Positions 1-64,000 of a stretch of 64,000 nucleotides of DNA are shown one piece after another; the first letter of the stretch is position 1; every line of letters starts with the position of its first letter. The DNA is from Nitrosarchaeum sp. (GTDB taxonomy: Archaea > Thermoproteota > Nitrososphaeria > Nitrososphaerales > Nitrosopumilaceae). The notes beneath the pieces are model-generated. The model saw only the letters and a program-made list of their open reading frames with translations, did not search any database and was not told where the DNA came from. The position numbers and the translations under genes were made by a program. Location: assembly GCA_003569705.1 (NCBI GenBank), contig BGOU01000007.1:1-64000 (forward strand), given 5' to 3'.

Positions 1-276
1 AGACCATGAAAATTAGGCTACAATTTAACGGCAATAATTGAGATCATTGCAAAAAAAGACAAAATCATAGATATTGAAGCAGAGTTATCAAAAATAGAGA
101 ATGTGTGTGGGGTTTATGACATTACAGGAAATACAGATACACTAGTCATTGCAAAATTCAAATCCCGTAACGAATTAAGTGAATTTGTAAAAGGATTAGC
201 GTCAATTCAAAACATAGAAAATACCATCACACATGTTGTTCTAAATACTGCAAAAGAAGACTTTAGATTGACATAA
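1..276 (+). CDS. Lrp/AsnC-type protein, C-terminal ligand-binding (RAM) domain, 5' truncated
   Basis: The frame ending at the TAA at 274-276 reads KLGYNLTAIIEIIAKKDKI, then VYDITGNTDTLVIAKF and a final helix and strand. This is the alpha/beta ligand-binding domain of Lrp/AsnC regulators, which normally follows a DNA-binding HTH; that part would lie left of the window. The frame is blocked by TGA at 7-9. Adding one A to the AAAA run at 8-12 would join the domain to a frame reading DHEKLGYN, typical of the HTH-to-RAM linker, so an indel is likely. Too little upstream sequence is present to prove it. The J-domain gene starts 6 bases downstream. Confidence 0.6.
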
Positions 277-281
277 ACGAA

Positions 282-851
282 ATGAAAAATTTAGACATCA
301 TCATATTAGGCATAATAGTCATAAGCATGATTCAAAATGTTTCAGGGCAATCAGATAATGCTGGAAAAAAATTACAGATGGAATTAATTGTAACTGATGA
401 GCAAAAAGTAATTTTATTTGCCAGTTTTGCATTAGCAGTCATAGGTCTTTTTGTATATCTTGCGAGAGACATAATTCTAAGGAGAAAAACACCATATGAT
501 TCTACAGAATTTGATTCAAAAAATGACAAAACATATGAGAAATATCATTCAGACTGGTCAGATGATTATGAGGAATTTGGATTTAGAAAAAATTCAAAAG
601 AGGATAAAGAATTTAGAAATGCATCTCAGAATTCTTCATTACCAGATTATTATAAGATATTAAAAATTCCACAAAATGCAACACATGAAGAAATAAAAAA
701 ACAATACAGAGAACTTGCAAAAAAAATACATCCAGACAAAACAAAGGAGAAAAAATCAGAAGAAATAATGGTTCAAATCAATAAAGCATATGAAATATTA
801 TCAAATAAAGAATTACGTAAAAAATACGACATTTATCTTAACAAAAATTAA
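282..851 (+). CDS. Membrane-anchored J-domain (DnaJ-like) protein
   Basis: The 189-residue protein has an N-terminal hydrophobic signal or anchor (about 3-22), a second membrane segment (about 43-62), an acidic linker and a C-terminal J domain (about 122-186). The J domain carries the HPD motif at about 150-152 in KKIHPDKTKEKK, which activates Hsp70 (DnaK) ATPase in this family. It has no Gly/Phe region or zinc-finger domain, so it is a type III J protein. If both hydrophobic segments span the membrane, the J domain faces the cytoplasm and would recruit Hsp70 to the membrane; the topology is inferred. Confidence 0.85.
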   Translation: MKNLDIIILGIIVISMIQNVSGQSDNAGKKLQMELIVTDEQKVILFASFALAVIGLFVYLARDIILRRKTPYDSTEFDSKNDKTYEKYHSDWSDDYEEFGFRKNSKEDKEFRNASQNSSLPDYYKILKIPQNATHEEIKKQYRELAKKIHPDKTKEKKSEEIMVQINKAYEILSNKELRKKYDIYLNKN

Positions 852-890
852 TCAGATTCAAGTTTTATCAAAATCATATTTAATTCAATT

Positions 891-1199
891 TTGGATGAAC
901 TTTGTACGCTGTTTATCAAGTTTGTAAATATAGACAAAGTTATTTTTTTATCATTGGTAATAATTTGTGTTGTAATTTTAATTTCACCAAATTCAGTATT
1001 TGGACCCAACATAGTTTTTGACAACAATGGAACAACGGATAGATCATTAACTATTCCTTTTATTTTGTATGCAAATGTATCTGAAAAATATACTCCACCT
1101 CTCGTAGTAGGTGAATTAACAGGTATTGGAGAATTTACAATAGAGACGTCAGACAAAGGGTATTTGAGATTATCAAGATGCAGAACATATTCTAGATGA
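891..1199 (+). CDS. Small secreted protein of unknown function
   Basis: The protein has 102 residues with a hydrophobic segment (about 17-32) ending in a signal-peptidase-like SVFG, then a beta-rich tail that includes a PPLVVGELTG stretch. I recognise no family. An antisense frame at 848-1261 (137 residues, TTG start) is also open across the same DNA. I prefer the plus strand because of its ATG start, its clean signal sequence and an A/T-rich TATA-like stretch near 868-876. The last residues may be out of frame: another frame reads DYQDAEHILDDVSH up to a TGA near 1199, so the true C-terminus is uncertain. Confidence 0.4.
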   Translation: MDELCTLFIKFVNIDKVIFLSLVIICVVILISPNSVFGPNIVFDNNGTTDRSLTIPFILYANVSEKYTPPLVVGELTGIGEFTIETSDKGYLRLSRCRTYSR

Positions 1200-1420
1200 T
1201 GTTTCCCATTGATGTCAATAAGGAATTCAAGTAAATCCAAGTTAATAGACAATAAAAACAAAAAAAAGGATAATTCTATTGAGTCTTTCCAATTAAAACA
1301 ACACCCAAATTTTCAGTTATTATATAATTTTTAGAGGAGATTTTCAAGAAATATAGAAGCATCTTTAAAAATAACAATTAGAATCGATATTTATTGCAAG
1401 AATTTGCAAATCCTCCCATT

Positions 1421-2716
1421 ATGCGAAATGAGATCATGAGCCTAATTGTGGAAAGTGGTATGGATGAAGATTGCTATACAGAGATGCTAGACTATACTAT
1501 CGAATTATTTGAAACACAGGGACTAGGTAGTGATTACTATGGATATCACAATATCACCCACGAGTTAGAAGTTACATATGTTTCACTGTTATCTGCAAAT
1601 CTAAACAGCACTTCAAAAAAATTTTCAGATAATGATTTGAAATATTTGTATACGGCTGCATTATTTCATGATTTTGATCCTCAAAAAAGTGTAGACAAAC
1701 CACACGAAGATAATGTTTTAAAATTTATTTCGATGGACAAAAAATTGAGAAAACTTTTAGATGTTGCAAATTTGGATCTTGAAATAATCAAAGTGTTGAT
1801 ACTCAGGACAACATATCCATGGAGTGGTCAGCTTAAGGAAAATGCAGAACGACAAATTAAAGAATGTTTTAAAAATTCAGAACTAACAAAAAACAATGAA
1901 GCAAAACAAGAACATTTCATGAATTTGGGATGGTATCTTTCAGTAGTAGATAGAATTAGCGGTTATGCAATTGGGGATTTTACAAAAGCTATGGAAATGG
2001 CAAAAATGAACGCACATGCTTTAGCATGGAGACCGTCACTGATTGTGAGAAGTTCGGTAGCATATTTTGAAGAACTATTAAACAAAGAAACTGAAATGTG
2101 TCAGTTTATTTTAAAATCATTGCCAAAACATATGAGAAAGAATTTTTACGATACAGTATTATCATTTATGAATATCAGACAACAAGAAATTAGCATACAA
2201 GCAAATTATACATATGATAACTTGAAATTAGTTCCAACTATTGAAAAAATAGACACCCGTAAAGACCCTGAATTTATCAAATCGATATACTCAATATTTT
2301 TAGAGTTACCAAAACCACTTCAATTTGCAAAAGATAATTTTGAAAACTCGGTAAAAGATCAAAACATAATTCTCAACACCCTCAGATTAAATGACTGCAA
2401 GGGAGAAATCATAGGATTCACCAAAGGCGGACCATTGGAAAATTATAGATTAAGACCAGAAATAAGAGATGAAAATTATGGCCTTAACAATACAATATTT
2501 TTAGAACCTTTAGCGTTAAAAATGGGATATTGGGGATTAAAAGGAGGGAGTGAAATGCGTCACATGTTTATCATGCAGGCTCATGCTAAAAAATACAAGT
2601 ATTTGACCAGTTTTGCATTAAGGGACGTAATAAAAGCCAGAGCAGATAAAGAAGGTGCAGAATTTGTAACAAAATTTGACCCAGAACGATGGGATTACTA
2701 TAGAGTTAAAATTTAA
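1421..2716 (+). CDS. HD-domain protein (HD/PDEase superfamily)
   Basis: A histidine pair (YHNITHE, residues 52 and 56 counted from the upstream TTG at 1394) is followed by LFHDFDP (His92-Asp93) and a later VVDRISGY. This is the metal-binding arrangement of HD superfamily phosphohydrolases. The C-terminal 170 or so residues form a second part that I do not recognise. The ATG at 1421 is preferred; TTG at 1394 would add nine residues. The substrate cannot be told from sequence. It is monocistronic between a 190-base gap and a secreted-protein gene. Confidence 0.7.
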   Translation: MRNEIMSLIVESGMDEDCYTEMLDYTIELFETQGLGSDYYGYHNITHELEVTYVSLLSANLNSTSKKFSDNDLKYLYTAALFHDFDPQKSVDKPHEDNVLKFISMDKKLRKLLDVANLDLEIIKVLILRTTYPWSGQLKENAERQIKECFKNSELTKNNEAKQEHFMNLGWYLSVVDRISGYAIGDFTKAMEMAKMNAHALAWRPSLIVRSSVAYFEELLNKETEMCQFILKSLPKHMRKNFYDTVLSFMNIRQQEISIQANYTYDNLKLVPTIEKIDTRKDPEFIKSIYSIFLELPKPLQFAKDNFENSVKDQNIILNTLRLNDCKGEIIGFTKGGPLENYRLRPEIRDENYGLNNTIFLEPLALKMGYWGLKGGSEMRHMFIMQAHAKKYKYLTSFALRDVIKARADKEGAEFVTKFDPERWDYYRVKI

Positions 2717-2856
2717 TTATTAATTAGAAACTTTTCAAATGCTAAATGCAACACATCATTATATTATATCAAAAATTTGTAATGTGAATTAAACCAATTA
2801 GATCAAGATAAAGTGTAGAAATGCTTTATTAACAAAAAAATGGCCAGAAAATCATA

Positions 2857-3300
2857 ATGAAGCAAATTGGTGTTATTTTTGGGATTATGCTAGCATTCAC
2901 AGTTTTAATTAATCCTGTATTTGCAATAACACCATTAGACAGAGTAGATATTACAAATCCGCGACTTGAAAATACAGTAGGTACTAAAATATCAGATCAA
3001 GTCAATGTAAATCAACAAGTTCAGATTTCGGCAGATATCAAAAATAATCAAGGTAAGTCTCAAGATTTTTACTATCTTATTCAAGTTAAAACTCAAAACG
3101 GTGTTGTCGTATCATTTCAGTGGATAAAGGGGAAACTTGATCCTGGACAAATTTTTAAAACTGCATTATCATGGACACCAAAGGTATCGAATGAATACAC
3201 AGCTGAGATTTTCGTATGGGATATAACAGTAGATTCAAAGACCAAAACATGGCAAGTTGACCCATTAGCAGAACATGTGATTTTGAAAATAACTAGTTAA
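2857..3300 (+). CDS. Secreted protein with a CARDB/Ig-like beta domain
   Basis: The 147-residue protein starts with a clear signal peptide (residues 1-23, ending VFA). The remainder is beta-rich, with NQQVQISADIKNNQGKSQDF and WDITVDSKTKTW. The 'VNQQVQISADIKNNQ...F.Y..QV' pattern is that of CARDB or Ig-like domains common in thaumarchaeal exported proteins. It is probably surface-associated or periplasm-like. It has no membrane anchor and no catalytic motif. The domain assignment is by pattern only. Confidence 0.65.
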   Translation: MKQIGVIFGIMLAFTVLINPVFAITPLDRVDITNPRLENTVGTKISDQVNVNQQVQISADIKNNQGKSQDFYYLIQVKTQNGVVVSFQWIKGKLDPGQIFKTALSWTPKVSNEYTAEIFVWDITVDSKTKTWQVDPLAEHVILKITS

Positions 3301-3469
3301 CAATAATTATTTACATCATATGATCATTTTAGAAAGCGTCACAAAATTATGAAAACTGTCAGACGTAAAAAATGTCGTTTTTAGGTATGAAATTAAGATC
3401 AGAGGTTTGCCTCATAGTAAAAAAAGTTTAACAAGATCTCGCTAATAGAACCACGTGCCTAATATTATT

Positions 3470-3613
3470 ATGACAATAGGATATTGCGTAAAGTGCCGAG
3501 ACAAAAGAGATATTGACGGCGCCAAACCATACACCATGAAAAATGGCAAACCAGCTTTAAAAGGCACCTGCCCAAAATGCAGTACAGCTATTTTTAGAAT
3601 TGGTAGAGGCTAG
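3470..3613 (+). CDS. DUF5679-like zinc-ribbon microprotein
   Basis: A 47-residue protein, MTIGYCVKCRDKRDIDGAK..., has CVKC near the N-terminus and CPKC near the C-terminus, separated by a conserved-looking KPYTMKNGKPALKGT stretch. That is the pattern of the DUF5679 single zinc ribbon found widely in archaea. The function is unknown; nucleic-acid or protein binding is usual for such ribbons. The ATG lies in a short gap between convergent neighbours. Confidence 0.75.
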   Translation: MTIGYCVKCRDKRDIDGAKPYTMKNGKPALKGTCPKCSTAIFRIGRG

Positions 3614-3632
3614 ACATTCTCAACGAGATAAA

Positions 3633-3902
3633 CTAGTAATGCCATTCAGTAGTTAGTCCATTCCATAGCGAACGCAATGAGGATGGATCTTTTTCTATTT
3701 CCTGAATAATTCTATTTTTTAATGAAAAGAAGAAATTTTCAAGAGCATCAATTCCACCATCCAAAAAAAGCTCTTGACCTATATCCGTAATTCTTTTCTT
3801 TTTTTCTATCACATCAGGAGATTCAGGATTTTGCAAACAAAACATCATCAGATCCATCAATTCTTCTTCAAGCATAAAGTCCAATGATAAAATGAACTTC
3901 AT
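3633..3902 (-). CDS. Small conserved-looking hypothetical protein
   Basis: An 89-residue, mostly helical, acidic protein (MKFILSLDFMLEEELMDLMM...). It has no cysteine cluster and no membrane segment beyond a weak hydrophobic N-terminus. I do not recognise it. It converges with the zinc-ribbon gene 20 bases away and has an A/T-rich region upstream consistent with its own promoter. Confidence 0.5.
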   Translation of the reverse strand: MKFILSLDFMLEEELMDLMMFCLQNPESPDVIEKKKRITDIGQELFLDGGIDALENFFFSLKNRIIQEIEKDPSSLRSLWNGLTTEWHY

Positions 3903-4221
3903 AATAAATATAAAGCATGAACAATTAGAAACATAAATCTTGAATGAAAAGTGAGAATTTTGTATCAGATTAAATTTAGAAAAACAAGAAAATGAAAGAC
4001 AGCATAAACATGTTCATTGAAATTCTCACAAGTCGCCAAGTCGTCTTTCATTAAATTAGTTCATTCTACTACAAACTTAAGATTAACTGTATGTCAATTA
4101 CTATCTAACACACAGATACGGTAATTTCGTAGATATGATGCAAATACTGTAAAAACAAAAAGAACAAAATCCAGTCTTACATCAGATAAAAAAGTAAACA
4201 AATGTTGATAAATTTGAAATA
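3903..4221. other. Intergenic region with a 10-bp inverted repeat
   Basis: No convincing reading frame is seen. At 3991-4000 the sequence aatgaaagac is matched by its exact reverse complement gtctttcatt at 4043-4052, separated by 42 bases. The spacer also holds a near direct repeat, aagtcgcc / aagtcgtc. This could be a structured RNA, a terminator of the minus-strand SOD gene or a protein site. No long T-tract follows on the strand examined. Confidence 0.4.
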
Positions 4222-4844
4222 CTAGTCAGATAGTTCGGAGAATCTATTTCCAACATAATCCCAATTCACTACATTCCACCATGCAGCAATATAGTCAGAT
4301 CGCTTATTTTGATATTTTAGATAATAAGCATGCTCCCATACATCTAATCCCAAAAGAGGTATTTTTCTTATTGACCATGGACTGTCTTGATTAGACGTAG
4401 TAATCATTTCTATTTTGTTAAAAGTTTGATTGAACACAAGCCAACACCATCCACTACCCTCAATGGACATGGCTTTGTTTGAAAATTCTTTTTTAAAATT
4501 TTCAAAGTTATTAAAATACACATCAATTGAATCACCCAATTTACCACCAGGACTTCCTTCATTTTTGGAGTCATTGTTTCCCAAAATAATTTATGATTTT
4601 CAAAGCCACCACCGAAAAAATTAACTTCGCTTCGGACAGATTCAGGAATAGCTGTCAGATCAAATAAAACAGAGGTGATGTATTGTGGATGAAATTCGCT
4701 AGAAATTTTTGCGAGTGTTTTGTTTAAGCCATCAACATATGCTTGATGATGTTTTTGATGATGAATTTCCATGGTTTGTGTATCAATATGCGGTTCAAGT
4801 TCATCATATCCATAAGGTAATCGGGGTAATTCGTATTTGACCAT
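4222..4844 (-). CDS. sod: Superoxide dismutase, Fe/Mn family (one-base frameshift)
   Basis: Converts superoxide to oxygen and peroxide in the cytoplasm. The N-terminal frame (4844 down to about 4566) has the iron/manganese-site helix MEIHHQKHHQAYV and FENHKLFWETM. The C-terminal frame (from about 4562 to 4222) has GSGWCWLVFN and the metal-binding DVWEHAYYLKYQN. The two parts join exactly if one A is added to the run that is TTTTT on the plus strand at 4562-4566, giving TPKNEGSPGG. The merged protein of about 207 residues is normal size for the family. The Fe or Mn choice cannot be made by eye. Confidence 0.88.
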
Positions 4845-4899
4845 ACTCTAATCAAATAAAGTCCACATATATTTTCCAAGTGTAAAATTAAAAATAGGG

Positions 4900-6623
4900 T
4901 TATTTTGATCTTATTTTATCATGAATTTGTGCAAGAATTAATTCTGCCTTGTCTTTGTTTTCATAGGTGTCAGCAGTTTCATCCATAATAGAATCAATTT
5001 CATAACTTTTATCCACCAAAATATTTGCAACATGATCATCGAGGGTACCATTTCCAATAAGATAATATGCAAAGACAGTGTTCTTTTGACCAATTCTGTG
5101 CAATCGATCTTCTGCTTGTCTATGAATTGCAGGACTCCAATCCAGTTCTGCAAAAATTACATATTTGGCACGAGTCAGATTAATTCCTACGTTTCCAGCT
5201 CTTAGACCAGCTATCATCAATTTTGATTCTCCTCTTTGGAATTTGTCAATTTGTTCTTGACGGAATTTATCAGATTGACCACCAATAATAGAAACAGGAG
5301 AGAATTCTTCGAGACTATCATGTAGTAGTTTATGAATAACTTTATGATGACAAAAAACCACTACGCTTTCTTCTATTTCCATAATATTTTTAACAAAATT
5401 AATTACATGAGGTAATTTTGCAACACCTGCAATTTGTCTTTCACTTTGAATTGCTCTTTGATATGAGGCAGACTTGTCAAAAGCAGTTTCAGCGTTTTTT
5501 TGTTCTTCTTCTAATTTAGTCCATATTTTTCCTAGTTCACCAAAGTAATAATCAGTATCAGCGTCAATTACCTCTTTGTAACGAACTTTATCTTTTAATT
5601 CCTTAAGAACGTCAGATTTTTTTCGTCTTAGCATGACATGTTTTTGTAATTCATTTCGAAGTGATGCTCTTTTATTTTCAAGTACGATTGCCTTGCCTTT
5701 GTCATTAACATAACAAAAGTATTCACAAAATTCTTTAAAACTACCAAGCAGTCCAGGTCTTAGAATATCCACAATTGGCCAAATTTCAGAACCTCTATTG
5801 AAAATGGAGTACCAGAAAGACCAATTCTATAAGAAAGAGATGGTAATGCAGCTAATTTTTTAACAGCCTTGTATTTTTGGGTTGTCTTTGATCTTAAGTT
5901 ATGAACCTCATCACATACGATAGTTCGAATATTAAGTTTTGATAAATCAGAGAGACGTTTGTAAAGTAATTCATAATTTATTATGTAAAAATCAGTTACA
6001 GGAAGATCTTTTGACTTTCCAGTTCGTATAATAGTTGACGTGGAAGATTCAGATTCTATGATTCGTCCATTTCTACTTTTTTTCTTCATAAATTTGGAAA
6101 TTTCTCTTTCCCAATTATTTAGTGTCACTAGTGGTGCTACAACTAGTACTGGAAAAGTTTGTTTTTCAGTAGCAACATAAGATAAAGTCTGTACAGTTTT
6201 CCCAAGACCCATTTCATCTGCAAGTAATGCGTTACCAGATGATTTTAACAAGAAATCCAATCCCTCTTTTTGAAAATTCAGTAATTTTCCTCTGAATTGT
6301 TCTCCAGCTTTTGCACGATGTAAATTGTATTTGATTGGTGGAAGTGTGGGTTTTGGAGTATATGTTTTTACGATTTTTCTTTGCCATGCAGATTTGGATA
6401 AAATTTCAAGTGGGTATCTATCCATGATTAATTTGATCTGCTTTACACTTTCAACACTGTCAGGAATTATCACCTCATCGATATTTTCACCATACCATGC
6501 TTCAGGCACTAGTCTTGAAATCATACTTACTGCACGCTGACCGGTAATTTTCCAACTCCAAATTTTTGAGTATTTATCCAAAACATACTCTAATGTTCCA
6601 AAGTTTTCCATGGATGTCGCCAT
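4900..6623 (-). CDS. SNF2-family DEAD/H-box helicase (one-base frameshift)
   Basis: A double-stranded DNA translocase or remodelling ATPase. The first frame (6623 to about 5805) contains Walker A DEMGLGKT (136-143) and DEVH (238-241). The second frame (to 4900) contains GINLTRAKYVIFAELDW and the RQAEDRLHRIGQ arginine-finger motif. Both are signatures of Snf2/Rad54-type proteins. The frames overlap at 5760-5772. One extra T in the run shown as aaaa at 5801-5804 gives GTPFFNRGSEIWPIVDILRPG, the expected continuation of motif III. The N-terminal 100 residues are not recognised. The merged length is about 574 residues. Confidence 0.88.
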
Positions 6624-6769
6624 AATTTGTCGATAGAATATTTTTTTGCCTTATGAATCTTGATGTTTCTTACGATCAGACGATTAAACTTCAAAAATCT
6701 ACAATAGTTAAAATATGAATGAATTCATAGATTTAGGCACTAAAATTCGAAGTAGAGCATACATTGAGA

Positions 6770-6904
6770 TTAATGAGGTTTATCGACAGGGTGAGGTTTT
6801 GTGTTTTCATCATGGCAGTCACAGTGACAAAGATGAGTCTCATGGTTGTTTACACAGTCAATACATTCATAGTGTTTTCTAGTTTCACACGCAGCACAAA
6901 TCAT
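6770..6904 (-). CDS. Cys/His-rich microprotein
   Basis: A 44-residue protein, MICAACETRKHYECIDCVNN followed by HETHLCHCDCHDEN, with three CxxC/CxC pairs and several His. It is likely a zinc- or iron-binding mini-protein. An upstream in-frame ATG at 6973 would overlap the preceding gene by 17 bases, so the internal ATG at 6904 is favoured. It is probably cotranscribed with the upstream gene at 6957-7616. A Cys-rich relative in style appears at 48941-49039. Confidence 0.55.
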   Translation of the reverse strand: MICAACETRKHYECIDCVNNHETHLCHCDCHDENTKPHPVDKPH

Positions 6905-6956
6905 ACTTGCAGTAAAATGAAGATGAATTTGTATTTTTTCTATTTTAACTGCGACG

Positions 6957-7616
6957 TTAGTATTCCACTTCACTTCTTTGAAGTAGTTTATCAGTTAGAT
7001 CGACATACCCTTGGGGATCAAGCTCTTTGGCAAATCCCTTATCTATATTTATTAAATAAATTGAGTGTAAATGGGCATTTAAGATATCAGTATATGAGAT
7101 TGGAGGATTTTTGTAATATCTATCACATAGAACTTTGATTTTTTTTACGTCGGATTCATTTCTTGCATTTGGTGGAATAAGAAAGGTTTTTGGTATTGGA
7201 ATAAGTCCTATCACGGGAGTTGCCAAAGAAAATTTTGAGCAGTGTTGACTATACCTAGCAATTTTACTCATGATTCTTGCAGTGAAATAATCAATAGTAT
7301 CCATGGCATGATCAGGGGGGGTAAAACCAGTTTCAATTTCAACAATGGTATTTCCACCACCTTTTTTTGCAAAAATATCACACACTAAAATATCAGAGAT
7401 TTGTTTTTCCACTTCCACTGAATGACCACGAGCAATTAGATTGGATGCACATATCAGCTCTAAAACAGAGTGATTTATTTTTACAAGATTTTTTTGATAT
7501 AGTTCTATTAATTGCTGACGTACGTAGTTAAGTTTTGGCAAATCAGTTTCTTTCAAATTTTTAGATAGTTTATCAGTTACTTCATAAACATCGTTACGGA
7601 ATTTTTCTAAATCCAT
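6957..7616 (-). CDS. Conserved protein with possible PD-(D/E)XK nuclease-like core
   Basis: The 219-residue protein contains VLELICASNLIARGHSVEVE, LVCDIFAKKGG and TIVEIETGF, followed by a helix ARIMSKIARY. Glu, then Asp, then ExE after a strand, then a basic helix, is the layout of restriction-like PD-(D/E)XK folds. It could also be a non-catalytic member. I know no named family. Fold detection by eye is weak evidence. Confidence 0.5.
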   Translation of the reverse strand: MDLEKFRNDVYEVTDKLSKNLKETDLPKLNYVRQQLIELYQKNLVKINHSVLELICASNLIARGHSVEVEKQISDILVCDIFAKKGGGNTIVEIETGFTPPDHAMDTIDYFTARIMSKIARYSQHCSKFSLATPVIGLIPIPKTFLIPPNARNESDVKKIKVLCDRYYKNPPISYTDILNAHLHSIYLINIDKGFAKELDPQGYVDLTDKLLQRSEVEY

Positions 7617-7662
7617 GTATTGTTAATTACTGAGTGTAGGTGTTTAAGAAGGTGTCAGGGTT

Positions 7663-8808
7663 TTAGAACTTGACAAATCTATTGGAAAAGGACTTACTAA
7701 TAACCAAAATAGACATAATTGAGCCAATTAGAATCAAAAGAGTAACAGAGCCAAATTCAGGTACGATATGAGGTTGAATAAGTGGATCACTTGTTAGAGT
7801 GAACATTGTTTTGAATTGTCTAGTCTCAGTACCACTTTGAACTTTTAGAATATAGTCACCGTCTTGTTTTAAGAGTGGACTTTCAGTGTTTAGTTCAAAA
7901 GAAAAATTTCCATCAACATCAGAAGATAATTGTTGAATAGTAACAACGTTTCCAATAGGATTAGTTACGACAATCAGTACGGGGGCAATAGTGTTTTGTG
8001 GTTTCAAGTATCCATTTATTTTGATAGTGGAGTGATGATCATAAAGCTGCAAGTCAGTCCAGACAGTTAATGGAAACATCTCTTTGTAAAGATCAATTTC
8101 ATATGAGTGAATTTGAACACATGCAGTACATGTAGTTTCAGATTTGGTAGATGATGTGCCATCAACATCAATTCCAATTGAGGATGATAACTGTGAATCA
8201 GATATAGAACTTGTCGAATATTCACCACGCTCTTTGATTGATTCTGCTGTGCTCACCTCTAATGCATCTTGAACCAGAACTACCATATTGTTTCGATGAG
8301 AATCCCATGCTGAAAATACAACATCGGATGCATCAAACTCTTTTGCAAATGTTACATTAAATGTAAATAAAACCTTGTTTGCCTGAATTGTTTGCTCTAC
8401 GGTTCCATCAGATATTATTCCATTGGGGTTGATTATATGGGTGCCTTTGTTACTATCCCATATTATTGAAGTTTCAGTAGAGTCATTCATGGTGCGAGTG
8501 CCGTGTATGTTCACATACATCTCTACATGCCTCACATTCTGCGGTCCTTCATCCTCATACAATAACAATTTTATCTTAACTGGCTCGCCAGGTGTAACTG
8601 TCGTAGTCAAGACAGGACTGTTCAGCTGTTTTGCAGTAAATGATGTATCTCCAATAGATACTGGATAGTCTGCATCACCAAATGTCGTTACAATTGATGG
8701 AGAAGTTCTAGCTCCATTAGCATTAACAGAAGCATAAGCAATATCAGTCATACCAGCAATTAAAAATACAATTACTGTTGCGGATAATAATAAAACAATA
8801 GGTTTCAT
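7663..8808 (-). CDS. Secreted surface protein with PEFG-CTERM anchor
   Basis: The 381-residue protein has a signal peptide (1-26, ending AYA), a beta-rich ectodomain, and a C-terminal VPEFGSVTLLILIGSIMSIL then a basic SNRFVKF tail. This is the PEFG-CTERM sorting signal known in Nitrosopumilus-type archaea, thought to be processed by an archaeosortase. A CTACVQIH motif and an Ig-like GYLKPQNTIAPVLIVVTNP segment with Asn-rich sequons suggest a glycosylated cell-wall protein. It stands alone with long flanking gaps. Confidence 0.8.
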   Translation of the reverse strand: MKPIVLLLSATVIVFLIAGMTDIAYASVNANGARTSPSIVTTFGDADYPVSIGDTSFTAKQLNSPVLTTTVTPGEPVKIKLLLYEDEGPQNVRHVEMYVNIHGTRTMNDSTETSIIWDSNKGTHIINPNGIISDGTVEQTIQANKVLFTFNVTFAKEFDASDVVFSAWDSHRNNMVVLVQDALEVSTAESIKERGEYSTSSISDSQLSSSIGIDVDGTSSTKSETTCTACVQIHSYEIDLYKEMFPLTVWTDLQLYDHHSTIKINGYLKPQNTIAPVLIVVTNPIGNVVTIQQLSSDVDGNFSFELNTESPLLKQDGDYILKVQSGTETRQFKTMFTLTSDPLIQPHIVPEFGSVTLLILIGSIMSILVISKSFSNRFVKF

Positions 8809-9262
8809 CTAGTTTTATTCCATCATAATTGCATATTTATAATTATATTATTACAAAGCCACTGTAGAAACTAGACAATTGCCTCGCCTATTAAAATAAA
8901 AAATATTTTGTACAAAAAGGCAAAGAATCAATCACGTTAGTATCATTAATGGCTGTCAAATATTCAAATTATCGTGTTTTCCATTCATATCTAGATTGGC
9001 AATCTCTCTACTGTTTTGAATTTTCCATATAGTTAATAGATTTAATCATAATAATTCAAAGACAAACAATACTTGATCATGTGAATACAACATTATTTTA
9101 AAAAATCTATTTGACACATAACAATAATCTTCTCATTACGGAGAACGATATGTTCAAACTAAAAATGATTAGATTGAGATACTCCAGATAGAATTAATTT
9201 TACAATTAATCATAATTAGAAAAAATAAAGCACATACAATCAAAACAAATATCAAACAAAAT
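8809..9262. other. 454-base gap without a recognisable gene
   Basis: All frames are short and the base composition is very AT-rich. A small inverted repeat, attaatt...aattaat, lies near 9191-9208 next to the SWIM-protein terminus. The part near 8830-8860 probably holds the promoter of the PEFG-CTERM gene (TATA-like aattatatta on the minus side). I see no tRNA-like or C/D-box pattern. Confidence 0.4.
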
Positions 9263-9502
9263 CTACAATTCTTTTTTGAAAATTCTTATTGCTTCCAAGT
9301 GAGAACAGTTTGCTTTTAATCCCTTACCATGATGAAATTTGTAAAAATTTTTGAACCCAGGACATTCGCAAGTATCAGATGTCACAAAATAAGATTTCTC
9401 AGGATCAGATGAAGATTTTATTTGATACAAGTCATCGTCAACTTTAACAACACCTCCATTTTCAACTAGTTTTTTGGCTTTTCGTATAGTACTTGCACTC
9501 AT
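9263..9502 (-). CDS. SWIM-type zinc-finger small protein
   Basis: The 79-residue protein has TCECPGFKNFYKFHHGKGLKANCSH in its C-terminal half, matching CxCx(n)CxH, the SWIM zinc finger (written here as CECP...ANCSH). The N-terminus, STIRKAKKLVENGGVVKVDD, is a short helix and beta hairpin. Stand-alone SWIM proteins are common in thaumarchaea and are presumed nucleic-acid- or protein-binding. The next gene upstream ends 18 bases away on the same strand. Confidence 0.75.
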   Translation of the reverse strand: MSASTIRKAKKLVENGGVVKVDDDLYQIKSSSDPEKSYFVTSDTCECPGFKNFYKFHHGKGLKANCSHLEAIRIFKKEL

Positions 9503-9520
9503 AATATAATTATCACACAG

Positions 9521-9823
9521 TTATTTTTTACTCTTTAATTTTTTCATGACATTGGACCAATCAACATCATCGCTTTTACCTTGAGATAGAGCATTTTCAT
9601 AAAGGAGTTCAAAAACCCAACCAATAATTTCACCCCAGATTGCCTTGAGTGAATCTTCATCAGTCCAAACTATGCTTGCCTTAACAGCAGTCATCGCTAA
9701 AATATTGTTAGCGTTTTTACTAGGATGTTTATTCCATTTTTCTATGACTTTGTCACAAAATTCAAGAATTTCATTTTTTGTCAATACAAGTTTATCTGGA
9801 TCAAATGCAGTATTTTTCACCAT
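9521..9823 (-). CDS. Hypothetical protein, 100 residues
   Basis: An alpha-helical soluble protein with a Trp-rich centre (EKWNKHPSK, IVWTDEDSLKAIWGEIIGWVFELL) and a basic end (MKKLKSKK). I do not recognise a family. It is adjacent to and upstream of the SWIM gene on the same strand, suggesting a bicistron. Confidence 0.55.
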   Translation of the reverse strand: MVKNTAFDPDKLVLTKNEILEFCDKVIEKWNKHPSKNANNILAMTAVKASIVWTDEDSLKAIWGEIIGWVFELLYENALSQGKSDDVDWSNVMKKLKSKK

Positions 9824-10007
9824 ACATAGTATAGAAAGTCATAGTAAATTAAAATTTTTTCAGAATTGGATTTTATAATATATGTAATAATCCCCAAAGT
9901 AAAAAGAAGCACGATAATGACAAGTATCATTAATCAGGCACAAATAGCACATGCAAGTTACCAGATATTGCACATATTCAGATCTGACTAAACGTATATT
10001 CATACTG

Positions 10008-10020
10008 CAATTATTATAAA
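10008..10020 (+). promoter_or_regulatory. Candidate TATA box of the permease operon
   Basis: The A/T-only stretch attattataaa lies about 25-30 bases before the TTG start at 10043. In archaea TATA centres sit about 25 bases before transcription start, so the transcript would be nearly leaderless. Confidence 0.4.
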
Positions 10021-10042
10021 CTGAGTTTACCATTTCTGTTTA

Positions 10043-11095
10043 TTGACTTTGAAGAGATATGTTGCTACACGATTAATCACAATGTTTGGAGTTTTGATGA
10101 TTACGTTGCTCATTACAATTGCGCTAGTAGGATCAAATATGGACAATATCTTAAAACAAGGAGTTGCTTTTCAAGTAAGAACTGAAATTACAGAAAATCC
10201 GGCAATTGCAAAAAGTTTTTCATCAGTAGATGAATTTGAATCATTTATTCAGACTCAAACTGAACAGAGAGTAAAGACTTTAGGATTGGATGAACCGTGG
10301 TATTCTCCACAAAGAATTGGTCTAACAATGTATAAAATATTATTCTTAGATTTTGGCCATGCGACATTTCTCACTAGTGATTCAGGTTCATCAGATGTCA
10401 GAGAAATTATTTTAGAAAAACTGCCCAAAACAATTCTACTATTTACAACTGCGACAATAATAATATCAGTAATAGGTATTTTTCTAGGAGCACTGTCAGG
10501 AAGCAAGGTCGGATCAGTAATTGACAGAATAACATCCAGCTTTGCAATAATCAGCTCCAGTTTTCCTGTGTGGTGGATAGGAATGTTGATGATATTTTTA
10601 TTTTCGTTTGTATATCAGATTTTTCCTGCAAGAGCAACACCGTTAATTCCAGTAACAGACCCAAATTATATCGGATCCTTGCTATATCACATGACATTGC
10701 CTTTAATTACAATTGTAATCATAGGTTTTGGATCATGGTCATATTTAGTTAGAAATTTCATAGTAGGAATAATGCAGGAAGATTTCATAATTGCAAAAAA
10801 GACCATGGGAATTAATCAGAAAAAAATAATCTACACTCATGCTCTAAAAAATGCAGCCCCGCCAATAATCACCATTCTAGCACTGAGTTTATCAGGTTCG
10901 CTAGGTGGTGCAATAATTACAGAAGCAGTGTTTGACTGGCCAGGTATGGGCAGACTCTATTTTGAGGCAATTACAGTCATGGATCTTCCCGTAATTATTG
11001 GTGCCACATACGTTTTAACAGTATTTTTCCTGATTAGCATATTTGTTGCAGATTTACTGTATGGGTATTTTGATCCAAGAGTGAGAACAGGATAA
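10043..11095 (+). CDS. DppB/OppB-type ABC transporter permease
   Basis: The 350-residue inner-membrane subunit begins LKRYVATRLITMFGVLMITL and has six predicted membrane helices and a long extracytoplasmic loop after the first. The cytoplasmic EAA loop is near IAKKTMGINQKKIIYTHALKNA. The C-terminus, DLLYGYFDPRVRTG, is typical of DppB. The family imports di- and oligopeptides or nickel chelates. TTG at 10043 or 10049 is the start. Its TAA overlaps the ATG of the next gene by one base, indicating translational coupling. Confidence 0.85.
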   Translation: MTLKRYVATRLITMFGVLMITLLITIALVGSNMDNILKQGVAFQVRTEITENPAIAKSFSSVDEFESFIQTQTEQRVKTLGLDEPWYSPQRIGLTMYKILFLDFGHATFLTSDSGSSDVREIILEKLPKTILLFTTATIIISVIGIFLGALSGSKVGSVIDRITSSFAIISSSFPVWWIGMLMIFLFSFVYQIFPARATPLIPVTDPNYIGSLLYHMTLPLITIVIIGFGSWSYLVRNFIVGIMQEDFIIAKKTMGINQKKIIYTHALKNAAPPIITILALSLSGSLGGAIITEAVFDWPGMGRLYFEAITVMDLPVIIGATYVLTVFFLISIFVADLLYGYFDPRVRTG

Positions 11096-12462
11096 TGAGT
11101 AGCATCACACCACAAGAAATCAAAAAGGAATTTTTTAAAAGTAAGACAGGTATTGCCGGGATCACCATTTTATCGATTTTGATTTTTACATCAATTATTG
11201 TAGTGATTGCAATTCCAGGAGATACTTTCAAAGATTGGAATAATCCAGGAAAGTGGATTTCATATCCCAAAGTTGCCATACCAGTATGGATTAATTTATT
11301 TTTGAGTGAAAAAATTCCGGAACATAAAATTTTGAATACACCAAATGTCAACTATGATATGTCAGGGGACATATCAATTACAACTCATCAATTTGGAATA
11401 AATTTTGACTATGATGATTTTCCAAGTGATTTCATTTATGAGTTTTCTGCAAAGTATTTAGGAAAACCATTGTTACAAATAGATGTAATACGTCCAGATG
11501 GAATACAATTAAAATTATTATCAACATCACTGCCACATTCAGATTTAAATTCAATTCACAGTGAAAGAATATTTTCTACAGATGATGCAATTAGAAAAAA
11601 TCTATATTTACAATCAAACAAGTTTTTATTTTCTTTAAGCAATTTATCTTCGGAAGATATTATTTTTTCTAAAACAGATAACCATGTACCACTAAAAGGA
11701 AATTATGTTTTTTTGATCAAAATGTACGGAGATAATTCAAAAAATCAAATTCCAGAATCCAAACTAATCATAGGAGGTAAAGCTTTTGGAATTATGGGAA
11801 CCGATGAATTGAGACGAGATTTAGCTGTAGGACTGCTCTTGGGAACACCTTTGGCACTTTTCATAGGGTTAGTTGTAGCAATAGCATCAGTGATGATGGG
11901 TTTACTGTACGGAGCATATGCAGGATATAGAGGTAAAAAAACAGACGAAGTAATGATGCGATTTAATGATGTAATCTATGCGCTTCCAGCACTACCATTT
12001 TTAATTATTTTATCAATTACAATTAGTAACAGTATTTTCGTGATGGTGGGATTTTTGATGATATTTGGTTGGGTGGGAGTAGCAAAAGTTGCAAGAAGCA
12101 TGGCATTGCAAATCAAAACTAGAGGATATGTAGAGGCGGCAAATATGATGGGTCAGAAAAATTCAAAGATCGTACTTAGGCATATTTTACCACAATTACT
12201 ACCATATGCGTTTGCCAGTATTGCCATATCAGTACCAGCTGCAATTACAACAGAGGCAGGACTTAGTTTCTTAGGATTGGGCGATCCATCATTTCCAACA
12301 TGGGGTCAAATTTTACATGATGCCAATGTATACGGAGCATCCGCCAGAGGGTTATGGTGGTGGATAATGCCACCAGGAATAATGATAGCAATAACAGGAC
12401 TTGCTTTTGTATTCATAGGTAATGCGCTAGATGTAATTATAAATCCAAAGTTAAAAAGATAA
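11095..12462 (+). CDS. DppC/OppC-type ABC transporter permease with enlarged extracytoplasmic insert
   Basis: The 455-residue partner of the preceding DppB. TM1 lies at about residues 18-38, then a beta-rich insert of about 200 residues (about 50-250) precedes the five-helix permease core. That is longer than the usual DppC of about 300 residues. The EAA loop is ARSMALQIKTRGYVEAANMMG, followed by SFLGLGDPSFPTWGQIL, a hallmark of DppC. No ATPase or substrate-binding protein gene is next to the pair in this window. Confidence 0.85.
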   Translation: MSSITPQEIKKEFFKSKTGIAGITILSILIFTSIIVVIAIPGDTFKDWNNPGKWISYPKVAIPVWINLFLSEKIPEHKILNTPNVNYDMSGDISITTHQFGINFDYDDFPSDFIYEFSAKYLGKPLLQIDVIRPDGIQLKLLSTSLPHSDLNSIHSERIFSTDDAIRKNLYLQSNKFLFSLSNLSSEDIIFSKTDNHVPLKGNYVFLIKMYGDNSKNQIPESKLIIGGKAFGIMGTDELRRDLAVGLLLGTPLALFIGLVVAIASVMMGLLYGAYAGYRGKKTDEVMMRFNDVIYALPALPFLIILSITISNSIFVMVGFLMIFGWVGVAKVARSMALQIKTRGYVEAANMMGQKNSKIVLRHILPQLLPYAFASIAISVPAAITTEAGLSFLGLGDPSFPTWGQILHDANVYGASARGLWWWIMPPGIMIAITGLAFVFIGNALDVIINPKLKR

Positions 12463-12467
12463 TAAAA

Positions 12468-12785
12468 CTAGAGGTCAAATTTTCGAATCAATTCAATAGC
12501 ACTATCATTCAATTTTATTGAATAGCATGATGAGTTTTTATCATTAAATGCTGCCAACTTGTTAGCAAATACTTTTTTGCTGTGACCGCCTTCAGTTGCT
12601 TTGTCTGATTCATCAAAGCAAATAGACATTTGTTTCATGTTTAGATTATTTTTTAGAAGAAAAGCAATGAACTTTTTGTAATTTTCAGTATCAACCCAGT
12701 CCATATTTTTTTCTTTACTTATTCCAATCCATACCTCAATAGAGTTTTGATATAGGACTTTTTTTCTGATTTCATCTAATGCCAT
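12468..12785 (-). CDS. Hypothetical protein, 105 residues
   Basis: An alpha/beta protein with IEVWIGISKEKNMDWVDTEN and MKQMSICFDESDKATEG segments. It has no recognised domain. It converges with the DppC gene (5-base gap) and follows the membrane zinc-ribbon gene by 9 bases on the same strand, so the two are probably cotranscribed. Confidence 0.5.
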   Translation of the reverse strand: MALDEIRKKVLYQNSIEVWIGISKEKNMDWVDTENYKKFIAFLLKNNLNMKQMSICFDESDKATEGGHSKKVFANKLAAFNDKNSSCYSIKLNDSAIELIRKFDL

Positions 12786-12794
12786 TTTTATTCT

Positions 12795-13106
12795 CTAGAA
12801 ATCAGGACGTTGCATTTTAGAACCGCATCTAGGACAAGCCCCACCTTTGTGTTTGTTACTACAAACTAGACACATGTAACGCACTCCAGTACCGCCAGAG
12901 TTCATTCCAAAGAATCCGCCACCAGTTCCAGAATCACCTGATCCACCCATACGACCCATGTATCGTTTTCTTAACAACATTGGAAACGCTATAAAAATAG
13001 CCATAGAAACAACAAGACCGTATGGAAATGGAAGAATCATTTGCAATCCAATACTGATAGCAAGTGACGCAAACAAGAATATCAAATAGGTCTTATAATT
13101 AAACAA
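12795..13106 (-). CDS. Two-TM membrane protein with C-terminal zinc ribbon
   Basis: The 103-residue protein has two membrane helices (about 4-22 and 27-44), a Gly/Ser/Met-rich linker (MGRMGGSGDSGTGGGFFG) and a C-terminal CLVCSNKHKGGACPRCG zinc ribbon. The ribbon is predicted to be cytoplasmic by the positive-inside rule. The function is unknown. Confidence 0.65.
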   Translation of the reverse strand: MFNYKTYLIFLFASLAISIGLQMILPFPYGLVVSMAIFIAFPMLLRKRYMGRMGGSGDSGTGGGFFGMNSGGTGVRYMCLVCSNKHKGGACPRCGSKMQRPDF

Positions 13107-13192
13107 TTCAACAAAATTACATCCAAAATACTTATAAAGTTTTGTCAGTATTTCTCAGTTTTTCTCCATGATAATTTAAGATGTTTTTCAAT

Positions 13193-13633
13193 CTAGATAA
13201 TTGCCAGGGCTATAGAATCTCCGTTACTATCCCAAGCAAAGATATCATCATCCCCATATGGTGATTTTACAATTAATGATACCAATCCAAAGAAGTTATG
13301 AAGATCAGTAACAGATGGATTAGCCGACCCACTTGGATGAGAATGAACTATTCCAACATAACTCATATCAAAAGGCAAAAAAGAGTGAGGGAATCCGGCA
13401 AATGTTGGCCCCGAATAATTAAACGGTGGAATTACCAGCCCGTCAATTAAGACATGTCCCTGTTTTGATTTACCTTTTAAAATAAGAATGCCTTCATTAG
13501 GATGCTTCATTTGACAATAAGACAAAATACTATCTAAAACTTTTTTTTGCAAAGAAATTTGTCTTTCAAGTTTCTTCTTTTTGAACAACATACTAAGATG
13601 ATATAATTTAGATCTAATTAAATTTAGGATCAA
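13193..13633 (-). CDS. JAMM/MPN+ metalloprotease
   Basis: The 146-residue protein has a complete JAMM zinc site: Glu47 in NEGILIL, then H97-S-H99-P, Ser107 and Asp110 in HSHPSGSANPSVTD. Family members cleave isopeptide bonds of ubiquitin-like modifiers; archaeal examples act on SAMP/Urm1-type proteins. The start ATG overlaps the end of the upstream coiled-coil gene by four bases, so the two are translationally coupled. The substrate is unknown. No ubiquitin-like gene is visible nearby. Confidence 0.85.
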   Translation of the reverse strand: MILNLIRSKLYHLSMLFKKKKLERQISLQKKVLDSILSYCQMKHPNEGILILKGKSKQGHVLIDGLVIPPFNYSGPTFAGFPHSFLPFDMSYVGIVHSHPSGSANPSVTDLHNFFGLVSLIVKSPYGDDDIFAWDSNGDSIALAII

Positions 13634-14904
13634 TAAGTAATGGCATAAACAGTATTAGAGAATGTTCTTAGTTTAACTTCAACGTCAGAGATTAATTTTT
13701 TGATGCTAGAATGATCTTCGTTTATCTCAACTTGAAATGTTTTGATTTTTAATTCAGAATCTTTTTTATTAGAAAGAGCATTTTTCAGATCTCTTGTAAG
13801 ATCGGATAATTCATCAGGTTCAAGTATACCCATTTGATTTTCAATGTTTTGTTTTTTATCTACAAAATCATTAACTTGTTTGATAAATCCATCTAATGCT
13901 TCTTCAGTTTCAGTTATTTGAGAGAATGATTTTTCCTGATCTTTGACAGATATTGAACCTGAGGAAATGCCTTTTCGTACATTTTCCAAAATTAATATTA
14001 TTGAATCCCTATTTTTTGAAAGTAATACATCAAAAGGATCTTTAATTAATTGAGACAACAGATGTTTTTGCTCTTTATCCATTGATGAAGCATATTCATA
14101 TCTACTAAGAGGTCTAGAAATTTTTGTAAATTGTGAGTCTATTTCATGTTTTATTTGATTTTTCTTGATGGTGAATTCATCTAAAATTTGTTTTAAATCC
14201 AAAAATTTTTCATATTCATCCGAAGTTTCTATCTTTTTAATTAAATCTTCAATAGAAATAATTTTTTTATCGAGAGAATCCACATAACTGCGAATTTCAT
14301 TAATTCTTTGTTCTTTCTTAACTAGATTATTTTCCACACCATGAATTTCTTTGATGGATTCCAAAATTTCAGCAGATGTGAGTTTTGAATCATCATGGTT
14401 TTTTAATAATTGTTGAATTTTAACGTGATTTGAATTCATTTGGAGTAGAATCTCTTTTAATTTTTCTGCGTATTTTTTGGCAAAAATGTGTATCACTCTG
14501 GTTTGTCGTCCAAGAACGTCTCCAATTTTTTTCAACATTTGATTTAAAATCGCACTTGTGTTTTCAGCATCATCATAAGAGGCGATATTAGGTAAATGCA
14601 TTGCATCCTTTTTGATCATGTCAATTACTTGTTGTTTGCCTCTGACTACAATTATTCTAAGATGTTTATCTATTTCATCAACCTGAAGATTATCTTTTTC
14701 AAGAGTATTTCCAATCATGATGAGCTCTTTAATCAGCGGTTCAGTACTATCTCTGATTGATTTGATATCAGATAGAATCTGCAATGTTCTTAATTCAAGG
14801 ATTTGTCGTATAATTTCAGATACGTCCGATAATCGAATCTGTTTTTGTGAAGGAATTTCTTCAGATTTTTTTTCTTCTTTCTTTTTACTCCATCCAAAGA
14901 CCAT
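13630..14904 (-). CDS. Long coiled-coil protein coupled to the JAMM protease
   Basis: The 424-residue, almost wholly helical, highly charged protein has heptad-like patterns from about residue 25 to 400 (for example RINEIRSYVDSLDKKIISIE). It has a basic start, MVFGWSKKKEEKKSEE, and no membrane segment or Walker motif. It resembles structural or scaffold coiled coils and could act with the JAMM enzyme encoded by the overlapping downstream gene. No homology to CdvB/ESCRT-III is evident by eye. Confidence 0.65.
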   Translation of the reverse strand: MVFGWSKKKEEKKSEEIPSQKQIRLSDVSEIIRQILELRTLQILSDIKSIRDSTEPLIKELIMIGNTLEKDNLQVDEIDKHLRIIVVRGKQQVIDMIKKDAMHLPNIASYDDAENTSAILNQMLKKIGDVLGRQTRVIHIFAKKYAEKLKEILLQMNSNHVKIQQLLKNHDDSKLTSAEILESIKEIHGVENNLVKKEQRINEIRSYVDSLDKKIISIEDLIKKIETSDEYEKFLDLKQILDEFTIKKNQIKHEIDSQFTKISRPLSRYEYASSMDKEQKHLLSQLIKDPFDVLLSKNRDSIILILENVRKGISSGSISVKDQEKSFSQITETEEALDGFIKQVNDFVDKKQNIENQMGILEPDELSDLTRDLKNALSNKKDSELKIKTFQVEINEDHSSIKKLISDVEVKLRTFSNTVYAITY

Positions 14905-14980
14905 TTGTTATAGTTGATCTCTGGGGATTAAATATGTTAGAGAGATAAAATTTAAAACACTCTCAGAAATACAAACAATT

Positions 14981-15441
14981 ATGATAAAAAATGTAAGAAA
15001 GTCATTTCATACTGATTCAGTAAAAAAAACTATTACAATCAAAGCATCAAAAGAAAAAGTTTGGCAGAAAATAAGTAACATTGCAGGACTTTCATCATGG
15101 GTAATAGATGTCAAAAAAACGACATACCTTTCTAAAAAAAAGAGAAATGTAGGGGCAATACGCAAGATTGTATTTACTGATGGCAATACTATAGAAGAGC
15201 ACATAGTTGCATGGAAAGAAGGAGAATATTTCACATATATCGCAACGGATGGATTACCTCTAAGAGCATATATCGCAACATTTCAATCAAGACAAAAAAC
15301 AAAAAAACAACTCAACTAACATGGCAATCTTATTTCAATAGCAAAAAAATGTCAACAAAACAATTTATGAAATTTGTAACATTCATGGGGATGTTTTATG
15401 AAACATCTTTAGAAAATCTAAAAAAATCATTAGAAAAATAG
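14981..15441 (+). CDS. SRPBCC (START-like) domain protein (one-base frameshift)
   Basis: The first frame has KTITIKASKEKVWQKISNI, the characteristic first strand and helices of SRPBCC ligand-binding folds, through YIATDGLPLRAYIATF. The second frame, from about 15280, gives SIKTKNKKTTQLTWQSYF and the long C-terminal helix. Restoring one T in the TTT at 15280-15282 joins them into a protein of about 153 residues of normal family length. Ligand unknown. The upstream neighbour is divergent. Confidence 0.75.
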
Positions 15442-15494
15442 CACTAGGAGATAAATAAATCAAAGTGTAAATAGGATGTCACAAAAATAGATTC

Positions 15495-15825
15495 GTGAGT
15501 GACATACGGTACATCATCATATGTATTGTGCTTATTTTTTCAGGGTTTTTGGATTTTAGGAGTATTTGGACATGATTATCAAATTGCAAACATAGAAGCC
15601 AGTGAATTTGGCAAATGTTATCAATACTATAACGACAAAGAACCAGTTGCAATAGACTGTTCATCCAAGTTATTTGATCAGGCTTTATTTTTCATAATTG
15701 TCATCGTATTGATTATGAGTGGAATCATATCTTTGATCAAGGGGATCAAAGGTAAATGGGATAATGAGGTCAAAACAAAAGACATGGTGGGTCCTGGCGG
15801 GGACAAAAATCTAGAAAAGGACTAG
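15495..15825 (+). CDS. Small two-TM membrane protein (probable frameshift)
   Basis: From GTG at 15495 the frame reads VSDIRYIIICIVLIFSGF, a good first membrane helix. The continuation FWILGVFGHDYQIANIEASE and a second helix (FFIIVIVLIMSGIISLI) lie in the next frame to 15825. Removing one T from the TTTTT at 15546-15550 joins them. Alternatively GTG at 15499 gives one unbroken frame of 108 residues with a poorer N-terminus. A Cys pair (KCYQYY, DCSSK) lies in the loop between helices. Function unknown. Confidence 0.55.
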
Positions 15826-15868
15826 ATATAAAATCAATCAAAGAACAAATTCAGTTATTTTTGAGAGA

Positions 15869-15937
15869 TTATGATTCTTCAAATTCTTTAATATCATCTT
15901 CAATTAATCGTTGAAAATATACTTCTTCGTAAGGCAT
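15869..15937 (-). CDS. Possible 22-residue acidic microprotein
   Basis: ATG at 15937 opens a frame that reads MPYEEVYFQRLIEDDIKEFE and ends ES. It is very acidic and helical, and its amino-acid use is unlike random AT-rich DNA. It stands alone between genes. There is no family evidence, so it is listed as a candidate only. Confidence 0.3.
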   Translation of the reverse strand: MPYEEVYFQRLIEDDIKEFEES

Positions 15938-16116
15938 TGTCTCTTATTTTACTTGCAAAAATTATATTTAACCTTGAGACATACATTGCTCGTAATGCAT
16001 GCCTAAAGTTCAATTATAAAAAATATGAAAATTTCTCAAAACATATCATCAAATAGAAAAGATTGAAAGGGTAAGACTAAAAATTCACCTAAACAAATGT
16101 TGCAAGTAATTTTTTG

Positions 16117-16494
16117 TCAATAGAGTTCAATAATTTTTTTCATATTTCCAAATACTTGTTCTATTTCGATCATTCGTTCATTGAATTGCTCATCAGTTAA
16201 TTCATCTGGTTTTATCAGAGTAATTATTACTTCAGACTCATCACCACTGGGAACTATTCGCATCGGAACATCCCATTTTGATTCTTTATCAATAAACATA
16301 TGATCTAAAATTCCAAGAGATTTGTTTTCATTAAATTTTAATTTAGCATTTCCTCTGGATGTTGAAAAAGACCACCAACCATCAGAAGTCATCTTAGCAT
16401 CAGGCATCATTTTTGGAGGAGAATTCAAAATAGCGTCAAAAGTATCACCTGTTTTTCGATTAACGCGAATAGAAATTGTACGTGATCGAATCAT
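16117..16494 (-). CDS. SRPBCC-like protein
   Basis: The 125-residue protein begins RSRTISIRVNRKTGDTFDAI, the typical strand-helix entry to the SRPBCC fold, continues with DGWWSFSTSRGNAKLKF beta strands, and ends with a long helix (DEQFNERMIEIEQVFGNMKK). No catalytic motif is known for this group. It heads a run of three small minus-strand genes. Confidence 0.65.
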   Translation of the reverse strand: MIRSRTISIRVNRKTGDTFDAILNSPPKMMPDAKMTSDGWWSFSTSRGNAKLKFNENKSLGILDHMFIDKESKWDVPMRIVPSGDESEVIITLIKPDELTDEQFNERMIEIEQVFGNMKKIIELY

Positions 16495-16551
16495 ACCATA
16501 ATATCCAATTAATGATTAAAAAGCATATAGTACAAATTCTTAGCGAGTAGA

Positions 16552-16728
16552 TTATTTATTTAAAAGTTCTTTAATTTTTTTAAGATTTGCAATATTAGAT
16601 TCATGAAAAAGCATCATAGATTCAGACAAGGAATCAGGCAAAACAGTCTTGAGTTTTTGAACTAAGTCATCACCGCTAGATATCATAGTATCAATTAATT
16701 TTTCAATCTCGTTTTTTTCATTAGACAT
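16552..16728 (-). CDS. 58-residue helical microprotein
   Basis: MSNEKNEIEKLIDTMISSGD followed by amphipathic helices to KKIKELLNK. It is soluble and probably coiled coil. It sits 18 bases downstream of the AsnC-type gene on the same strand, so it may be cotranscribed and could be a partner. I recognise no family. Confidence 0.5.
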   Translation of the reverse strand: MSNEKNEIEKLIDTMISSGDDLVQKLKTVLPDSLSESMMLFHESNIANLKKIKELLNK

Positions 16729-16746
16729 TTAATTCACCTAAACAAT

Positions 16747-16980
16747 TCAATTATCTTTTTTTACAAGTGTAGAGATTGTTCTTATTTTTTCTATTTTTTG
16801 GATGTTTCTAGACACAATATCTCTAACTTTTTCAAAATTTTCAGCATCTATCTTTACCATCATATCATGAGTTCCAATAGTTCCAAACACTTCTTTAACC
16901 TGTTCTATTTCTTTTAATTTCTCCATAATAGTCTCTTCTGCACCGAGTTCGCAATTAATCAAAACATATGCAATAGTCAC
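16747..16980 (-). CDS. Stand-alone Lrp/AsnC ligand-binding (RAM) domain protein
   Basis: The 77-residue protein is a complete RAM domain without an HTH: AYVLINCELGAEETIMEKLK, EVFGTIGTHDMMVKIDAENF, then VRDIVSRNIQKIEKIRTIST. Stand-alone RAM proteins form oligomers and bind amino acids or modulate full-length Lrp proteins. The start ATG is clear. Confidence 0.85.
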   Translation of the reverse strand: MTIAYVLINCELGAEETIMEKLKEIEQVKEVFGTIGTHDMMVKIDAENFEKVRDIVSRNIQKIEKIRTISTLVKKDN

Positions 16981-17108
16981 AATACATCAAACTGTGGTAG
17001 GATATTTCAAAGTTTAGATCCAATCTTTTCCTCATTAAAAAATGAGGTATTTTTGGTCAAATTAGTGAAATAGTTGTGGATTATATTCAGAACAAAAAGG
17101 GCTCCAGT

Positions 17109-17198
17109 ATGGGATTAAAGCAAAAAATCAAATCAATGATACAAGATTGTTCTATTTGTAACAAACTAAAATCAAAGAAAGAAGAAACAAAATCTTAG
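17109..17198 (+). CDS. Possible 29-residue Cys-containing microprotein
   Basis: ATG at 17109 opens MGLKQKIKSMIQDCSICNKL followed by KSKKEETKS. It holds one CxxC and is strongly basic. The spacing and composition are plausible for the small Cys proteins seen elsewhere in the window, but support is weak. Confidence 0.3.
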   Translation: MGLKQKIKSMIQDCSICNKLKSKKEETKS

Positions 17199-17371
17199 AA
17201 AATATCAAAGAATCCAAATTCATTTTATTTTCCAGACGTTTATGAAAAATAACATTGGATAAGAGGGATGTTCTCAATTTAAAAAAATGATCGCCTAAAA
17301 AAGGATGAAAATTATTTTACTGTGATGAATCAATATTTTCAATCATATTTTTTTTATTACAAAAATAAGTC

Positions 17372-17740
17372 ATGAAATTTATGAGTGACGTACCACCAGT
17401 AAAACAAAGTTTTGTTCAAGAATTCATGGGTTTTCTTAAGACATTTGGCATTATTGGGTTAGCAATTGCATTTGTCATAGGGGCTGCAGCATCAAAACTA
17501 GTCAGTGCATTAGTAACAGACATTGTTAATCCAGCTGTAGGATTAGCCCTACCATCAGGGGATCTTAAAACACTTCAAAGTAACATTGTTAACAGCGTAA
17601 CTGGTTCTGTTTCTGAATTCAAGTACGGAGACTTTATCGCAAATATCATAGATTTTATAATAATTGCACTAATTGTATTCATAATGTACAAAGTATTATC
17701 AAAATTCAAACTAGTAGATGACAAAACAAAGACGCCCTAA
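17372..17740 (+). CDS. mscL: Large-conductance mechanosensitive channel
   Basis: The 122-residue protein has the MscL N-terminal helix (QEFMGFLKTFGIIGLAIAFVIG) with the small-residue TM1 packing stretch GAAASKLVSALVTDIVNPAVG, a periplasmic loop, TM2 (FIANIIDFIIIALIVFIMYK) and a charged cytoplasmic tail. It forms a pentameric emergency valve releasing osmolytes on hypo-osmotic shock. The length is slightly below the bacterial 136. ATG at 17372 or 17381 could be the start. Confidence 0.88.
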   Translation: MKFMSDVPPVKQSFVQEFMGFLKTFGIIGLAIAFVIGAAASKLVSALVTDIVNPAVGLALPSGDLKTLQSNIVNSVTGSVSEFKYGDFIANIIDFIIIALIVFIMYKVLSKFKLVDDKTKTP

Positions 17741-17850
17741 AAAAGCACATAATTAATTTGCATTTAGTTAGATGTGTCAAAAACAAATATCAACGACATA
17801 TAAAGTGAGATCATATCAAACTTAAAAAGTGAAAAAAATAATCAAATCAC

Positions 17851-18012
17851 ATGTCAAATGATCAAGAAAACCAACAGAAAATAATCGAATTACTAGAAAA
17901 AATTCTAAAAGAGTTATTAGAAATAAAGACAAACACCCAGATCACATCAGATTTTGCCACATTAAGATCAGAGATAATACACAGAACAAAAGGTCAGCAA
18001 GTCAATCCATAA
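17851..18012 (+). CDS. 53-residue helical microprotein
   Basis: MSNDQENQQKIIELLEKILK continues as a leucine-zipper-like helix (ELLEIKTNTQITSDFATLRS) and ends HRTKGQQVNP. The ATG is preceded by an A-rich stretch. It is probably a small coiled-coil oligomer. Function unknown. Confidence 0.5.
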   Translation: MSNDQENQQKIIELLEKILKELLEIKTNTQITSDFATLRSEIIHRTKGQQVNP

Positions 18013-18062
18013 AAACATCAGATAGATACTATGAATTTTTTATTCAAGTACACTATTCAATG

Positions 18063-19655
18063 TTAAGGATTGATTATGCCGTCTTTAACTAAAAATTGAA
18101 TTCCTTGAATGAATGAATTATCATCAATTTTTCCATCTGCCCACCATCCAGCATTATTTTTAATCCAGGATGGTATTTGATTTGAACCAGTTCCCGAACT
18201 ATGAGTAGATGGAATGTTCATTATTTTTTCTTTGATCAAAAATTGAATTCCTTGAATGAATGAATTATCATCAATTTTTCCATCTGCCCACCATCCAGCA
18301 TTATTTTTAATCCATTTTGGAATAGCAGATTGCGGAATTACAGTTTTTGGCATTTCAGATTTTGGCATTTCAGATTTTACCATGTTCAATTCAAATTTTT
18401 GAAAAAGAGGTTTTTCAAACTCATCATGTCCAATACCCAATAGTACTATTTGCATCGAATACTTGCCTTCTACAGGCGCATCAAGTATTCGTGTATCAAT
18501 GCCATTTGGCAAAGCAATTCCAAAGGCTACGGTTTCTTTTCCAGATGGATCCGTCAAACCATATCCATATCGCATATCAGTAGAAATATTACCTTTGGAA
18601 TCAAAAATTACAATAGAAAAAATAAAATCCTTGCTTTTAGAATATCTAGAATCATAAGAGGCAAGAGCCTTAAACCCATTATCAAACAAAAGTTCTTCAG
18701 TTACTATTGATGACTGAGATTCAGGTGTAATTACAACATTTATTTTAGAATCAGAATTTTTGAATTGTTTTAGTTCGTCATCATTAATCATAAAATGTAT
18801 GATGTTAGTATTTTTGTCTGAATATTTATCATAATGTAGATCTTTTGGAAGAATTAGAATGTCATTAACTTTGCCATAAAAGCTGTTTGTATTTTTAAAA
18901 GGTGAGAAATTTTTTGGAATTTCAAAATAATTTTTCACAAAATTTGTGTGTGCCAAATGTTCCCAATTAAAAGGCATTTGAAAGATTATTGAGTGAGATG
19001 ATTCATCATAGTGTAATTCTGTAATTGGATCTTGAAAATTTTTTGCCAAAATAGAATATTCAGTACCAGATGCAGTTATCCTGAATTGTTGTTCATTAGG
19101 TATGATTACAACAGTTTCAAAGTGAATATCCTGAGTAGTTTGTGTTTTTGGATTTTTTGCACCTATTATGTCAGTTTTCACAGTATATTGTCCACTGTTA
19201 ACAAACACAGGTCCAGAAATCACAGGTATGCTAGAAGGAGTAGAAGCTAAAGCGTTCGGCACAATTGGATCAACATCACCATAATATTTTGTACATCTCC
19301 ACAGTTCTTCTTGCTGACACTCTGATTTAGGTTGTATTTTGATATCCAACTCCCCATCTTTATCAAAAAACATTTGATTTGCAACCAACTGTGCACCATA
19401 AAATATTTGGACTCTATAACTGACACTTTCTATATTCACATTAGAGGTAGGATCAAAAAATCTAATTTTCAAATTTGCACTAGAATATTTCTCGGGAGTA
19501 AAATCAGCTGGAATTAAGAACGTACTTACAGTTACTTCTCCCTCTCCAAAACTAATTGGTGGCGCTTGAGTGCCACCATGATGTTGAGCAAAAGACAGCG
19601 GAAAAGTAATGGTAAGTGCCAGTATTATGTAAAACAGCCATAATTTTGATGTCAT
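18063..19655 (-). CDS. Secreted protein with two C-terminal WIKNNAGWW repeats
   Basis: The mature start is likely the internal ATG at 19655 (MTSKLWLFYIILALTITFPL, a clean signal peptide); an upstream in-frame start at 19697 would add 14 residues. A beta-rich ectodomain of about 400 residues with a central CQQEELWRC loop is followed by two copies of PxWIKNNAGWWADGKIDD...FIQGIQFL. This domain is widespread in thaumarchaeal exported proteins and is presumed to bind the cell surface. Linker MPKSEMPK repeats precede it. Confidence 0.75.
   Translation of the reverse strand: MTSKLWLFYIILALTITFPLSFAQHHGGTQAPPISFGEGEVTVSTFLIPADFTPEKYSSANLKIRFFDPTSNVNIESVSYRVQIFYGAQLVANQMFFDKDGELDIKIQPKSECQQEELWRCTKYYGDVDPIVPNALASTPSSIPVISGPVFVNSGQYTVKTDIIGAKNPKTQTTQDIHFETVVIIPNEQQFRITASGTEYSILAKNFQDPITELHYDESSHSIIFQMPFNWEHLAHTNFVKNYFEIPKNFSPFKNTNSFYGKVNDILILPKDLHYDKYSDKNTNIIHFMINDDELKQFKNSDSKINVVITPESQSSIVTEELLFDNGFKALASYDSRYSKSKDFIFSIVIFDSKGNISTDMRYGYGLTDPSGKETVAFGIALPNGIDTRILDAPVEGKYSMQIVLLGIGHDEFEKPLFQKFELNMVKSEMPKSEMPKTVIPQSAIPKWIKNNAGWWADGKIDDNSFIQGIQFLIKEKIMNIPSTHSSGTGSNQIPSWIKNNAGWWADGKIDDNSFIQGIQFLVKDGIINP
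18091..18314. repeat. 147-bp tandem repeat unit, 77 bp identical between copies
   Basis: The first 77 bases at 18091-18167 recur without change at 18238-18314. They encode the WIKNNAGWW domain core. Identity at synonymous positions shows recent duplication or gene conversion. Confidence 0.85.
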
Positions 19656-19981
19656 ATGTTGTAACGTAATACTTGCAAAAATCATTGATAATTTCAACTT
19701 TTCAGTTGCATGTAAAGGAGAATATCATCATGAGAAGGATTTTAGCATGAATTTTTTCAAACATATGCTCAAATTTCATAATTAGTAAAAGTCAGTCTTT
19801 GAAGTAGTATTCACAAGGTTTCTTTGTGGAATAATTGTAAGAGGGGTAAAAACAACATCAATAATTATTGTGTTTTATAATTAATTCTTGAATTCATTTA
19901 GGAAAAAATTAATCATATTGGAATTGCCATTACTCAAGTTATCATAGACATATTATAATAAGTGAGAAAATAGTTAACAAC
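19656..19981. other. Divergent promoter region without a gene
   Basis: This 326-base gap separates the divergent WIKNNAGWW and DUF4760-like genes and should contain both promoters. It is AT-rich, with a TATA-like ttataattaatt near 19874-19885. No open frame longer than about 20 codons looks coding. Confidence 0.35.
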
Positions 19982-20515
19982 ATGTTTCTAAATCTGACAG
20001 GCATATTTTTACAATTAACTCAAAAGATTGAAACACCGACGCTTGCAATAATTATTAGTTCCATCACTGCAACTATTTTCATAATCACATTATTAATAAC
20101 TTGGAAAAACGTTAGAGAAAACACAAAGGCGACATATTCTCAACTATTACGAGGATTTCATGAGGATCTGACAAACAGATTAGACAAAAATTCAATTCTT
20201 AAAACTACAGAAGATTGCCAAAGATATGCAAATGATTATTTAAACACCATAGATCAAATTGCATTTCTAGATATACACAAAAAAATTCCTGTTGGAATTG
20301 CCAAATATCTTAGCAGATTCTTTGCTTATGGTTTGATAATAATTGATTGGTATGATCATATGGTAGGCGAGGATTTTAACAAGAGTGCTAGAAAAAATTG
20401 GCCAAATTATTTTCTGTATTGTCAAAAATATGGAATAACACCAAATCCAGATGACAAACTCCCAAAGATAATGTTAGATTATAATTCATTGCAAGATAAA
20501 GAATCAAAAACATAG
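19982..20515 (+). CDS. DUF4760-like membrane-anchored protein
   Basis: The 177-residue protein has one membrane helix (about 20-42, LAIIISSITATIFIITLLIT), then a cytoplasmic helical domain with LLRGFHEDLTNRLD, YANDYLNTIDQIAFL and FFAYGLIIIDWYDH. The TM plus helical bundle with a conserved Tyr/Trp-rich helix resembles DUF4760-type proteins. Function unknown. The next gene starts 39 bases later on the same strand. Confidence 0.55.
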   Translation: MFLNLTGIFLQLTQKIETPTLAIIISSITATIFIITLLITWKNVRENTKATYSQLLRGFHEDLTNRLDKNSILKTTEDCQRYANDYLNTIDQIAFLDIHKKIPVGIAKYLSRFFAYGLIIIDWYDHMVGEDFNKSARKNWPNYFLYCQKYGITPNPDDKLPKIMLDYNSLQDKESKT

Positions 20516-20553
20516 AGCATCAACCATAAATTATGCATTTATGACTAGACTAT

Positions 20554-21126
20554 ATGGAATCTATTCAATATGAAATTAGACGAATTTTTGGATTTTTATT
20601 TATTTGTGTAGCAGCTGCAGTGGCAATTGCATCAATTACAAGTGAAATCATATTTCTAAATCATTTACCAAGTTATTTGTACGGAGTTGTTTGGCTTGGA
20701 ACATTTGGAATGATTTTTGGCTTTTATTTTATGCATTTTAAACAAAAAATTCCCTTAATACGAAATCGTATGAAAAACAGTTTGTCGTGGTCAATATACG
20801 TGAAAATAATAAATGGTAGTTGCTGGGCAGTGCCTTTTCTTCTAATTGGAGTTTTTCCACAGTATTTTCAATATCTAATTTTGTTAGGAATAGGATTAGG
20901 AAATTCCTCAACATATATTTTTATGAGAATTTTTAGTCATCAAAACAATAAAGAGCAATTTTTAGTAGGCATGATTGCATTGCTGGTAATTCCAATAGCT
21001 ATTGAAATCGACACGTCCTTGTTTGTATCTCATCAAGATATCGCTGTGTTGTTATCTAGAATTTTAATCTCAGTGTCATATGCCATAGGTGGCACATATG
21101 CGTTATTTTCAAAAACTAAAATATAA
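20554..21126 (+). CDS. Multi-pass membrane protein of unknown function
   Basis: The 190-residue protein has five or six predicted helices (starting FGFLFICVAAAVAIASITSE, VVWLGTFGMIFGFYFM, GSCWAVPFLLIGVF). No transport or enzyme motif is visible. It is probably cotranscribed with the preceding gene. Confidence 0.55.
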   Translation: MESIQYEIRRIFGFLFICVAAAVAIASITSEIIFLNHLPSYLYGVVWLGTFGMIFGFYFMHFKQKIPLIRNRMKNSLSWSIYVKIINGSCWAVPFLLIGVFPQYFQYLILLGIGLGNSSTYIFMRIFSHQNNKEQFLVGMIALLVIPIAIEIDTSLFVSHQDIAVLLSRILISVSYAIGGTYALFSKTKI

Positions 21127-21299
21127 AACAACTAGTTAAAATAAAATATTTTAATTTTTAGACTCTAATGAATTTACATTTTTTTACATGATCTGATCTT
21201 ATGTTACATCATCTTGTGAATTTAGAATGCAATGTTATCGGAATGTTTTTTTCAAATGAAATACCGAATGCAAATATACGATGTGTCCAATTATCAATC

Positions 21300-21515
21300 A
21301 TGGGCAAGAGAGAAATTAAGAAAAGTGTAGAAGCAATGACCATAAAATGTGCAAAGTGCGGTCACATACAAGCAAATCATTTGACCATAACACCACAGAA
21401 TCAACGAGATTCACAAGGAGGAAAACTAGTACTTTCCAAATGTAAAACGTGTAACTGTAAAGAGTTTAAATTTAAAACAAAAGACACATTCAAAGGATTT
21501 TTTCAAAAAAAGTGA
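21300..21515 (+). CDS. Zinc-ribbon small protein
   Basis: From the ATG at 21300 the 71-residue protein contains IKCAKCGHIQANHLTIT and SKCKTCNCKEFKFKTKD, two paired Cys knuckles of a zinc ribbon with basic flanks. An upstream in-frame ATG at 21201 adds 33 residues without matching character, so the later start is preferred. It may bind nucleic acid. Confidence 0.6.
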   Translation: MGKREIKKSVEAMTIKCAKCGHIQANHLTITPQNQRDSQGGKLVLSKCKTCNCKEFKFKTKDTFKGFFQKK

Positions 21516-21584
21516 TTAAAAACATAGTCTAGAATCTATGTCACAATAACCCATTTCATTATAATTAATTCATATATTGAATCC

Positions 21585-21713
21585 ATGATGATTACCTGTC
21601 ATTGCAGAAAGAACCTAAGATTTGATGTTGCTAGGAGGATTTACGATAACTGGCATCATAAAAGATGCCTGTTTCACGTTGCATACTTGGTAAAATTAGA
21701 GAGATTTTTTTAG
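21585..21713 (+). CDS. Possible 42-residue basic microprotein
   Basis: MMITCHCRKNLRFDVARRIY then DNWHHKRCLFHVAYLVKLER. It holds CHC plus a later Cys and several His, so it could bind zinc. It stands in a 404-base region between recognised genes that otherwise shows only short frames. Confidence 0.35.
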   Translation: MMITCHCRKNLRFDVARRIYDNWHHKRCLFHVAYLVKLERFF

Positions 21714-21722
21714 AAATACAGG

Positions 21723-21787
21723 CTATTTTGATTTAGCAGCATCTCGTGCCTTTTTTGTTTTTTTCCTTTGTTTGATGTTTTACTCAT
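21723..21787 (-). CDS. Possible basic microprotein with an indel
   Basis: ATG at 21787 reads MSKTSNKGKK, then a poly-A stretch. With one added A the frame continues TKKARDAAKSK and stops at 21723. The corrected product of 21 residues is Lys/Ala-rich. It is offered as a candidate because the two half-frames look alike in composition. Very weak. Confidence 0.2.
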
Positions 21788-21919
21788 ATTACTTTATTTT
21801 AGGTGGATTTAGGATTTAAGAATAGAGGTTAAAAAACAATTCATCATTGGTGTTACTAGTTTCAAAAGAACCATCAAAAGGTTTATCAAATTAATATACA
21901 ATATCACAAACCATTCATT

Positions 21920-22348
21920 ATGAAAAAAGATCTAAGTGTAAGAAAAACAGTAAAGATTAATGCTAATGCATCTAAAGTTTGGAACGCGTTAACAAATCCA
22001 AAAATGATTAAAAAATATCTTTTTGGAACCAAAGTAATCACATCATGGAAAGAAGGCAGTGAAATAATTTTTCAAGGAGATTGGCTAGAAAAAAAATTTA
22101 GAGACAAAGGAGTTATTAAAAAATTTGAGATTGAAAAATTATTCCAGTACACATACTGGAGTGTATTTTCAGGCCTAGATGATAAGGAGGAAAATTATTC
22201 TCTAGTCACCTTTGAATTAAGCGGTGATGATAAAATAACAAAATTAACAGTTTCTCAAAATGGTTTTGCAGATAAAGCATCACAAGAGCATTCAGATAAG
22301 GGTTGGAGCACGGTGTTACAAAAAATCAAAGAACTAGTAGAAAAATAG
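21920..22348 (+). CDS. AHSA1-type SRPBCC protein
   Basis: The 142-residue protein has RKTVKINANASKVWNALTNP, WKEGSEIIFQGDW and a final helix GWSTVLQKIKELVEK, matching the AHSA1/SRPBCC group related to Hsp90 co-chaperone Aha1 C-terminal domains. In prokaryotes these bind hydrophobic ligands. The length is typical. Confidence 0.8.
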   Translation: MKKDLSVRKTVKINANASKVWNALTNPKMIKKYLFGTKVITSWKEGSEIIFQGDWLEKKFRDKGVIKKFEIEKLFQYTYWSVFSGLDDKEENYSLVTFELSGDDKITKLTVSQNGFADKASQEHSDKGWSTVLQKIKELVEK

Positions 22349-22444
22349 TATCAAAATAATATTATTTTTAATTTATTATATTTACAAACATGCTAAGATT
22401 TAGAATTTCATAGTCAAAACGAGATAATTTAAAATTAATAATGA

Positions 22445-23395
22445 TTAAGGAGCATACTTGCCAGTCAGTTTAGTTTCGGCAAGAATGTGATTTTTCATGG
22501 ATTTTTCCACATCTGTTTTAGATGCGCCTTTAGCGAGATTCAATTTATTATCTAATGCATATAGTTTGAAGATGTATGTGTGCTCTTTATCAGGTGGGGC
22601 TGGGCCTCCATAACCGATTACGCCAAAATCCGTTGTACCCTCAATGGAACCAGTTGGAATTGAATCTTCTTTGATTTCTTTTGTTTTAGGCTCAATATTC
22701 CATATCACCCAATGAACCCAGATTTTTCCTACTGCACCCATTGCATCAGGATCATCCATTATGAGAACTAGTGATTTGGTATTTTGTGGGATTCCTTTAA
22801 TTGTTAATGGTGGATTTATGTTAGAATTTTTATAACCATATTTTTTTGGAATTTGCTTGCCATTTTTAAAAGCACTACTTTCTAAAATCAAGCCAGCATT
22901 ATCACATCCAATTAATTGTGCACCTTTACTCAAGTCAGAACAATTCTTTTTCTCATCTACTTTCTTTGTATCAGTCATTTTCTTTGTATCAGATACTAGT
23001 GTAAATGAGAGTTTTTCTACTTTCAGGTGTGTTTTCCCATACTGTGCCCTTAGAGTATACTCTCCAACTTTGGAGAATTTTCCATTATTTGATATATCAT
23101 AAGAGAATTTTCCATTTGCAGTCACTGGAATTTCGGTGCTTAAAACCAGTTTATTGGTAGAATCAAAAATTGTAATTTGTAATGTTCTATTTTCTTCGTA
23201 TTTGCTAACATTGCCAGATAGAGTAATTATCTCACCTATGACGTATGATGGCTTGTCAGAGTTTATTGTTACCTTGTAATCATTTGCAGTACTTGTGGTA
23301 GGAGCACCTCCGTATTGAGCATAAACTTGCTGACCTGCAGTACTAACTAGTACAGATATTACAATAATAGCTAAAAATCCAGAGATATTCATCAT
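22445..23395 (-). CDS. Secreted Ig-like protein with C-terminal PEBP (YbhB/YbcL) domain
   Basis: The 316-residue protein has a signal peptide (1-26), an Ig-like segment (about 40-140, VTINSDKPSYVIGEIITLSG) and a C-terminal phosphatidylethanolamine-binding/Raf-kinase-inhibitor-like domain (about 165-316). The last has the anion-pocket motifs LVLIMDDPDA, WVHWVIWNI and YGGPAPPDKEHTYIFKLYAL. PEBP domains usually occur alone, so export plus an Ig module is notable. The ligand is unknown. Confidence 0.85.
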   Translation of the reverse strand: MMNISGFLAIIVISVLVSTAGQQVYAQYGGAPTTSTANDYKVTINSDKPSYVIGEIITLSGNVSKYEENRTLQITIFDSTNKLVLSTEIPVTANGKFSYDISNNGKFSKVGEYTLRAQYGKTHLKVEKLSFTLVSDTKKMTDTKKVDEKKNCSDLSKGAQLIGCDNAGLILESSAFKNGKQIPKKYGYKNSNINPPLTIKGIPQNTKSLVLIMDDPDAMGAVGKIWVHWVIWNIEPKTKEIKEDSIPTGSIEGTTDFGVIGYGGPAPPDKEHTYIFKLYALDNKLNLAKGASKTDVEKSMKNHILAETKLTGKYAP

Positions 23396-23508
23396 GTTTT
23401 ATTTCCATAGTCGGGTTATACATCTTTACAATATTACGTCTATTCAATTAAACAGTTATGAACAAAGAATTTAGAAAATAAAAAAATAATCAAATAAAGG
23501 TGGATGTT

Positions 23509-23727
23509 TTATTTTGGTCTTCCTTCGTTTATAGGATCTGGGTTTTCACCAGAGGAACATAGTTTGTCTCCACATATTTTGTTAATATTTCTGGGTCCAT
23601 ACCAGTGATGTGTGGATTTATTTTTAGCCTTTAAAGCATCTGCTTCACCGATACTTCCAGATATAGTTGCTAGTGCAAAAATTGCAATAATGGCAACAAC
23701 TCCAAAGTATTTTGCTACATGTTTCAT
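23509..23727 (-). CDS. Small secreted CGxxLC-motif protein, copy 1
   Basis: From the ATG at 23727, MKHVAKYFGVVAIIAIFALA is a signal peptide with GSIGEADA cleavage region; the mature part of about 45 residues contains NINKICGDKLCSSGENPDPI. The signal sequence is nearly identical to the protein at 42935-43162 and both share YG.(R/K)NI.K(I/V)CG.KLCSSGE. The two Cys could form a disulfide or bind a metal outside the cell. Confidence 0.65.
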   Translation of the reverse strand: MKHVAKYFGVVAIIAIFALATISGSIGEADALKAKNKSTHHWYGPRNINKICGDKLCSSGENPDPINEGRPK

Positions 23728-23903
23728 ATCAAATAGAAAGAGAATAGATAATAAAAACATTGAAGAGGATTACAGTGTTTAGGAAGTCCTTTTTGTACAT
23801 CTTGAAGATATTTACAATTTTAACAGGATAAGGATGAATTTCAAATTTAATTTCACTCATGAATAAAAATTTGGCAAGTAAGGGTATAAGAGGAAGGGGT
23901 CTA

Positions 23904-23985
23904 CGCCAGGTAAGGGATTCGAGCCCCTGCACGCTTGCGCGTAGCCGTTTTCGAGACGGCCGCCGTACCACTTGGCTAACCTGGC
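23904..23985 (-). tRNA. tRNA-Ser (CGA)
   Basis: The minus strand folds as a cloverleaf: acceptor GCCAGGT with ACCTGGC, D arm with GGTA, anticodon stem GCCGT/ACGGC with loop CTCGAAA (anticodon CGA, reading UCG), and a long variable arm (TACGCGCAAGCGTG) typical of class II serine tRNA. The T loop is CTCGAAT. The discriminator base is G, as expected for Ser. CCA is not encoded. No intron is seen. Confidence 0.95.
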
Positions 23986-24007
23986 AAGAAATCTTAGAAG
24001 CAGCTAC

Positions 24008-24016
24008 ATAATAAAA
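24008..24016 (-). promoter_or_regulatory. TATA box for tRNA-Ser
   Basis: On the minus strand TTTTATTAT is centred about 27 bases before the tRNA 5' end, the spacing expected of an archaeal TATA box. Confidence 0.5.
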
Positions 24017-24081
24017 CAAGTATGTACTAGTCGTAATTCAAACGATAAACACAAAATAGCATAAAAAGTCAATAACAAACA

Positions 24082-25107
24082 ATGGGACTGAATCTAAAAG
24101 AACTGGTAGTAAGAGAGAAAACAACGTTAGAAGCATTTTCATCTAAAGTAATAGCAGTTGATGCCTATAATGCGATTTATCAATTCCTAGCAAGCATACG
24201 AGGTCCTGACGGATTACAATTATCAGATTCAGAAGGCAGGATAACCAGTCATCTTAGTGGGTTGCTCTACAGAAATATCAACTTTCTATCTTTAGGAATA
24301 AAACCAGTATACGTATTTGATGGAAAACCACCGTCATTAAAAACTGCAGAAATTGAAAGAAGAAAACAAATCAAAAAAGATGCCACGGTAAAATATGAAA
24401 AGGCAATTGCAGAAGGAAACATGGAAGATGCAAGAAAATTTGCACAGCAAACAACTAGTATGAAAGACGGTATGGTCAAAGAGTCAAAACAAATTTTAAC
24501 TTATTTTGGAATTCCATACATTGATGCACCTTCTGAGGGGGAAGCAACTGCAGCTCATCTGACAAATACAGGACACGCATATGCATCAGCAAGTCAAGAT
24601 TTTGATTCAATATTATGTGGTGCAAAAAGACTGATAAGAAATTTTACAAACAGTGGAAGAAGAAAACTTCCCAATAGAAATACGTATGTAGAAATCGAGC
24701 CAGAAATAATTGAAACACAAAAATCATTAGATTCTTTGGGCATTACAAGAGAGCAGTTAGTAGATGTCGGGATCTTAATTGGAACTGACTTTAATCCAAA
24801 TGGGTTTGATAGAATAGGACCAAAAACTGCATTAAAAATGATCAAGCAGCATTCACGATTAGAAGACATACCACAAATTCAAGAGCAATTACATGAAATT
24901 GATTACGAGCAAATACGGAAAATATTTCTTGAGCCAATTGTGGCAGATGTGGATGAAATAGTATTTGGAAATGTAGATTATGAAGGAATGAGTAATTATC
25001 TAGTCAAGGAAAGAAGTTTTTCAGAAGATAGAATACAATCATCATTAAATCGACTTAAAAAAGCGCTGGAAAAAAAGAGTCATAATTTAGATCAGTGGTT
25101 TAGTTAG
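24082..25107 (+). CDS. fen: Flap endonuclease 1
   Basis: A structure-specific 5' nuclease that removes Okazaki flaps. The 341-residue protein has the N domain ([21 protein letters not shown]), the I domain ([25 protein letters not shown]) and the helix-hairpin-helix [20 protein letters not shown], all metal-site acidic residues included. The C-terminal tail HNLDQWFS is a PIP-box for the PCNA sliding clamp. Divergent from tRNA-Ser. Confidence 0.95.
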
Positions 25108-25144
25108 ATTTCAATTTAATAACAAGTCAAATGTAAATCAAAAA

Positions 25145-25675
25145 ATGATCCAGACAGAGGCAAGAAAAATTCTCAAAGATGCTCCAATCATGTGGAGGCG
25201 AATCAACTCTATTGGAATCATTCTAGATTGTAACTCTACGTATGCTAACAAATTAGGGTATACAAAATCCGAGATTTTAGGCAGGCCAGTATTTGAACAC
25301 GTGCCAAAAGAATCATGGGAAGTGATGAATGATTCGTTGAAAACATGGTTTGAAACAGGAAATGTAACAGACAGGAAAATTACGTTTAAAAAACAAGACA
25401 GCAGTACATTTCCAGGCCTATTGCATGCAACCAGTCTTTACGATGAAAAGAAAAATCTGCTTGGAAGTAATACGGTAATTTTTGATCTTACAGAAATGAA
25501 TGATGCAAAAATTGATGAGTTTGAAAAGTTTTTCAGAGAAGCAAAAAATAAACTAGACGAGATTAAAAACAATGAATACAAAAAACTAGATGAAAATTCC
25601 AAATCAGAGTACGATGGATTAAAGAAAATGTTTGATATATTATTAACAACTGATTTGAAAGTATTAAAAATATAA
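25145..25675 (+). CDS. PAS-domain sensor-like protein
   Basis: The 176-residue protein carries a PAS fold (about 12-120: IGIILDCNSTYANKLGYTKSEILGRPVFEHV, abbreviated here, then ATSLYDEKKNLLGSNTVIFDLTE), followed by a coiled-coil tail. It has no histidine-kinase or output domain, so it may bind a cofactor and act through a partner. It follows fen by 37 bases on the same strand. Confidence 0.8.
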   Translation: MIQTEARKILKDAPIMWRRINSIGIILDCNSTYANKLGYTKSEILGRPVFEHVPKESWEVMNDSLKTWFETGNVTDRKITFKKQDSSTFPGLLHATSLYDEKKNLLGSNTVIFDLTEMNDAKIDEFEKFFREAKNKLDEIKNNEYKKLDENSKSEYDGLKKMFDILLTTDLKVLKI

Positions 25676-25701
25676 AAGATACTAGAAATAATTCTTTGAG
25701 A

Positions 25702-27621
25702 TTAATTGGATTTTTTGTGAATTGATTTTTGTAGTTCGTCAAATGCAGACTGTATTTCAGTTACAGCTGCACCGTCTTCCAAAGTACTAACATCACCAAT
25801 AGTTTCGTTATTAGCTATTCCTTTTAGTAGTCTACGCATGATTTTACCACTACGAGTTTTAGGCAATGCTGTTACAAAATAGATTTGTTTTGGAGTAGCT
25901 ATTGCACCGATATCAGTTCTTATTTTTATGGATAGTTCTTTTTCCAAAATTAAAGCCTCAGCAGTCACATTTTGTTTTAAAACTACAAATGCAATGATTG
26001 CCTCACCTTTGATTTCATCGGGAATTCCACATACAGCTGATTCTGCTACATCATGATGAGATACAATACAGCTTTCAAGTTCTGCAGTTCCTATTCGATG
26101 CCCGGATACTTTGAGTACATCGTCTGCTCTTCCCAATAACCAAAAATATCCATCTGTATCTTTTAGAGCATAATCACCAGGATAGTAACAATTTTTGTAC
26201 TTTGACCAATATACATCGCGATATTTCTCATCATCACCCCAAAGAGTCAAAAGCATTCCAGGCCAAGGATTTTTGATTACAAGATAACCCTTAGTATTTG
26301 GAGGCACATCATTTCCAGTTTCATCTACAACTGAAATATTTAATCCAGGAATAGGCAGAGTTCCAGAACCTGGTTTTAGTGAAATTGTTTCCAATCCAGG
26401 TAAAGCAGATATCATCATACCGCCAGTTTCAGTTTGCCACCAAGTATCAATGATAGGGCATTTTTCTTTTCCAATTATTTTGAAATACCATTTCCACACT
26501 TCAGGATTAATTGGTTCACCTACACTTCCCAACAATCTAAGAGTTGAAAGATCAAATGAATTTGGAAGGTCATCACCAAACTTCATAGACATTCGTAATG
26601 CAGTTGGAGTGGTGTAAAGAATTGTTACTTTGTATTTTTGAATAATTTTCCATATTCGAGATACATCAGGAAAATCTGGTGCACCTTCATACATTACTTC
26701 AGTTGCACCATGTAGTAATGGACCATAAACCACATAGCTGTGACCTGTAACCCATCCAATATCAGCTGTACAAAAAAATACATCCGAGTCTTTAATGTCA
26801 AATGCCCACTTAAATGTAGAATACAAATGAGTCAGATAACCACCGGTTCCATGCAATACACCCTTTGGTTTTCCAGTTGTTCCAGAAGTATACAAAATGT
26901 AAAGAGGGTGAGAACTATCTAATTTTTCAGCAACACACGTATCAGAAATATTATGCATTAATTCATTCCAAAGCATATCTTTTGAAGACATGTTGATTTT
27001 GTTTTTTGTCCTCTCTACCACAATAACATTTTGAATAAAATCAAAATCTTTTATTGCTTCATCGATGACTTCCTTGAGTTTAATGATATTACCTCGTCTA
27101 TATCCACCATCAGCAGTTATCACAATTTTTGATTTTGAATCATCTATTCTATCTTTAATTGCAGCTGCACTAAATCCAGAAAATATTACAGTATGTATGG
27201 CTCCAATTCTAGCACATGCAAGCATCGATATCGGGAGTTCTGGAATCATTGGAAGATAGATAATTATCCTGTCACCTTTCTGAACACCAAGTGATTTGAG
27301 CACATTTGCAAATTTTTGAACTCGGGTCCACATGTCTTTGTAAGTGAGAACTCTAGATTCCCCGTTCTCACCCTCCCATAAAATTGCAGGTTTGTCAGCC
27401 TTGTTTTGCTGATGAATATCTAACGTATTGTATGAGGCATTAATCGTACCACCGACAAACCACCTAGCAAAAGGAGGACTCCAGTCTAGTGTTTTTTTCC
27501 AAGTTGAAAACCAAGAGAGATTTTTTGCTTGCCTTTCCCAGAACGTTATAAAATCAGAGTTTGCTTCTCTTCTAATTTCAGTATCATTATTTCCAAGGCC
27601 GATATTAATTCCCGACATCAT
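25702..27621 (-). CDS. acs: AMP-forming acetyl/acyl-CoA synthetase
   Basis: Activates acetate or a related short acid with ATP and CoA. The 639-residue protein has the adenylation core YTSGTTGKPKG, WWQTETGG, YPGDYALKD, RADDVLKVSGHR and a C-terminal acetylatable lysine motif TRSGKIMRR. The size and order match acetyl-CoA synthetase. In thaumarchaea such enzymes may also serve 3-hydroxypropionate or propionate; the acid cannot be fixed from sequence. ATG at 27621 or the second ATG is the start. Confidence 0.9.
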   Translation of the reverse strand: MMSGINIGLGNNDTEIRREANSDFITFWERQAKNLSWFSTWKKTLDWSPPFARWFVGGTINASYNTLDIHQQNKADKPAILWEGENGESRVLTYKDMWTRVQKFANVLKSLGVQKGDRIIIYLPMIPELPISMLACARIGAIHTVIFSGFSAAAIKDRIDDSKSKIVITADGGYRRGNIIKLKEVIDEAIKDFDFIQNVIVVERTKNKINMSSKDMLWNELMHNISDTCVAEKLDSSHPLYILYTSGTTGKPKGVLHGTGGYLTHLYSTFKWAFDIKDSDVFFCTADIGWVTGHSYVVYGPLLHGATEVMYEGAPDFPDVSRIWKIIQKYKVTILYTTPTALRMSMKFGDDLPNSFDLSTLRLLGSVGEPINPEVWKWYFKIIGKEKCPIIDTWWQTETGGMMISALPGLETISLKPGSGTLPIPGLNISVVDETGNDVPPNTKGYLVIKNPWPGMLLTLWGDDEKYRDVYWSKYKNCYYPGDYALKDTDGYFWLLGRADDVLKVSGHRIGTAELESCIVSHHDVAESAVCGIPDEIKGEAIIAFVVLKQNVTAEALILEKELSIKIRTDIGAIATPKQIYFVTALPKTRSGKIMRRLLKGIANNETIGDVSTLEDGAAVTEIQSAFDELQKSIHKKSN

Positions 27622-27675
27622 AATTGTGTAGAGGGTCAGACTAGTAAAGGTTAAAGAAAAAATAATTTAAAAAAA

Positions 27676-28509
27676 TTATTGTGCTTCCATTCTGGCAAGC
27701 CAGTCGTCTTCATTGTTTGATGTTGCTGTTTTCACCTGTTTTGGTGGTTCTGGAATTGTTGGTAGAGATTCAGCAGCAAAGGGTACGGCTGAAGAGTAAA
27801 TGACTGGTTCTGTTGGTGCCTCTGGAAGTATGCTCTGAACTTGTGATTCAGAATTGCCCAGATATGAAACGGCTAATTCTTGGATATGTTTTTGTGGAGG
27901 TGCTGTTACGTTTAGTACTTCTGCATCAAGATCTGCAATTCTTCTCTTAACGTTTGAGATTTCTGCAGTTTCATGAGTAACATGCTCAATTAGTTCTGCA
28001 GAGCATGTCTTTACTGTCTCAAATGTATTATCAGAGATCTCATTGCTCTTGTATTGTACTTTGGCATCAAATAGCAACATCTTTGTGGACTTCAACTGTT
28101 CATCTAACTCTATCAATCTTGCTTCAAGTTTGGCTTTGATTTGTTGTTCTGCTTCATCTAATGATGCAAGTTTTGACTTGTATTTTTCATGAATTATTTC
28201 TGCATCTGCTTTCATGTCATCATTTTCTGAAACAATATCAATCAAGGCTTTTAGACGACGTAGAGTTAGTTGTTTTTCGCGAAGAAGTCTTTGAGAGTCT
28301 AGTCTCCACTTTGGAATGAATATAACAACATTGCCTTGAACTACTAGTTGCTCATATTGAATTTGCTGTAATCCTTGAGAACCGCAGTCAACGCCTACTG
28401 ATTGGATGCTTCCATCAATGTCAGTTATTGTTCCAATGACTTTGCCCATGAATGTTCCGTACATGTCTTTGACGTTTTTACCGATAATATCGATATCGTC
28501 GTGTGTCAT
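27676..28509 (-). CDS. cdvA: Cell-division protein CdvA
   Basis: The 277-residue protein has an N-terminal PRC-barrel-like beta domain (GKNVKDMYGTFMGKVIGTIT), a long central coiled coil (about 75-205) and a disordered Pro-rich tail ending DDWLARMEAQ, probably the site that binds the CdvB winged helix. It assembles at mid-cell with ESCRT-III-like proteins. As is usual in thaumarchaea, cdvB and cdvC are not adjacent. Confidence 0.88.
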   Translation of the reverse strand: MTHDDIDIIGKNVKDMYGTFMGKVIGTITDIDGSIQSVGVDCGSQGLQQIQYEQLVVQGNVVIFIPKWRLDSQRLLREKQLTLRRLKALIDIVSENDDMKADAEIIHEKYKSKLASLDEAEQQIKAKLEARLIELDEQLKSTKMLLFDAKVQYKSNEISDNTFETVKTCSAELIEHVTHETAEISNVKRRIADLDAEVLNVTAPPQKHIQELAVSYLGNSESQVQSILPEAPTEPVIYSSAVPFAAESLPTIPEPPKQVKTATSNNEDDWLARMEAQ

Positions 28510-28698
28510 GGCTTAAGGTTTAGAGATTTGTATAACCAACAAAGTGTGAGAAAGGTTACTAGTTTTGGTGAGATTATTTTGACAGCAATCAAGTTGAGAG
28601 TAATTTTAAAAAATCAAAACATTAGCCTCAGAAAAAATATCGTCGTTACCTAATCAAAACTCTTAATTTCAGAGAGAAAATCAAAGTAATTGTAAAAC

Positions 28699-29007
28699 AT
28701 GGGACTCGAGGTAGAAGATAAAATGGAATTAGAGAATTTGCTTAAAATGGCAGCAAGCCAAATTCCAAAGTATTTCAATTTAATAAACTCAACAAAGGAA
28801 AGATGGGAAATTAAAAACATGCACGAATGTATTTTTGGGATGGTATTTGAAAAATACATTCATGATTCTGGTCAGTACCTAACAAACAAAAGAATAGATG
28901 AGAATCAGCCCAATTCAGTTGAAAATACAATGGAGTTATTTGATGCAGGAATTGAAATTTTCAATGATCATGTATTAGACATTAAAAGACAAATCTACGA
29001 GAACTAG
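28699..29007 (+). CDS. Hypothetical helical protein
   Basis: The 102-residue helical protein (MGLEVEDKMELENLLKMAAS, IFGMVFEKYIHDSGQYL) has no Cys cluster or membrane segment. I do not recognise it. It is divergent from cdvA and may have its own promoter. Confidence 0.5.
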   Translation: MGLEVEDKMELENLLKMAASQIPKYFNLINSTKERWEIKNMHECIFGMVFEKYIHDSGQYLTNKRIDENQPNSVENTMELFDAGIEIFNDHVLDIKRQIYEN

Positions 29008-29109
29008 CATTTGTTTTTCTAAAAACAACATATAGTTTGAGAAAACTAACCAACATTGGAATAATTTTTGATTCATCTTTGGAAAAACATAGTTTTTAAT
29101 TTTAATTCA

Positions 29110-29286
29110 ATGAGTAAACTAGAATATTCTGAATGGCAAAATGAAGAATTTTACAAATTGGCAAAAATGAGTTTATCAGAAATCAAAGAATATGTATACA
29201 GTAAATATCCTAGCTCAAAAGCAAATTTTTTCATGAAATACAAATTACCTCAATACACGGTTTTTTTATCTAGTCCACAGACATAA
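29110..29286 (+). CDS. Small hypothetical protein, 58 residues
   Basis: From the ATG at 29110: MSKLEYSEWQNEEFYKLAKM then KEYVYSKYPSSKANFFMKYK. It is Tyr-rich and positively charged. An in-frame TTG at 29068 would add 14 unlikely residues. No family is recognised. Confidence 0.45.
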   Translation: MSKLEYSEWQNEEFYKLAKMSLSEIKEYVYSKYPSSKANFFMKYKLPQYTVFLSSPQT

Positions 29287-29351
29287 ACATATTTTTAGAA
29301 AACCCAAATAGAATTAAACTATTTTGGAGTATGATAATCCAAAATTATTCA

Positions 29352-31271
29352 CTACCAAAACTTCCACCATGATTTAGCTTTTGGCACATCAATAACAGTG
29401 CAGATTCCATCAATCAACTTTGTTCCAGTGCCGCATATTCCAAATTGAGGTTTCTCTACTTTTGGTGTTTCAATTTTTGGTGTCTTAACTTTTGGTTCAT
29501 CTAATCCAACTGCATCATAAATTGAAGAGTATTGTGGGAAGTTTGTATCAAACCATTTTTTGTAACTTGGTTCTTTGTTGTATCTATCAACATATGATTG
29601 TGGATCTTTTGATTTATCAACGAATGAGGCTAGTCCTTTTGGTTCATCTAATCCAACTGCATCATAAATTGAAGAGTATTGTGGGAAGTTTGTATCAAAC
29701 CATTTTTTGTAACTTGGTTCTTTGTTGTATCTATCAACATATGATTGTGGATCTTTTGATTTATCAACGAATGAGGCTAGTCCTAATTCTTTAGTTGGTT
29801 CTGGTGTTTTAGTTGGTTCTGGTGTTTTAGTTGGTTCTGGTGTTTTAGTTGGTTCTGGTGTTTTAGTTGGTTCTGGTGTTTTAGTTGGTTCGGGGTTATT
29901 CAAGACATCATTTACAGTAATTGTGACTGGTTGTCTATCAGTTAACGAGCCTAGAGTTACAACTATATCAAATACATATGATTTTGCACCTTGTGAATCA
30001 CTTGGAGTCCATGCAAACATGCCATTGTTGGAGTTAATTTTTGCACCTAGTGGAGGATTTTTGTCCAGACTAAAAACAAGACCGCTTAATGATGTGTCAG
30101 TTACTTTGGCAGCAAACGACAAAGATTTACCTTCATCAATTGTTAATTTACCCAATGAATTTAGTTTAAGAGTAGTAATTGGTGTTGCCGTAGATTCATT
30201 AGATGCAGCACTTGTACCTGCTGAATTTATCGCATATACTTTGTAGGTGTATTTTGAGTTTGCGATGAGATTTGTATGAGAGTATGTTTTTGTCGTGCTC
30301 TTTGTATCTGCTACTAATGTAGAATTAGAGCCAGAGTCTTTTTTTACTTCAATTTTATAACCAGTGATTGGAGAGTTACCATCAGAGGATGGCAGACTCC
30401 AAGAAAGATCAATCTGAGTTGAAGAAATACTTGTTGCAGTTAATTTTATCGGAGATGTTGGAACTGTGATTATTTGTACAGTAGCAGATGATGGAGTAGA
30501 GGGCACATCAACTGATGTTATTTTTGGAGTTGCAGATGCAGTATTTGACGGTTCAGTAAAACCAGTACCAATATTTGCCACAACTACAAATGAGTATGAC
30601 TTGTCAGTTTTCAGATTAGATACAATGTAAGTGGTTGTAGTTTTATCATTAGTTTTACCAACAGTATCATAAACACCAGTTCCAAGTACACGTTGAATTT
30701 CATAATCACTTATTGACTGACCAAATGTGTTGGACGGAGGATACCATGAAAGTCTAATCTTAGTAGGATCAATTGCAGTAGCAGTCAATCCACCTGGGAC
30801 TGTTGTCGCTGCTGGCTTGACAGATGAACTTGATATGGGATTGCTGATGCCTTTTGAATTTATTGCAGATACTTGATAAAAGTAAGTTTTACTAGAATCC
30901 AGACCTTGATGTATAAATGATGTAGTTGTGGTTTTGGTGTCTGCAGTTATAGTAGTATAACTATCAGTACCTATTTTGTATTCAATTTTATAACCTGTTA
31001 TAGCGGTCATGTTCTTACTAAGAACAGGTTCATCCCAAATTAAGATAATAGACGATGGAGAAATAGGTGAAATCTTAAGATTGGTTGGAGAACTTGGTGC
31101 AATAGAGGTAGAATTTAATGCAAATGCCTGAAATCGGTTATTATCAGAGGCTACAACGTATAATAAATTATTTTTTGTGTCTAATGTTAGTCCCGATGCA
31201 GAACCAATTAAAAGCAATAAACTAAGGCACAAAATAACAGATAATTTTCTATTCAAAGTACAAAGGTTCAA
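29352..31271 (-). CDS. Secreted multi-domain protein: three fibronectin-III domains, PEPTKT repeats, duplicated module
   Basis: The 639-residue protein has a signal peptide (ending SASG), a short NHL/SMP30-like start (LDTKNNLLYVVASDNNRFQA), three FnIII domains (about 56-155, 155-250, 270-365, each with W.PPS and Y..Y..AIN motifs), a cadherin-like segment (IDEGKSLSFAAKV), about six PEPTKT repeats, two copies of a 49-residue module (LASFVDKSKDPQSYVDRYNK) and a Cys-containing end with ICGTGTKLIDGICTV. It is probably cell-wall exposed. Confidence 0.75.
   Translation of the reverse strand: MNLCTLNRKLSVILCLSLLLLIGSASGLTLDTKNNLLYVVASDNNRFQAFALNSTSIAPSSPTNLKISPISPSSIILIWDEPVLSKNMTAITGYKIEYKIGTDSYTTITADTKTTTTSFIHQGLDSSKTYFYQVSAINSKGISNPISSSSVKPAATTVPGGLTATAIDPTKIRLSWYPPSNTFGQSISDYEIQRVLGTGVYDTVGKTNDKTTTTYIVSNLKTDKSYSFVVVANIGTGFTEPSNTASATPKITSVDVPSTPSSATVQIITVPTSPIKLTATSISSTQIDLSWSLPSSDGNSPITGYKIEVKKDSGSNSTLVADTKSTTKTYSHTNLIANSKYTYKVYAINSAGTSAASNESTATPITTLKLNSLGKLTIDEGKSLSFAAKVTDTSLSGLVFSLDKNPPLGAKINSNNGMFAWTPSDSQGAKSYVFDIVVTLGSLTDRQPVTITVNDVLNNPEPTKTPEPTKTPEPTKTPEPTKTPEPTKTPEPTKELGLASFVDKSKDPQSYVDRYNKEPSYKKWFDTNFPQYSSIYDAVGLDEPKGLASFVDKSKDPQSYVDRYNKEPSYKKWFDTNFPQYSSIYDAVGLDEPKVKTPKIETPKVEKPQFGICGTGTKLIDGICTVIDVPKAKSWWKFW
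29490..29784. repeat. 147-bp direct repeat (two copies)
   Basis: The unit beginning ttttggttcatctaatcc at 29490 recurs at 29637, period 147 bases. I see no difference across most of the unit. It encodes the duplicated 49-residue module of the FnIII protein. Confidence 0.85.
29789..29890. repeat. 18-bp tandem repeat encoding PEPTKT
   Basis: About five to six copies of ttagttggttctggtgtt, nearly identical, encode the Pro/Thr/Glu/Lys linker of the FnIII protein. Such repeats expand by slippage. Confidence 0.85.
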
Positions 31272-31454
31272 TTAAATCCAAATTTAATAAATTATATAAT
31301 AAATTTCACTACCCATTTGATCAATTGTGATCAACATTTGACATTACAGAACAAGAATAACTCCACCATAGAATCAATGTGTAGATTTATCACCATATTT
31401 ACATTGGACAACATATAGAAGTGGGCATAACATAGATATTCAAAATTCTCTTGT

Positions 31455-32432
31455 TTATTCTTGTTTTACAGTTTTTGGTTTTAGTAATGAAGCCACAACG
31501 ACTGTTGCAAGAATTACAAACACAATAATCAACGAGGTTATAGTTGGGATAGGATAAAGTTCTGAAATTATCATCTTTGTTCCAATAAATAATAACAACA
31601 CAATTAGTCCGGGCTTGAGATAGTGGAATTTTTCCATCATGCCTCCAATTAAAAAGTACAATGCTCTTAAACCTAAAATCGCAAATACGTTTGATGTGAT
31701 TACTATGAATGGGTCTCTAGTTATTGATAAAACAGCAGGAATAGAATCCATTGCAAATACCAAATCAGTCAACTCAATAATTGCAAGTGCAACTAGTAAT
31801 GGAGTAGCATGCATTATTCCGTTAATTGGTACAATGAACTTGTTTCCAACTAGACTAAGATTGACGGGCATGAATTTTTTTAGAAATCTAACTGCGATAT
31901 TTTTTTCTAGTTCAATTTTCTTTTCTTCTTTTTGAATAATCATTCTAATTGAAGTGTACCAGAGTAATCCACCAAAAATGTAGATCATCCAATGAAAGTG
32001 ATCCAGTAAAGATGCACCGACAAGAATTAACACTATTCTCATTGCAATGGCACTTAAAATTCCAAATGAGAGAACCCTGTGCTGATACTTGTGAGGAATT
32101 CCCAGTGTAGTAAATACCAGTAAAAACACAAACATGTTATCAACGCTAAGTGATTTTTCTAGAGCATAACCAGTGACAAACTCCATCATCTTATCATTGC
32201 CTAGTGCAAAGTAGATCACACCCGCAAAGACACCTGCAAGGGAGATCCAAGTAAGTGTCCAACCAAGAGCCTCTTTGCTAGACATTACATGTTCTGTTTC
32301 AGTTTGGGTTGTTTTGCTTAATTTTCTCTTAATTTTATGGAATAACCCAAGATCAATTGCTATTGTAACTGACAGAATTACAAAAAAGACAATCCAAAGT
32401 TCTAATGTGATCACGCCTGACTCTATTGGCAA
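31455..32432 (-). CDS. TerC-family integral membrane protein
   Basis: The 325-residue protein has seven to nine membrane helices and the TerC signature acidic motifs LEKSLSVDNMFVFLLVF and IELTDLVFAMDSIPAVLSIT. TerC proteins are linked to metal-ion homeostasis, such as manganese export, and to tellurium resistance. TTATGG-flanked A/T-rich DNA lies upstream. Specificity is inferred from the family. Confidence 0.88.
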   Translation of the reverse strand: MPIESGVITLELWIVFFVILSVTIAIDLGLFHKIKRKLSKTTQTETEHVMSSKEALGWTLTWISLAGVFAGVIYFALGNDKMMEFVTGYALEKSLSVDNMFVFLLVFTTLGIPHKYQHRVLSFGILSAIAMRIVLILVGASLLDHFHWMIYIFGGLLWYTSIRMIIQKEEKKIELEKNIAVRFLKKFMPVNLSLVGNKFIVPINGIMHATPLLVALAIIELTDLVFAMDSIPAVLSITRDPFIVITSNVFAILGLRALYFLIGGMMEKFHYLKPGLIVLLLFIGTKMIISELYPIPTITSLIIVFVILATVVVASLLKPKTVKQE

Positions 32433-32520
32433 ATTGATTCAATTCGTTTAGGTTATGATTATAAATCAATCTTGGAATTTTTCAAAATTTGAACAGATGT
32501 ATTTCAGACCCTAAACAGAT

Positions 32521-33084
32521 CTATGTTGTGTCTGTTGTCCAACCTCTTTCAAACAATCGTGCTTTTGTTTCTAGTTTTACACAAGCTGGTGAACTATCAG
32601 TATTTTTTATGATTAAGACAAGCCAGGGCCTACAGGATACCAGATCAGATTTTACTCCGTTTTTTGATTGTTTTAATGGTGGCAAAACAATTTCGTTTTT
32701 ATTTTTAGATACGCTAATTGTTGCAACATATTCTTCTGATATATCCTTGGAACTTGTAGGATAGGGTAGGATATCAATGAGGTTAATTTTGTATGAATCT
32801 ACATAGGAAGTAGTATTTTCACCCGTGGTTAGCATTATTGTTTGATGTTGCTTTTGATCGTAAATATCAAGTGTGACAGATGCACGCCCTTCCCAAACAC
32901 ATGTAACATCTGAGGGACATCTTGAATCTTCAATTTTAGAAAACGTTACAGCAAGATTATCAACAGATAATGTTTGATGTATTTTTATCATAAAAGGATC
33001 ATCAAGGGTTATTTCTTTAGACTCTAAGGCAAATGAGAATCCCACAGTTCCAATCAAAATCAAAAAAATTACAAGATATTTCAT
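32521..33084 (-). CDS. Secreted protein with a CPSDVTCVWEG motif
   Basis: The 187-residue protein has a signal peptide (MKYLVIFLILIGTVGFSFAL) and a beta-rich body with DSRCPSDVTCVWEGRASVTL. That Cys-x5-Cys-VW motif is common in small exported proteins of bacteria and archaea with an unknown beta-barrel-like fold. Two further Cys (SCRPW, PACVK) may form a second disulfide. Confidence 0.7.
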   Translation of the reverse strand: MKYLVIFLILIGTVGFSFALESKEITLDDPFMIKIHQTLSVDNLAVTFSKIEDSRCPSDVTCVWEGRASVTLDIYDQKQHQTIMLTTGENTTSYVDSYKINLIDILPYPTSSKDISEEYVATISVSKNKNEIVLPPLKQSKNGVKSDLVSCRPWLVLIIKNTDSSPACVKLETKARLFERGWTTDTT

Positions 33085-33364
33085 GATTTAATTAAATAAA
33101 GGATTAGAAGTTCATAAGGTCTTCTAATCTTTTGTAAATAGACGGCATGAGGTAATGGTCGAGAAAACCTCAGCCCATCTATTTGATGTGTATTATCCAA
33201 ATTAGAATAAAAGACTCGCGTAGAAATCATCAGTGAACTAAATATTAAATTGTCAAAATAGTTGCAATCGTAACTATCACCAAGAGAAATCGTTTTTAGT
33301 CTTAAGATCAAATTTCATAATCAGATATTTCAACTCATATTGATAAAATGCAATATATCTAAAA

Positions 33365-33523
33365 TCAACACACTAGACTTTTGTTTGCACATAAAGAATG
33401 AATTGGATCATCAACGTATTTGAGGCAAAATTTACATTGTAATTGAATAGGTTGAGTACAAACTTTACAGAGTTTTACAATATGTAATATTTGGCCACAA
33501 TTACGGCATGAATCAACCCTCAT
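33365..33523 (-). CDS. Double zinc-ribbon microprotein, 52 residues
   Basis: MRVDSCRNCGQILHIVKLCK continues with CTQPIQLQCKFCLKYVDDPI and ends HSLCANKSLVC. There are two CxxC pairs (CRNC, CKVC), a third CKFC and two terminal Cys, enough for two zinc sites. The start and stop are clean. It probably binds zinc; function unknown. Confidence 0.6.
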   Translation of the reverse strand: MRVDSCRNCGQILHIVKLCKVCTQPIQLQCKFCLKYVDDPIHSLCANKSLVC

Positions 33524-33704
33524 AGTGTAATTTTGTGAAAATTTCTATTAGATCTTTTGTATGTATTTTATGTACAACAATGATCAATACAGATTTCACA
33601 TAAACCTAAGATGTCTTTTATTCTCTTTCAATCCAGTCTAATCTGGTGTCCCCTCATGAAGTATCTCTAAAAAAGAAGGTCAAACTGAAATTTTTTACAG
33701 GAAC

Positions 33705-33748
33705 AGTGTCCGATATGATCGCGCTAATTTAGGCTCATATCTGACACT
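33705..33748. promoter_or_regulatory. 14-bp near-perfect inverted repeat upstream of a small gene
   Basis: The arm agtgtccgatatga at 33705-33718 is mirrored by tcatatctgacact at 33735-33748, 13 of 14 positions paired, around a 16-base loop. It ends 27 bases before the ATG of the gene at 33776. It could be a transcription-factor operator or an RNA hairpin. A weak frame, GTG at 33646 to TAG at 33732, overlaps it. Confidence 0.6.
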
Positions 33749-33775
33749 AGGAGTTATTTTAAAATTCAACGATAA

Positions 33776-34072
33776 ATGATGGACAGTATGATCCAGCGAG
33801 AAGAACTAGAATATATTTTGAATTTTGTAGCAAAGAGATGGGTAGACATTACAAAAGACCCAAACAACAAAGTCATGGAAACACTGCCAAATAATTTTTG
33901 GATGAATTCTGTTGGTGGAAAAGCAGGAAAAGGTAGATGGATAACCGCATTAATGTATACAGAAAATGAATCAGACGCAAATGCATTCAAAGAGGTACTA
34001 CTAAGATGGCAGACAAAAGGGATGGAAAAAAATCAAGCCCCCGATCTGATTCAAATTGGAAAAAAGAAATAG
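33776..34072 (+). CDS. Hypothetical protein, 98 residues
   Basis: MMDSMIQREELEYILNFVAK, FWMNSVGGKAGKGRWITALM and a basic C-terminus. It is soluble and alpha/beta. I recognise no family. It lies 11 bases before the thyX-like gene, so the two are probably one transcript and it may act in the same process. Confidence 0.55.
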   Translation: MMDSMIQREELEYILNFVAKRWVDITKDPNNKVMETLPNNFWMNSVGGKAGKGRWITALMYTENESDANAFKEVLLRWQTKGMEKNQAPDLIQIGKKK

Positions 34073-34083
34073 ACTATTAATAA

Positions 34084-35721
34084 TTGGAAAACCTGACAAC
34101 CGTATTGTCCGAATTTTCAATTAAAGAAAAAAAGATTCTATCCAATCATTTTTCAAATGCGGATGACAATGTATTTGCAATAATCACACCAAGACAAGTT
34201 GATCGAGGTGCATTGATGTCAAGGTATAGCAGAACAGACAAAAGCATGCGCAGGATATTTTTAGATGAATTTTTACAAAATAAAAACAGGGGGGAGGAAT
34301 TTTACAACCGCGTATTAATAGAGTATGGCGATGATTCAGTTGCAGAATTAGGTGAAGCTCAAATTGCAATTGAGGGACTCTCAAATATCGCAGTTAAAAA
34401 AATAGAAGACAGAAGAATAGGATTATCATATTTAGAGAAATCATCAAGATATGTGGCATGGAATAAAAAAATAAATGGAAAATATAGATTCCACAGAGAG
34501 CCAGTTTTAATGAAATCAAAATTCGGAGATGTGTATGAAGAGACATGTAATTTTTCATTTGATATCTATTCAAAAAATATTGAGCCCATGGTAAAGTACA
34601 TACGAGAAAAATATCCAATTGAAAAATATACTTTTAAGGACTCAAAAGATAGTACAGAAAAATTATTTCCCAAACTAAAAGGGGAAAATGACATTAAATC
34701 TGCAAATATGATTTACAATGGCTCAACAAAAGCAAAAGCGTTGGATATTCTACGTGGGCTTTTACCAGCATCCACATTAACTAATGTGGGAATTACAGGA
34801 AATGGACGTGCTTTTGAATACCTCCTTACAATACTTGCATCATCAGAACTAGAAGAAGAGCAAGATTTAGCCTCAAAAATCAAAAAAGAACTCGATACAA
34901 CTATCAAAGCGTTTGTTAGAAGAGCAGATGACAAATATGGAAGAGCATTTCAAAATTATCTACAACAGATCAAAAAAGCATCAAAGACAGTAACAAAAGA
35001 AATTAAACCAAAAATAACAGAAGGTGTGAGAACACATCTAGTTGATCATGAATCAGAAAAAATAGCCATAGACAAAATAATTACAAGTATAATCTATGAG
35101 CAGTCTCCAAGTACATCATATAGTATCATAATGCAACAAGTAAAAAAATTATCAGATGAAAAGAAAATAAAAATAATTAATACATTTACAAAACTACGTA
35201 AAAATAGACGCCATAGACCATCAAGAGCATTTGAAAGTGTATACTATACATTTGATCTGCTCAATAATTTTGGAATGTTCAGGGATTTTCACAGACATAG
35301 AGCACTGACATTAGAAAGACAGTTACTCACAACAGATCACGGGTATAACATTCCAAATGAAATCAAAGTTCTTGGAATTGAAAAAGATTATAGAGAATGC
35401 ATGTTAAAAACAAAACAGACATTTGATAAAATAAGAATAAAATATCCAGAGCAGGGACAGTATGTTGTTAACTTTGCATATAACTATCCATATTTTATGA
35501 AATTTAATCTTCGAGAAGCATGTCATTTAATAGAATTAAGAACTGTCCCACAAGGACATGCTGATTACAGACGAGTTGCACAACAAATGTTCAAAGAGAT
35601 CAACAGAATTCATCCCAACTTGAGCAAAATAATGAAATTCGTAGATTTGAAAGAATATGATTTAGAGAGATTTGAATCAGAAAAAAGATCGGAAGAAAAA
35701 AGAAAGACCCTTAAAAAATAG
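34084..35721 (+). CDS. ThyX-like (flavin-dependent thymidylate synthase family) tandem protein
   Basis: The 545-residue protein has two ThyX-like halves. The first has [40 protein letters not shown]; the second has [16 protein letters not shown] and [40 protein letters not shown]. Classical ThyX (about 220 residues) carries RHRx7S; here the equivalent is [12 protein letters not shown], which lacks the serine-rich end. Start is TTG at 34084. It may make dTMP or be a derived paralogue. Confidence 0.75.
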
Positions 35722-35756
35722 AAAATATTCTAATACAATAAAAATAAGACAAAAGC

Positions 35757-36158
35757 ATGGCAGATAAAATTGTAAAAACACCTAAAGAATGGAAAGAAAC
35801 ACTAACACCTGAGCAATTTGAGGTGTGCATCAACAAGGGTACAGAACCGCCATTTACTGGAAAATATTACGACAGTAAAGAAAAAGGCACTTACAAGTGT
35901 GTCTGTTGTGGAGAACCACTATTCAAATCAGATACAAAATATGATTCAGGTTCTGGATGGCCAAGTTTTTGGCAACCTCTTTCAGATGAAAACATAGAGC
36001 ACATATCAGATACAGCCTATGGGATGATACGTACAGAAGTAAACTGTAAGAAATGCGGTGCACATCTAGGTCATGTTTTTGATGATGGACCAAAGCCAAC
36101 CAATCTCAGATACTGTATTAACTCAATTTCACTTGAACTTGACAAGAATGATAAGTAA
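35757..36158 (+). CDS. msrB: Peptide-methionine (R)-S-oxide reductase
   Basis: Repairs methionine-R-sulfoxide in proteins. The 133-residue protein has the zinc Cys pairs ([18 protein letters not shown]), substrate residues SGSGWPSFW, and the catalytic cysteine in [12 protein letters not shown]. Length and order are canonical. The reductant is probably thioredoxin. Confidence 0.95.
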
Positions 36159-36273
36159 AATGGAGTCATCAGTCACTTTTGAGCACAGAAAATATTTCCA
36201 AGTGCATTCAAAAATTATTAATAAAACACAATCAATGGTAAGAAAATCAAAGAAAAAAAATGATTCACAATAA
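36148..36273 (+). CDS. Possible 41-residue basic microprotein
   Basis: ATG at 36148 overlaps the end of msrB by 11 bases and reads [20 protein letters not shown], ending with a Lys-rich SKKKNDSQ. A second ATG at 36160 gives 37 residues. It fills the 139-base gap between msrB and the homoserine dehydrogenase gene, all on one strand. No family support. Confidence 0.35.
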
Positions 36274-36297
36274 CAAATCAGAAAGGAAAGAAGAAAT

Positions 36298-37308
36298 TTG
36301 AGAATAATACTTTGTGGGTTTGGCGTTGTTGGTCAAAGCTTGGTAAAATTATTTGATTCAAGATCAGAGGATCTTTATGCAAAATATGGATTAAAACCAC
36401 GAGTTGTAGGTGTCTTTGATAGTAAAGGAAGTGCAGTAGATACATCAGGATTGGAATTAGAAAGACTGATAGAAGTAAAGAAAAAATTTGGAACCGTAAA
36501 AAATTATGCCAAAACAAAAAACAGCATGTCAGGAATAGACATGATCAAGAATGTAGATGCAGATGTGGTAATTGAGACTACTGCTAGTAATTACAAAGAT
36601 GCAGAGCCTGGAATGACTCACATAACAACTGCAATGAAAAGAAGAATGCATGTTATATCTGTAAACAAAGGTCCACTAGCATTAGCATTTCCATCATTAA
36701 TGGAACTGGCAACATACAATCAAGTCATCTTCAAGTTTAGTGGAACGGTAGGTGGTGGAACTCCAATTTTAGATTATGCAAAAAATAGTCTCAGGGGTGA
36801 AAGAATCACATCTTTTTCAGGTATACTAAATGGAACAACAAATTATATTTTAACAAATATGACAAACGGGTTATCATTTGATACTGCTTTAAAAGATGCA
36901 AAAGACAAAGGGTATGTCGAAGCAGATGAATCATTAGATTTGGATGGGTTGGATGCAGCTGCAAAATTAGTAATTCTTGCAAATTGGGTCATGGACATGA
37001 AAGTGACAATGCCAGATATCAATTGTAAGGGAATTCGCAATGTAACAACTGACGATATCAAAAAAGCAAGAAAAAACAATTGTGCGGTAAAATTAATTGC
37101 CTCATGTAATAAAGAACTCATAGTAGAACCAAAAGAAGTATCAGTAGATGATCCATTATGTGTTAATGGAACATTAAACGCTATTGCATTTACATCAGAA
37201 CATTCTGGCACTCAAACAATTATTGGAAAAGGTGCAGGAGGGATGGAAACTGCAAGTTCAATTCTCAGAGATTTGTTAGACATCAGACAAGAGATAGCAA
37301 AAATTTGA
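36298..37308 (+). CDS. hom: Homoserine dehydrogenase
   Basis: Reduces aspartate semialdehyde to homoserine for threonine and methionine. The 336-residue protein starts at TTG with the NAD(P) fold RIILCGFGVVGQSLVKLF and has TANKGPLA-like VSVNKGPLALAF (here ISVNKGPLA), GGTPILDY, GILNGTTNYILT and DLDGLDAAAKLVIL, all signatures. It lacks the C-terminal ACT domain, as in short archaeal forms. Confidence 0.93.
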   Translation: MRIILCGFGVVGQSLVKLFDSRSEDLYAKYGLKPRVVGVFDSKGSAVDTSGLELERLIEVKKKFGTVKNYAKTKNSMSGIDMIKNVDADVVIETTASNYKDAEPGMTHITTAMKRRMHVISVNKGPLALAFPSLMELATYNQVIFKFSGTVGGGTPILDYAKNSLRGERITSFSGILNGTTNYILTNMTNGLSFDTALKDAKDKGYVEADESLDLDGLDAAAKLVILANWVMDMKVTMPDINCKGIRNVTTDDIKKARKNNCAVKLIASCNKELIVEPKEVSVDDPLCVNGTLNAIAFTSEHSGTQTIIGKGAGGMETASSILRDLLDIRQEIAKI

Positions 37309-37781
37309 AATCCAATTTAATCTCAAAAAGTGAGACTGTGATACTCTTAAAAACAGTCTCAGAAAAGTGGGGAATAGAGTTTCCAAAAATAAAAAATCTC
37401 AGAGTACATCAAATTGCAGACGAAGCGCAAATAATTACAGGTCAGGGAATAAAGATTTTGAAGATTAATGATGAGTATTTGCCATTTTTATCAGAAACGC
37501 AGATGCTTGAAAGATTTCCTCATGTAACGGTAGACATGGGAGCAGTGAAATTCATGTGTAAAGGAGCAAATGTGATGAGACCAGGAATCAAAAGTCATAA
37601 TGAATTTGAAACAGAGAAGATAGTTTGCATCATTGAGGAATCACAGCATAAATTTATTGCAGTTGGAAAATCCCTTGTTTCAAGTTCAGAATTAGAAAGT
37701 ATGGAAAAAGGAGAGGTCATAAAAAACATGCACTACATTTCAGATAAATTTTGGGAAATTGGAAAAACGATTTACGATTAA
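37305..37781 (+). CDS. PUA-domain RNA-binding protein (MCT-1/Tma20-like)
   Basis: The 158-residue protein overlaps hom by four bases with a TTG start. The N-terminal half resembles the pre-PUA domain, and the PUA domain (about 75-150) has PHVTVDMGAVKFMCKGANVM and KFIAVGKSLVSSSELESMEKG. The pre-PUA plus PUA layout matches archaeal relatives of MCTS1/Tma20, which work with ribosome recycling and re-initiation. Confidence 0.88.
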   Translation: MKSNLISKSETVILLKTVSEKWGIEFPKIKNLRVHQIADEAQIITGQGIKILKINDEYLPFLSETQMLERFPHVTVDMGAVKFMCKGANVMRPGIKSHNEFETEKIVCIIEESQHKFIAVGKSLVSSSELESMEKGEVIKNMHYISDKFWEIGKTIYD

Positions 37782-37895
37782 TTTTAGTCCACAAATCATC
37801 CAAATAGAACCATGATTCACACATCAGAAAATAAAGATATACGATAAATTAAATGTGTGAAAGGATTTGAAAATGAGATATTTACTTATAGGTGA

Positions 37896-38489
37896 CTAAA
37901 TTTTTTCTGTAAATTCTTTGGTGCCATCTTTGGTGATAACAAGGATGTCAAGTCCATCACCGCTTGCAGAATCTCTAAGGGCTGCAGAGCGAACAGCCTT
38001 TTTTGCTAAATTTATTGCCTCTTCTTGAGTCATGTTTGGTTTGAATTGTGGATCTAAAACTCCTAATGCCATTTCAGCACCGGTTCCAACTGCAGCATAT
38101 TCATCTGGAAGAACAGAACCTAATGGGTCAAGAGTATACAAGATGGGTTTGTCAACTACACCAGCAACAATGACCTGAGTCAACAATGGAAAGTATCTTC
38201 GTTCATACATCATATTTGACATCATTTTAGCTACAGTATTTGGTGGAACATCCCTTTTGAGTTCCATTTTTCTAATTTTTGCAAGTGCTGCAATTTGTAA
38301 TGTTAAAATTTGCATATCAGCCACAAGACCAGCACATGTTGCTCCCACTTTGGAAGTGATTGAAAAAGTCTTTTTTGTAGATTTGCTTACAAGAAAATTC
38401 CCAAATGCGATCCTTTTTTCACTTACAAGAACTATTCCGTCATTAAAAGTAATTCCTACAGCCGTTGCTCCTGGCATGTACATTGACAT
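37896..38489 (-). CDS. psmB: Proteasome beta subunit
   Basis: Proteolytic subunit of the 20S proteasome. From the ATG at 38489 the protein has a very short propeptide MSMYMPGA before the catalytic Thr (TAVGITFNDGIVL), Lys in VSEKRIAFGN and the GAEMALGVLD, RDSASGDGLDILVI motifs. An upstream in-frame ATG at 38540 is less likely because it lies closer than 25 bases to the TATA palindrome at 38549-38562. Confidence 0.92.
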   Translation of the reverse strand: MSMYMPGATAVGITFNDGIVLVSEKRIAFGNFLVSKSTKKTFSITSKVGATCAGLVADMQILTLQIAALAKIRKMELKRDVPPNTVAKMMSNMMYERRYFPLLTQVIVAGVVDKPILYTLDPLGSVLPDEYAAVGTGAEMALGVLDPQFKPNMTQEEAINLAKKAVRSAALRDSASGDGLDILVITKDGTKEFTEKI

Positions 38490-38548
38490 AATCAAAATGA
38501 TTCCAGAGCATAATAAAGGGCTTTCTCCTTTTAGATACAAGAAATTAG

Positions 38549-38562
38549 ATAAAATATTTTAT
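38549..38562. promoter_or_regulatory. Palindromic TATA element between psmB and doxX-like genes
   Basis: ataaaatattttat is a perfect 14-base palindrome in the 96-base divergent interval. It sits about 31 bases before the TTG of the DoxX gene and about 66 before the favoured psmB ATG, so one TATA element could serve both directions. Confidence 0.5.
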
Positions 38563-38585
38563 ACTCTAAGAAATGGAATCCCATA

Positions 38586-39002
38586 TTGACTGAAGCCATC
38601 ATTCACCATACAAAATTAAATGACATTACAAATTGGGGCATCAGATCTGCAATAGGGGTAATTTTCATAACTACGGGTGCTGGAAAATTTGGACCAGGAT
38701 TTGTCAACATGTTAGAGAGTATTGGATTACCAATAGAAATGCAAATCCCAATTGCACTTGCAGAAGTAATTTCAGGAATATTATTAATCAGCGGAATTTT
38801 AACTAGAATTTCAGCATCACTGATTGCAATTATCATGTTGGGAGCTATATTCTATGTTAAACAAGCATCAAGTCTAATGGGAAATGGAGGATATGCATTA
38901 GACCTTGTAATACTTGCAGGGGCATTAATGATAATCACAGTAGGTCCAGGAAGAGCATCACTTGCACATATTATCAAAAAATTACCCAGGTATCTCCACT
39001 AG
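38586..39002 (+). CDS. DoxX-family membrane protein
   Basis: The 138-residue protein has four membrane helices (starting SAIGVIFITTGAGKFGPGFV and ALAEVISGILLISGIL), with the DoxX pattern of small-residue helices and G.GKF. Family members are linked to quinone or thiosulfate redox and oxidative stress. TTG at 38586 is the start. Its stop overlaps the M20 gene on the opposite strand. Confidence 0.85.
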   Translation: MTEAIIHHTKLNDITNWGIRSAIGVIFITTGAGKFGPGFVNMLESIGLPIEMQIPIALAEVISGILLISGILTRISASLIAIIMLGAIFYVKQASSLMGNGGYALDLVILAGALMIITVGPGRASLAHIIKKLPRYLH

Positions 39003-40357
39003 TCTTTTCCAAATTTTTCCATTATAAGACAAATGCATTTTGTAGTTTTTTTCAATAAATCAATCCTAGCAAATTCATTTGGAGAATGTATACGAGAAAA
39101 CATGTATGTGCTACCAATTGAGATGCAAGGAGCATTCAGAGCGTTTACAAAAGAATGCATTGGGCCAGTGCCGGCATTTGAAACATTAAGAACAGATTTT
39201 CCAAACGATTGATCAGCTGCTTCTTTAACTTTAGAAACAAATGGATCAGATGGATCTGTTCTTGCAGCTGCTTCACCATGAAAAATTTTGATCAATACAT
39301 CCCCATATCCATTTGATTTCAAATGTTTTCTCAATCTCAGAGCTTGTTTTTTCGGATCCATTTTAGGAACTAGTCTAAAATCAATTTTGACGAGTGCTTC
39401 GCCAGGAAGTACTGTTTTTGCACCATTCCCAGTATAACCTGAAACAAATCCGGCAATATTACAAGTTGCACCTCCAACCAGAGCTTTTTTGGCACTCAAT
39501 CCACGCATATTACCTACGAAAGATTTTATTCCAAATTCTTTTTTGAATGATTTTTCATCAAAAGGTTCTTTTGAAATTATTTCCAAATCTTTTTTTGAAA
39601 GCAGTGTTATTTCTTTATACCAATCTTTAATGAGGATTTTGCCATTTGAATCACGTAGTGTTTGTATAGCTTCAATTAAGCGCCATGCTGGATTTTTTAT
39701 TAAAACAGCCAAGCTTGAATGCGCATCGCGAATTGATTCCTTTACAGATAATTCAACATACAATAATCCCTTCATTCCAAGACCAATGATAGGTCTGTTT
39801 TGTGAATCAACGTAACCAAATTCCCAAATCACGCCATCACATGAAAATTTCTTTTGGTATTTTTTTAGATATTGATCAATGTGTGCACTGCCTGTCTCTT
39901 CCTCACCCTCAATTACAAATTTAATATTACATGGAACATCTCCAGTAGTTTTCAGATATGCCTCAACTGCCTTTATCCTAGTGATTAATTCACCCTTATC
40001 ATCAGATGATCCCCTACCAAAAATTTTGTTTCCTTTAATTTTTCCGCTAAATGGAGGATCATCCCATAACTCAAATGGTTCTGCAGGTTGTACATCATAG
40101 TGATTATAAAACATCAAAGTATTGTTTGGGTTTTTCTTTGATTTTATCTCTCCATATACAATAGGTGCTACATTTTTTAGTCGTAAGATTTCGGATTTTA
40201 TTCCAGATTTTTCTAGTATTTTTTTTACCAGTTGTGCACATTCTTCAATTCCTTCATTTTTTGCAGAAATACTTGGTTGTCGAATTAATGTTTGTAATTC
40301 AGAAATCAAATTATCCATATGGATATCAATATACTTCAGAGGATGCATTTTACTCAT
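38999..40357 (-). CDS. M20-family metallopeptidase
   Basis: A zinc peptidase or deacylase with 452 residues. Metal ligands are visible in MFYNHYDVQP (His, Asp), GRGSSDDKGE (Asp) and EGEEETGS (Glu, Glu), and a final IHSPNEF His. The dimerisation domain lies between about 190 and 330. It resembles dipeptidases of the ArgE/DapE/CPG2 group. The start ATG overlaps the nnrD stop by four bases. Confidence 0.93.
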   Translation of the reverse strand: MSKMHPLKYIDIHMDNLISELQTLIRQPSISAKNEGIEECAQLVKKILEKSGIKSEILRLKNVAPIVYGEIKSKKNPNNTLMFYNHYDVQPAEPFELWDDPPFSGKIKGNKIFGRGSSDDKGELITRIKAVEAYLKTTGDVPCNIKFVIEGEEETGSAHIDQYLKKYQKKFSCDGVIWEFGYVDSQNRPIIGLGMKGLLYVELSVKESIRDAHSSLAVLIKNPAWRLIEAIQTLRDSNGKILIKDWYKEITLLSKKDLEIISKEPFDEKSFKKEFGIKSFVGNMRGLSAKKALVGGATCNIAGFVSGYTGNGAKTVLPGEALVKIDFRLVPKMDPKKQALRLRKHLKSNGYGDVLIKIFHGEAAARTDPSDPFVSKVKEAADQSFGKSVLNVSNAGTGPMHSFVNALNAPCISIGSTYMFSRIHSPNEFARIDLLKKTTKCICLIMEKFGKD

Positions 40358-41217
40358 ACAATTCTATCAAATGGCTTCATGGCATTTGGAAGTTCATCTA
40401 AGAGGTCCATAGAGGTCATGTGTAGTCCAAACTTCTTTTGAGTTGCTTTTCCAGCTAATCCATTGATAAAAGTTGCAGCTGCTGCAGATTCTAAAGCATT
40501 ACGATTTTTTGCCAGCATTCCTGCAACCAATCCAGATAAGACATCACCTGTTCCACCCACAGTCATTGCAGGTGTTTTTTTCTCATTAAGGTATGTCGTA
40601 GTACCATCAGAAATAATATCAGTTGCACCTTTAAGTAAAACAGTAATTCCATTATCTTTGGCATTTTTTTCAACTAATGCAATTCGTTCTTTTTTAGAAT
40701 CAGAAGGCGCTGTTCCAAATAAGCGCTTAAACTCTCCAGCATGTGGTGTCACTACAACATTTTTGTCGGGTAAAAGGGGCAACACATCAGGAACAAGAGC
40801 ACTCGCATCTAATGAAAGTCGTACATCTCTATCCAAAAGAGATTTTATCAAAAGTATCAAAGAGCCTTTTTCTTGTACTGCAAGTCCCATACCAATTGTT
40901 GCAGAATCTAGTTTACGTGGCAAAACACCAAGAAGTTTGTTAACAGCACCACGTGTTAATTTTTGATCAACTAGAGGAATCACAATAAGATTAGGAGATA
41001 TTGCACGAGTTGGAGTCACGTTTATTTTTGGAACTGACGTGTACACCAGATCAACACCACACCGTAATGCTGCAATTGAAGACAGAATTGGAGCTCCATG
41101 ATAGATGTAGCTACCTCCAATAACTAAAACAGTGCCATTGTCACCTTTACGAGATTTTGCTTTTCGTGCAGGTATGAATTTTTTAACATCTGCAATTTGG
41201 AGGGTTTTTCTAACCAA
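40354..41217 (-). CDS. nnrD: ADP-dependent NAD(P)H-hydrate dehydratase
   Basis: Repairs hydrated NAD(P)H. The 287-residue ribokinase-like protein has KGDNGTVLVIGGSYIYHGAP, VVVTPHAGEFKRLFG and MTVGGTGDVLSGLVAGML, the nucleotide and substrate motifs of the family. It lacks the NnrE epimerase domain that is often fused. Translationally coupled to the M20 gene. Confidence 0.93.
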   Translation of the reverse strand: MVRKTLQIADVKKFIPARKAKSRKGDNGTVLVIGGSYIYHGAPILSSIAALRCGVDLVYTSVPKINVTPTRAISPNLIVIPLVDQKLTRGAVNKLLGVLPRKLDSATIGMGLAVQEKGSLILLIKSLLDRDVRLSLDASALVPDVLPLLPDKNVVVTPHAGEFKRLFGTAPSDSKKERIALVEKNAKDNGITVLLKGATDIISDGTTTYLNEKKTPAMTVGGTGDVLSGLVAGMLAKNRNALESAAAATFINGLAGKATQKKFGLHMTSMDLLDELPNAMKPFDRIV

Positions 41218-41277
41218 TACAAAATATACTAAAGACTAGAGGAATAAATCTTGTTTTGATCTTAAAGCAATATAAGA

Positions 41278-42138
41278 TTAGGTTGATTTTGTATCAGATT
41301 CAACATCAGATGGAGTCTCAGTTTCATCAGATGAGGTATCAGATTTTTTCCTTGATCCTCTGCCAAAAAATGCCTTTCGTGCATAGCAGAGATATGTTGT
41401 ATGACCTATACCCTGAAAAGAGTGTCTAGTTTTTCCTTCGCGTGCTTCAATTGTTCTAATAATATGCTCAGTTGATTCAATATCGGTAAATTCATTTTCA
41501 ACTAGCGCAATAGTTAGTTTTTCTAGCTGATTCATAGTAGGACAAATTGCAAAAACAGACCCGCTCCCTTTGAGCATTTTACGAACTTGTGGAAGTACAG
41601 TCCAAGGATCACCCAGATCAATTAAAGCTACATCTACATCTTCAAGTGGCATTTTTTTTGCAGTTTTTAAATCCAAATTTTGCTGTGTAATGTATTTGGA
41701 CATTCCAGCTTTTTTGATATTTTTTTCAGCTATTTTCATAAAATTCTCATCAACATCAAAAGTATACACATGTCCTCTTGGCTTTACCACACTTGCAACA
41801 AATGAGGTAAGAGAACCACTACCAGTGCCAATCTCTAGAATTTTTTGGCCACTTCCAATACCAGCTCTTGCAATAATGTAACCAATATCTTTAGGATATA
41901 CTATTTGTGTGCCATGTTGAAGTTTCATCACATAGTCATACATTGTAGGTTCGATGAGATAGACATACTTGTCTTTGTTAGTAACTAACCTAGAACCATA
42001 TTCTTTTCCTATCGCATCTGCATGTTTGATTACACCTATATGAGTATGAAGTGATTCTTTTTTTGATATTTTAATAAGCCATTTTTTTGATTGATTAAAG
42101 TAAAACAGTACGTAAGAATTTTGTTTAATTTTAGCCAT
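41278..42138 (-). CDS. trmI: tRNA (adenine-N1)-methyltransferase TrmI
   Basis: Methylates adenine in the T loop (archaeal m1A57/58). The 286-residue protein has a beta-rich N-terminal domain, SAM motif ILEIGTGSGSLTSFVA, acidic VYTFDVDENF and ALIDLGDPWTVLPQ. A Ser/Thr/Asp-rich tail (SSDETETPSDVESDTKST) is added. Likely a tetramer as in other archaeal enzymes. Confidence 0.93.
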   Translation of the reverse strand: MAKIKQNSYVLFYFNQSKKWLIKISKKESLHTHIGVIKHADAIGKEYGSRLVTNKDKYVYLIEPTMYDYVMKLQHGTQIVYPKDIGYIIARAGIGSGQKILEIGTGSGSLTSFVASVVKPRGHVYTFDVDENFMKIAEKNIKKAGMSKYITQQNLDLKTAKKMPLEDVDVALIDLGDPWTVLPQVRKMLKGSGSVFAICPTMNQLEKLTIALVENEFTDIESTEHIIRTIEAREGKTRHSFQGIGHTTYLCYARKAFFGRGSRKKSDTSSDETETPSDVESDTKST

Positions 42139-42360
42139 GTATTTTTTCTAAAAATTTTAGATAAGAATCTACTGGTTTGTTTAGACCGTTTAGATGATGA
42201 ACTATTATAGAAAAGATCACTGAAGCGGATAATCCTAATAGTTGAACACATGATTATGATAAAAATAATCAAACTAAATTAGAATCTAAATTCTTTTTTT
42301 CCAATAGGGTTAAGTTCATATTAAAAATCGAAAATATTTAGATGTATTTTCATGATACAC

Positions 42361-42370
42361 TTATAATATA
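42361..42370 (+). promoter_or_regulatory. TATA box of the secreted protein at 42390
   Basis: ttataatata is centred about 25 bases before the ATG at 42390, so transcription would begin at or very near the start codon (leaderless). Confidence 0.5.
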
Positions 42371-42389
42371 ATATGATTTTTTCACAATA

Positions 42390-42725
42390 ATGAATAGAAT
42401 CATTACGGTCCTTTTAATTGGAATCCTATTGACTACATCGTTAGTTGCAGTAAAAAGTGCCTATGCAAGTTCATCAGATAATAATCTAAAGGAAAATGTC
42501 GCTAAAGACAAACAAATTAATCAATCACATGGTCTTGATTATATCAAACACAAAGTTACAAGACAAAACGCATATGGTTATGGTCACTCTAAAGTTTGCG
42601 GACTAGAATTATGTGCAAATACAAAGAATGACACACCATCATATTCATTTAAATCAATACATGGTGATGGTAAAATACACTTGAAAGGATACAATCAAAA
42701 TACATCTACTAATTCAACAAAGTAG
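42390..42725 (+). CDS. Small secreted CGxxLC-motif protein, copy 2 (diverged)
   Basis: The 111-residue protein has a signal peptide (MNRIITVLLIGILLTTSLVA, AYA cleavage) and a mature part with NAYGYGHSKVCGLELCANTK. The YGH...KVCGxxLC motif is shared with the small proteins at 23509 and 42935. The rest is polar and low in complexity, with His and Lys. T-rich DNA after the stop may end transcription. Confidence 0.6.
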   Translation: MNRIITVLLIGILLTTSLVAVKSAYASSSDNNLKENVAKDKQINQSHGLDYIKHKVTRQNAYGYGHSKVCGLELCANTKNDTPSYSFKSIHGDGKIHLKGYNQNTSTNSTK

Positions 42726-42934
42726 ACGCTGTTTTTCTTTTTTCACCATATTTCCCTGTTAGCATACATAGCATAATATCAGAATCAAATGAAAAATCAT
42801 AGAGGTTCTAATTTCAGAGACTATAGATTGTTTTAATCATAGTTATCCATCAACATATTCTTGCAGTCCATTGATTTTATTTATTCTAGCCAGAAACACA
42901 ATAATTAAATAAAAATGATTAAAAAAATAATTTT

Positions 42935-43162
42935 CTAGTTTGCTTTTCCTTCATTCATAGGATCATAGTATTCACCAGAACTGCAGAGTTTTGCTCCACA
43001 TACTTTGTGAATATTTTTGTGGCCGTATGATTGTGGGTGAATGGTACTAGGTTTTCCTTTAGCTTTTTGAGCATCTGCTTCACCAATACTTCCAGATATA
43101 GTTGCTAGTGCAAAAATTGCAATAATTGCAACCACCCCAAAGTATTTTGTTATTTGGTTCAT
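42935..43162 (-). CDS. Small secreted CGxxLC-motif protein, copy 3
   Basis: From the ATG at 43162 the signal peptide MNQITKYFGVVAIIAIFALA is nearly identical to that of copy 1. The mature part reads QSYGHKNIHKVCGAKLCSSG then EYYDPMNEGKAN. It lies 209 bases from, and convergent with, copy 2. The gap between copies holds no other gene. Confidence 0.65.
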   Translation of the reverse strand: MNQITKYFGVVAIIAIFALATISGSIGEADAQKAKGKPSTIHPQSYGHKNIHKVCGAKLCSSGEYYDPMNEGKAN

Positions 43163-43447
43163 ACAACATAGACAAATTAAAGATAATAAATACATTAGAG
43201 TCAACTATAGAAGAAATAGAGATTATTCTTAAGAATGGTTAATTTTTGTTTGATTTACTCTAAAATTTGTAATTAGTTCATTATTTTGTTCTCTAATCTT
43301 GTTGATCATCAATATTGTATTTACCATAATTCAAATTATTTTTTAGAAATATGAACAATAGTGTGTGTAAATTGAACAACTTGATTTTAATTATCTAATG
43401 AAAAACACATCCGTATTCAATAAATACAGCAATTTACCAAACACAGT

Positions 43448-43585
43448 ATGTCAAATATGAAATGTGTATCGTGTGGAATTGGTTTCTTTTCCCCAACTGG
43501 GGCAGACAAATGTTCCAGATGTGCAGGAAATGAATCTCATGGAAGTGAAGGTCATGATTCTTGTGGCTGTGGACATAGCCACTAA
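43448..43585 (+). CDS. Cys/His-rich zinc-ribbon microprotein, 45 residues
   Basis: MSNMKCVSCGIGFFSPTGAD continues with CSRCAGNESHGSEGHDSCGC and ends GHSH. CxxC and CxxC form one ribbon, and the His/Cys-rich tail could bind a second metal. The DNA upstream (43205-43447) is AT-rich without a gene. Confidence 0.65.
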   Translation: MSNMKCVSCGIGFFSPTGADKCSRCAGNESHGSEGHDSCGCGHSH

Positions 43586-43673
43586 ATCATTTTTTTAATA
43601 ATTCCCAGATTAAAAAATAATCATTTTTTATCATTCAAAATTAGAAAGGTTTTGAGATAGATACCATAAAAAA

Positions 43674-45560
43674 TTACATTTTATCAGGCGCGACAATACC
43701 AAGTAATTCAAGTGCCTTTTCAAGTGTTAATTTGAATGAATTTACAAGACATAATCTGGAATTTTCCAAGTTCTCATCACCTAGATCAAGCACTTTAACA
43801 TGTTCATAAAATGAATTAAACGCCACCGCCAAATCATGACAATATCTTGCTATAACTTTTGGAGATAGGTTTTTTGCAGCATCCGTAACATGCATATCAA
43901 ATAACCCAATTGTTTTGATTAATTCCAGTTCAGATAGATCATTCAATAAAGAAAAATCAACGTCAATAGATGAAGTTCTTGTAGATTTTTCAATTATTCT
44001 AGAGGCTCTTGCATAAGAATATTGGATGTATGGTGCGGTGTCACCCTCTAAGCTTAGAGATTTTGTCAAATCAAATGTAATTATCTTATCTAGATCCTGC
44101 TTTATCATCTCATAACGCAAAGTTCCAACAGATACGTGATGTGCAATTTTTTCAATTTCATAATTAGTCATTTCAGGATGTCTTTTTGTGGTTTCCTCAA
44201 TGATTTTGTTTTTTAGTAAATCATAAACAGAATCAGCATTAACATAGAGACCTTTTCTTCCAGACATCTGAGCTTGTTTACCGTCAGTGTTCAATCCTAA
44301 AGTTTGTGCAGTATCTGCACTGAGTGTGACGGATTCATAGCCAAGATGAACGTATGCGTTTTCAGTAGATTTGAATTTAGACATGAGTGTTGTGATAATT
44401 TTTTGAAGTCTTGCTTGTCTTGAATCAATTACAGTGATTACTTTTTTGCCAGTAAAGTTCTGTTTCTGTTCAACACTATCCACCAAAGTCGTTTGCCAAA
44501 GAATGTGATTACCAGGTTGTATCTTGTCGTATTTTTGATAGTTGAAAGGGTCTTCTAATAACCCCAATTTCCATGCAGCATATGGGATGTCCTTTGCAAT
44601 GTATGTTGCAGTGCCATTACTCCTAACAATGACTTTGTCCTCCTCTGCATTTTCTCCTCTAATCACCCAACATCCAATATTCTTACCTTCATTTTCAAAC
44701 TCTATGAGGCTCATTTCTTTGAGTTTTTCAAAGATTTTACCCCATAATCCTGAACGAATTATTTGTGATTCAAAATTTAGGCAGTCATAATAGACTCCCA
44801 AATTCCAACAAGTTTCCAGTTGATTTTCCAAAACACGACGTGTGATTTTATCAGCAAAATGAGCAGTTTCAGAAGTACCATCTTCTAGTTCTTTGAGGAT
44901 GTTTTTTCTAATTTCTTCTAAACTAGGATCATTTTCATATTTTTCAGTAGTTTTAACATAGACATCATCGCCACAGTAATGATCAAATTTTTTCCCTTGA
45001 GGAGGTTGCTGAGCAAAACCAAAATGTCTAAAACCGACTATGATGTCTGCCACTTGTAAACCAGAATCATCAACATAGTTGAGTATGTTGACTTTGTAAT
45101 TTGATTTTTTTAAAATTCTAGCAATAATGTCTCCAAGAACAATGTTACGAATATGACCTATGTGAAGAGCTTTGTTGGGATTAACACTTGTGTGTTCTAC
45201 CACAATTGTAGAATTTTTTCCCAAGTCTACAGACCCAAACTCATCTAAATTAGACTCAGATAAAATCAACTGGTTTAATTTTTCCCAATTAGCAAAGAAG
45301 TTAAGATATCCAGATGGGTGTGATTCCACCTTAGATACAAGAGTACTTGGAGATTGTCTATATTTTTCAGACAAAATAGCTGCAACGTCTTTTGGATTTT
45401 TCTTGAGATGTTTGGCAAGTAAAAATGAAACATTGGAACTGACATCACCAAAGCCAGGTTTTGCAGGTTCCACAGAAAATAAAATGCCAGACACAGATAG
45501 ATCATCTAATATTTTATGAATATTATTTTCAATTTCATCTATTAGTGATTTGAATGACAA
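43674..45560 (-). CDS. argS: Arginyl-tRNA synthetase
   Basis: The 628-residue class I synthetase has the HIGH signature in SVNPNKALHIGHIRNIVLGD, the second signature reduced to QMSGRKG, and the DALR anticodon-binding end (YIQYSYARASRI). An N-terminal additional domain is present as in other ArgRS. The next gene starts 2 bases upstream, so pgp and argS form an operon. Confidence 0.95.
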   Translation of the reverse strand: MSFKSLIDEIENNIHKILDDLSVSGILFSVEPAKPGFGDVSSNVSFLLAKHLKKNPKDVAAILSEKYRQSPSTLVSKVESHPSGYLNFFANWEKLNQLILSESNLDEFGSVDLGKNSTIVVEHTSVNPNKALHIGHIRNIVLGDIIARILKKSNYKVNILNYVDDSGLQVADIIVGFRHFGFAQQPPQGKKFDHYCGDDVYVKTTEKYENDPSLEEIRKNILKELEDGTSETAHFADKITRRVLENQLETCWNLGVYYDCLNFESQIIRSGLWGKIFEKLKEMSLIEFENEGKNIGCWVIRGENAEEDKVIVRSNGTATYIAKDIPYAAWKLGLLEDPFNYQKYDKIQPGNHILWQTTLVDSVEQKQNFTGKKVITVIDSRQARLQKIITTLMSKFKSTENAYVHLGYESVTLSADTAQTLGLNTDGKQAQMSGRKGLYVNADSVYDLLKNKIIEETTKRHPEMTNYEIEKIAHHVSVGTLRYEMIKQDLDKIITFDLTKSLSLEGDTAPYIQYSYARASRIIEKSTRTSSIDVDFSLLNDLSELELIKTIGLFDMHVTDAAKNLSPKVIARYCHDLAVAFNSFYEHVKVLDLGDENLENSRLCLVNSFKLTLEKALELLGIVAPDKM

Positions 45561-45562
45561 TA

Positions 45563-46258
45563 CTATACCTCAGATAATGTGGGTGCTAATTTATCTAGTG
45601 CTTCTATAACTCCATCCCCAGATTTGGCAGATACAGTCATTGTAGCCTGAGATTTGACATACTCTGAAGAATTTCCCAAAGCAATACTTGTTTTTGCAAC
45701 TTTGAATAAAGGAATATCAGTTGCACTATCCCCTATTGCTATCACGTCATCGCTTGAAATAGACAACCGTTTCATAATTTCTTGGAATCCAGTACCCTTG
45801 TCAATACCACGTGAATTGATATGAAATGCATATTGACTGTCGGAAAGCAGAACATCTAGATTTTTCTCTAAAACCAATTGTTTTGCCAGATCCAAGTCAA
45901 ATGTTCTCTCCAATACAACTTCGGTCATTCGTGGAAAGACGGGTTTTTCTACAACATTGTCAATCTCTTTTTTCATAATTTGAAATGCTTGCTGACATTG
46001 TTGTATGTCACCAAGTAAAATATGCTCATTTGTGTCTACAGTGATACAACCACCATTCTCACCTACAGCGATTTTTGTAGTTCCACCAAAGACTGACAAC
46101 AAATATGCTTCAACAGATGATCGCCCAGTTACAAAGATTACATTATGGCCGGTATTTTTCATATGTCTTAAGGCAGAAAGTGCATCCAAGTTAATCCTAC
46201 CAGCACCATTTTCAGTTATAGTACCATCGATATCTACGGCAAATGTTTTGGGCTTCAT
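45563..46258 (-). CDS. pgp: Phosphoglycolate phosphatase (archaeal type)
   Basis: HAD-superfamily phosphatase with catalytic DIDGTIT at residues 9-15, VTGRS, a C2-type cap, and IAIGDSATDIPLF near the C-terminus. The 231 residues and motifs fit archaeal PGP, which recycles 2-phosphoglycolate. First gene of the pgp-argS operon. Confidence 0.9.
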   Translation of the reverse strand: MKPKTFAVDIDGTITENGAGRINLDALSALRHMKNTGHNVIFVTGRSSVEAYLLSVFGGTTKIAVGENGGCITVDTNEHILLGDIQQCQQAFQIMKKEIDNVVEKPVFPRMTEVVLERTFDLDLAKQLVLEKNLDVLLSDSQYAFHINSRGIDKGTGFQEIMKRLSISSDDVIAIGDSATDIPLFKVAKTSIALGNSSEYVKSQATMTVSAKSGDGVIEALDKLAPTLSEV

Positions 46259-46419
46259 ACAAGTGATTGTTTGAACCGAATAATATTTGCTACGCGAAAT
46301 TTGCCTAGATTAACAAAACGAGAATGGGTGTTGTAGAGATCAAATAAAAAAGATTGTAAAAAAAGGAGAAAAAGATAATTGAATTTAAATTACTTTAAAC
46401 GAAATTAACTTGAAATCTT

Positions 46420-46548
46420 TTACTTTCTGTGTTTTGGCAGACATGCTTTGCAATATACAGGTCTGTCTGGTTTTGGTTCAAAAGGTACTTTATCTTCCTT
46501 ACCACAATCTGCACATGTGCAAGGATACATTGTTCTTTCTTCGGACAT
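46420..46548 (-). CDS. CxxC-x17-CxxC zinc-finger microprotein
   Basis: MSEERTMYPCTCADCGKEDK then VPFEPKPDRPVYCKACLPKH. The CADCG...VPFEP..DRPVYCKAC pattern is that of the CxxC-x17-CxxC domain found in many small prokaryotic proteins. It has 42 residues. Upstream is a T-rich site. Function unknown. Confidence 0.7.
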   Translation of the reverse strand: MSEERTMYPCTCADCGKEDKVPFEPKPDRPVYCKACLPKHRK

Positions 46549-46665
46549 ATTTTTATGTGGTTTTCACCTCTTAAGTACTATCGGATTATTTTGGAAAAAG
46601 AGAACATACTCCATAAACTATGTTTCAAAGAAATAATTTAACATATTAATAAAACTAGAATATGA

Positions 46666-47094
46666 TCAAGAATAATATTTTTTGATTCCTTCTTCAGTAG
46701 GATACAACTCTACCTTTGAACCAAAAAGTCCTTGTTTTTGTTCAACTCTAATCAACCTCTGATTTTCCAAGTCCTCTAAAACTGAATTTAGAGTTTCATT
46801 GTCAATTCCTAATTTTTTTTGAAGAACATCAAAGTTTTTTGTACCGTGATTAAGTTCACCTAACACCAGCATGTCAGTGGATTTTGGTTTTGATTCTCTT
46901 TGAGGTTGTGCTCTAAATGTATCTCTTGAAGATTCAGATATGGTGTTATTTGAGACCTGAAATTGATTATCAAACGGCTGTTTAGCGATGCCAGAATTTT
47001 TTAGTTTCCATTTTTTTATCAAACGTGGTAGTATTCTAGATAGTGGAATTAAGAGAAATATCAAATAAATCCAAACAAACCCATTTTCAGCCAT
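46666..47094 (-). CDS. Membrane-anchored winged-helix protein
   Basis: The 142-residue protein has one N-terminal membrane segment (about 6-22), a polar linker and a C-terminal winged helix (about 75-140: MLVLGELNHGTKNFDVLQKK, LEDLENQRLIRVEQKQG). It could be a membrane-tethered DNA-binding regulator. Confidence 0.65.
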   Translation of the reverse strand: MAENGFVWIYLIFLLIPLSRILPRLIKKWKLKNSGIAKQPFDNQFQVSNNTISESSRDTFRAQPQRESKPKSTDMLVLGELNHGTKNFDVLQKKLGIDNETLNSVLEDLENQRLIRVEQKQGLFGSKVELYPTEEGIKKYYS

Positions 47095-47247
47095 ATCAAA
47101 TTATGTCACTCATGTCTATTTCATCATTGTCTTTTTACAAGTAAATCAAAATTAATCTAAATTATTAACCCGTTATTATTTACTAAAAAATAAAACATGA
47201 GATCAAGAATTAGCAGGGTATAATTATAGTAGAAAGAACAAAAGACA

Positions 47248-48111
47248 TTGTCAAAATATCAGCAACCAAAAATGGATGTAAATTTTGGAAAAGCTAAACT
47301 AGTAATTATTGGTGTTATCTTACTTGTCATAATTGCAATAATTTCATCAGCATCAGTACAAATAGTAGAAGCTGGAAACAGAGGAGTTTTACTGCATTGG
47401 AGTGCAGTAGATACAAGTGTTCCACCTTTAGAAGAAGGGCTTCATTTTGTAATGCCATTTGCAGATAAAGTTGTAAACATGGAAATTAGAACACTCAAAT
47501 TTGTTAAATCAACATCTGGGGCTTCAAAGGATCTTCAAACGGTAACTACTGAAGTGACAGTCAATTACAGAGCAGCACCAAACTCGGTAAATACTTTGTA
47601 CAAAGAAGTAGGACCAGATTATGAAAGTAGGATTATTCAACCGGCAGTAGAAGAAGTGGTCAAACAAATAACTGCAAAATATAACGCAGAGGAATTAATC
47701 ACAAAAAGACCACTAGTAAAATCAGATATAGAGACAGAAATTTCTGCTCGTCTTAATCCATATGATATAAATACAGACGCCATATCAATTACTGATTTTC
47801 AATTCTCCCCGCTATTTGCACAGGCCATAGAATCTAAAGTTGAAGCCGAGCAAAAAGCACTCAAAGCAGAAAATGATCTTAGAAGAATTGAAGTTGAAGC
47901 AAGACAAGCAGAACAGCAGGCAAAAGGTATCGCTGCAGCAAACGTAGCAGAAGCAGAAGGTGAAGCAGAAGCAATCAAAATAATCAATGAGGCATTGGCA
48001 CAAAATCCAAATTATTTAGATTGGCTCAAAATAAAAGCATGGGATGGTAAACTGCCATTAGTGGTAGGGGAAGGTGGAACACCATTTATTCAGATACCAA
48101 GAGAACCCTAG
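47248..48111 (+). CDS. Prohibitin/SPFH-domain membrane protein
   Basis: The 287-residue protein has a membrane helix (about 19-37, VIIGVILLVIIAIISSASVQ), the SPFH domain with NRGVLLHWSAVDTSVPPLEE and the coiled coil AEQKALKAENDLRRIEVEAR, then DWLKIKAWDGKLPLVVGEGG, typical of prohibitin-type scaffolds. TTG is the start. It may organise membrane proteases. Confidence 0.88.
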   Translation: MSKYQQPKMDVNFGKAKLVIIGVILLVIIAIISSASVQIVEAGNRGVLLHWSAVDTSVPPLEEGLHFVMPFADKVVNMEIRTLKFVKSTSGASKDLQTVTTEVTVNYRAAPNSVNTLYKEVGPDYESRIIQPAVEEVVKQITAKYNAEELITKRPLVKSDIETEISARLNPYDINTDAISITDFQFSPLFAQAIESKVEAEQKALKAENDLRRIEVEARQAEQQAKGIAAANVAEAEGEAEAIKIINEALAQNPNYLDWLKIKAWDGKLPLVVGEGGTPFIQIPREP

Positions 48112-48127
48112 TTATTCGTCAATGATT

Positions 48128-48424
48128 TTATTCGGTTTTTGATTTATCCCTAACAGAATCATACATTGTAAGAAACTGCTCAGGTTCTTTTTGCCTATAT
48201 TTTTTAGCAAGCTGAAAGATTCCTTTTTCAGAAACAATCTCTCCTTTATTTTCATAATATTCTTTTATTATTTGAAATTGAGTTTTTTTGATATCGTATT
48301 TTCTTAAAGTTGTATTGACAGATCGATCACACAAGTAATCAAAGATAACTAATCTATATGTCAAATATCCAAGAATTCCAACTGTAGCAGATATCACAAG
48401 TGGGATAAGTATGACAGCTGACAT
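48128..48424 (-). CDS. Single-TM hypothetical protein
   Basis: The 98-residue protein has one N-terminal membrane helix (LIPLVISATVGILGYLTYRL) and a helical cytoplasmic part. It converges with the prohibitin gene 16 bases away. I recognise no family. Confidence 0.5.
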   Translation of the reverse strand: MSAVILIPLVISATVGILGYLTYRLVIFDYLCDRSVNTTLRKYDIKKTQFQIIKEYYENKGEIVSEKGIFQLAKKYRQKEPEQFLTMYDSVRDKSKTE

Positions 48425-48507
48425 GAATTAGATGTGTTTTCTTGCTATTTATTGTTAGTTTCCATAGTGGTGAAATTTCAATAGTTATTAGCATCTTAAT
48501 TGATAAC

Positions 48508-48669
48508 ATGGGTATGATTCACAAAATCAGATATTTTGAAGCTAAAAAATTATCTCAAGGAGTATTCCTTCAAGATGAAGTTAATGAGTTTCTAGCTGAA
48601 AAGGGGGAAAACATAATATCAATTCACCCGGTAATGGGTGATGCATTATTAGTTCATTATAAAGAATAA
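48508..48669 (+). CDS. Small hypothetical protein, 53 residues
   Basis: From the ATG at 48508: MGMIHKIRYFEAKKLSQGVF then NEFLAEKGENIISIHPVMGD. An alpha/beta mini-protein. Upstream in-frame starts exist, but the first 22 residues look non-coding. Confidence 0.5.
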   Translation: MGMIHKIRYFEAKKLSQGVFLQDEVNEFLAEKGENIISIHPVMGDALLVHYKE

Positions 48670-48728
48670 TTGAGATTCATAAAATTATTTTTTAAATTTC
48701 CCATAGTTTCAAATCCAAGAGGTGTAGG

Positions 48729-48866
48729 TTATCGTCGTTCTCGAATTTTTTGTTCTAAAATATCGATCAATTCATTAACCATAAAATCCCCATCGCGGAC
48801 ATGGCTAATTCCAGTAATAGTCTTTATTCTAGTCATTGTTTCAGCAGTGATTTGTAGTTGAGGCAT
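48729..48866 (-). CDS. 45-residue ribbon-helix-helix-like microprotein
   Basis: MPQLQITAETMTRIKTITGI then DFMVNELIDILEQKIRERR. A short strand and two amphipathic helices with a basic end are compatible with a ribbon-helix-helix DNA-binding fold. The start ATG is followed by a clean frame to 48729. Confidence 0.5.
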   Translation of the reverse strand: MPQLQITAETMTRIKTITGISHVRDGDFMVNELIDILEQKIRERR

Positions 48867-48940
48867 ACTTTACCAATTGTACATTGTTATTTAAAGCAAA
48901 GAATCTACGTGACAAATGAGATAATCATCAAATAGAAAAT

Positions 48941-49039
48941 TCAAGATTGTGAAATACACGTACAATCACAATCAAACATCCCTGCTTTTCCCATACATTG
49001 ATCATGATGTTCATGATAACATTTGTCACAAGTAACCAA
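48941..49039 (-). CDS. Possible Cys/His-rich microprotein, 32 residues
   Basis: TTG at 49039 gives VTCDKCYHEHHDQCMGKAGM then FDCDCTCISQS, with CxxC, CxCxC and HEHH. It resembles the Cys-rich protein at 6770-6904 in style. The start is non-ATG and an upstream ATG is out of frame by one base, so an indel is possible. Confidence 0.35.
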   Translation of the reverse strand: MVTCDKCYHEHHDQCMGKAGMFDCDCTCISQS

Positions 49040-49173
49040 GTCACATCTTTACGAATATCAGTGATAAATACCAGCGTACTTGATTAAAACTAAACAATTC
49101 CAAATACATCAGGCATAATTAAGAAAAATCATAGGATTTTATTTGAAAAGAATAGTAAAAAGGGTGAATAGAT

Positions 49174-50283
49174 TTGGGAATTCCTGAAAAAATTAAAGCC
49201 ATCCAAGATGAAATGGCAAAAACTCAGATCAACAAAGCTACAAACCATCACATTGGTTTACTAAAAGCAAAAATTGCAAAACTAAAACGAGAGCAAGAAG
49301 ACAAAGAAATTCAAAAAAGTGGGATAAAAACAGATGGGTTTGATGTCAGGCGTTCTGGTGATGCAACAGTTGTGTTTATTGGATTACCAAGTGTTGGAAA
49401 ATCAACACTGCTAAACAAATTAACAGACGCAAAGTCTGCAATTGGTGCTTATCAATTTACAACTTTAACAGTAGTTCCAGGGATGATGGAATACAGGGGA
49501 GCTAAAATCCAAGTTTTAGATTTACCTGGAATTATCAAAGGCGCATCAAGTGGAAAAGGATTAGGTAAAAGAATATTATCTGTTGCAAGATCGGCGGATT
49601 TAGTTTTACTTATGCTAGATGTTTTTCAGCCGTTTCATGAAGATGTATTAGTTAATGAGTTAGGAAACATAGGAATTAGACTAAACACATTACCACCAAA
49701 TATCACTATTGAAAAATCTCCCATGGGTGGAATTGCTGTTGCACAACAGGTCAAATTAACAAAAATTTCAGAGCAGCATCTAAAAGATATTTTACATATT
49801 TATGGACTAGTTAGCGCCAGAGTTGTGATTCGAGAAGACATCACATCAGAACAATTAGCAGATCACATCGCTGGAAATATTAGTTATTCAAAATCACTTA
49901 CAATTTTAAATAAAATAGATCTAGTCAATAGAGAATTTCTAGAAGATTTGAAAACAAAAATAAAATCAGAAGTGATAGAAGTTTCAGCAAATTCAGAAAT
50001 CAACATAGAATTACTAAAAGAGAAAATATATGAAAAACTTAATTTTATTAGAATATACCTGAGACCAAAAGGAGGTGAGACAGACTTTAAAGAACCATTA
50101 ATTGCAAGAGAGGGCGATACTGTAGAAGATATTTGTAATAAACTACATCGAAGTATGAAAAAACAATTCAGATACGGTTTGATTTGGGGGAAAAGCGTAA
50201 AGTTTGGTGGACAAAGAGTAGGATTAGATCATATTGTAATAGATGAAGATGTTTTAACAATAATTAAAAGACGCGGAATATAA
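49174..50283 (+). CDS. DRG/Obg-family GTPase with TGS domain
   Basis: The 369-residue protein has G1 IGLPSVGKSTLLNKL, G2 YQFTTL, G3 LDLPGIIKGAS, G4 LNKIDL and a C-terminal TGS domain (about 290-368, FIRIYLRPKGGETD and RYGLIWGKSVKFGGQRVG). This is the archaeal ribosome-associated DRG/Rbg type. TTG start at 49174. Confidence 0.93.
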   Translation: MGIPEKIKAIQDEMAKTQINKATNHHIGLLKAKIAKLKREQEDKEIQKSGIKTDGFDVRRSGDATVVFIGLPSVGKSTLLNKLTDAKSAIGAYQFTTLTVVPGMMEYRGAKIQVLDLPGIIKGASSGKGLGKRILSVARSADLVLLMLDVFQPFHEDVLVNELGNIGIRLNTLPPNITIEKSPMGGIAVAQQVKLTKISEQHLKDILHIYGLVSARVVIREDITSEQLADHIAGNISYSKSLTILNKIDLVNREFLEDLKTKIKSEVIEVSANSEINIELLKEKIYEKLNFIRIYLRPKGGETDFKEPLIAREGDTVEDICNKLHRSMKKQFRYGLIWGKSVKFGGQRVGLDHIVIDEDVLTIIKRRGI

Positions 50284-50382
50284 TTTTTTAATTTCAAATA
50301 AAAAATGGATCAAGATACAGAACATAGATGATGTCAGTATTGCATGGCAAAAACAAAACAAATTCTTATTTTTCTTCCAGAA

Positions 50383-50508
50383 ATGGCAACATACAAGCGT
50401 AGAAGACAGTACAAATGCATTGTTTGTGGAAAAAAAGGTGGTTGCAAGGAAGAAGACCATCAGATGAAAGTGTTTATTGAAATTTTTCCGATCAAAATTA
50501 AATTTTAA
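50383..50508 (+). CDS. Zinc-knuckle microprotein
   Basis: MATYKRRRQYKCIVCGKKGG CKEEDHQMK (split here) and a hydrophobic tail, 41 residues. CxxC, Cys and His could hold one zinc; the N-terminus is strongly basic. An in-frame ATG at 50344 would add 13 residues (MAKTKQILIFLPE). Confidence 0.5.
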   Translation: MATYKRRRQYKCIVCGKKGGCKEEDHQMKVFIEIFPIKIKF

Positions 50509-50596
50509 AAATAAAATTTCGTTGATAAATAGTAATCAATTTGTGTAATTTTGTTTAGTCTAACTATAGAAAAACTATGAAAATGTCGATTCATCA

Positions 50597-50896
50597 ATGG
50601 CTACAAAAAGAAAAGCTGCCTCTAAACGTAGATCTGTTAGAAAGATTGTCGTAAAGAAAGTAGCAAGAAAAGCTGTACGAAGAAAGGCAGTAAGAAAAGC
50701 TGTCGTCAGACGTGCAGTTGGAAAAACTGTTGTAAGAAAGGCAGCAAGAAAAGCTGTTGTAAGAAAGGCAGTTGGAAGAGCTGTTGTAAGAAAGGCAGTT
50801 GGAAGAGCTGTCGTCAGACGTGCAGTTAGAAGAGCTGTCGTTAGACGTGCAGTTGGAAAAACTGTTGTAAGAAAGGCAGCAAGAAGAAGACGATAA
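50597..50896 (+). CDS. Lys/Arg/Ala/Val repeat protein, histone-H1-like
   Basis: The 99-residue protein is made almost only of Lys, Arg, Ala and Val, with no acidic residue. From about residue 30 it repeats a 9-residue unit (RKAVGRAVV and variants, 27-base DNA period). The charge is extreme. The composition resembles eukaryotic H1 tails and bacterial Hc1-like nucleoid proteins, so DNA or RNA compaction is the best guess. The promoter lies in the A/T-rich gap. A strong terminator follows. Confidence 0.65.
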   Translation: MATKRKAASKRRSVRKIVVKKVARKAVRRKAVRKAVVRRAVGKTVVRKAARKAVVRKAVGRAVVRKAVGRAVVRRAVRRAVVRRAVGKTVVRKAARRRR

Positions 50897-50914
50897 GATC
50901 GTCAAAAAATTAAC

Positions 50915-50949
50915 AATCGTCATTCTATGACGATTTGTTTTTCCTTTTT
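50915..50949 (+). terminator. Hairpin and T-tract after the H1-like gene
   Basis: Stem aatcgtca / tgacgatt (8 base pairs, loop ttcta) at 50915-50935, followed by tgtttttccttttt. A second short palindrome, gacgat/atcgtc, overlaps the stop codon. Confidence 0.75.
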
Positions 50950-50968
50950 CTAATTTTAATTTCTAAAA

Positions 50969-51253
50969 TCAGCTAAACATTTGGCTTGGAGGTTGTGAGT
51001 TTTTTCCTTTAAGGGTATTTTTTTCAACAGTGAATGTCTTATCTGGTGGAATGATAGATAGTTTTACAGAAGTATTAATTGCATAATGAGGAGTGCCATC
51101 AGGGTTTTTAAAATTAACAGCTTTGCCAACTCGATCTAAATCAACTTTGACTTTTACAATTGTTCCATCCTCTAATTCAAAAGATACAAAATCATTTTCA
51201 AGACGTTTGTAATCCAACATTTTGAATTCTATTTTTTCTGGATTTTCACTCAT
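50969..51253 (-). CDS. Hypothetical protein next to the collagen-like gene
   Basis: The 94-residue beta-rich protein has KMLDYKRLENDFVSFELEDG and VDLDRVGKAVNFKNPDGTPH. It lies 22 bases downstream of the collagen-like gene on the same strand, so it is probably cotranscribed. The family is unknown. Confidence 0.5.
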   Translation of the reverse strand: MSENPEKIEFKMLDYKRLENDFVSFELEDGTIVKVKVDLDRVGKAVNFKNPDGTPHYAINTSVKLSIIPPDKTFTVEKNTLKGKNSQPPSQMFS

Positions 51254-51275
51254 CAGTAATTCACTTTGTCAAACA

Positions 51276-52886
51276 TTAGTAAAGATAACTCATTAGTTTA
51301 ATTTGTTCTTCAGTGCTAATGATATTTTTGTTAGTCATTATTTCTAAAAGTTCTTTGAATAGTGCTTTTTGTTCTATAGACATTCCACCTGCGGGACCTT
51401 TTTCTCCAGGTGGACCAGGTGGACCTCTAGGACCTGCTGGACCTACTGGACCCTGTTCGCCTATTGGACCATGTTCGCCTTGTGGGCCAAATGGACCTGT
51501 AGGACCTCTTTCACCTTGTAGACCTTGAATGCCTTGTGGACCTTGTGGACCTTTTTCTCCAGGTGGACCAGATGAACCTCTTTCACCTTGTGGGCCTTGT
51601 GGACCTTGTGGACCTTTATCGCCTAGTGGGCCAGTAGGACCTGTTAATCCTTTTTCTCCTTGCATGCCTGTTGGGCCTTTTTCTCCTTTTTCTCCCAAAG
51701 GTCCAGGAACTCCGGTTAATCCTTTTGCACCTGCAGGACCTTGTGGACCTTGTGGACCTTTTTCTCCCAGTGGACCTTCAGGGCCTCTTAGGCCTCTTTC
51801 ACCTATTAGACCAACTGGACCTTGTGGACCTTTGTCACCTAGTGGACCAGTAGGACCTGTTAATCCTTTATCGCCAGGAACTCCTTGTAGACCTAGCGGA
51901 CCTTTGTCACCTAGTGGACCAGTAGGACCTTTGTCACCTAGTGGACCAGTAGGACCTGTTAATCCTTTTTCTCCTTGTACACCTTGGGGACCTTGGGGAC
52001 CTTTTTCTCCCAGTGGACCAGTTGGACCAGTTAATCCTTTATCGCCAGGAACTCCCTGTGGACCGTTGTCACCTTTATCACCAGGAACTCCACGTAATCC
52101 GATTTGACCTTTATCACCAGTAGGACCTGTTAATCCTTTTTCTCCTTGAGAACCAAGTGAACCTCTTAGTCCTTCAGGACCTTTATCACCAGATGGTCCT
52201 GTTGAACCTTTGTCACCTTTATCACCAATAGGACCAGAAATTCCTTTATCGCCTTTATCGCCTTTATCACCAGTTATTCCTTTTTCTCCTTGTGGACCTT
52301 TATCACCAGATACACCTTTGTCACCTTGTGAACCTTTATCACCAGATACACCTTGTGGACCCGGTGGTCCTTTGTCACCTTGTGGACCTTGAATACCTTG
52401 TGGACCTTTATCACCAGATGGTCCTTTGTCACCAGATACACCTTGTGGACCAGATGGTCCTTTGCTACCTTGTGGACCAGCATAACCAGATGCAGTAAAA
52501 GAATCAGAAGTTGGTTTTGCAATACGTTGTGGTTTTGGTGATTCGATTTCAGTTCTAGTTTCATGTTTAGTTTCTTTTGATGGTTTTCTTAAAGAGACAT
52601 CAAAAACAGAATGTAATGAAGAGAATAGATCAGTAACAACAATCCAAATAGTATCAAGATCATAGACAGATGAAGGGATTGGATTTTCATCAGAACCAAG
52701 TGTCTCTGTAAATATTCCATCTTTTACTCGAAGATGAAAATGTCCCTTCCATAATGAAGAAAATTGTTTATTTCTGATTTTATCAATATGTGGCATCGAG
52801 TCAGCAATGAAAATTTGGACCTCGTAAATACCGGATTGTCTGAATGGTGATTGACCCTGAACCTCTAATCTTGGACGAGATGACAC
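51276..52886 (-). CDS. Collagen-like protein with about 120 Gly-X-Y triplets
   Basis: The 536-residue protein has an N-terminal beta domain (about 1-105, [20 protein letters not shown]), a linker, an uninterrupted Gly-X-Y stretch (about residues 134-501) rich in GPQG, GDKG, GEKG and GPTG, and a short C-terminal helix ([20 protein letters not shown]). Lys with Glu/Asp in successive triplets can stabilise the triple helix without hydroxyproline. There is no signal peptide. It may form trimeric rods; N-terminal similarity to tail-fibre-like domains is a guess. Confidence 0.8.
51384..52487. repeat. Degenerate 9-base repeat region encoding Gly-X-Y
   Basis: The DNA is a long imperfect repeat of ggaccttgtggacct-like triplet units. 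Longer copies such as aatcctttatcgccaggaac recur several times, suggesting expansion by slippage or recombination. Confidence 0.8.
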
Positions 52887-52997
52887 ATCGTTTGTGTAAA
52901 TTCCAAGTATTTCTACATTTTCAGAGATTTAGACATATTTAGAACTAGGCTCAATTCAGGATAGTATTTATCTAGACTAAATGTCCAAGTTGAGCTA

Positions 52998-54119
52998 GTG
53001 AAGAAGCTATTTCAAAAAAAATCAGTTGAAAAAGAGATAAAATCTAAAAAGACAGATCTAGTAGAAGAGACAAGTCTAGTAGATCCTGACTATAATCGTA
53101 AAAAATTATTTAAAACAGGAGTAAACTTGATGGCTGATGAAAAGCTCGAAGAGGCCGCAGTTATTTTTGAGCAGGCATTACGAATTGAGCCAAACAACAT
53201 CGAGACTTTGATGAAATTAGGCTATGCGAGATTTCACTTGGAAGAATACAGTGAAGCACTAAAGATTTATGATAAAATTTTAGATATAGATGTCACCAAC
53301 CCAGAAGCTTGGAATTTAAAAGCACTAGTCCATTATGAACAAAAAAATTATTCAAAAGCACTGGATGCAATTGAAAAAGCAGTAGAGTCAGATCCCACAT
53401 ATGGAATGGCTTGGTATAACAAAGCATGTTTTCTATCTCTAGTAAATCAAGTTCCAGAATCACTTGAAGCATTGAAACGTTCAATTGAGATTGATGTAAA
53501 AAATGCAAGAAAATCAATTAGAGATAAGGATTTCACAAATGTGAAAATAGAAGAAGGATTCAAAAGAATTGTAGAGGTAGTAGTTTTAGAATCAATCAGA
53601 CAAGGTTATCATACACTTGGGGCTATTGTTTGGACAACATTTCTAGATAAAGCTGATGCAGAAAATGCATTAAGAAAATTGCTTGAAAAGGGATTAATTG
53701 TTCAGCATGAAAAACGAGACGGTCTAAGTAAAATTCCAATATATGATCTTGCAGCAGATGTCGTAGAAAGAATGGGAAAAGAGAAAAAAGGATTATTTGG
53801 AATTACAAAAAAACAATTACCAAAACCAATCAAGAATTTAAAAGAACTCAGTCAAGCCATACAGTCAGTTAGAGAATCAATAGAAGAAGAAAATGTTGAA
53901 AAAACAATTCAAATATTTGACGAGTTTATCGACCCAACAAAATCAGGGGAGCAAATGATTGAACAATTCTTTGAAGAACATAGAGAGATTAGATTGTGGA
54001 AGATCAGATTAAAAGACAGAGGGGTAGATTATCTCATTGAAAACAAAGCCAAGATGCTAAATCTTTTTGATAATATAGAAGTCACAGTTACCAAAAAACT
54101 TAGAAACGAAATATCCTAG
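52998..54119 (+). CDS. TPR protein with C-terminal winged-helix-like region
   Basis: The 373-residue protein has about four tetratricopeptide repeats (about 35-170, AVIFEQALRIEPNNIETLMK, ALKIYDKILDIDVTNPEAWN), then a helical segment TLGAIVWTTFLDKADAENAL resembling a winged helix, and a C-terminal helical domain. The start is GTG at 52998. TPRs bind partner proteins. It is divergent from the collagen-like gene and convergent with the sulfurtransferase gene. Confidence 0.8.
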   Translation: MKKLFQKKSVEKEIKSKKTDLVEETSLVDPDYNRKKLFKTGVNLMADEKLEEAAVIFEQALRIEPNNIETLMKLGYARFHLEEYSEALKIYDKILDIDVTNPEAWNLKALVHYEQKNYSKALDAIEKAVESDPTYGMAWYNKACFLSLVNQVPESLEALKRSIEIDVKNARKSIRDKDFTNVKIEEGFKRIVEVVVLESIRQGYHTLGAIVWTTFLDKADAENALRKLLEKGLIVQHEKRDGLSKIPIYDLAADVVERMGKEKKGLFGITKKQLPKPIKNLKELSQAIQSVRESIEEENVEKTIQIFDEFIDPTKSGEQMIEQFFEEHREIRLWKIRLKDRGVDYLIENKAKMLNLFDNIEVTVTKKLRNEIS

Positions 54120-54933
54120 TTACTCTGCAGACAAATCCCAATAGTTTGCATCCTGTTGTTTTACTATTGGTTTCTCAAGGCCTTTCCATTCTTTGAAAGA
54201 GCGCACATAGAGTTTGACATTAGGCAAACCGACTGATTTTAGTGCGTAATAAGCCAAACCTGAAAGAGTCCCAACACTGCCACAATAAGTAATGATTTCA
54301 GAATTACCTGAAATTCCCCGATTATCAAATAGTCGTTTCATATCCTCCTTAGGTCGTAAAATTTTATCTGGAGTTGCAAGAGTTCTATATGGAAGACTGA
54401 TTGCACCAGGAATATGCTTGTTCCAGATAGTTCAATCTCTCTCTATTATCAATAAGAATCACATTTGGTTTATCTTTTGATGTTTCCAAGTAATCAGAAG
54501 TAGATAAAATTTCAGGTTTTAGATGAATAGAGTGTTCTTTGCTTTGTATTTCTGGTATCTTGTCATCATTTTCCAAACCAAGTGATTTCCATTTACTAAA
54601 AGTTGTTTCAAGTAAAGACACATCAGAGTGACCAAGATATTCCAATGTCCAAGCAACTCTAGATGCAAGTGCACCAAAGGTGTCATCATAAACAACCACA
54701 CGGGTTTCATCGCCTATGCCCATTGCATTTACAAGTTTTAAAACACGTTCAGGACTATCATCAGATAATAAATTTGCCAGTGGAAGATTTACGGCAGTTG
54801 GAATATGGCTTTGCTTGTAATCTTCTTCTCTTCGTACGTCAATTACTCTGACACTTTTATCTCTAATTTCAGATCTCAGTGAATCAATATCAGTTGTTGT
54901 TTTGATTGTTTTTTCTTGGCTCATGCTGCACAT
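54120..54933 (-). CDS. Two-domain rhodanese (sulfurtransferase) with frameshift
   Basis: Moves sulfane sulfur between thiosulfate or mercaptopyruvate and acceptors. The first domain has RVIDVRREEDYKQSHIPTAV and VVVYDDTFGALASR. The second has ILIDNRERLNYLEQ, then in the next frame HIPGAISLPYR and the active-site loop IITYCGSVGTLSGLAYYAL with catalytic Cys. Removing one A near 54420-54424 joins them (EQHIPGA). The start ATG overlaps the sulfite reductase gene by 13 bases, so they are coupled. Confidence 0.85.
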
Positions 54934-56729
54934 TCACCTTTTCCAGTTTTTGTATGATAACTAGAATCACTTCCATAATCATTGTAAAAATCAGGATCTT
55001 CTTCTTTTGTAGGTGGAATTGTAAATGAATCCAAAGCTTTTCGCATATCAAGGACAGATTTTATTTCAGAATCTTCTTTGCCATTTACAATTCTATGAAT
55101 CCAATCTGTAAGGGTGTCATTAGATTTTTTATTTTGTTTGAATAATTCAATAATTTTTAAAATTACCGGAATTACTCTTTTTGCAGGAATTCTATGACAT
55201 GTAGCACCAAGCATTGTTTCTCCGTCAGAACGTCCTCCCAAAGACATTTGATAGTTAGGATACATTTCTTTTCCAACTCTTCCCCCTCCACCAAAGAAAC
55301 CAATTGTAGCAATTCCATGTTGTGCACAGGAATTTGGACATCCACTTATCTTAATAGAGGAATCACGTAAATCATCATCTTGGTCTAGTTTGAGTTCTAG
55401 GAATTTTCTTTGAATTTCCTTTGCCAATCTATGAGAGTTAGTCAAAGCAAGATTACATGAAGTTGTACCTGAGCAACCTATAGGAGCAGCCATGGTTAAT
55501 GCACCAGACTTTGCCAATCCCACTGTAAGCAGTTTAGAATACAGACGTGCCAAATCACCTTCATGTACGTAACGTAGTGCAATGTTTTGTACAAATCCGG
55601 CTCTTGCGTGACCTTCTGATGAGAATTCTCGAATTAGGGTTGCCAGTGAGGTTAACTGATTTGATGTAATATCTCCAGCCTCAAGTGTGATGAATACGGA
55701 ACTGTATTCAGTTTGTTTTTGTTTTAGGGTGTTAGTTTTTAGCCATCTTGTATATCCATCAGGAATTGAACTTCCACTTTCATCAGATATTTTGATTGGT
55801 CTTTTAATTATTGATGGCGTATGATCTACTTCAAGACGAGTGATAACTGATTGAGTTGCCCTCACTATAGCTCTTTCTTTAAGAACTAGATTTTGGAATT
55901 TTTCCCAACCCATATCATTTACAAGATAACGCATTCTATTTCGGGCCATATTTTTCCTATCACCTAATCTATCAAAAATTCGCATTACTGCAATTGAAGT
56001 ATACAAAAGATCTTCTTCAGGAGTAAACTCTTCTAATTGGTTGCCTACAAAAGATTTGTTACCCAACCCACCACCAAGAAAAATTTTAAATCCTTTTTGA
56101 ATAGATCCATCCAAATCTCTAGTTTGTGGAATTAATCCAACATCAACCATTCTTACCATTCCATGTTTTTCACAGCATGTAAAATTAAATTTGAATTTTC
56201 TTGGAAGATTTTGGGACATTGGATTTCTTAAAAAGAATCTAGCTGTTGCAAGTGCATATGGTGTAGAATCAAATTCCTCATCAGGACAAACACCAGACAA
56301 AGGACTACACATTACATTTCTTACAGAATTACCACATGCTTCGCGAGATGTAAGACCTACTTCAGCTAGTCCACGCAAAATTTCTGAAACATCTTCTAAG
56401 ATTACCCAGTGTAGTTGAATATTCTCCCTTGTAGAAAAATGAGCACTACCTATAGAGAATTGCTCACTTAGTTGAGATATTTTTTCAAGTTGAAGTGGAT
56501 ATATTTCTCCAGCAGGTAATTTGATTCGGACCATGGCATAATCGTTAGTCATTCTGGTGCCATATGCCCCATGCTGGAGCCTATATCGTCTAAAGCTGTC
56601 TTCATTGTATTTTCCTTGACGGAATAACTTTACAGTATTAGCAAAATCCTCAGCCTCCTCAATTCTTGCCCAATTAATTTTAGGGTTGGATGAATCCGGA
56701 TACGATTGTTTAAGATCAGATATTGTCAA
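54921..56729 (-). CDS. Siroheme [4Fe-4S] sulfite/nitrite reductase
   Basis: Six-electron reduction of sulfite to sulfide (or nitrite to ammonia) using ferredoxin. The protein has the siroheme/cluster motifs CSGTTSC (Cys-x5-Cys) and CPNSC (Cys-x3-Cys), plus FSTRENIQLHW and ACGNSVRNVMCSPLSG. TTG at 56729 (MTISDLKQSYPDSS) is favoured, because a TATA box lies 29 bases upstream. An ATG at 56804 would add 25 residues beyond the likely transcript start. About 602 residues. Confidence 0.88.
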   Translation of the reverse strand: MTISDLKQSYPDSSNPKINWARIEEAEDFANTVKLFRQGKYNEDSFRRYRLQHGAYGTRMTNDYAMVRIKLPAGEIYPLQLEKISQLSEQFSIGSAHFSTRENIQLHWVILEDVSEILRGLAEVGLTSREACGNSVRNVMCSPLSGVCPDEEFDSTPYALATARFFLRNPMSQNLPRKFKFNFTCCEKHGMVRMVDVGLIPQTRDLDGSIQKGFKIFLGGGLGNKSFVGNQLEEFTPEEDLLYTSIAVMRIFDRLGDRKNMARNRMRYLVNDMGWEKFQNLVLKERAIVRATQSVITRLEVDHTPSIIKRPIKISDESGSSIPDGYTRWLKTNTLKQKQTEYSSVFITLEAGDITSNQLTSLATLIREFSSEGHARAGFVQNIALRYVHEGDLARLYSKLLTVGLAKSGALTMAAPIGCSGTTSCNLALTNSHRLAKEIQRKFLELKLDQDDDLRDSSIKISGCPNSCAQHGIATIGFFGGGGRVGKEMYPNYQMSLGGRSDGETMLGATCHRIPAKRVIPVILKIIELFKQNKKSNDTLTDWIHRIVNGKEDSEIKSVLDMRKALDSFTIPPTKEEDPDFYNDYGSDSSYHTKTGKGECAA

Positions 56730-56753
56730 TACAATAGAAAGTCCTCGAGTTAT

Positions 56754-56762
56754 GATATAAAT
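56754..56762 (-). promoter_or_regulatory. TATA box of the sulfite reductase operon
   Basis: On the minus strand ATTTATATC is centred about 29 bases before the TTG at 56729, suggesting a near-leaderless transcript and ruling against the ATG at 56804. Confidence 0.5.
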
Positions 56763-56913
56763 TTTTGATATGGGGAAGTTTAGGAGATAAAGGTTCAAGG
56801 TCATACATGAATTTTCCTCATATTGTAAATAATTCAGCAGATTAGAATTAGTTTGTCCTAATTTTAAAAAATTTGTGGCAAAGTATTAATTGGTTTTAAG
56901 AATCAATATTTTC

Positions 56914-57730
56914 ATGCAAAAAGCTACTGTTGCAGAAAAATCAACAAAAATATTTACAGATGTTCGTGAAGTTGAGATTACTCGTGCAATTGCAAATGAA
57001 TGGCACGCAGTTCTAATAGACAGAGCAGAATCAGATGTGATAATTATAGGAGCAGGACCTGCAGGGTTAACTGCGAGTAGAGATCTTTCAAATATGGGTT
57101 TCAAAGTTTTAGTGATTGAACAAAATAACTACCTAGGCGGGGGTTATTGGTTGGGCGGATACATGATGAATCCAGTAACAGTTAGAGAGCCAGCCCAAAA
57201 AATGTGGGACGAGTTAGGCGTTCCATACAAAAAAGTTTCAGAGGGATTGTATTTAACACCAGGACCACATGCAGTTTCAAAATTAATTGCGGCTGCATGT
57301 GATGCAGGAGTAAAATTCCTCAATCTTACAAAATTTGATGATCTTGTTTTAAAAAACGGTAGAGTTACAGGCATTGTTGTTAATTGGATGCCAGTATCAG
57401 CATTACCAAGAAACATTACATGTGTTGATCCAATTGCACTAGAGGCAAAAATGGTTATTGATTCATCAGGTCATGATTCAGTTGCAGTGAAACGACTAGT
57501 CGATAGAGGTTTGGTAGAATGGAAGGGATGAATCCAATGTATGTAAACGAAGGAGAAGAGCATGTGGTTAATCATACAGGTGAGGTGTATCCAGGATTGG
57601 TTGCAGCAGGAATGTCCGTAACTGAAACATATGGACTGGCAAGAATGGGTCCTACGTATGGTTCAATGTTATTTTCAGGAAGGAAGCAGCTGAAATCACA
57701 GCAGAAAAAATCAAAGAGTTAGAAAGATAA
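56914..57730 (+). CDS. thi4: Thiamine thiazole synthase (Thi4), two frameshifts
   Basis: Makes the thiazole part of thiamine from NAD and glycine. The first frame has the FAD/NAD site VIIIGAGPAGLTASRDL, GGGYWLGGYMMN and ITCVDPIALEA, VIDSSGHDS. Adding one A near 57527-57529 gives EWKGMNPMYVNEGEEHVVNHTG, and adding one G near 57685 gives GRKAAEITAEKIKELER up to TAA at 57728-57730. Cys in ITCVDP lies where Cys-type Thi4 donates its own sulfur. Start is ATG at 56914; TTG at 56890 is possible. Confidence 0.88.
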
Positions 57731-57753
57731 ACAATCAATAATTTATTGATTCA

Positions 57754-58530
57754 TTGAAGATCTCAAAAATATTTTTGTATGATGAGCCAGGGGTTTCCCA
57801 AATTCAACTTGAAAGACTAGCTGTTTTTCTGAAAGAAACATTTCCAGTTCAAGTTGAAACAAGGAACAGTATTCTAAAATTCTCAAAAAAAGACACTGCT
57901 ATAAAAATTGCATCATGCAGAATTTTCAATCTCAGAAAACCATATGAAAAACACAGTCCCAGTATAGAAGAAATTCTTTTTGAAGAAGCAAATTTTGAAG
58001 ATACTGCAAAAACAGAAAACATCATCATGTATGATGGATTTGAAATTCATAAAGTACTAACAGAGTTAATTCCAAATGAGGAAACATCATCAAATTTATT
58101 TCATATATTTTTTACAAACAAGTTGACATGTACATATGATTATAATGATTATAGATATCATGGAAGAGCATTAATCGGTGCAAATCCTTCAATAATTTCA
58201 ACAACAGGGATAGTTGAAGCACCAGCAAAACCAAGAGAATATTATTTAGATCTAATATCAAATTTCACCCATGGCATAAATGTAGAGTCAATAAAACAAA
58301 AATACAAAGGAACGTATCTAGAATATAACGATGCTCATCTATCAAAAATCATAGAAGGATATCTGCTACAAGCAATATTTTATTTTGAAACAGGTGAAGC
58401 ATTTTGTGATAAAACCGAATGTAGACTGTATAATGCACATTGGCAAAAAGACCTGTTATATTCACAGTTAGAAAATGGAAAATTATGTGAAGTCCATCAA
58501 CAAGTGTTAAAGAAATTAACAATGACGTGA
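57754..58530 (+). CDS. Conserved protein, DUF6775-like putative metallopeptidase
   Basis: The 258-residue protein has KISKIFLYDEPGVSQIQLER, HIFFTNKLTCTYDYNDYRYH, VEAPAKPREYYLDLISNFTH and a C-terminal CDKTECRLYNAHWQKDLLYS...LCEVH. The Cys/His-rich end resembles metal sites. I recall this family only as a putative metallopeptidase of thaumarchaea; catalytic HExxH is absent. GTG or TTG is the start. It lies 23 bases after thi4 on the same strand. Confidence 0.55.
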   Translation: MKISKIFLYDEPGVSQIQLERLAVFLKETFPVQVETRNSILKFSKKDTAIKIASCRIFNLRKPYEKHSPSIEEILFEEANFEDTAKTENIIMYDGFEIHKVLTELIPNEETSSNLFHIFFTNKLTCTYDYNDYRYHGRALIGANPSIISTTGIVEAPAKPREYYLDLISNFTHGINVESIKQKYKGTYLEYNDAHLSKIIEGYLLQAIFYFETGEAFCDKTECRLYNAHWQKDLLYSQLENGKLCEVHQQVLKKLTMT

Positions 58531-58591
58531 TTATTAATGGCTAATCAGAGGATCAATGACTTAAATTAATGAAATTCAAAGATGTCATATT

Positions 58592-59584
58592 ATGATGGCT
58601 GCTGACTCTGGTGCAACAATACTTGAAAACAAAGATGAATCACCAAAGATGCCAAATAAAAAGAAAACAAAATTTGACATAGTAATTATCGGAGCTGGTC
58701 CTTCAGGGTATACTGCAGGAATTTATTGTTCAAGAGCAGGATATGACACGCTTATTTTATCAGGCATATTGCCAGGTGGCCAATTAGTCAATACAACAGA
58801 AGTTGAGAATTATCCAGGATTTGAAAAAGGGGTAATGGGTCCAGATTTAATGATAGAGATGAGAAAACAGACACAGAGGATGGGAACTACCATCATAGAT
58901 GATGAAGTAGTTGATGTGGATTTTAGACATAAACCATTCAAGGTTCTAACAGCCTCAGAAGAATATGAGGGAAGAGCAGTAATTATTGCAACAGGTGCAA
59001 ATCCTAGAAAATTAGGAGTGAATGGAGAGCAGACGTTTGCAGGAAAAGGAGTATCTTATTGTGCAACATGTGATGGTCCATTTTTTAGAAATCAAGAATT
59101 GATAGTAGTAGGAGGCGGAGATTCGGCAATTGAAGAAGCAACATTTCTCACCAAATTTGCTACAACGGTACACATAGTACATAGACGTGAATCATTACGG
59201 GCAAGCAAGATAATGCAAGAAAGAGCAATTAAAAATAATAAAATAAAATTTCACTGGAATTCTGCAGTAATAGACATCAAAGGGGATCAAAAAATGCATC
59301 AGGCAGTATTAAAAAATATCAAAACAGGAGAAGAAAAAACACTTGACGTAGCAGGTCTTTTTGTGGCAATTGGTCATGAGCCAAATACAAAACTTTTCAA
59401 AAAACAAATTGACCTAGATGATGAAGGATACATTATTTTAAAAAATAAAACACATACCAATATCGAAGGAGTGTTTGCAGCAGGAGATGTACACGACCGA
59501 AGTTACAAACAGGCAATTACTGCAGCAGGATTTGGATGTATGGCTGCAATAGATGTGGACAAGTACCTTACGGATAATGCCTAA
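58592..59584 (+). CDS. trxB: Thioredoxin-disulfide reductase
   Basis: The 330-residue flavoprotein has the FAD site FDIVIIGAGPSGYTAGIYCS, redox-active CATCDG, the NAD(P) site VVGGGDSAIEEATFLTKFA and HRRESLRAS, and the final GVFAAGDVHDRSYKQAITAA. It keeps thioredoxins reduced for reductases such as MsrB. An N-terminal extension of about 28 residues precedes the fold, so a later start is possible. Confidence 0.93.
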   Translation: MMAADSGATILENKDESPKMPNKKKTKFDIVIIGAGPSGYTAGIYCSRAGYDTLILSGILPGGQLVNTTEVENYPGFEKGVMGPDLMIEMRKQTQRMGTTIIDDEVVDVDFRHKPFKVLTASEEYEGRAVIIATGANPRKLGVNGEQTFAGKGVSYCATCDGPFFRNQELIVVGGGDSAIEEATFLTKFATTVHIVHRRESLRASKIMQERAIKNNKIKFHWNSAVIDIKGDQKMHQAVLKNIKTGEEKTLDVAGLFVAIGHEPNTKLFKKQIDLDDEGYIILKNKTHTNIEGVFAAGDVHDRSYKQAITAAGFGCMAAIDVDKYLTDNA

Positions 59585-59612
59585 AAAGGGAAACTGAGCC
59601 ATAAATTAACTA

Positions 59613-59831
59613 ATGAAAAACGCTCAATGCAAAAAATGTTTGAATAAATTTAATGAAAAAGATATCTATACAATTCAGCAATTCCAATACAGAAAAGAAC
59701 CACCATATGAGTGGACAAGCGAGTTTTTCAGAGTTTTAGAAATTGGAGAATGGGATTCGTTTTGTGAAAAATGCATAACGGCTTATTCAAAAATATCAAA
59801 CGATGCATGGAAAAATCATGCTCAAAATTAG
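59613..59831 (+). CDS. Cys-containing hypothetical protein
   Basis: The 72-residue protein has an N-terminal CKKCLNKF and a late FCEKCITAYSKI, two CxxC pairs split by about 40 residues, so it may bind one zinc. It is probably cotranscribed with trxB (28-base gap). Confidence 0.6.
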   Translation: MKNAQCKKCLNKFNEKDIYTIQQFQYRKEPPYEWTSEFFRVLEIGEWDSFCEKCITAYSKISNDAWKNHAQN

Positions 59832-59868
59832 ATTCCAAACTCTTTATTGCAGAAAAATTTAGGATATC

Positions 59869-60342
59869 ATGACTGAAGAACTTGAAAAATTAAAAAAATC
59901 AGCCAAAGAATACAGCGATAATTTAGCCAGATTAGGAAAAGAACTATCTGAAATTCAATTCAATTACAAAGTAATAGAAAATACTACAGAACAATATTGG
60001 CAAAAGCGCATCAATGAATTTAAAAAATATAATGAAAAGGGAACTGAATACTACACCCAAGCACATGCACTGATAAATTTAACAGACAAGGAGCAATCAG
60101 GGTTATTTTTACTCAGCATAAGCAAACTACACCAGCTTGGATTAAAGCTAATAATGAACATGGAAGAAGTAAAACAAAATCCATCAATCATTAAATCAAA
60201 AGACAAACAACAAAGTAAGTGGAGTAAAGAACTCAGAGAGAAACTAATAGAATCAGGTAACACGTGTCTGCATCATGAAATGGACATGAATAAATTTTTT
60301 CGAGAGTTTTATGAAACTCATCTAAAAAATATTTTAGAGTAA
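59869..60342 (+). CDS. Coiled-coil hypothetical protein
   Basis: The 157-residue helical protein has a charged coiled coil (TEELEKLKKSAKEYSDNLAR) and a C-terminal LIESGNTCLHHEMDMNKFFR. Function unknown. Third in a possible trxB-led transcript. Confidence 0.5.
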   Translation: MTEELEKLKKSAKEYSDNLARLGKELSEIQFNYKVIENTTEQYWQKRINEFKKYNEKGTEYYTQAHALINLTDKEQSGLFLLSISKLHQLGLKLIMNMEEVKQNPSIIKSKDKQQSKWSKELREKLIESGNTCLHHEMDMNKFFREFYETHLKNILE

Positions 60343-60376
60343 AAACAACACTGAAAAGAATTCAGATATTTGAAAG

Positions 60377-61369
60377 TTAATATGCTAATTCGGACATGTA
60401 TTTTGCTTCTTTAAGAGCATCTTTGAATTCATTTTCAGTCATTATATTTTGTTTAGCATAAACACTCTTGAATTTTCTTCCATCATCAGCAAATATTCCA
60501 ACTACACACCCATCTCCAGAAATAGAATATTTTTTCATACATGCATAAACGGCTGCCGAAGAAGGGCTGATCAATAATTTGTCTTTTAAAAGTACTTCTT
60601 TTACAACAGAAAATGCTTCATCATTATCAACATACACCCAATCGTCAACGACACTTTCTCGTTTTAAGAATAATTCAGGTTTTGCAGATTCTTCAAAATT
60701 TCGCCATCCTTGAATTAGATGATTTTGTTGTGGTTGACATCCAATAATTTTAACATCTGGATTTTTTTCTTTAAGAAATGCTCCAATTCCAGTAATTGTT
60801 CCTCCAGTTCCAACACCTGTAAAGAAATGAGTGACTTTTCCATTAGTTTGTTTCCAAATTTCAGGACCTGTTCCAGCATAATGACCCATAAAATTTGCCT
60901 CGTTTGCATACTGATTTGGAGAGTAATACGTATCAGGTCTTGATGACGCTATGGATGTTGCCAACGCGATACTTTGATCAGTTCCAGCTCCAACCTTGGG
61001 GCAAAGATCATCACTAGTTTCAAAAACTTTGGCGCCTAGACTTCTAATAATATCCTTGGTTTCATTACTGGCTTTTTCAGGAATCACGATCTCAACTTTG
61101 TAACCAAGTAAATTTGCAATACCAGTTAATGCAATCCCAGTGTTTCCAGATGTAGGTTCAATAATGATACTTTTTCCTTTTGTAAGTTTACCTCGCTTCT
61201 CACCATCTTTAATCATCCAGTATGCAGCTCTATCTTTTACAGAGCCAAAAGGATTATGACCTTCAAGTTTTGCAAAATATGTAACTTTTTGATTTGAAAG
61301 AGAATCCAATTTTACAAGTGGTGTATTACCGATACGGTCTAAAATATCAGAATTAGATGCAGATACCAT
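60377..61369 (-). CDS. PLP-dependent cysteine synthase (CysK/CysM family)
   Basis: Joins sulfide to O-acetyl- or O-phosphoserine. The 330-residue protein has the PLP lysine in PFGSVKDRAAYWM, the phosphate loop EPTSGNTGIALT, and GTGGTITGIGAFL. The C-terminus has SPSSAAVYACMKK. The sulfur donor and acceptor are not fixed by sequence. The upstream TusA-like gene ends 8 bases away. Confidence 0.9.
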   Translation of the reverse strand: MVSASNSDILDRIGNTPLVKLDSLSNQKVTYFAKLEGHNPFGSVKDRAAYWMIKDGEKRGKLTKGKSIIIEPTSGNTGIALTGIANLLGYKVEIVIPEKASNETKDIIRSLGAKVFETSDDLCPKVGAGTDQSIALATSIASSRPDTYYSPNQYANEANFMGHYAGTGPEIWKQTNGKVTHFFTGVGTGGTITGIGAFLKEKNPDVKIIGCQPQQNHLIQGWRNFEESAKPELFLKRESVVDDWVYVDNDEAFSVVKEVLLKDKLLISPSSAAVYACMKKYSISGDGCVVGIFADDGRKFKSVYAKQNIMTENEFKDALKEAKYMSELAY

Positions 61370-61377
61370 ATTTTGTT

Positions 61378-61614
61378 TTATCTCACCTTTTTAATTTGAA
61401 ATGTGATCGTATTACCATTTTTTTTCATATCTAATAAAACATGACCATTTCTTGTCACCCATCTTGAAATGTCATCCTCAGCTGCAGGATCATCTGCAGA
61501 TACAGTTAACACTTGTCCTACCTGCATTCTTTCAATTTCAATTTTAGTTCTAAATACAGGTTCTGGACAAAACAGTCCAGTTGCATCTAATTTTTTCTCA
61601 TTTGATTCAGACAT
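61378..61614 (-). CDS. TusA-like sulfur carrier protein
   Basis: The 78-residue protein has the carrier-cysteine motif LDATGLFCPEPVFRTKIEIE and the typical beta-alpha-beta fold ending SADDPAAEDDISRWV. TusA proteins carry persulfide sulfur to tRNA thiolation or cofactor synthesis. Operon with the cysteine synthase. Confidence 0.92.
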   Translation of the reverse strand: MSESNEKKLDATGLFCPEPVFRTKIEIERMQVGQVLTVSADDPAAEDDISRWVTRNGHVLLDMKKNGNTITFQIKKVR

Positions 61615-61685
61615 AATGGTACTAATTCATGATGCTCGTTTTGTCATATTAAAATCTATTTGAGTTTAGCTTGTCTTATTTTTAA

Positions 61686-62606
61686 TTATAATGCCATTTT
61701 GAACATGGTGGCAAGATTTCGATCTTTCATAAATCCAGGGTCCTGGTTTTGGAAATTAATTTTTTGTGAAATTCTTTTCATCAGAAAGAGTGCTATTTTG
61801 TAAAATAATGACCAAACGTGGCTATTTTGATTGACATCATAAACACGTAATAAAAAAGTCAAAAGCCATTTTGCATTTGGATAATGTTCTGAAATATAAT
61901 CAATCAAATAATCTTTTGAATTATGAATTTTATATTTCAGATGATCAAGTGTTTCATTTTGTAATGCATACCCAGTTTGTAAAATTTCAATCTTCCCATG
62001 TTTCATTGATTGCAATATGCTATCAAGGTTATTTTCAGATTCTATCAGATTAACACAACGCCCCAGTGTTGAAAGAACATGAGAATCACTGCCAGCGACT
62101 TGGGTCATTTTATTATCTAATGCAAATTGAGTCGCTCGTGCATTTGAAAGAATATCCACATTGTTACTGTTGAATACCTCAACCATATCACATTTTTTGG
62201 CACTGTCGCGAAGTGCATCTAGCAAACTAAAAGGATGTGGTGCAGATGAAACACCACCCTGATTTCTAACTTCGTCTATTATCTCTTCTAAAGTAATTCC
62301 AGGTCTAATTTCATCATGAATACCATATGCTAAAACATGTGCGCCAGTATCAGTAGTTATTTCCTCTGCTGGATATACTTCAATATTTTGAAACTTTGTG
62401 TGATCTTTTTTGTATTGTAATAACTGAGAATACCCATCCAGAGTATTATGATTAGTAACAAAAATTGCATCTAATCCCAAATTATAAGAGCGGTCTAATT
62501 GATCCCTTATGGAGACATTGCAATCATATGGTGCTTCTTTATCACCTACATGAAAATTTGAGAATGAGTTATGACAGTGTAGTTCAGTTTTGATAATCAA
62601 TTTCAA
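61686..62606 (-). CDS. PHP-domain phosphoesterase
   Basis: The 306-residue protein has ELHCHNSFSNFHVG, DAIFVTNHNTLDG, AEEITTDTGAHVLAYGI and SAPHPF, VAGSDSH, the metal ligands of PHP phosphoesterases. A C-terminal helical extension of about 90 residues follows. Substrate unknown. Confidence 0.88.
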   Translation of the reverse strand: MKLIIKTELHCHNSFSNFHVGDKEAPYDCNVSIRDQLDRSYNLGLDAIFVTNHNTLDGYSQLLQYKKDHTKFQNIEVYPAEEITTDTGAHVLAYGIHDEIRPGITLEEIIDEVRNQGGVSSAPHPFSLLDALRDSAKKCDMVEVFNSNNVDILSNARATQFALDNKMTQVAGSDSHVLSTLGRCVNLIESENNLDSILQSMKHGKIEILQTGYALQNETLDHLKYKIHNSKDYLIDYISEHYPNAKWLLTFLLRVYDVNQNSHVWSLFYKIALFLMKRISQKINFQNQDPGFMKDRNLATMFKMAL

Positions 62607-62655
62607 GTAAAATTTTCTTCTTTGGATTATAATCCTATTGCAAACAATGTACTAG

Positions 62656-63380
62656 TTATCGAAATAAATCTTCATTTTGAGGACGGATGAGATTATGGAT
62701 GGAAGAGGAGTCATTTTTGAAATCATAACCACGTATAATTGCAGCAGGACAGTTTATTGCTTTTTTCATTACTAGTTCTGCAGCTGAGCAAAGTTCATCG
62801 GCAATTGCAATTTCAGTGACATGTAAGGTTTTTTAAAAGAATCCAGAGTTCCAATATAATCAAGTATGGGATTCATGCCAGAAATTCCAATAGCACAATT
62901 AGTCTGTCCCATTCTAAACGGACGTCCAAATGTATCAGCAATAATAACAGATACAGTTTTCTTTGTTTGTTTTAGAATTTCCTTACGAATGTTTTCTGCT
63001 GAATCATCAGAGTTGAGAGGAAGTAATGTAGCAAATCCATTTTTGACGTTACTTTCATCTATGCCAGCATTTGCACAGATAAATCCATTTTTTGTTTCAA
63101 CAATTAGTATTCCATGATCCATTCGAATTATTTGCTTTGATTCATTTAGAATCAATTCCATGATATGAGGATTTTTTTTATATTCAGAGCTTATACCTTC
63201 TGCCAATAAAGAAGGCACTACTGATGATAGTTCAACTATGCGGCCTTCTTGTTTTGAGATGATTTTTTGAGCAATGACTAAAATATCGCCATTATGAATT
63301 TCTTCCGAATCAATTATCAGTTTCGATATATCATCATCAGGCTCTATTTCTTTTTCTATGTGTATTGGAATGATTTGCAA
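62656..63380 (-). CDS. cofE: Coenzyme F420:L-glutamate ligase (frameshift)
   Basis: Adds glutamates to F420-0. The main frame has DDISKLIIDSEEIHNGDILV, IRMDHGILIVETKNGFICAN, AGIDESNV and IADTFGRPFRMGQTNCAIGI. After LDSFKK the frame is lost; adding one A in the TTTTTT at 62829-62834 continues TLHVTEIAIADELCSAAELV and IIRGYDFKNDSSS to TAA at 62656. Merged length about 241, normal for CofE. Confidence 0.9.
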
Positions 63381-63414
63381 TTACAATTGTTGTAAAAACA
63401 CAGTAAGATATTGT

Positions 63415-64000
63415 TTATGCAGTAGTCGTGGTTTCCAATTTTAGATGATAATGTTTATTTATAATATCAAGTATTTTTGAAAGATCTTTTTCTTCCAAGG
63501 TAGTAGTTGCCAAATCTTTTACCACATCTTGTGCTCTATAAGCAATGCCTAAACCGGAAACATCAAATAATTTAATATCGTTTGCACCATCTACAACACA
63601 TACTATGTTTTCTTTCTTTTCATTCCATTCTGCAATTTTGATTTTAGCTGATTTTGATTTGTCAGAATCAACCTGTAATGTTACACCATCTAATTTTCCA
63701 TTTTTGAAAATTAGTTCATTTGAAAAAATATAATCCAAATCCAGTTCTTTTTGTAATCTGTCAGTCATTATTGTAAAGCCCCCGGAGATTGCCATTAATT
63801 TCCATCCTGCAGCTTTTAAAACTCTACATGCCTCTTTTGCACCAGTCATTATAGGTAGAGCATCAGCAATTTCTTTGCATACAGTATAATCAAGACCCTT
63901 TAATGCAGCAACTCTTGTTTTAAGACCATCTTCCCAATTAATCACACCTTGAATACCTTGTTTTGTAATTTCCCAAATTTCATCTTCCTTGTTGAGTTTT
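63415..64000 (-). CDS. serB: Phosphoserine phosphatase, N-terminus outside the window
   Basis: The frame is open to the right edge of the window, so the N-terminal DxDxT motif is missing here. Visible are the LPIMTGAKEACRVLKAAGWK region, AISGGFTIMTDRL, FKNGKLDGVTLQV and the metal site CVVDGANDIKLFDVSGLGIA. It makes serine for the adjacent cysteine and one-carbon routes. Confidence 0.9.
   Translation of the reverse strand, partial: KLNKEDEIWEITKQGIQGVINWEDGLKTRVAALKGLDYTVCKEIADALPIMTGAKEACRVLKAAGWKLMAISGGFTIMTDRLQKELDLDYIFSNELIFKNGKLDGVTLQVDSDKSKSAKIKIAEWNEKKENIVCVVDGANDIKLFDVSGLGIAYRAQDVVKDLATTTLEEKDLSKILDIINKHYHLKLETTTTA

Follow-up and report, generated by a model that had tools for sequence, protein, structure and literature searches.

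A single-copy collagen-like protein of the Nitrosopumilaceae with an unbroken Gly-X-Y run and no classical signal peptide

The window analysed here is a stretch of 64,000 nucleotides of Nitrosarchaeum sp. (contig BGOU01000007.1, positions 1 to 64,000). It contains a gene for a collagen-like protein of 536 aa on the minus strand (51276..52886, GTG start), which is supported by the open reading frame, by orthologues and by a match to Pfam Collagen (PF01391, E=1.2e-60). With 201.6 bits against a cut-off of 27.2, this was the only match in the Pfam search of the protein. Four parts can be distinguished, all on the minus strand: an N-terminal domain predicted to be a beta-sandwich (aa 1–105, 52572..52886), a charged and Pro-containing linker whose length differs among orthologues (aa 106–133, 52488..52571), a run of 123 uninterrupted Gly-X-Y triplets (aa 134–502, 51381..52487) and a C-terminal tail (aa 503–536, 51279..51380). 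The final triplet of the run is GGM. An earlier note on this DNA had put the number of uninterrupted triplets at about 120, in good agreement with our count. The Nitrosarchaeum genome held no second collagen gene; its one other Pfam Collagen match stayed below the cut-off. Antisense reading frames across the collagen region (e.g. 51529–52107, plus strand) were set aside as repeat artefacts.

Orthologues were collected by scanning one genome per species, which gave 110 related stretches, of which the best 80 were used. The titles of these best 80 of 110 were nearly all Nitrosarchaeum, Nitrosopumilus, Nitrosotalea and other Nitrosopumilales or Thaumarchaeota. One record, titled Nitrososphaeraceae archaeon SCK_bin.6, carried a Nitrosarchaeum-like block with 80–96% protein identity and is probably misnamed.

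Upstream of the collagen gene lies a divergently oriented gene for a TPR protein with a weak C-terminal wHTH-like match (52998..54119, plus strand). In 77 of the best 80 of 110 loci a TPR gene adjoined the collagen gene, always in the opposite orientation and with a median gap of 126 nt; beyond it followed a rhodanese gene and then a sulfite/nitrite reductase-like gene. The TPR protein is a candidate partner or regulator. On the other side, a small conserved protein of 94 aa is encoded 22 bp downstream (50969..51253, minus strand). An operon with this gene was considered and rejected: it adjoined the collagen gene in only 23 of the 80 loci, with many contigs breaking off too soon to show it, and the spacing varied. 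The 94-aa gene occurred in Nitrosarchaeum, Nitrosotalea and others and was undetected in most Nitrosopumilus loci. A Lys/Arg-rich repeat protein of 99 aa is encoded at 50597–50896 (plus strand); in its place, Nitrosopumilus loci had a protein of KRKAAP repeats that varies in length and resembles a DNA-binding tail.

With the N-domain profile, 60 of 63 Nitrosopumilaceae genomes gave one copy each, and 335 genomes from the rest of the phylum gave none. The genomes without a match were mostly fragmented assemblies, some of them with collagen pieces, as expected if long repeats break the assembly. Any Pfam collagen match at all was recorded for 55 of the Nitrosopumilaceae genomes sampled, as against only 24 of about 243 genomes elsewhere in the phylum. 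The earlier statement that long collagen repeats are rare in archaea therefore applies outside the Nitrosopumilaceae and fails inside this family, where the gene is a near-universal, single-copy and syntenic core gene. N-domain identity to the window copy correlated with the identity of the neighbouring genes (r=0.82–0.87). Together with the shared locus, this is most simply explained by vertical inheritance from an ancestor of the family. The Nitrosopumilaceae are among the most abundant marine archaea, the family also includes abundant soil archaea, and nearly all of them keep the gene.

The comparison of run lengths proposed in the earlier note was carried out on 57 full-length proteins. 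All 57 had a single unbroken run of 84–163 triplets (median 123; 6,790 triplets in total). An orthologue from a 3.2-Mb genome, probably that of a sponge symbiont, even had 185 unbroken triplets; its linker contained about eight APQPAPPP repeats. Such length variation would be expected of a product of repeat slippage that drifts in length and composition without function, and the same could be said of one copy with frameshifts between the N-domain and the tail (G023:C1:44700-46700), which is either a decaying gene or a sequencing error. We compared Gly positions in 71 equal-length pairs with an X/Y difference of less than 50%. Gly was replaced at 0 of 8,744 sites, while 44% of the Gly codons differed synonymously and 33% of the X/Y residues differed. 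This contrast between fixed Gly residues and freely changing synonymous sites contradicts slippage, as does the conservation of both end domains, and makes drift without function very improbable. The comparison indicates strong selection on the triple helix. At a distance from the main locus, one collagen-repeat fragment was observed between N runs and fused to a wHTH-like frame (G009:C1:3500-7000); masking or misassembly probably accounts for it.

The charges in the run were strictly placed. In 56 proteins, acidic residues made up 30% of X and basic residues 34% of Y, and the reverse placement was near zero. In the window copy, GDK/GEK triplets occurred 30 times compared with 9.4 expected when X and Y were shuffled, and the axial pairs KGD/KGE occurred 5 times compared with 9.2 expected. 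It is the axial pairs that are usually credited with helix stabilisation. The dense K/E-D pairing that, for the earlier note, suggested a stable helix is hence real within triplets, while the argument for stability is weak. With KG(D/E) this scarce, stability without hydroxyproline at the growth temperature is not assured. A PF13640 dioxygenase (the family includes prolyl hydroxylases) was not found in the Nitrosarchaeum genome and was rare across the Nitrosopumilaceae, which fits a lack of hydroxyproline. Moreover, charged triplets recurred with a period of four triplets (12 residues, ~34 angstrom): the charge autocorrelation over 57 proteins was 0.42, 0.38 and 0.28 at lags of 4, 8 and 12 triplets. 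This period suggests an ordered lateral packing.

Alignments of the N-terminal domain (A1 and A2) showed 16–20 invariant residues, and an AlphaFold model built from 80 sequences gave a confident beta-sandwich (pLDDT 90.4). No significant match was found in Pfam, PHROG or NCBIfam, and a fold search of residues 1–105 against the PDB and the BFVD viral structures returned nothing at E<0.001. Among the plausible PDB matches, the ligand-binding region of SgrA (5fce) ranked first with a TM score of 0.54 and was not significant. The description of this region as a beta domain without assignment was thus borne out, also by the structure search that had been suggested for it. A 'YQGKL...YSIQF...LWSE...LGS' beta domain, a consensus that presumably belongs to bacterial surface proteins, was considered as a relative. 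This domain was scored through one real template only, a signal-bearing protein at an IMG/VR locus. With this single template, hhalign gave a probability of 84 and a score of 34.9 over 53 columns; among the controls, 60 shuffles scored at most 23.5 and 124 unrelated segments at most 16.6. The sequence comparison is a lead towards remote homology of the N-domain with a secreted 'YQGKL...LWSE' domain. The contexts differ: in the template, the domain stands behind a signal peptide, does not precede a Gly-X-Y region and has no Pfam model.

Many PHROG tail-fibre families (819, 6320 and others) matched the Gly-X-Y region, a likeness that would be explained if the gene came from a virus, for instance as a phage tail fibre. 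The likeness ends with the repeat. The end domains of the archaeal protein are unrelated to those of phage fibres, and no relative of its N-domain was found in PHROG, phage records or viral contigs. When viral contigs, phages and plasmids were searched for either the N-domain or its bacterial-type counterpart, no relatives emerged beyond the one viral-contig locus, and no viral genome with N-domain plus tail was found. As the gene is a chromosomal core gene, present in single copy across the whole family and surrounded by housekeeping genes in 77 of 80 loci, we regard a viral origin as highly unlikely.

The C-terminal tail was conserved (alignment A3), and AlphaFold2 predicted with high confidence a hairpin of two helices (H14-29 and H35-45 of A3). 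It was present in 94 of 110 genomes, exclusively on this collagen protein, and adjoins a Pro-rich segment of 13 residues. A hairpin next to a Pro-rich segment is what would be expected of a C-terminal nucleation module, and we propose that the tail may serve for trimerization and nucleation.

Upstream of the GTG codon, the reading frame stays open for 14 codons, and these codons do not encode a signal peptide. A TATA-like box, AAATACTT, lies 26 nt upstream of the GTG (52905..52912, minus strand). A similar box was found upstream in 77 of the best 80 of 110 orthologues; its distance to the start codon could be determined in 76 and was 26–28 nt. The start codon was mostly GTG and in some orthologues ATG. 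Archaeal TATA boxes sit at a characteristic distance from the transcript start. Given this distance, the spacing indicates that the mRNA is probably leaderless and that the start codon is fixed. A hydrophobic N-terminal stretch was found in none of the best 80 of 110 orthologues. The absence of a signal peptide, noted earlier from the one sequence, therefore holds across the orthologues with a start fixed by a conserved promoter box.

No LPXTG motif was found among the collagen orthologues examined, and sortase was found in 0 of 41 Nitrosopumilaceae genomes, with control genomes positive. These results bear on the name that automatic annotation would likely give the protein, that of an LPXTG-anchored adhesin of the Scl1/Scl2 type. 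Its top NCBIfam matches were indeed SclA and Lcl, and the streptococcal proteins (NF038330, NF038329) share with it a long Gly-X-Y run that lacks hydroxyproline and abounds in GEK/GDK and GPQ. Yet the NCBIfam scores remained under the curated cut-offs (SclA 312 vs 400, SclB 209 vs 325, Lcl 293 vs 500), and no NCBIfam model matched the N-domain by itself. Scl proteins have a signal peptide and, at the N-terminus, a helical V domain, and they are anchored through LPXTG. The archaeal protein has neither signal peptide nor LPXTG, and its genomes lack the sortase needed to anchor such an adhesin; an Scl-type adhesin is scarcely credible.

We found no study of this collagen-like protein in the open literature searched. 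According to a surface study of Ca. Nitrosotenuis chungbukensis (PMC13037477), 'LPXTG-anchored collagen-like adhesins' are up at low salinity and one of them is in the proteome; there, the 'collagen-like adhesin' is treated as an envelope protein and discussed with the S-layer. Because the nearest NCBIfam models are those LPXTG adhesins, a protein like the window copy may receive that name. A link of the published adhesin to this gene is not possible, since a Nitrosotenuis-like genome had both this collagen gene and a secreted collagen; the adhesin in the proteome may belong to the secreted type.

Our best overall reading, to which we give a probability of roughly 50%, is a homotrimeric rod of ~105 nm that is made in the cytosol and has a structural role. 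From the sequence, a trimeric rod is likely, and a cytosolic location with a structural role is favoured. Translation would take place in the cytosol. The C-terminal helical hairpin, together with the Pro-rich segment next to it, would probably bring three chains into register and start their zipping. The result would be a triple helix without a break, ~105 nm long (369 residues x 0.286 nm), with three beta-sandwich domains at the end opposite the tail. As a Sec signal, an LPXTG motif and a transmembrane segment are all absent, the rod would most likely remain intracellular or lie against the inner side of the envelope, and serve there as a strut, a spacer or a bundle with a structural task. 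Docking to a partner may fall to the N-domains, and the charge repeat of four triplets may guide lateral packing. The trimer, its register, the location, the partner and the structural role are the parts of this model that we infer. These cells are thin, and ~105 nm would span about half their width. That this near-universal intracellular rod acts as a cytoskeleton-like strut or ruler is a tentative extension, possible but less likely than not. A collagen geometry kept perfectly in a syntenic single copy points to a structural component that is not described in the open literature searched. If the strut or ruler is real, a collagen would serve as a core component in the cell interior. The missing export signal makes the question of an intracellular collagen directly testable.

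The serious competitor is a stalk at the surface or in the pseudo-periplasm that reaches from the membrane to the S-layer, is exported without a classical signal peptide and docks by its N-domain. We consider it possible and far more probable than the adhesin, viral or slippage explanations. To our knowledge, the collagen-like proteins that have been characterised in prokaryotes almost all belong to a surface or a virion, most of them to a surface, which counts against the cytosolic reading. The remote similarity of the N-domain to a domain of a signal-bearing protein may point the same way, as would the envelope adhesin of Nitrosotenuis. A comparable stalk is BclA of the Bacillus exosporium, which lacks a Sec signal and nevertheless arrives at the spore surface; it consists of an N-terminal targeting part, a collagen stalk and a C-terminal trimerizing module. 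The archaeal protein has the same outline, with a signal-less N-terminal part, a stalk and a C-terminal module. However, BclA begins with a short pro-region and ends in a globular jelly-roll trimer, in contrast to the beta-sandwich of ~100 aa and the helical hairpin of 34 aa found here; no globular jelly-roll (C1q-like) domain was found at the C-terminus, where the tail comprises just two predicted helices.

The surface stalk is further opposed by the lack of a hydrophobic N-terminal signal in 80 orthologues with a promoter-fixed start codon, and by a conserved neighbourhood (TPR, rhodanese, sulfite/nitrite reductase-like) without an obvious export partner. Moreover, other collagens of related genomes do use signal peptides, which supports the view that the signal-less protein is internal. 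Two such collagen-like proteins that other ammonia-oxidizing archaea secrete (L117 and L121) share Gly-X-Y repeats with the window protein and differ from it in their signal peptides, in their different or near-identical repeats and in their C-terminal domains. L117 (G033:C1:549500-555000) is a secreted protein of 1347 aa with many near-identical collagen-like repeats, interrupted at GEQRLQG and followed by Calx-beta-like and then FG-GAP-like repeats.
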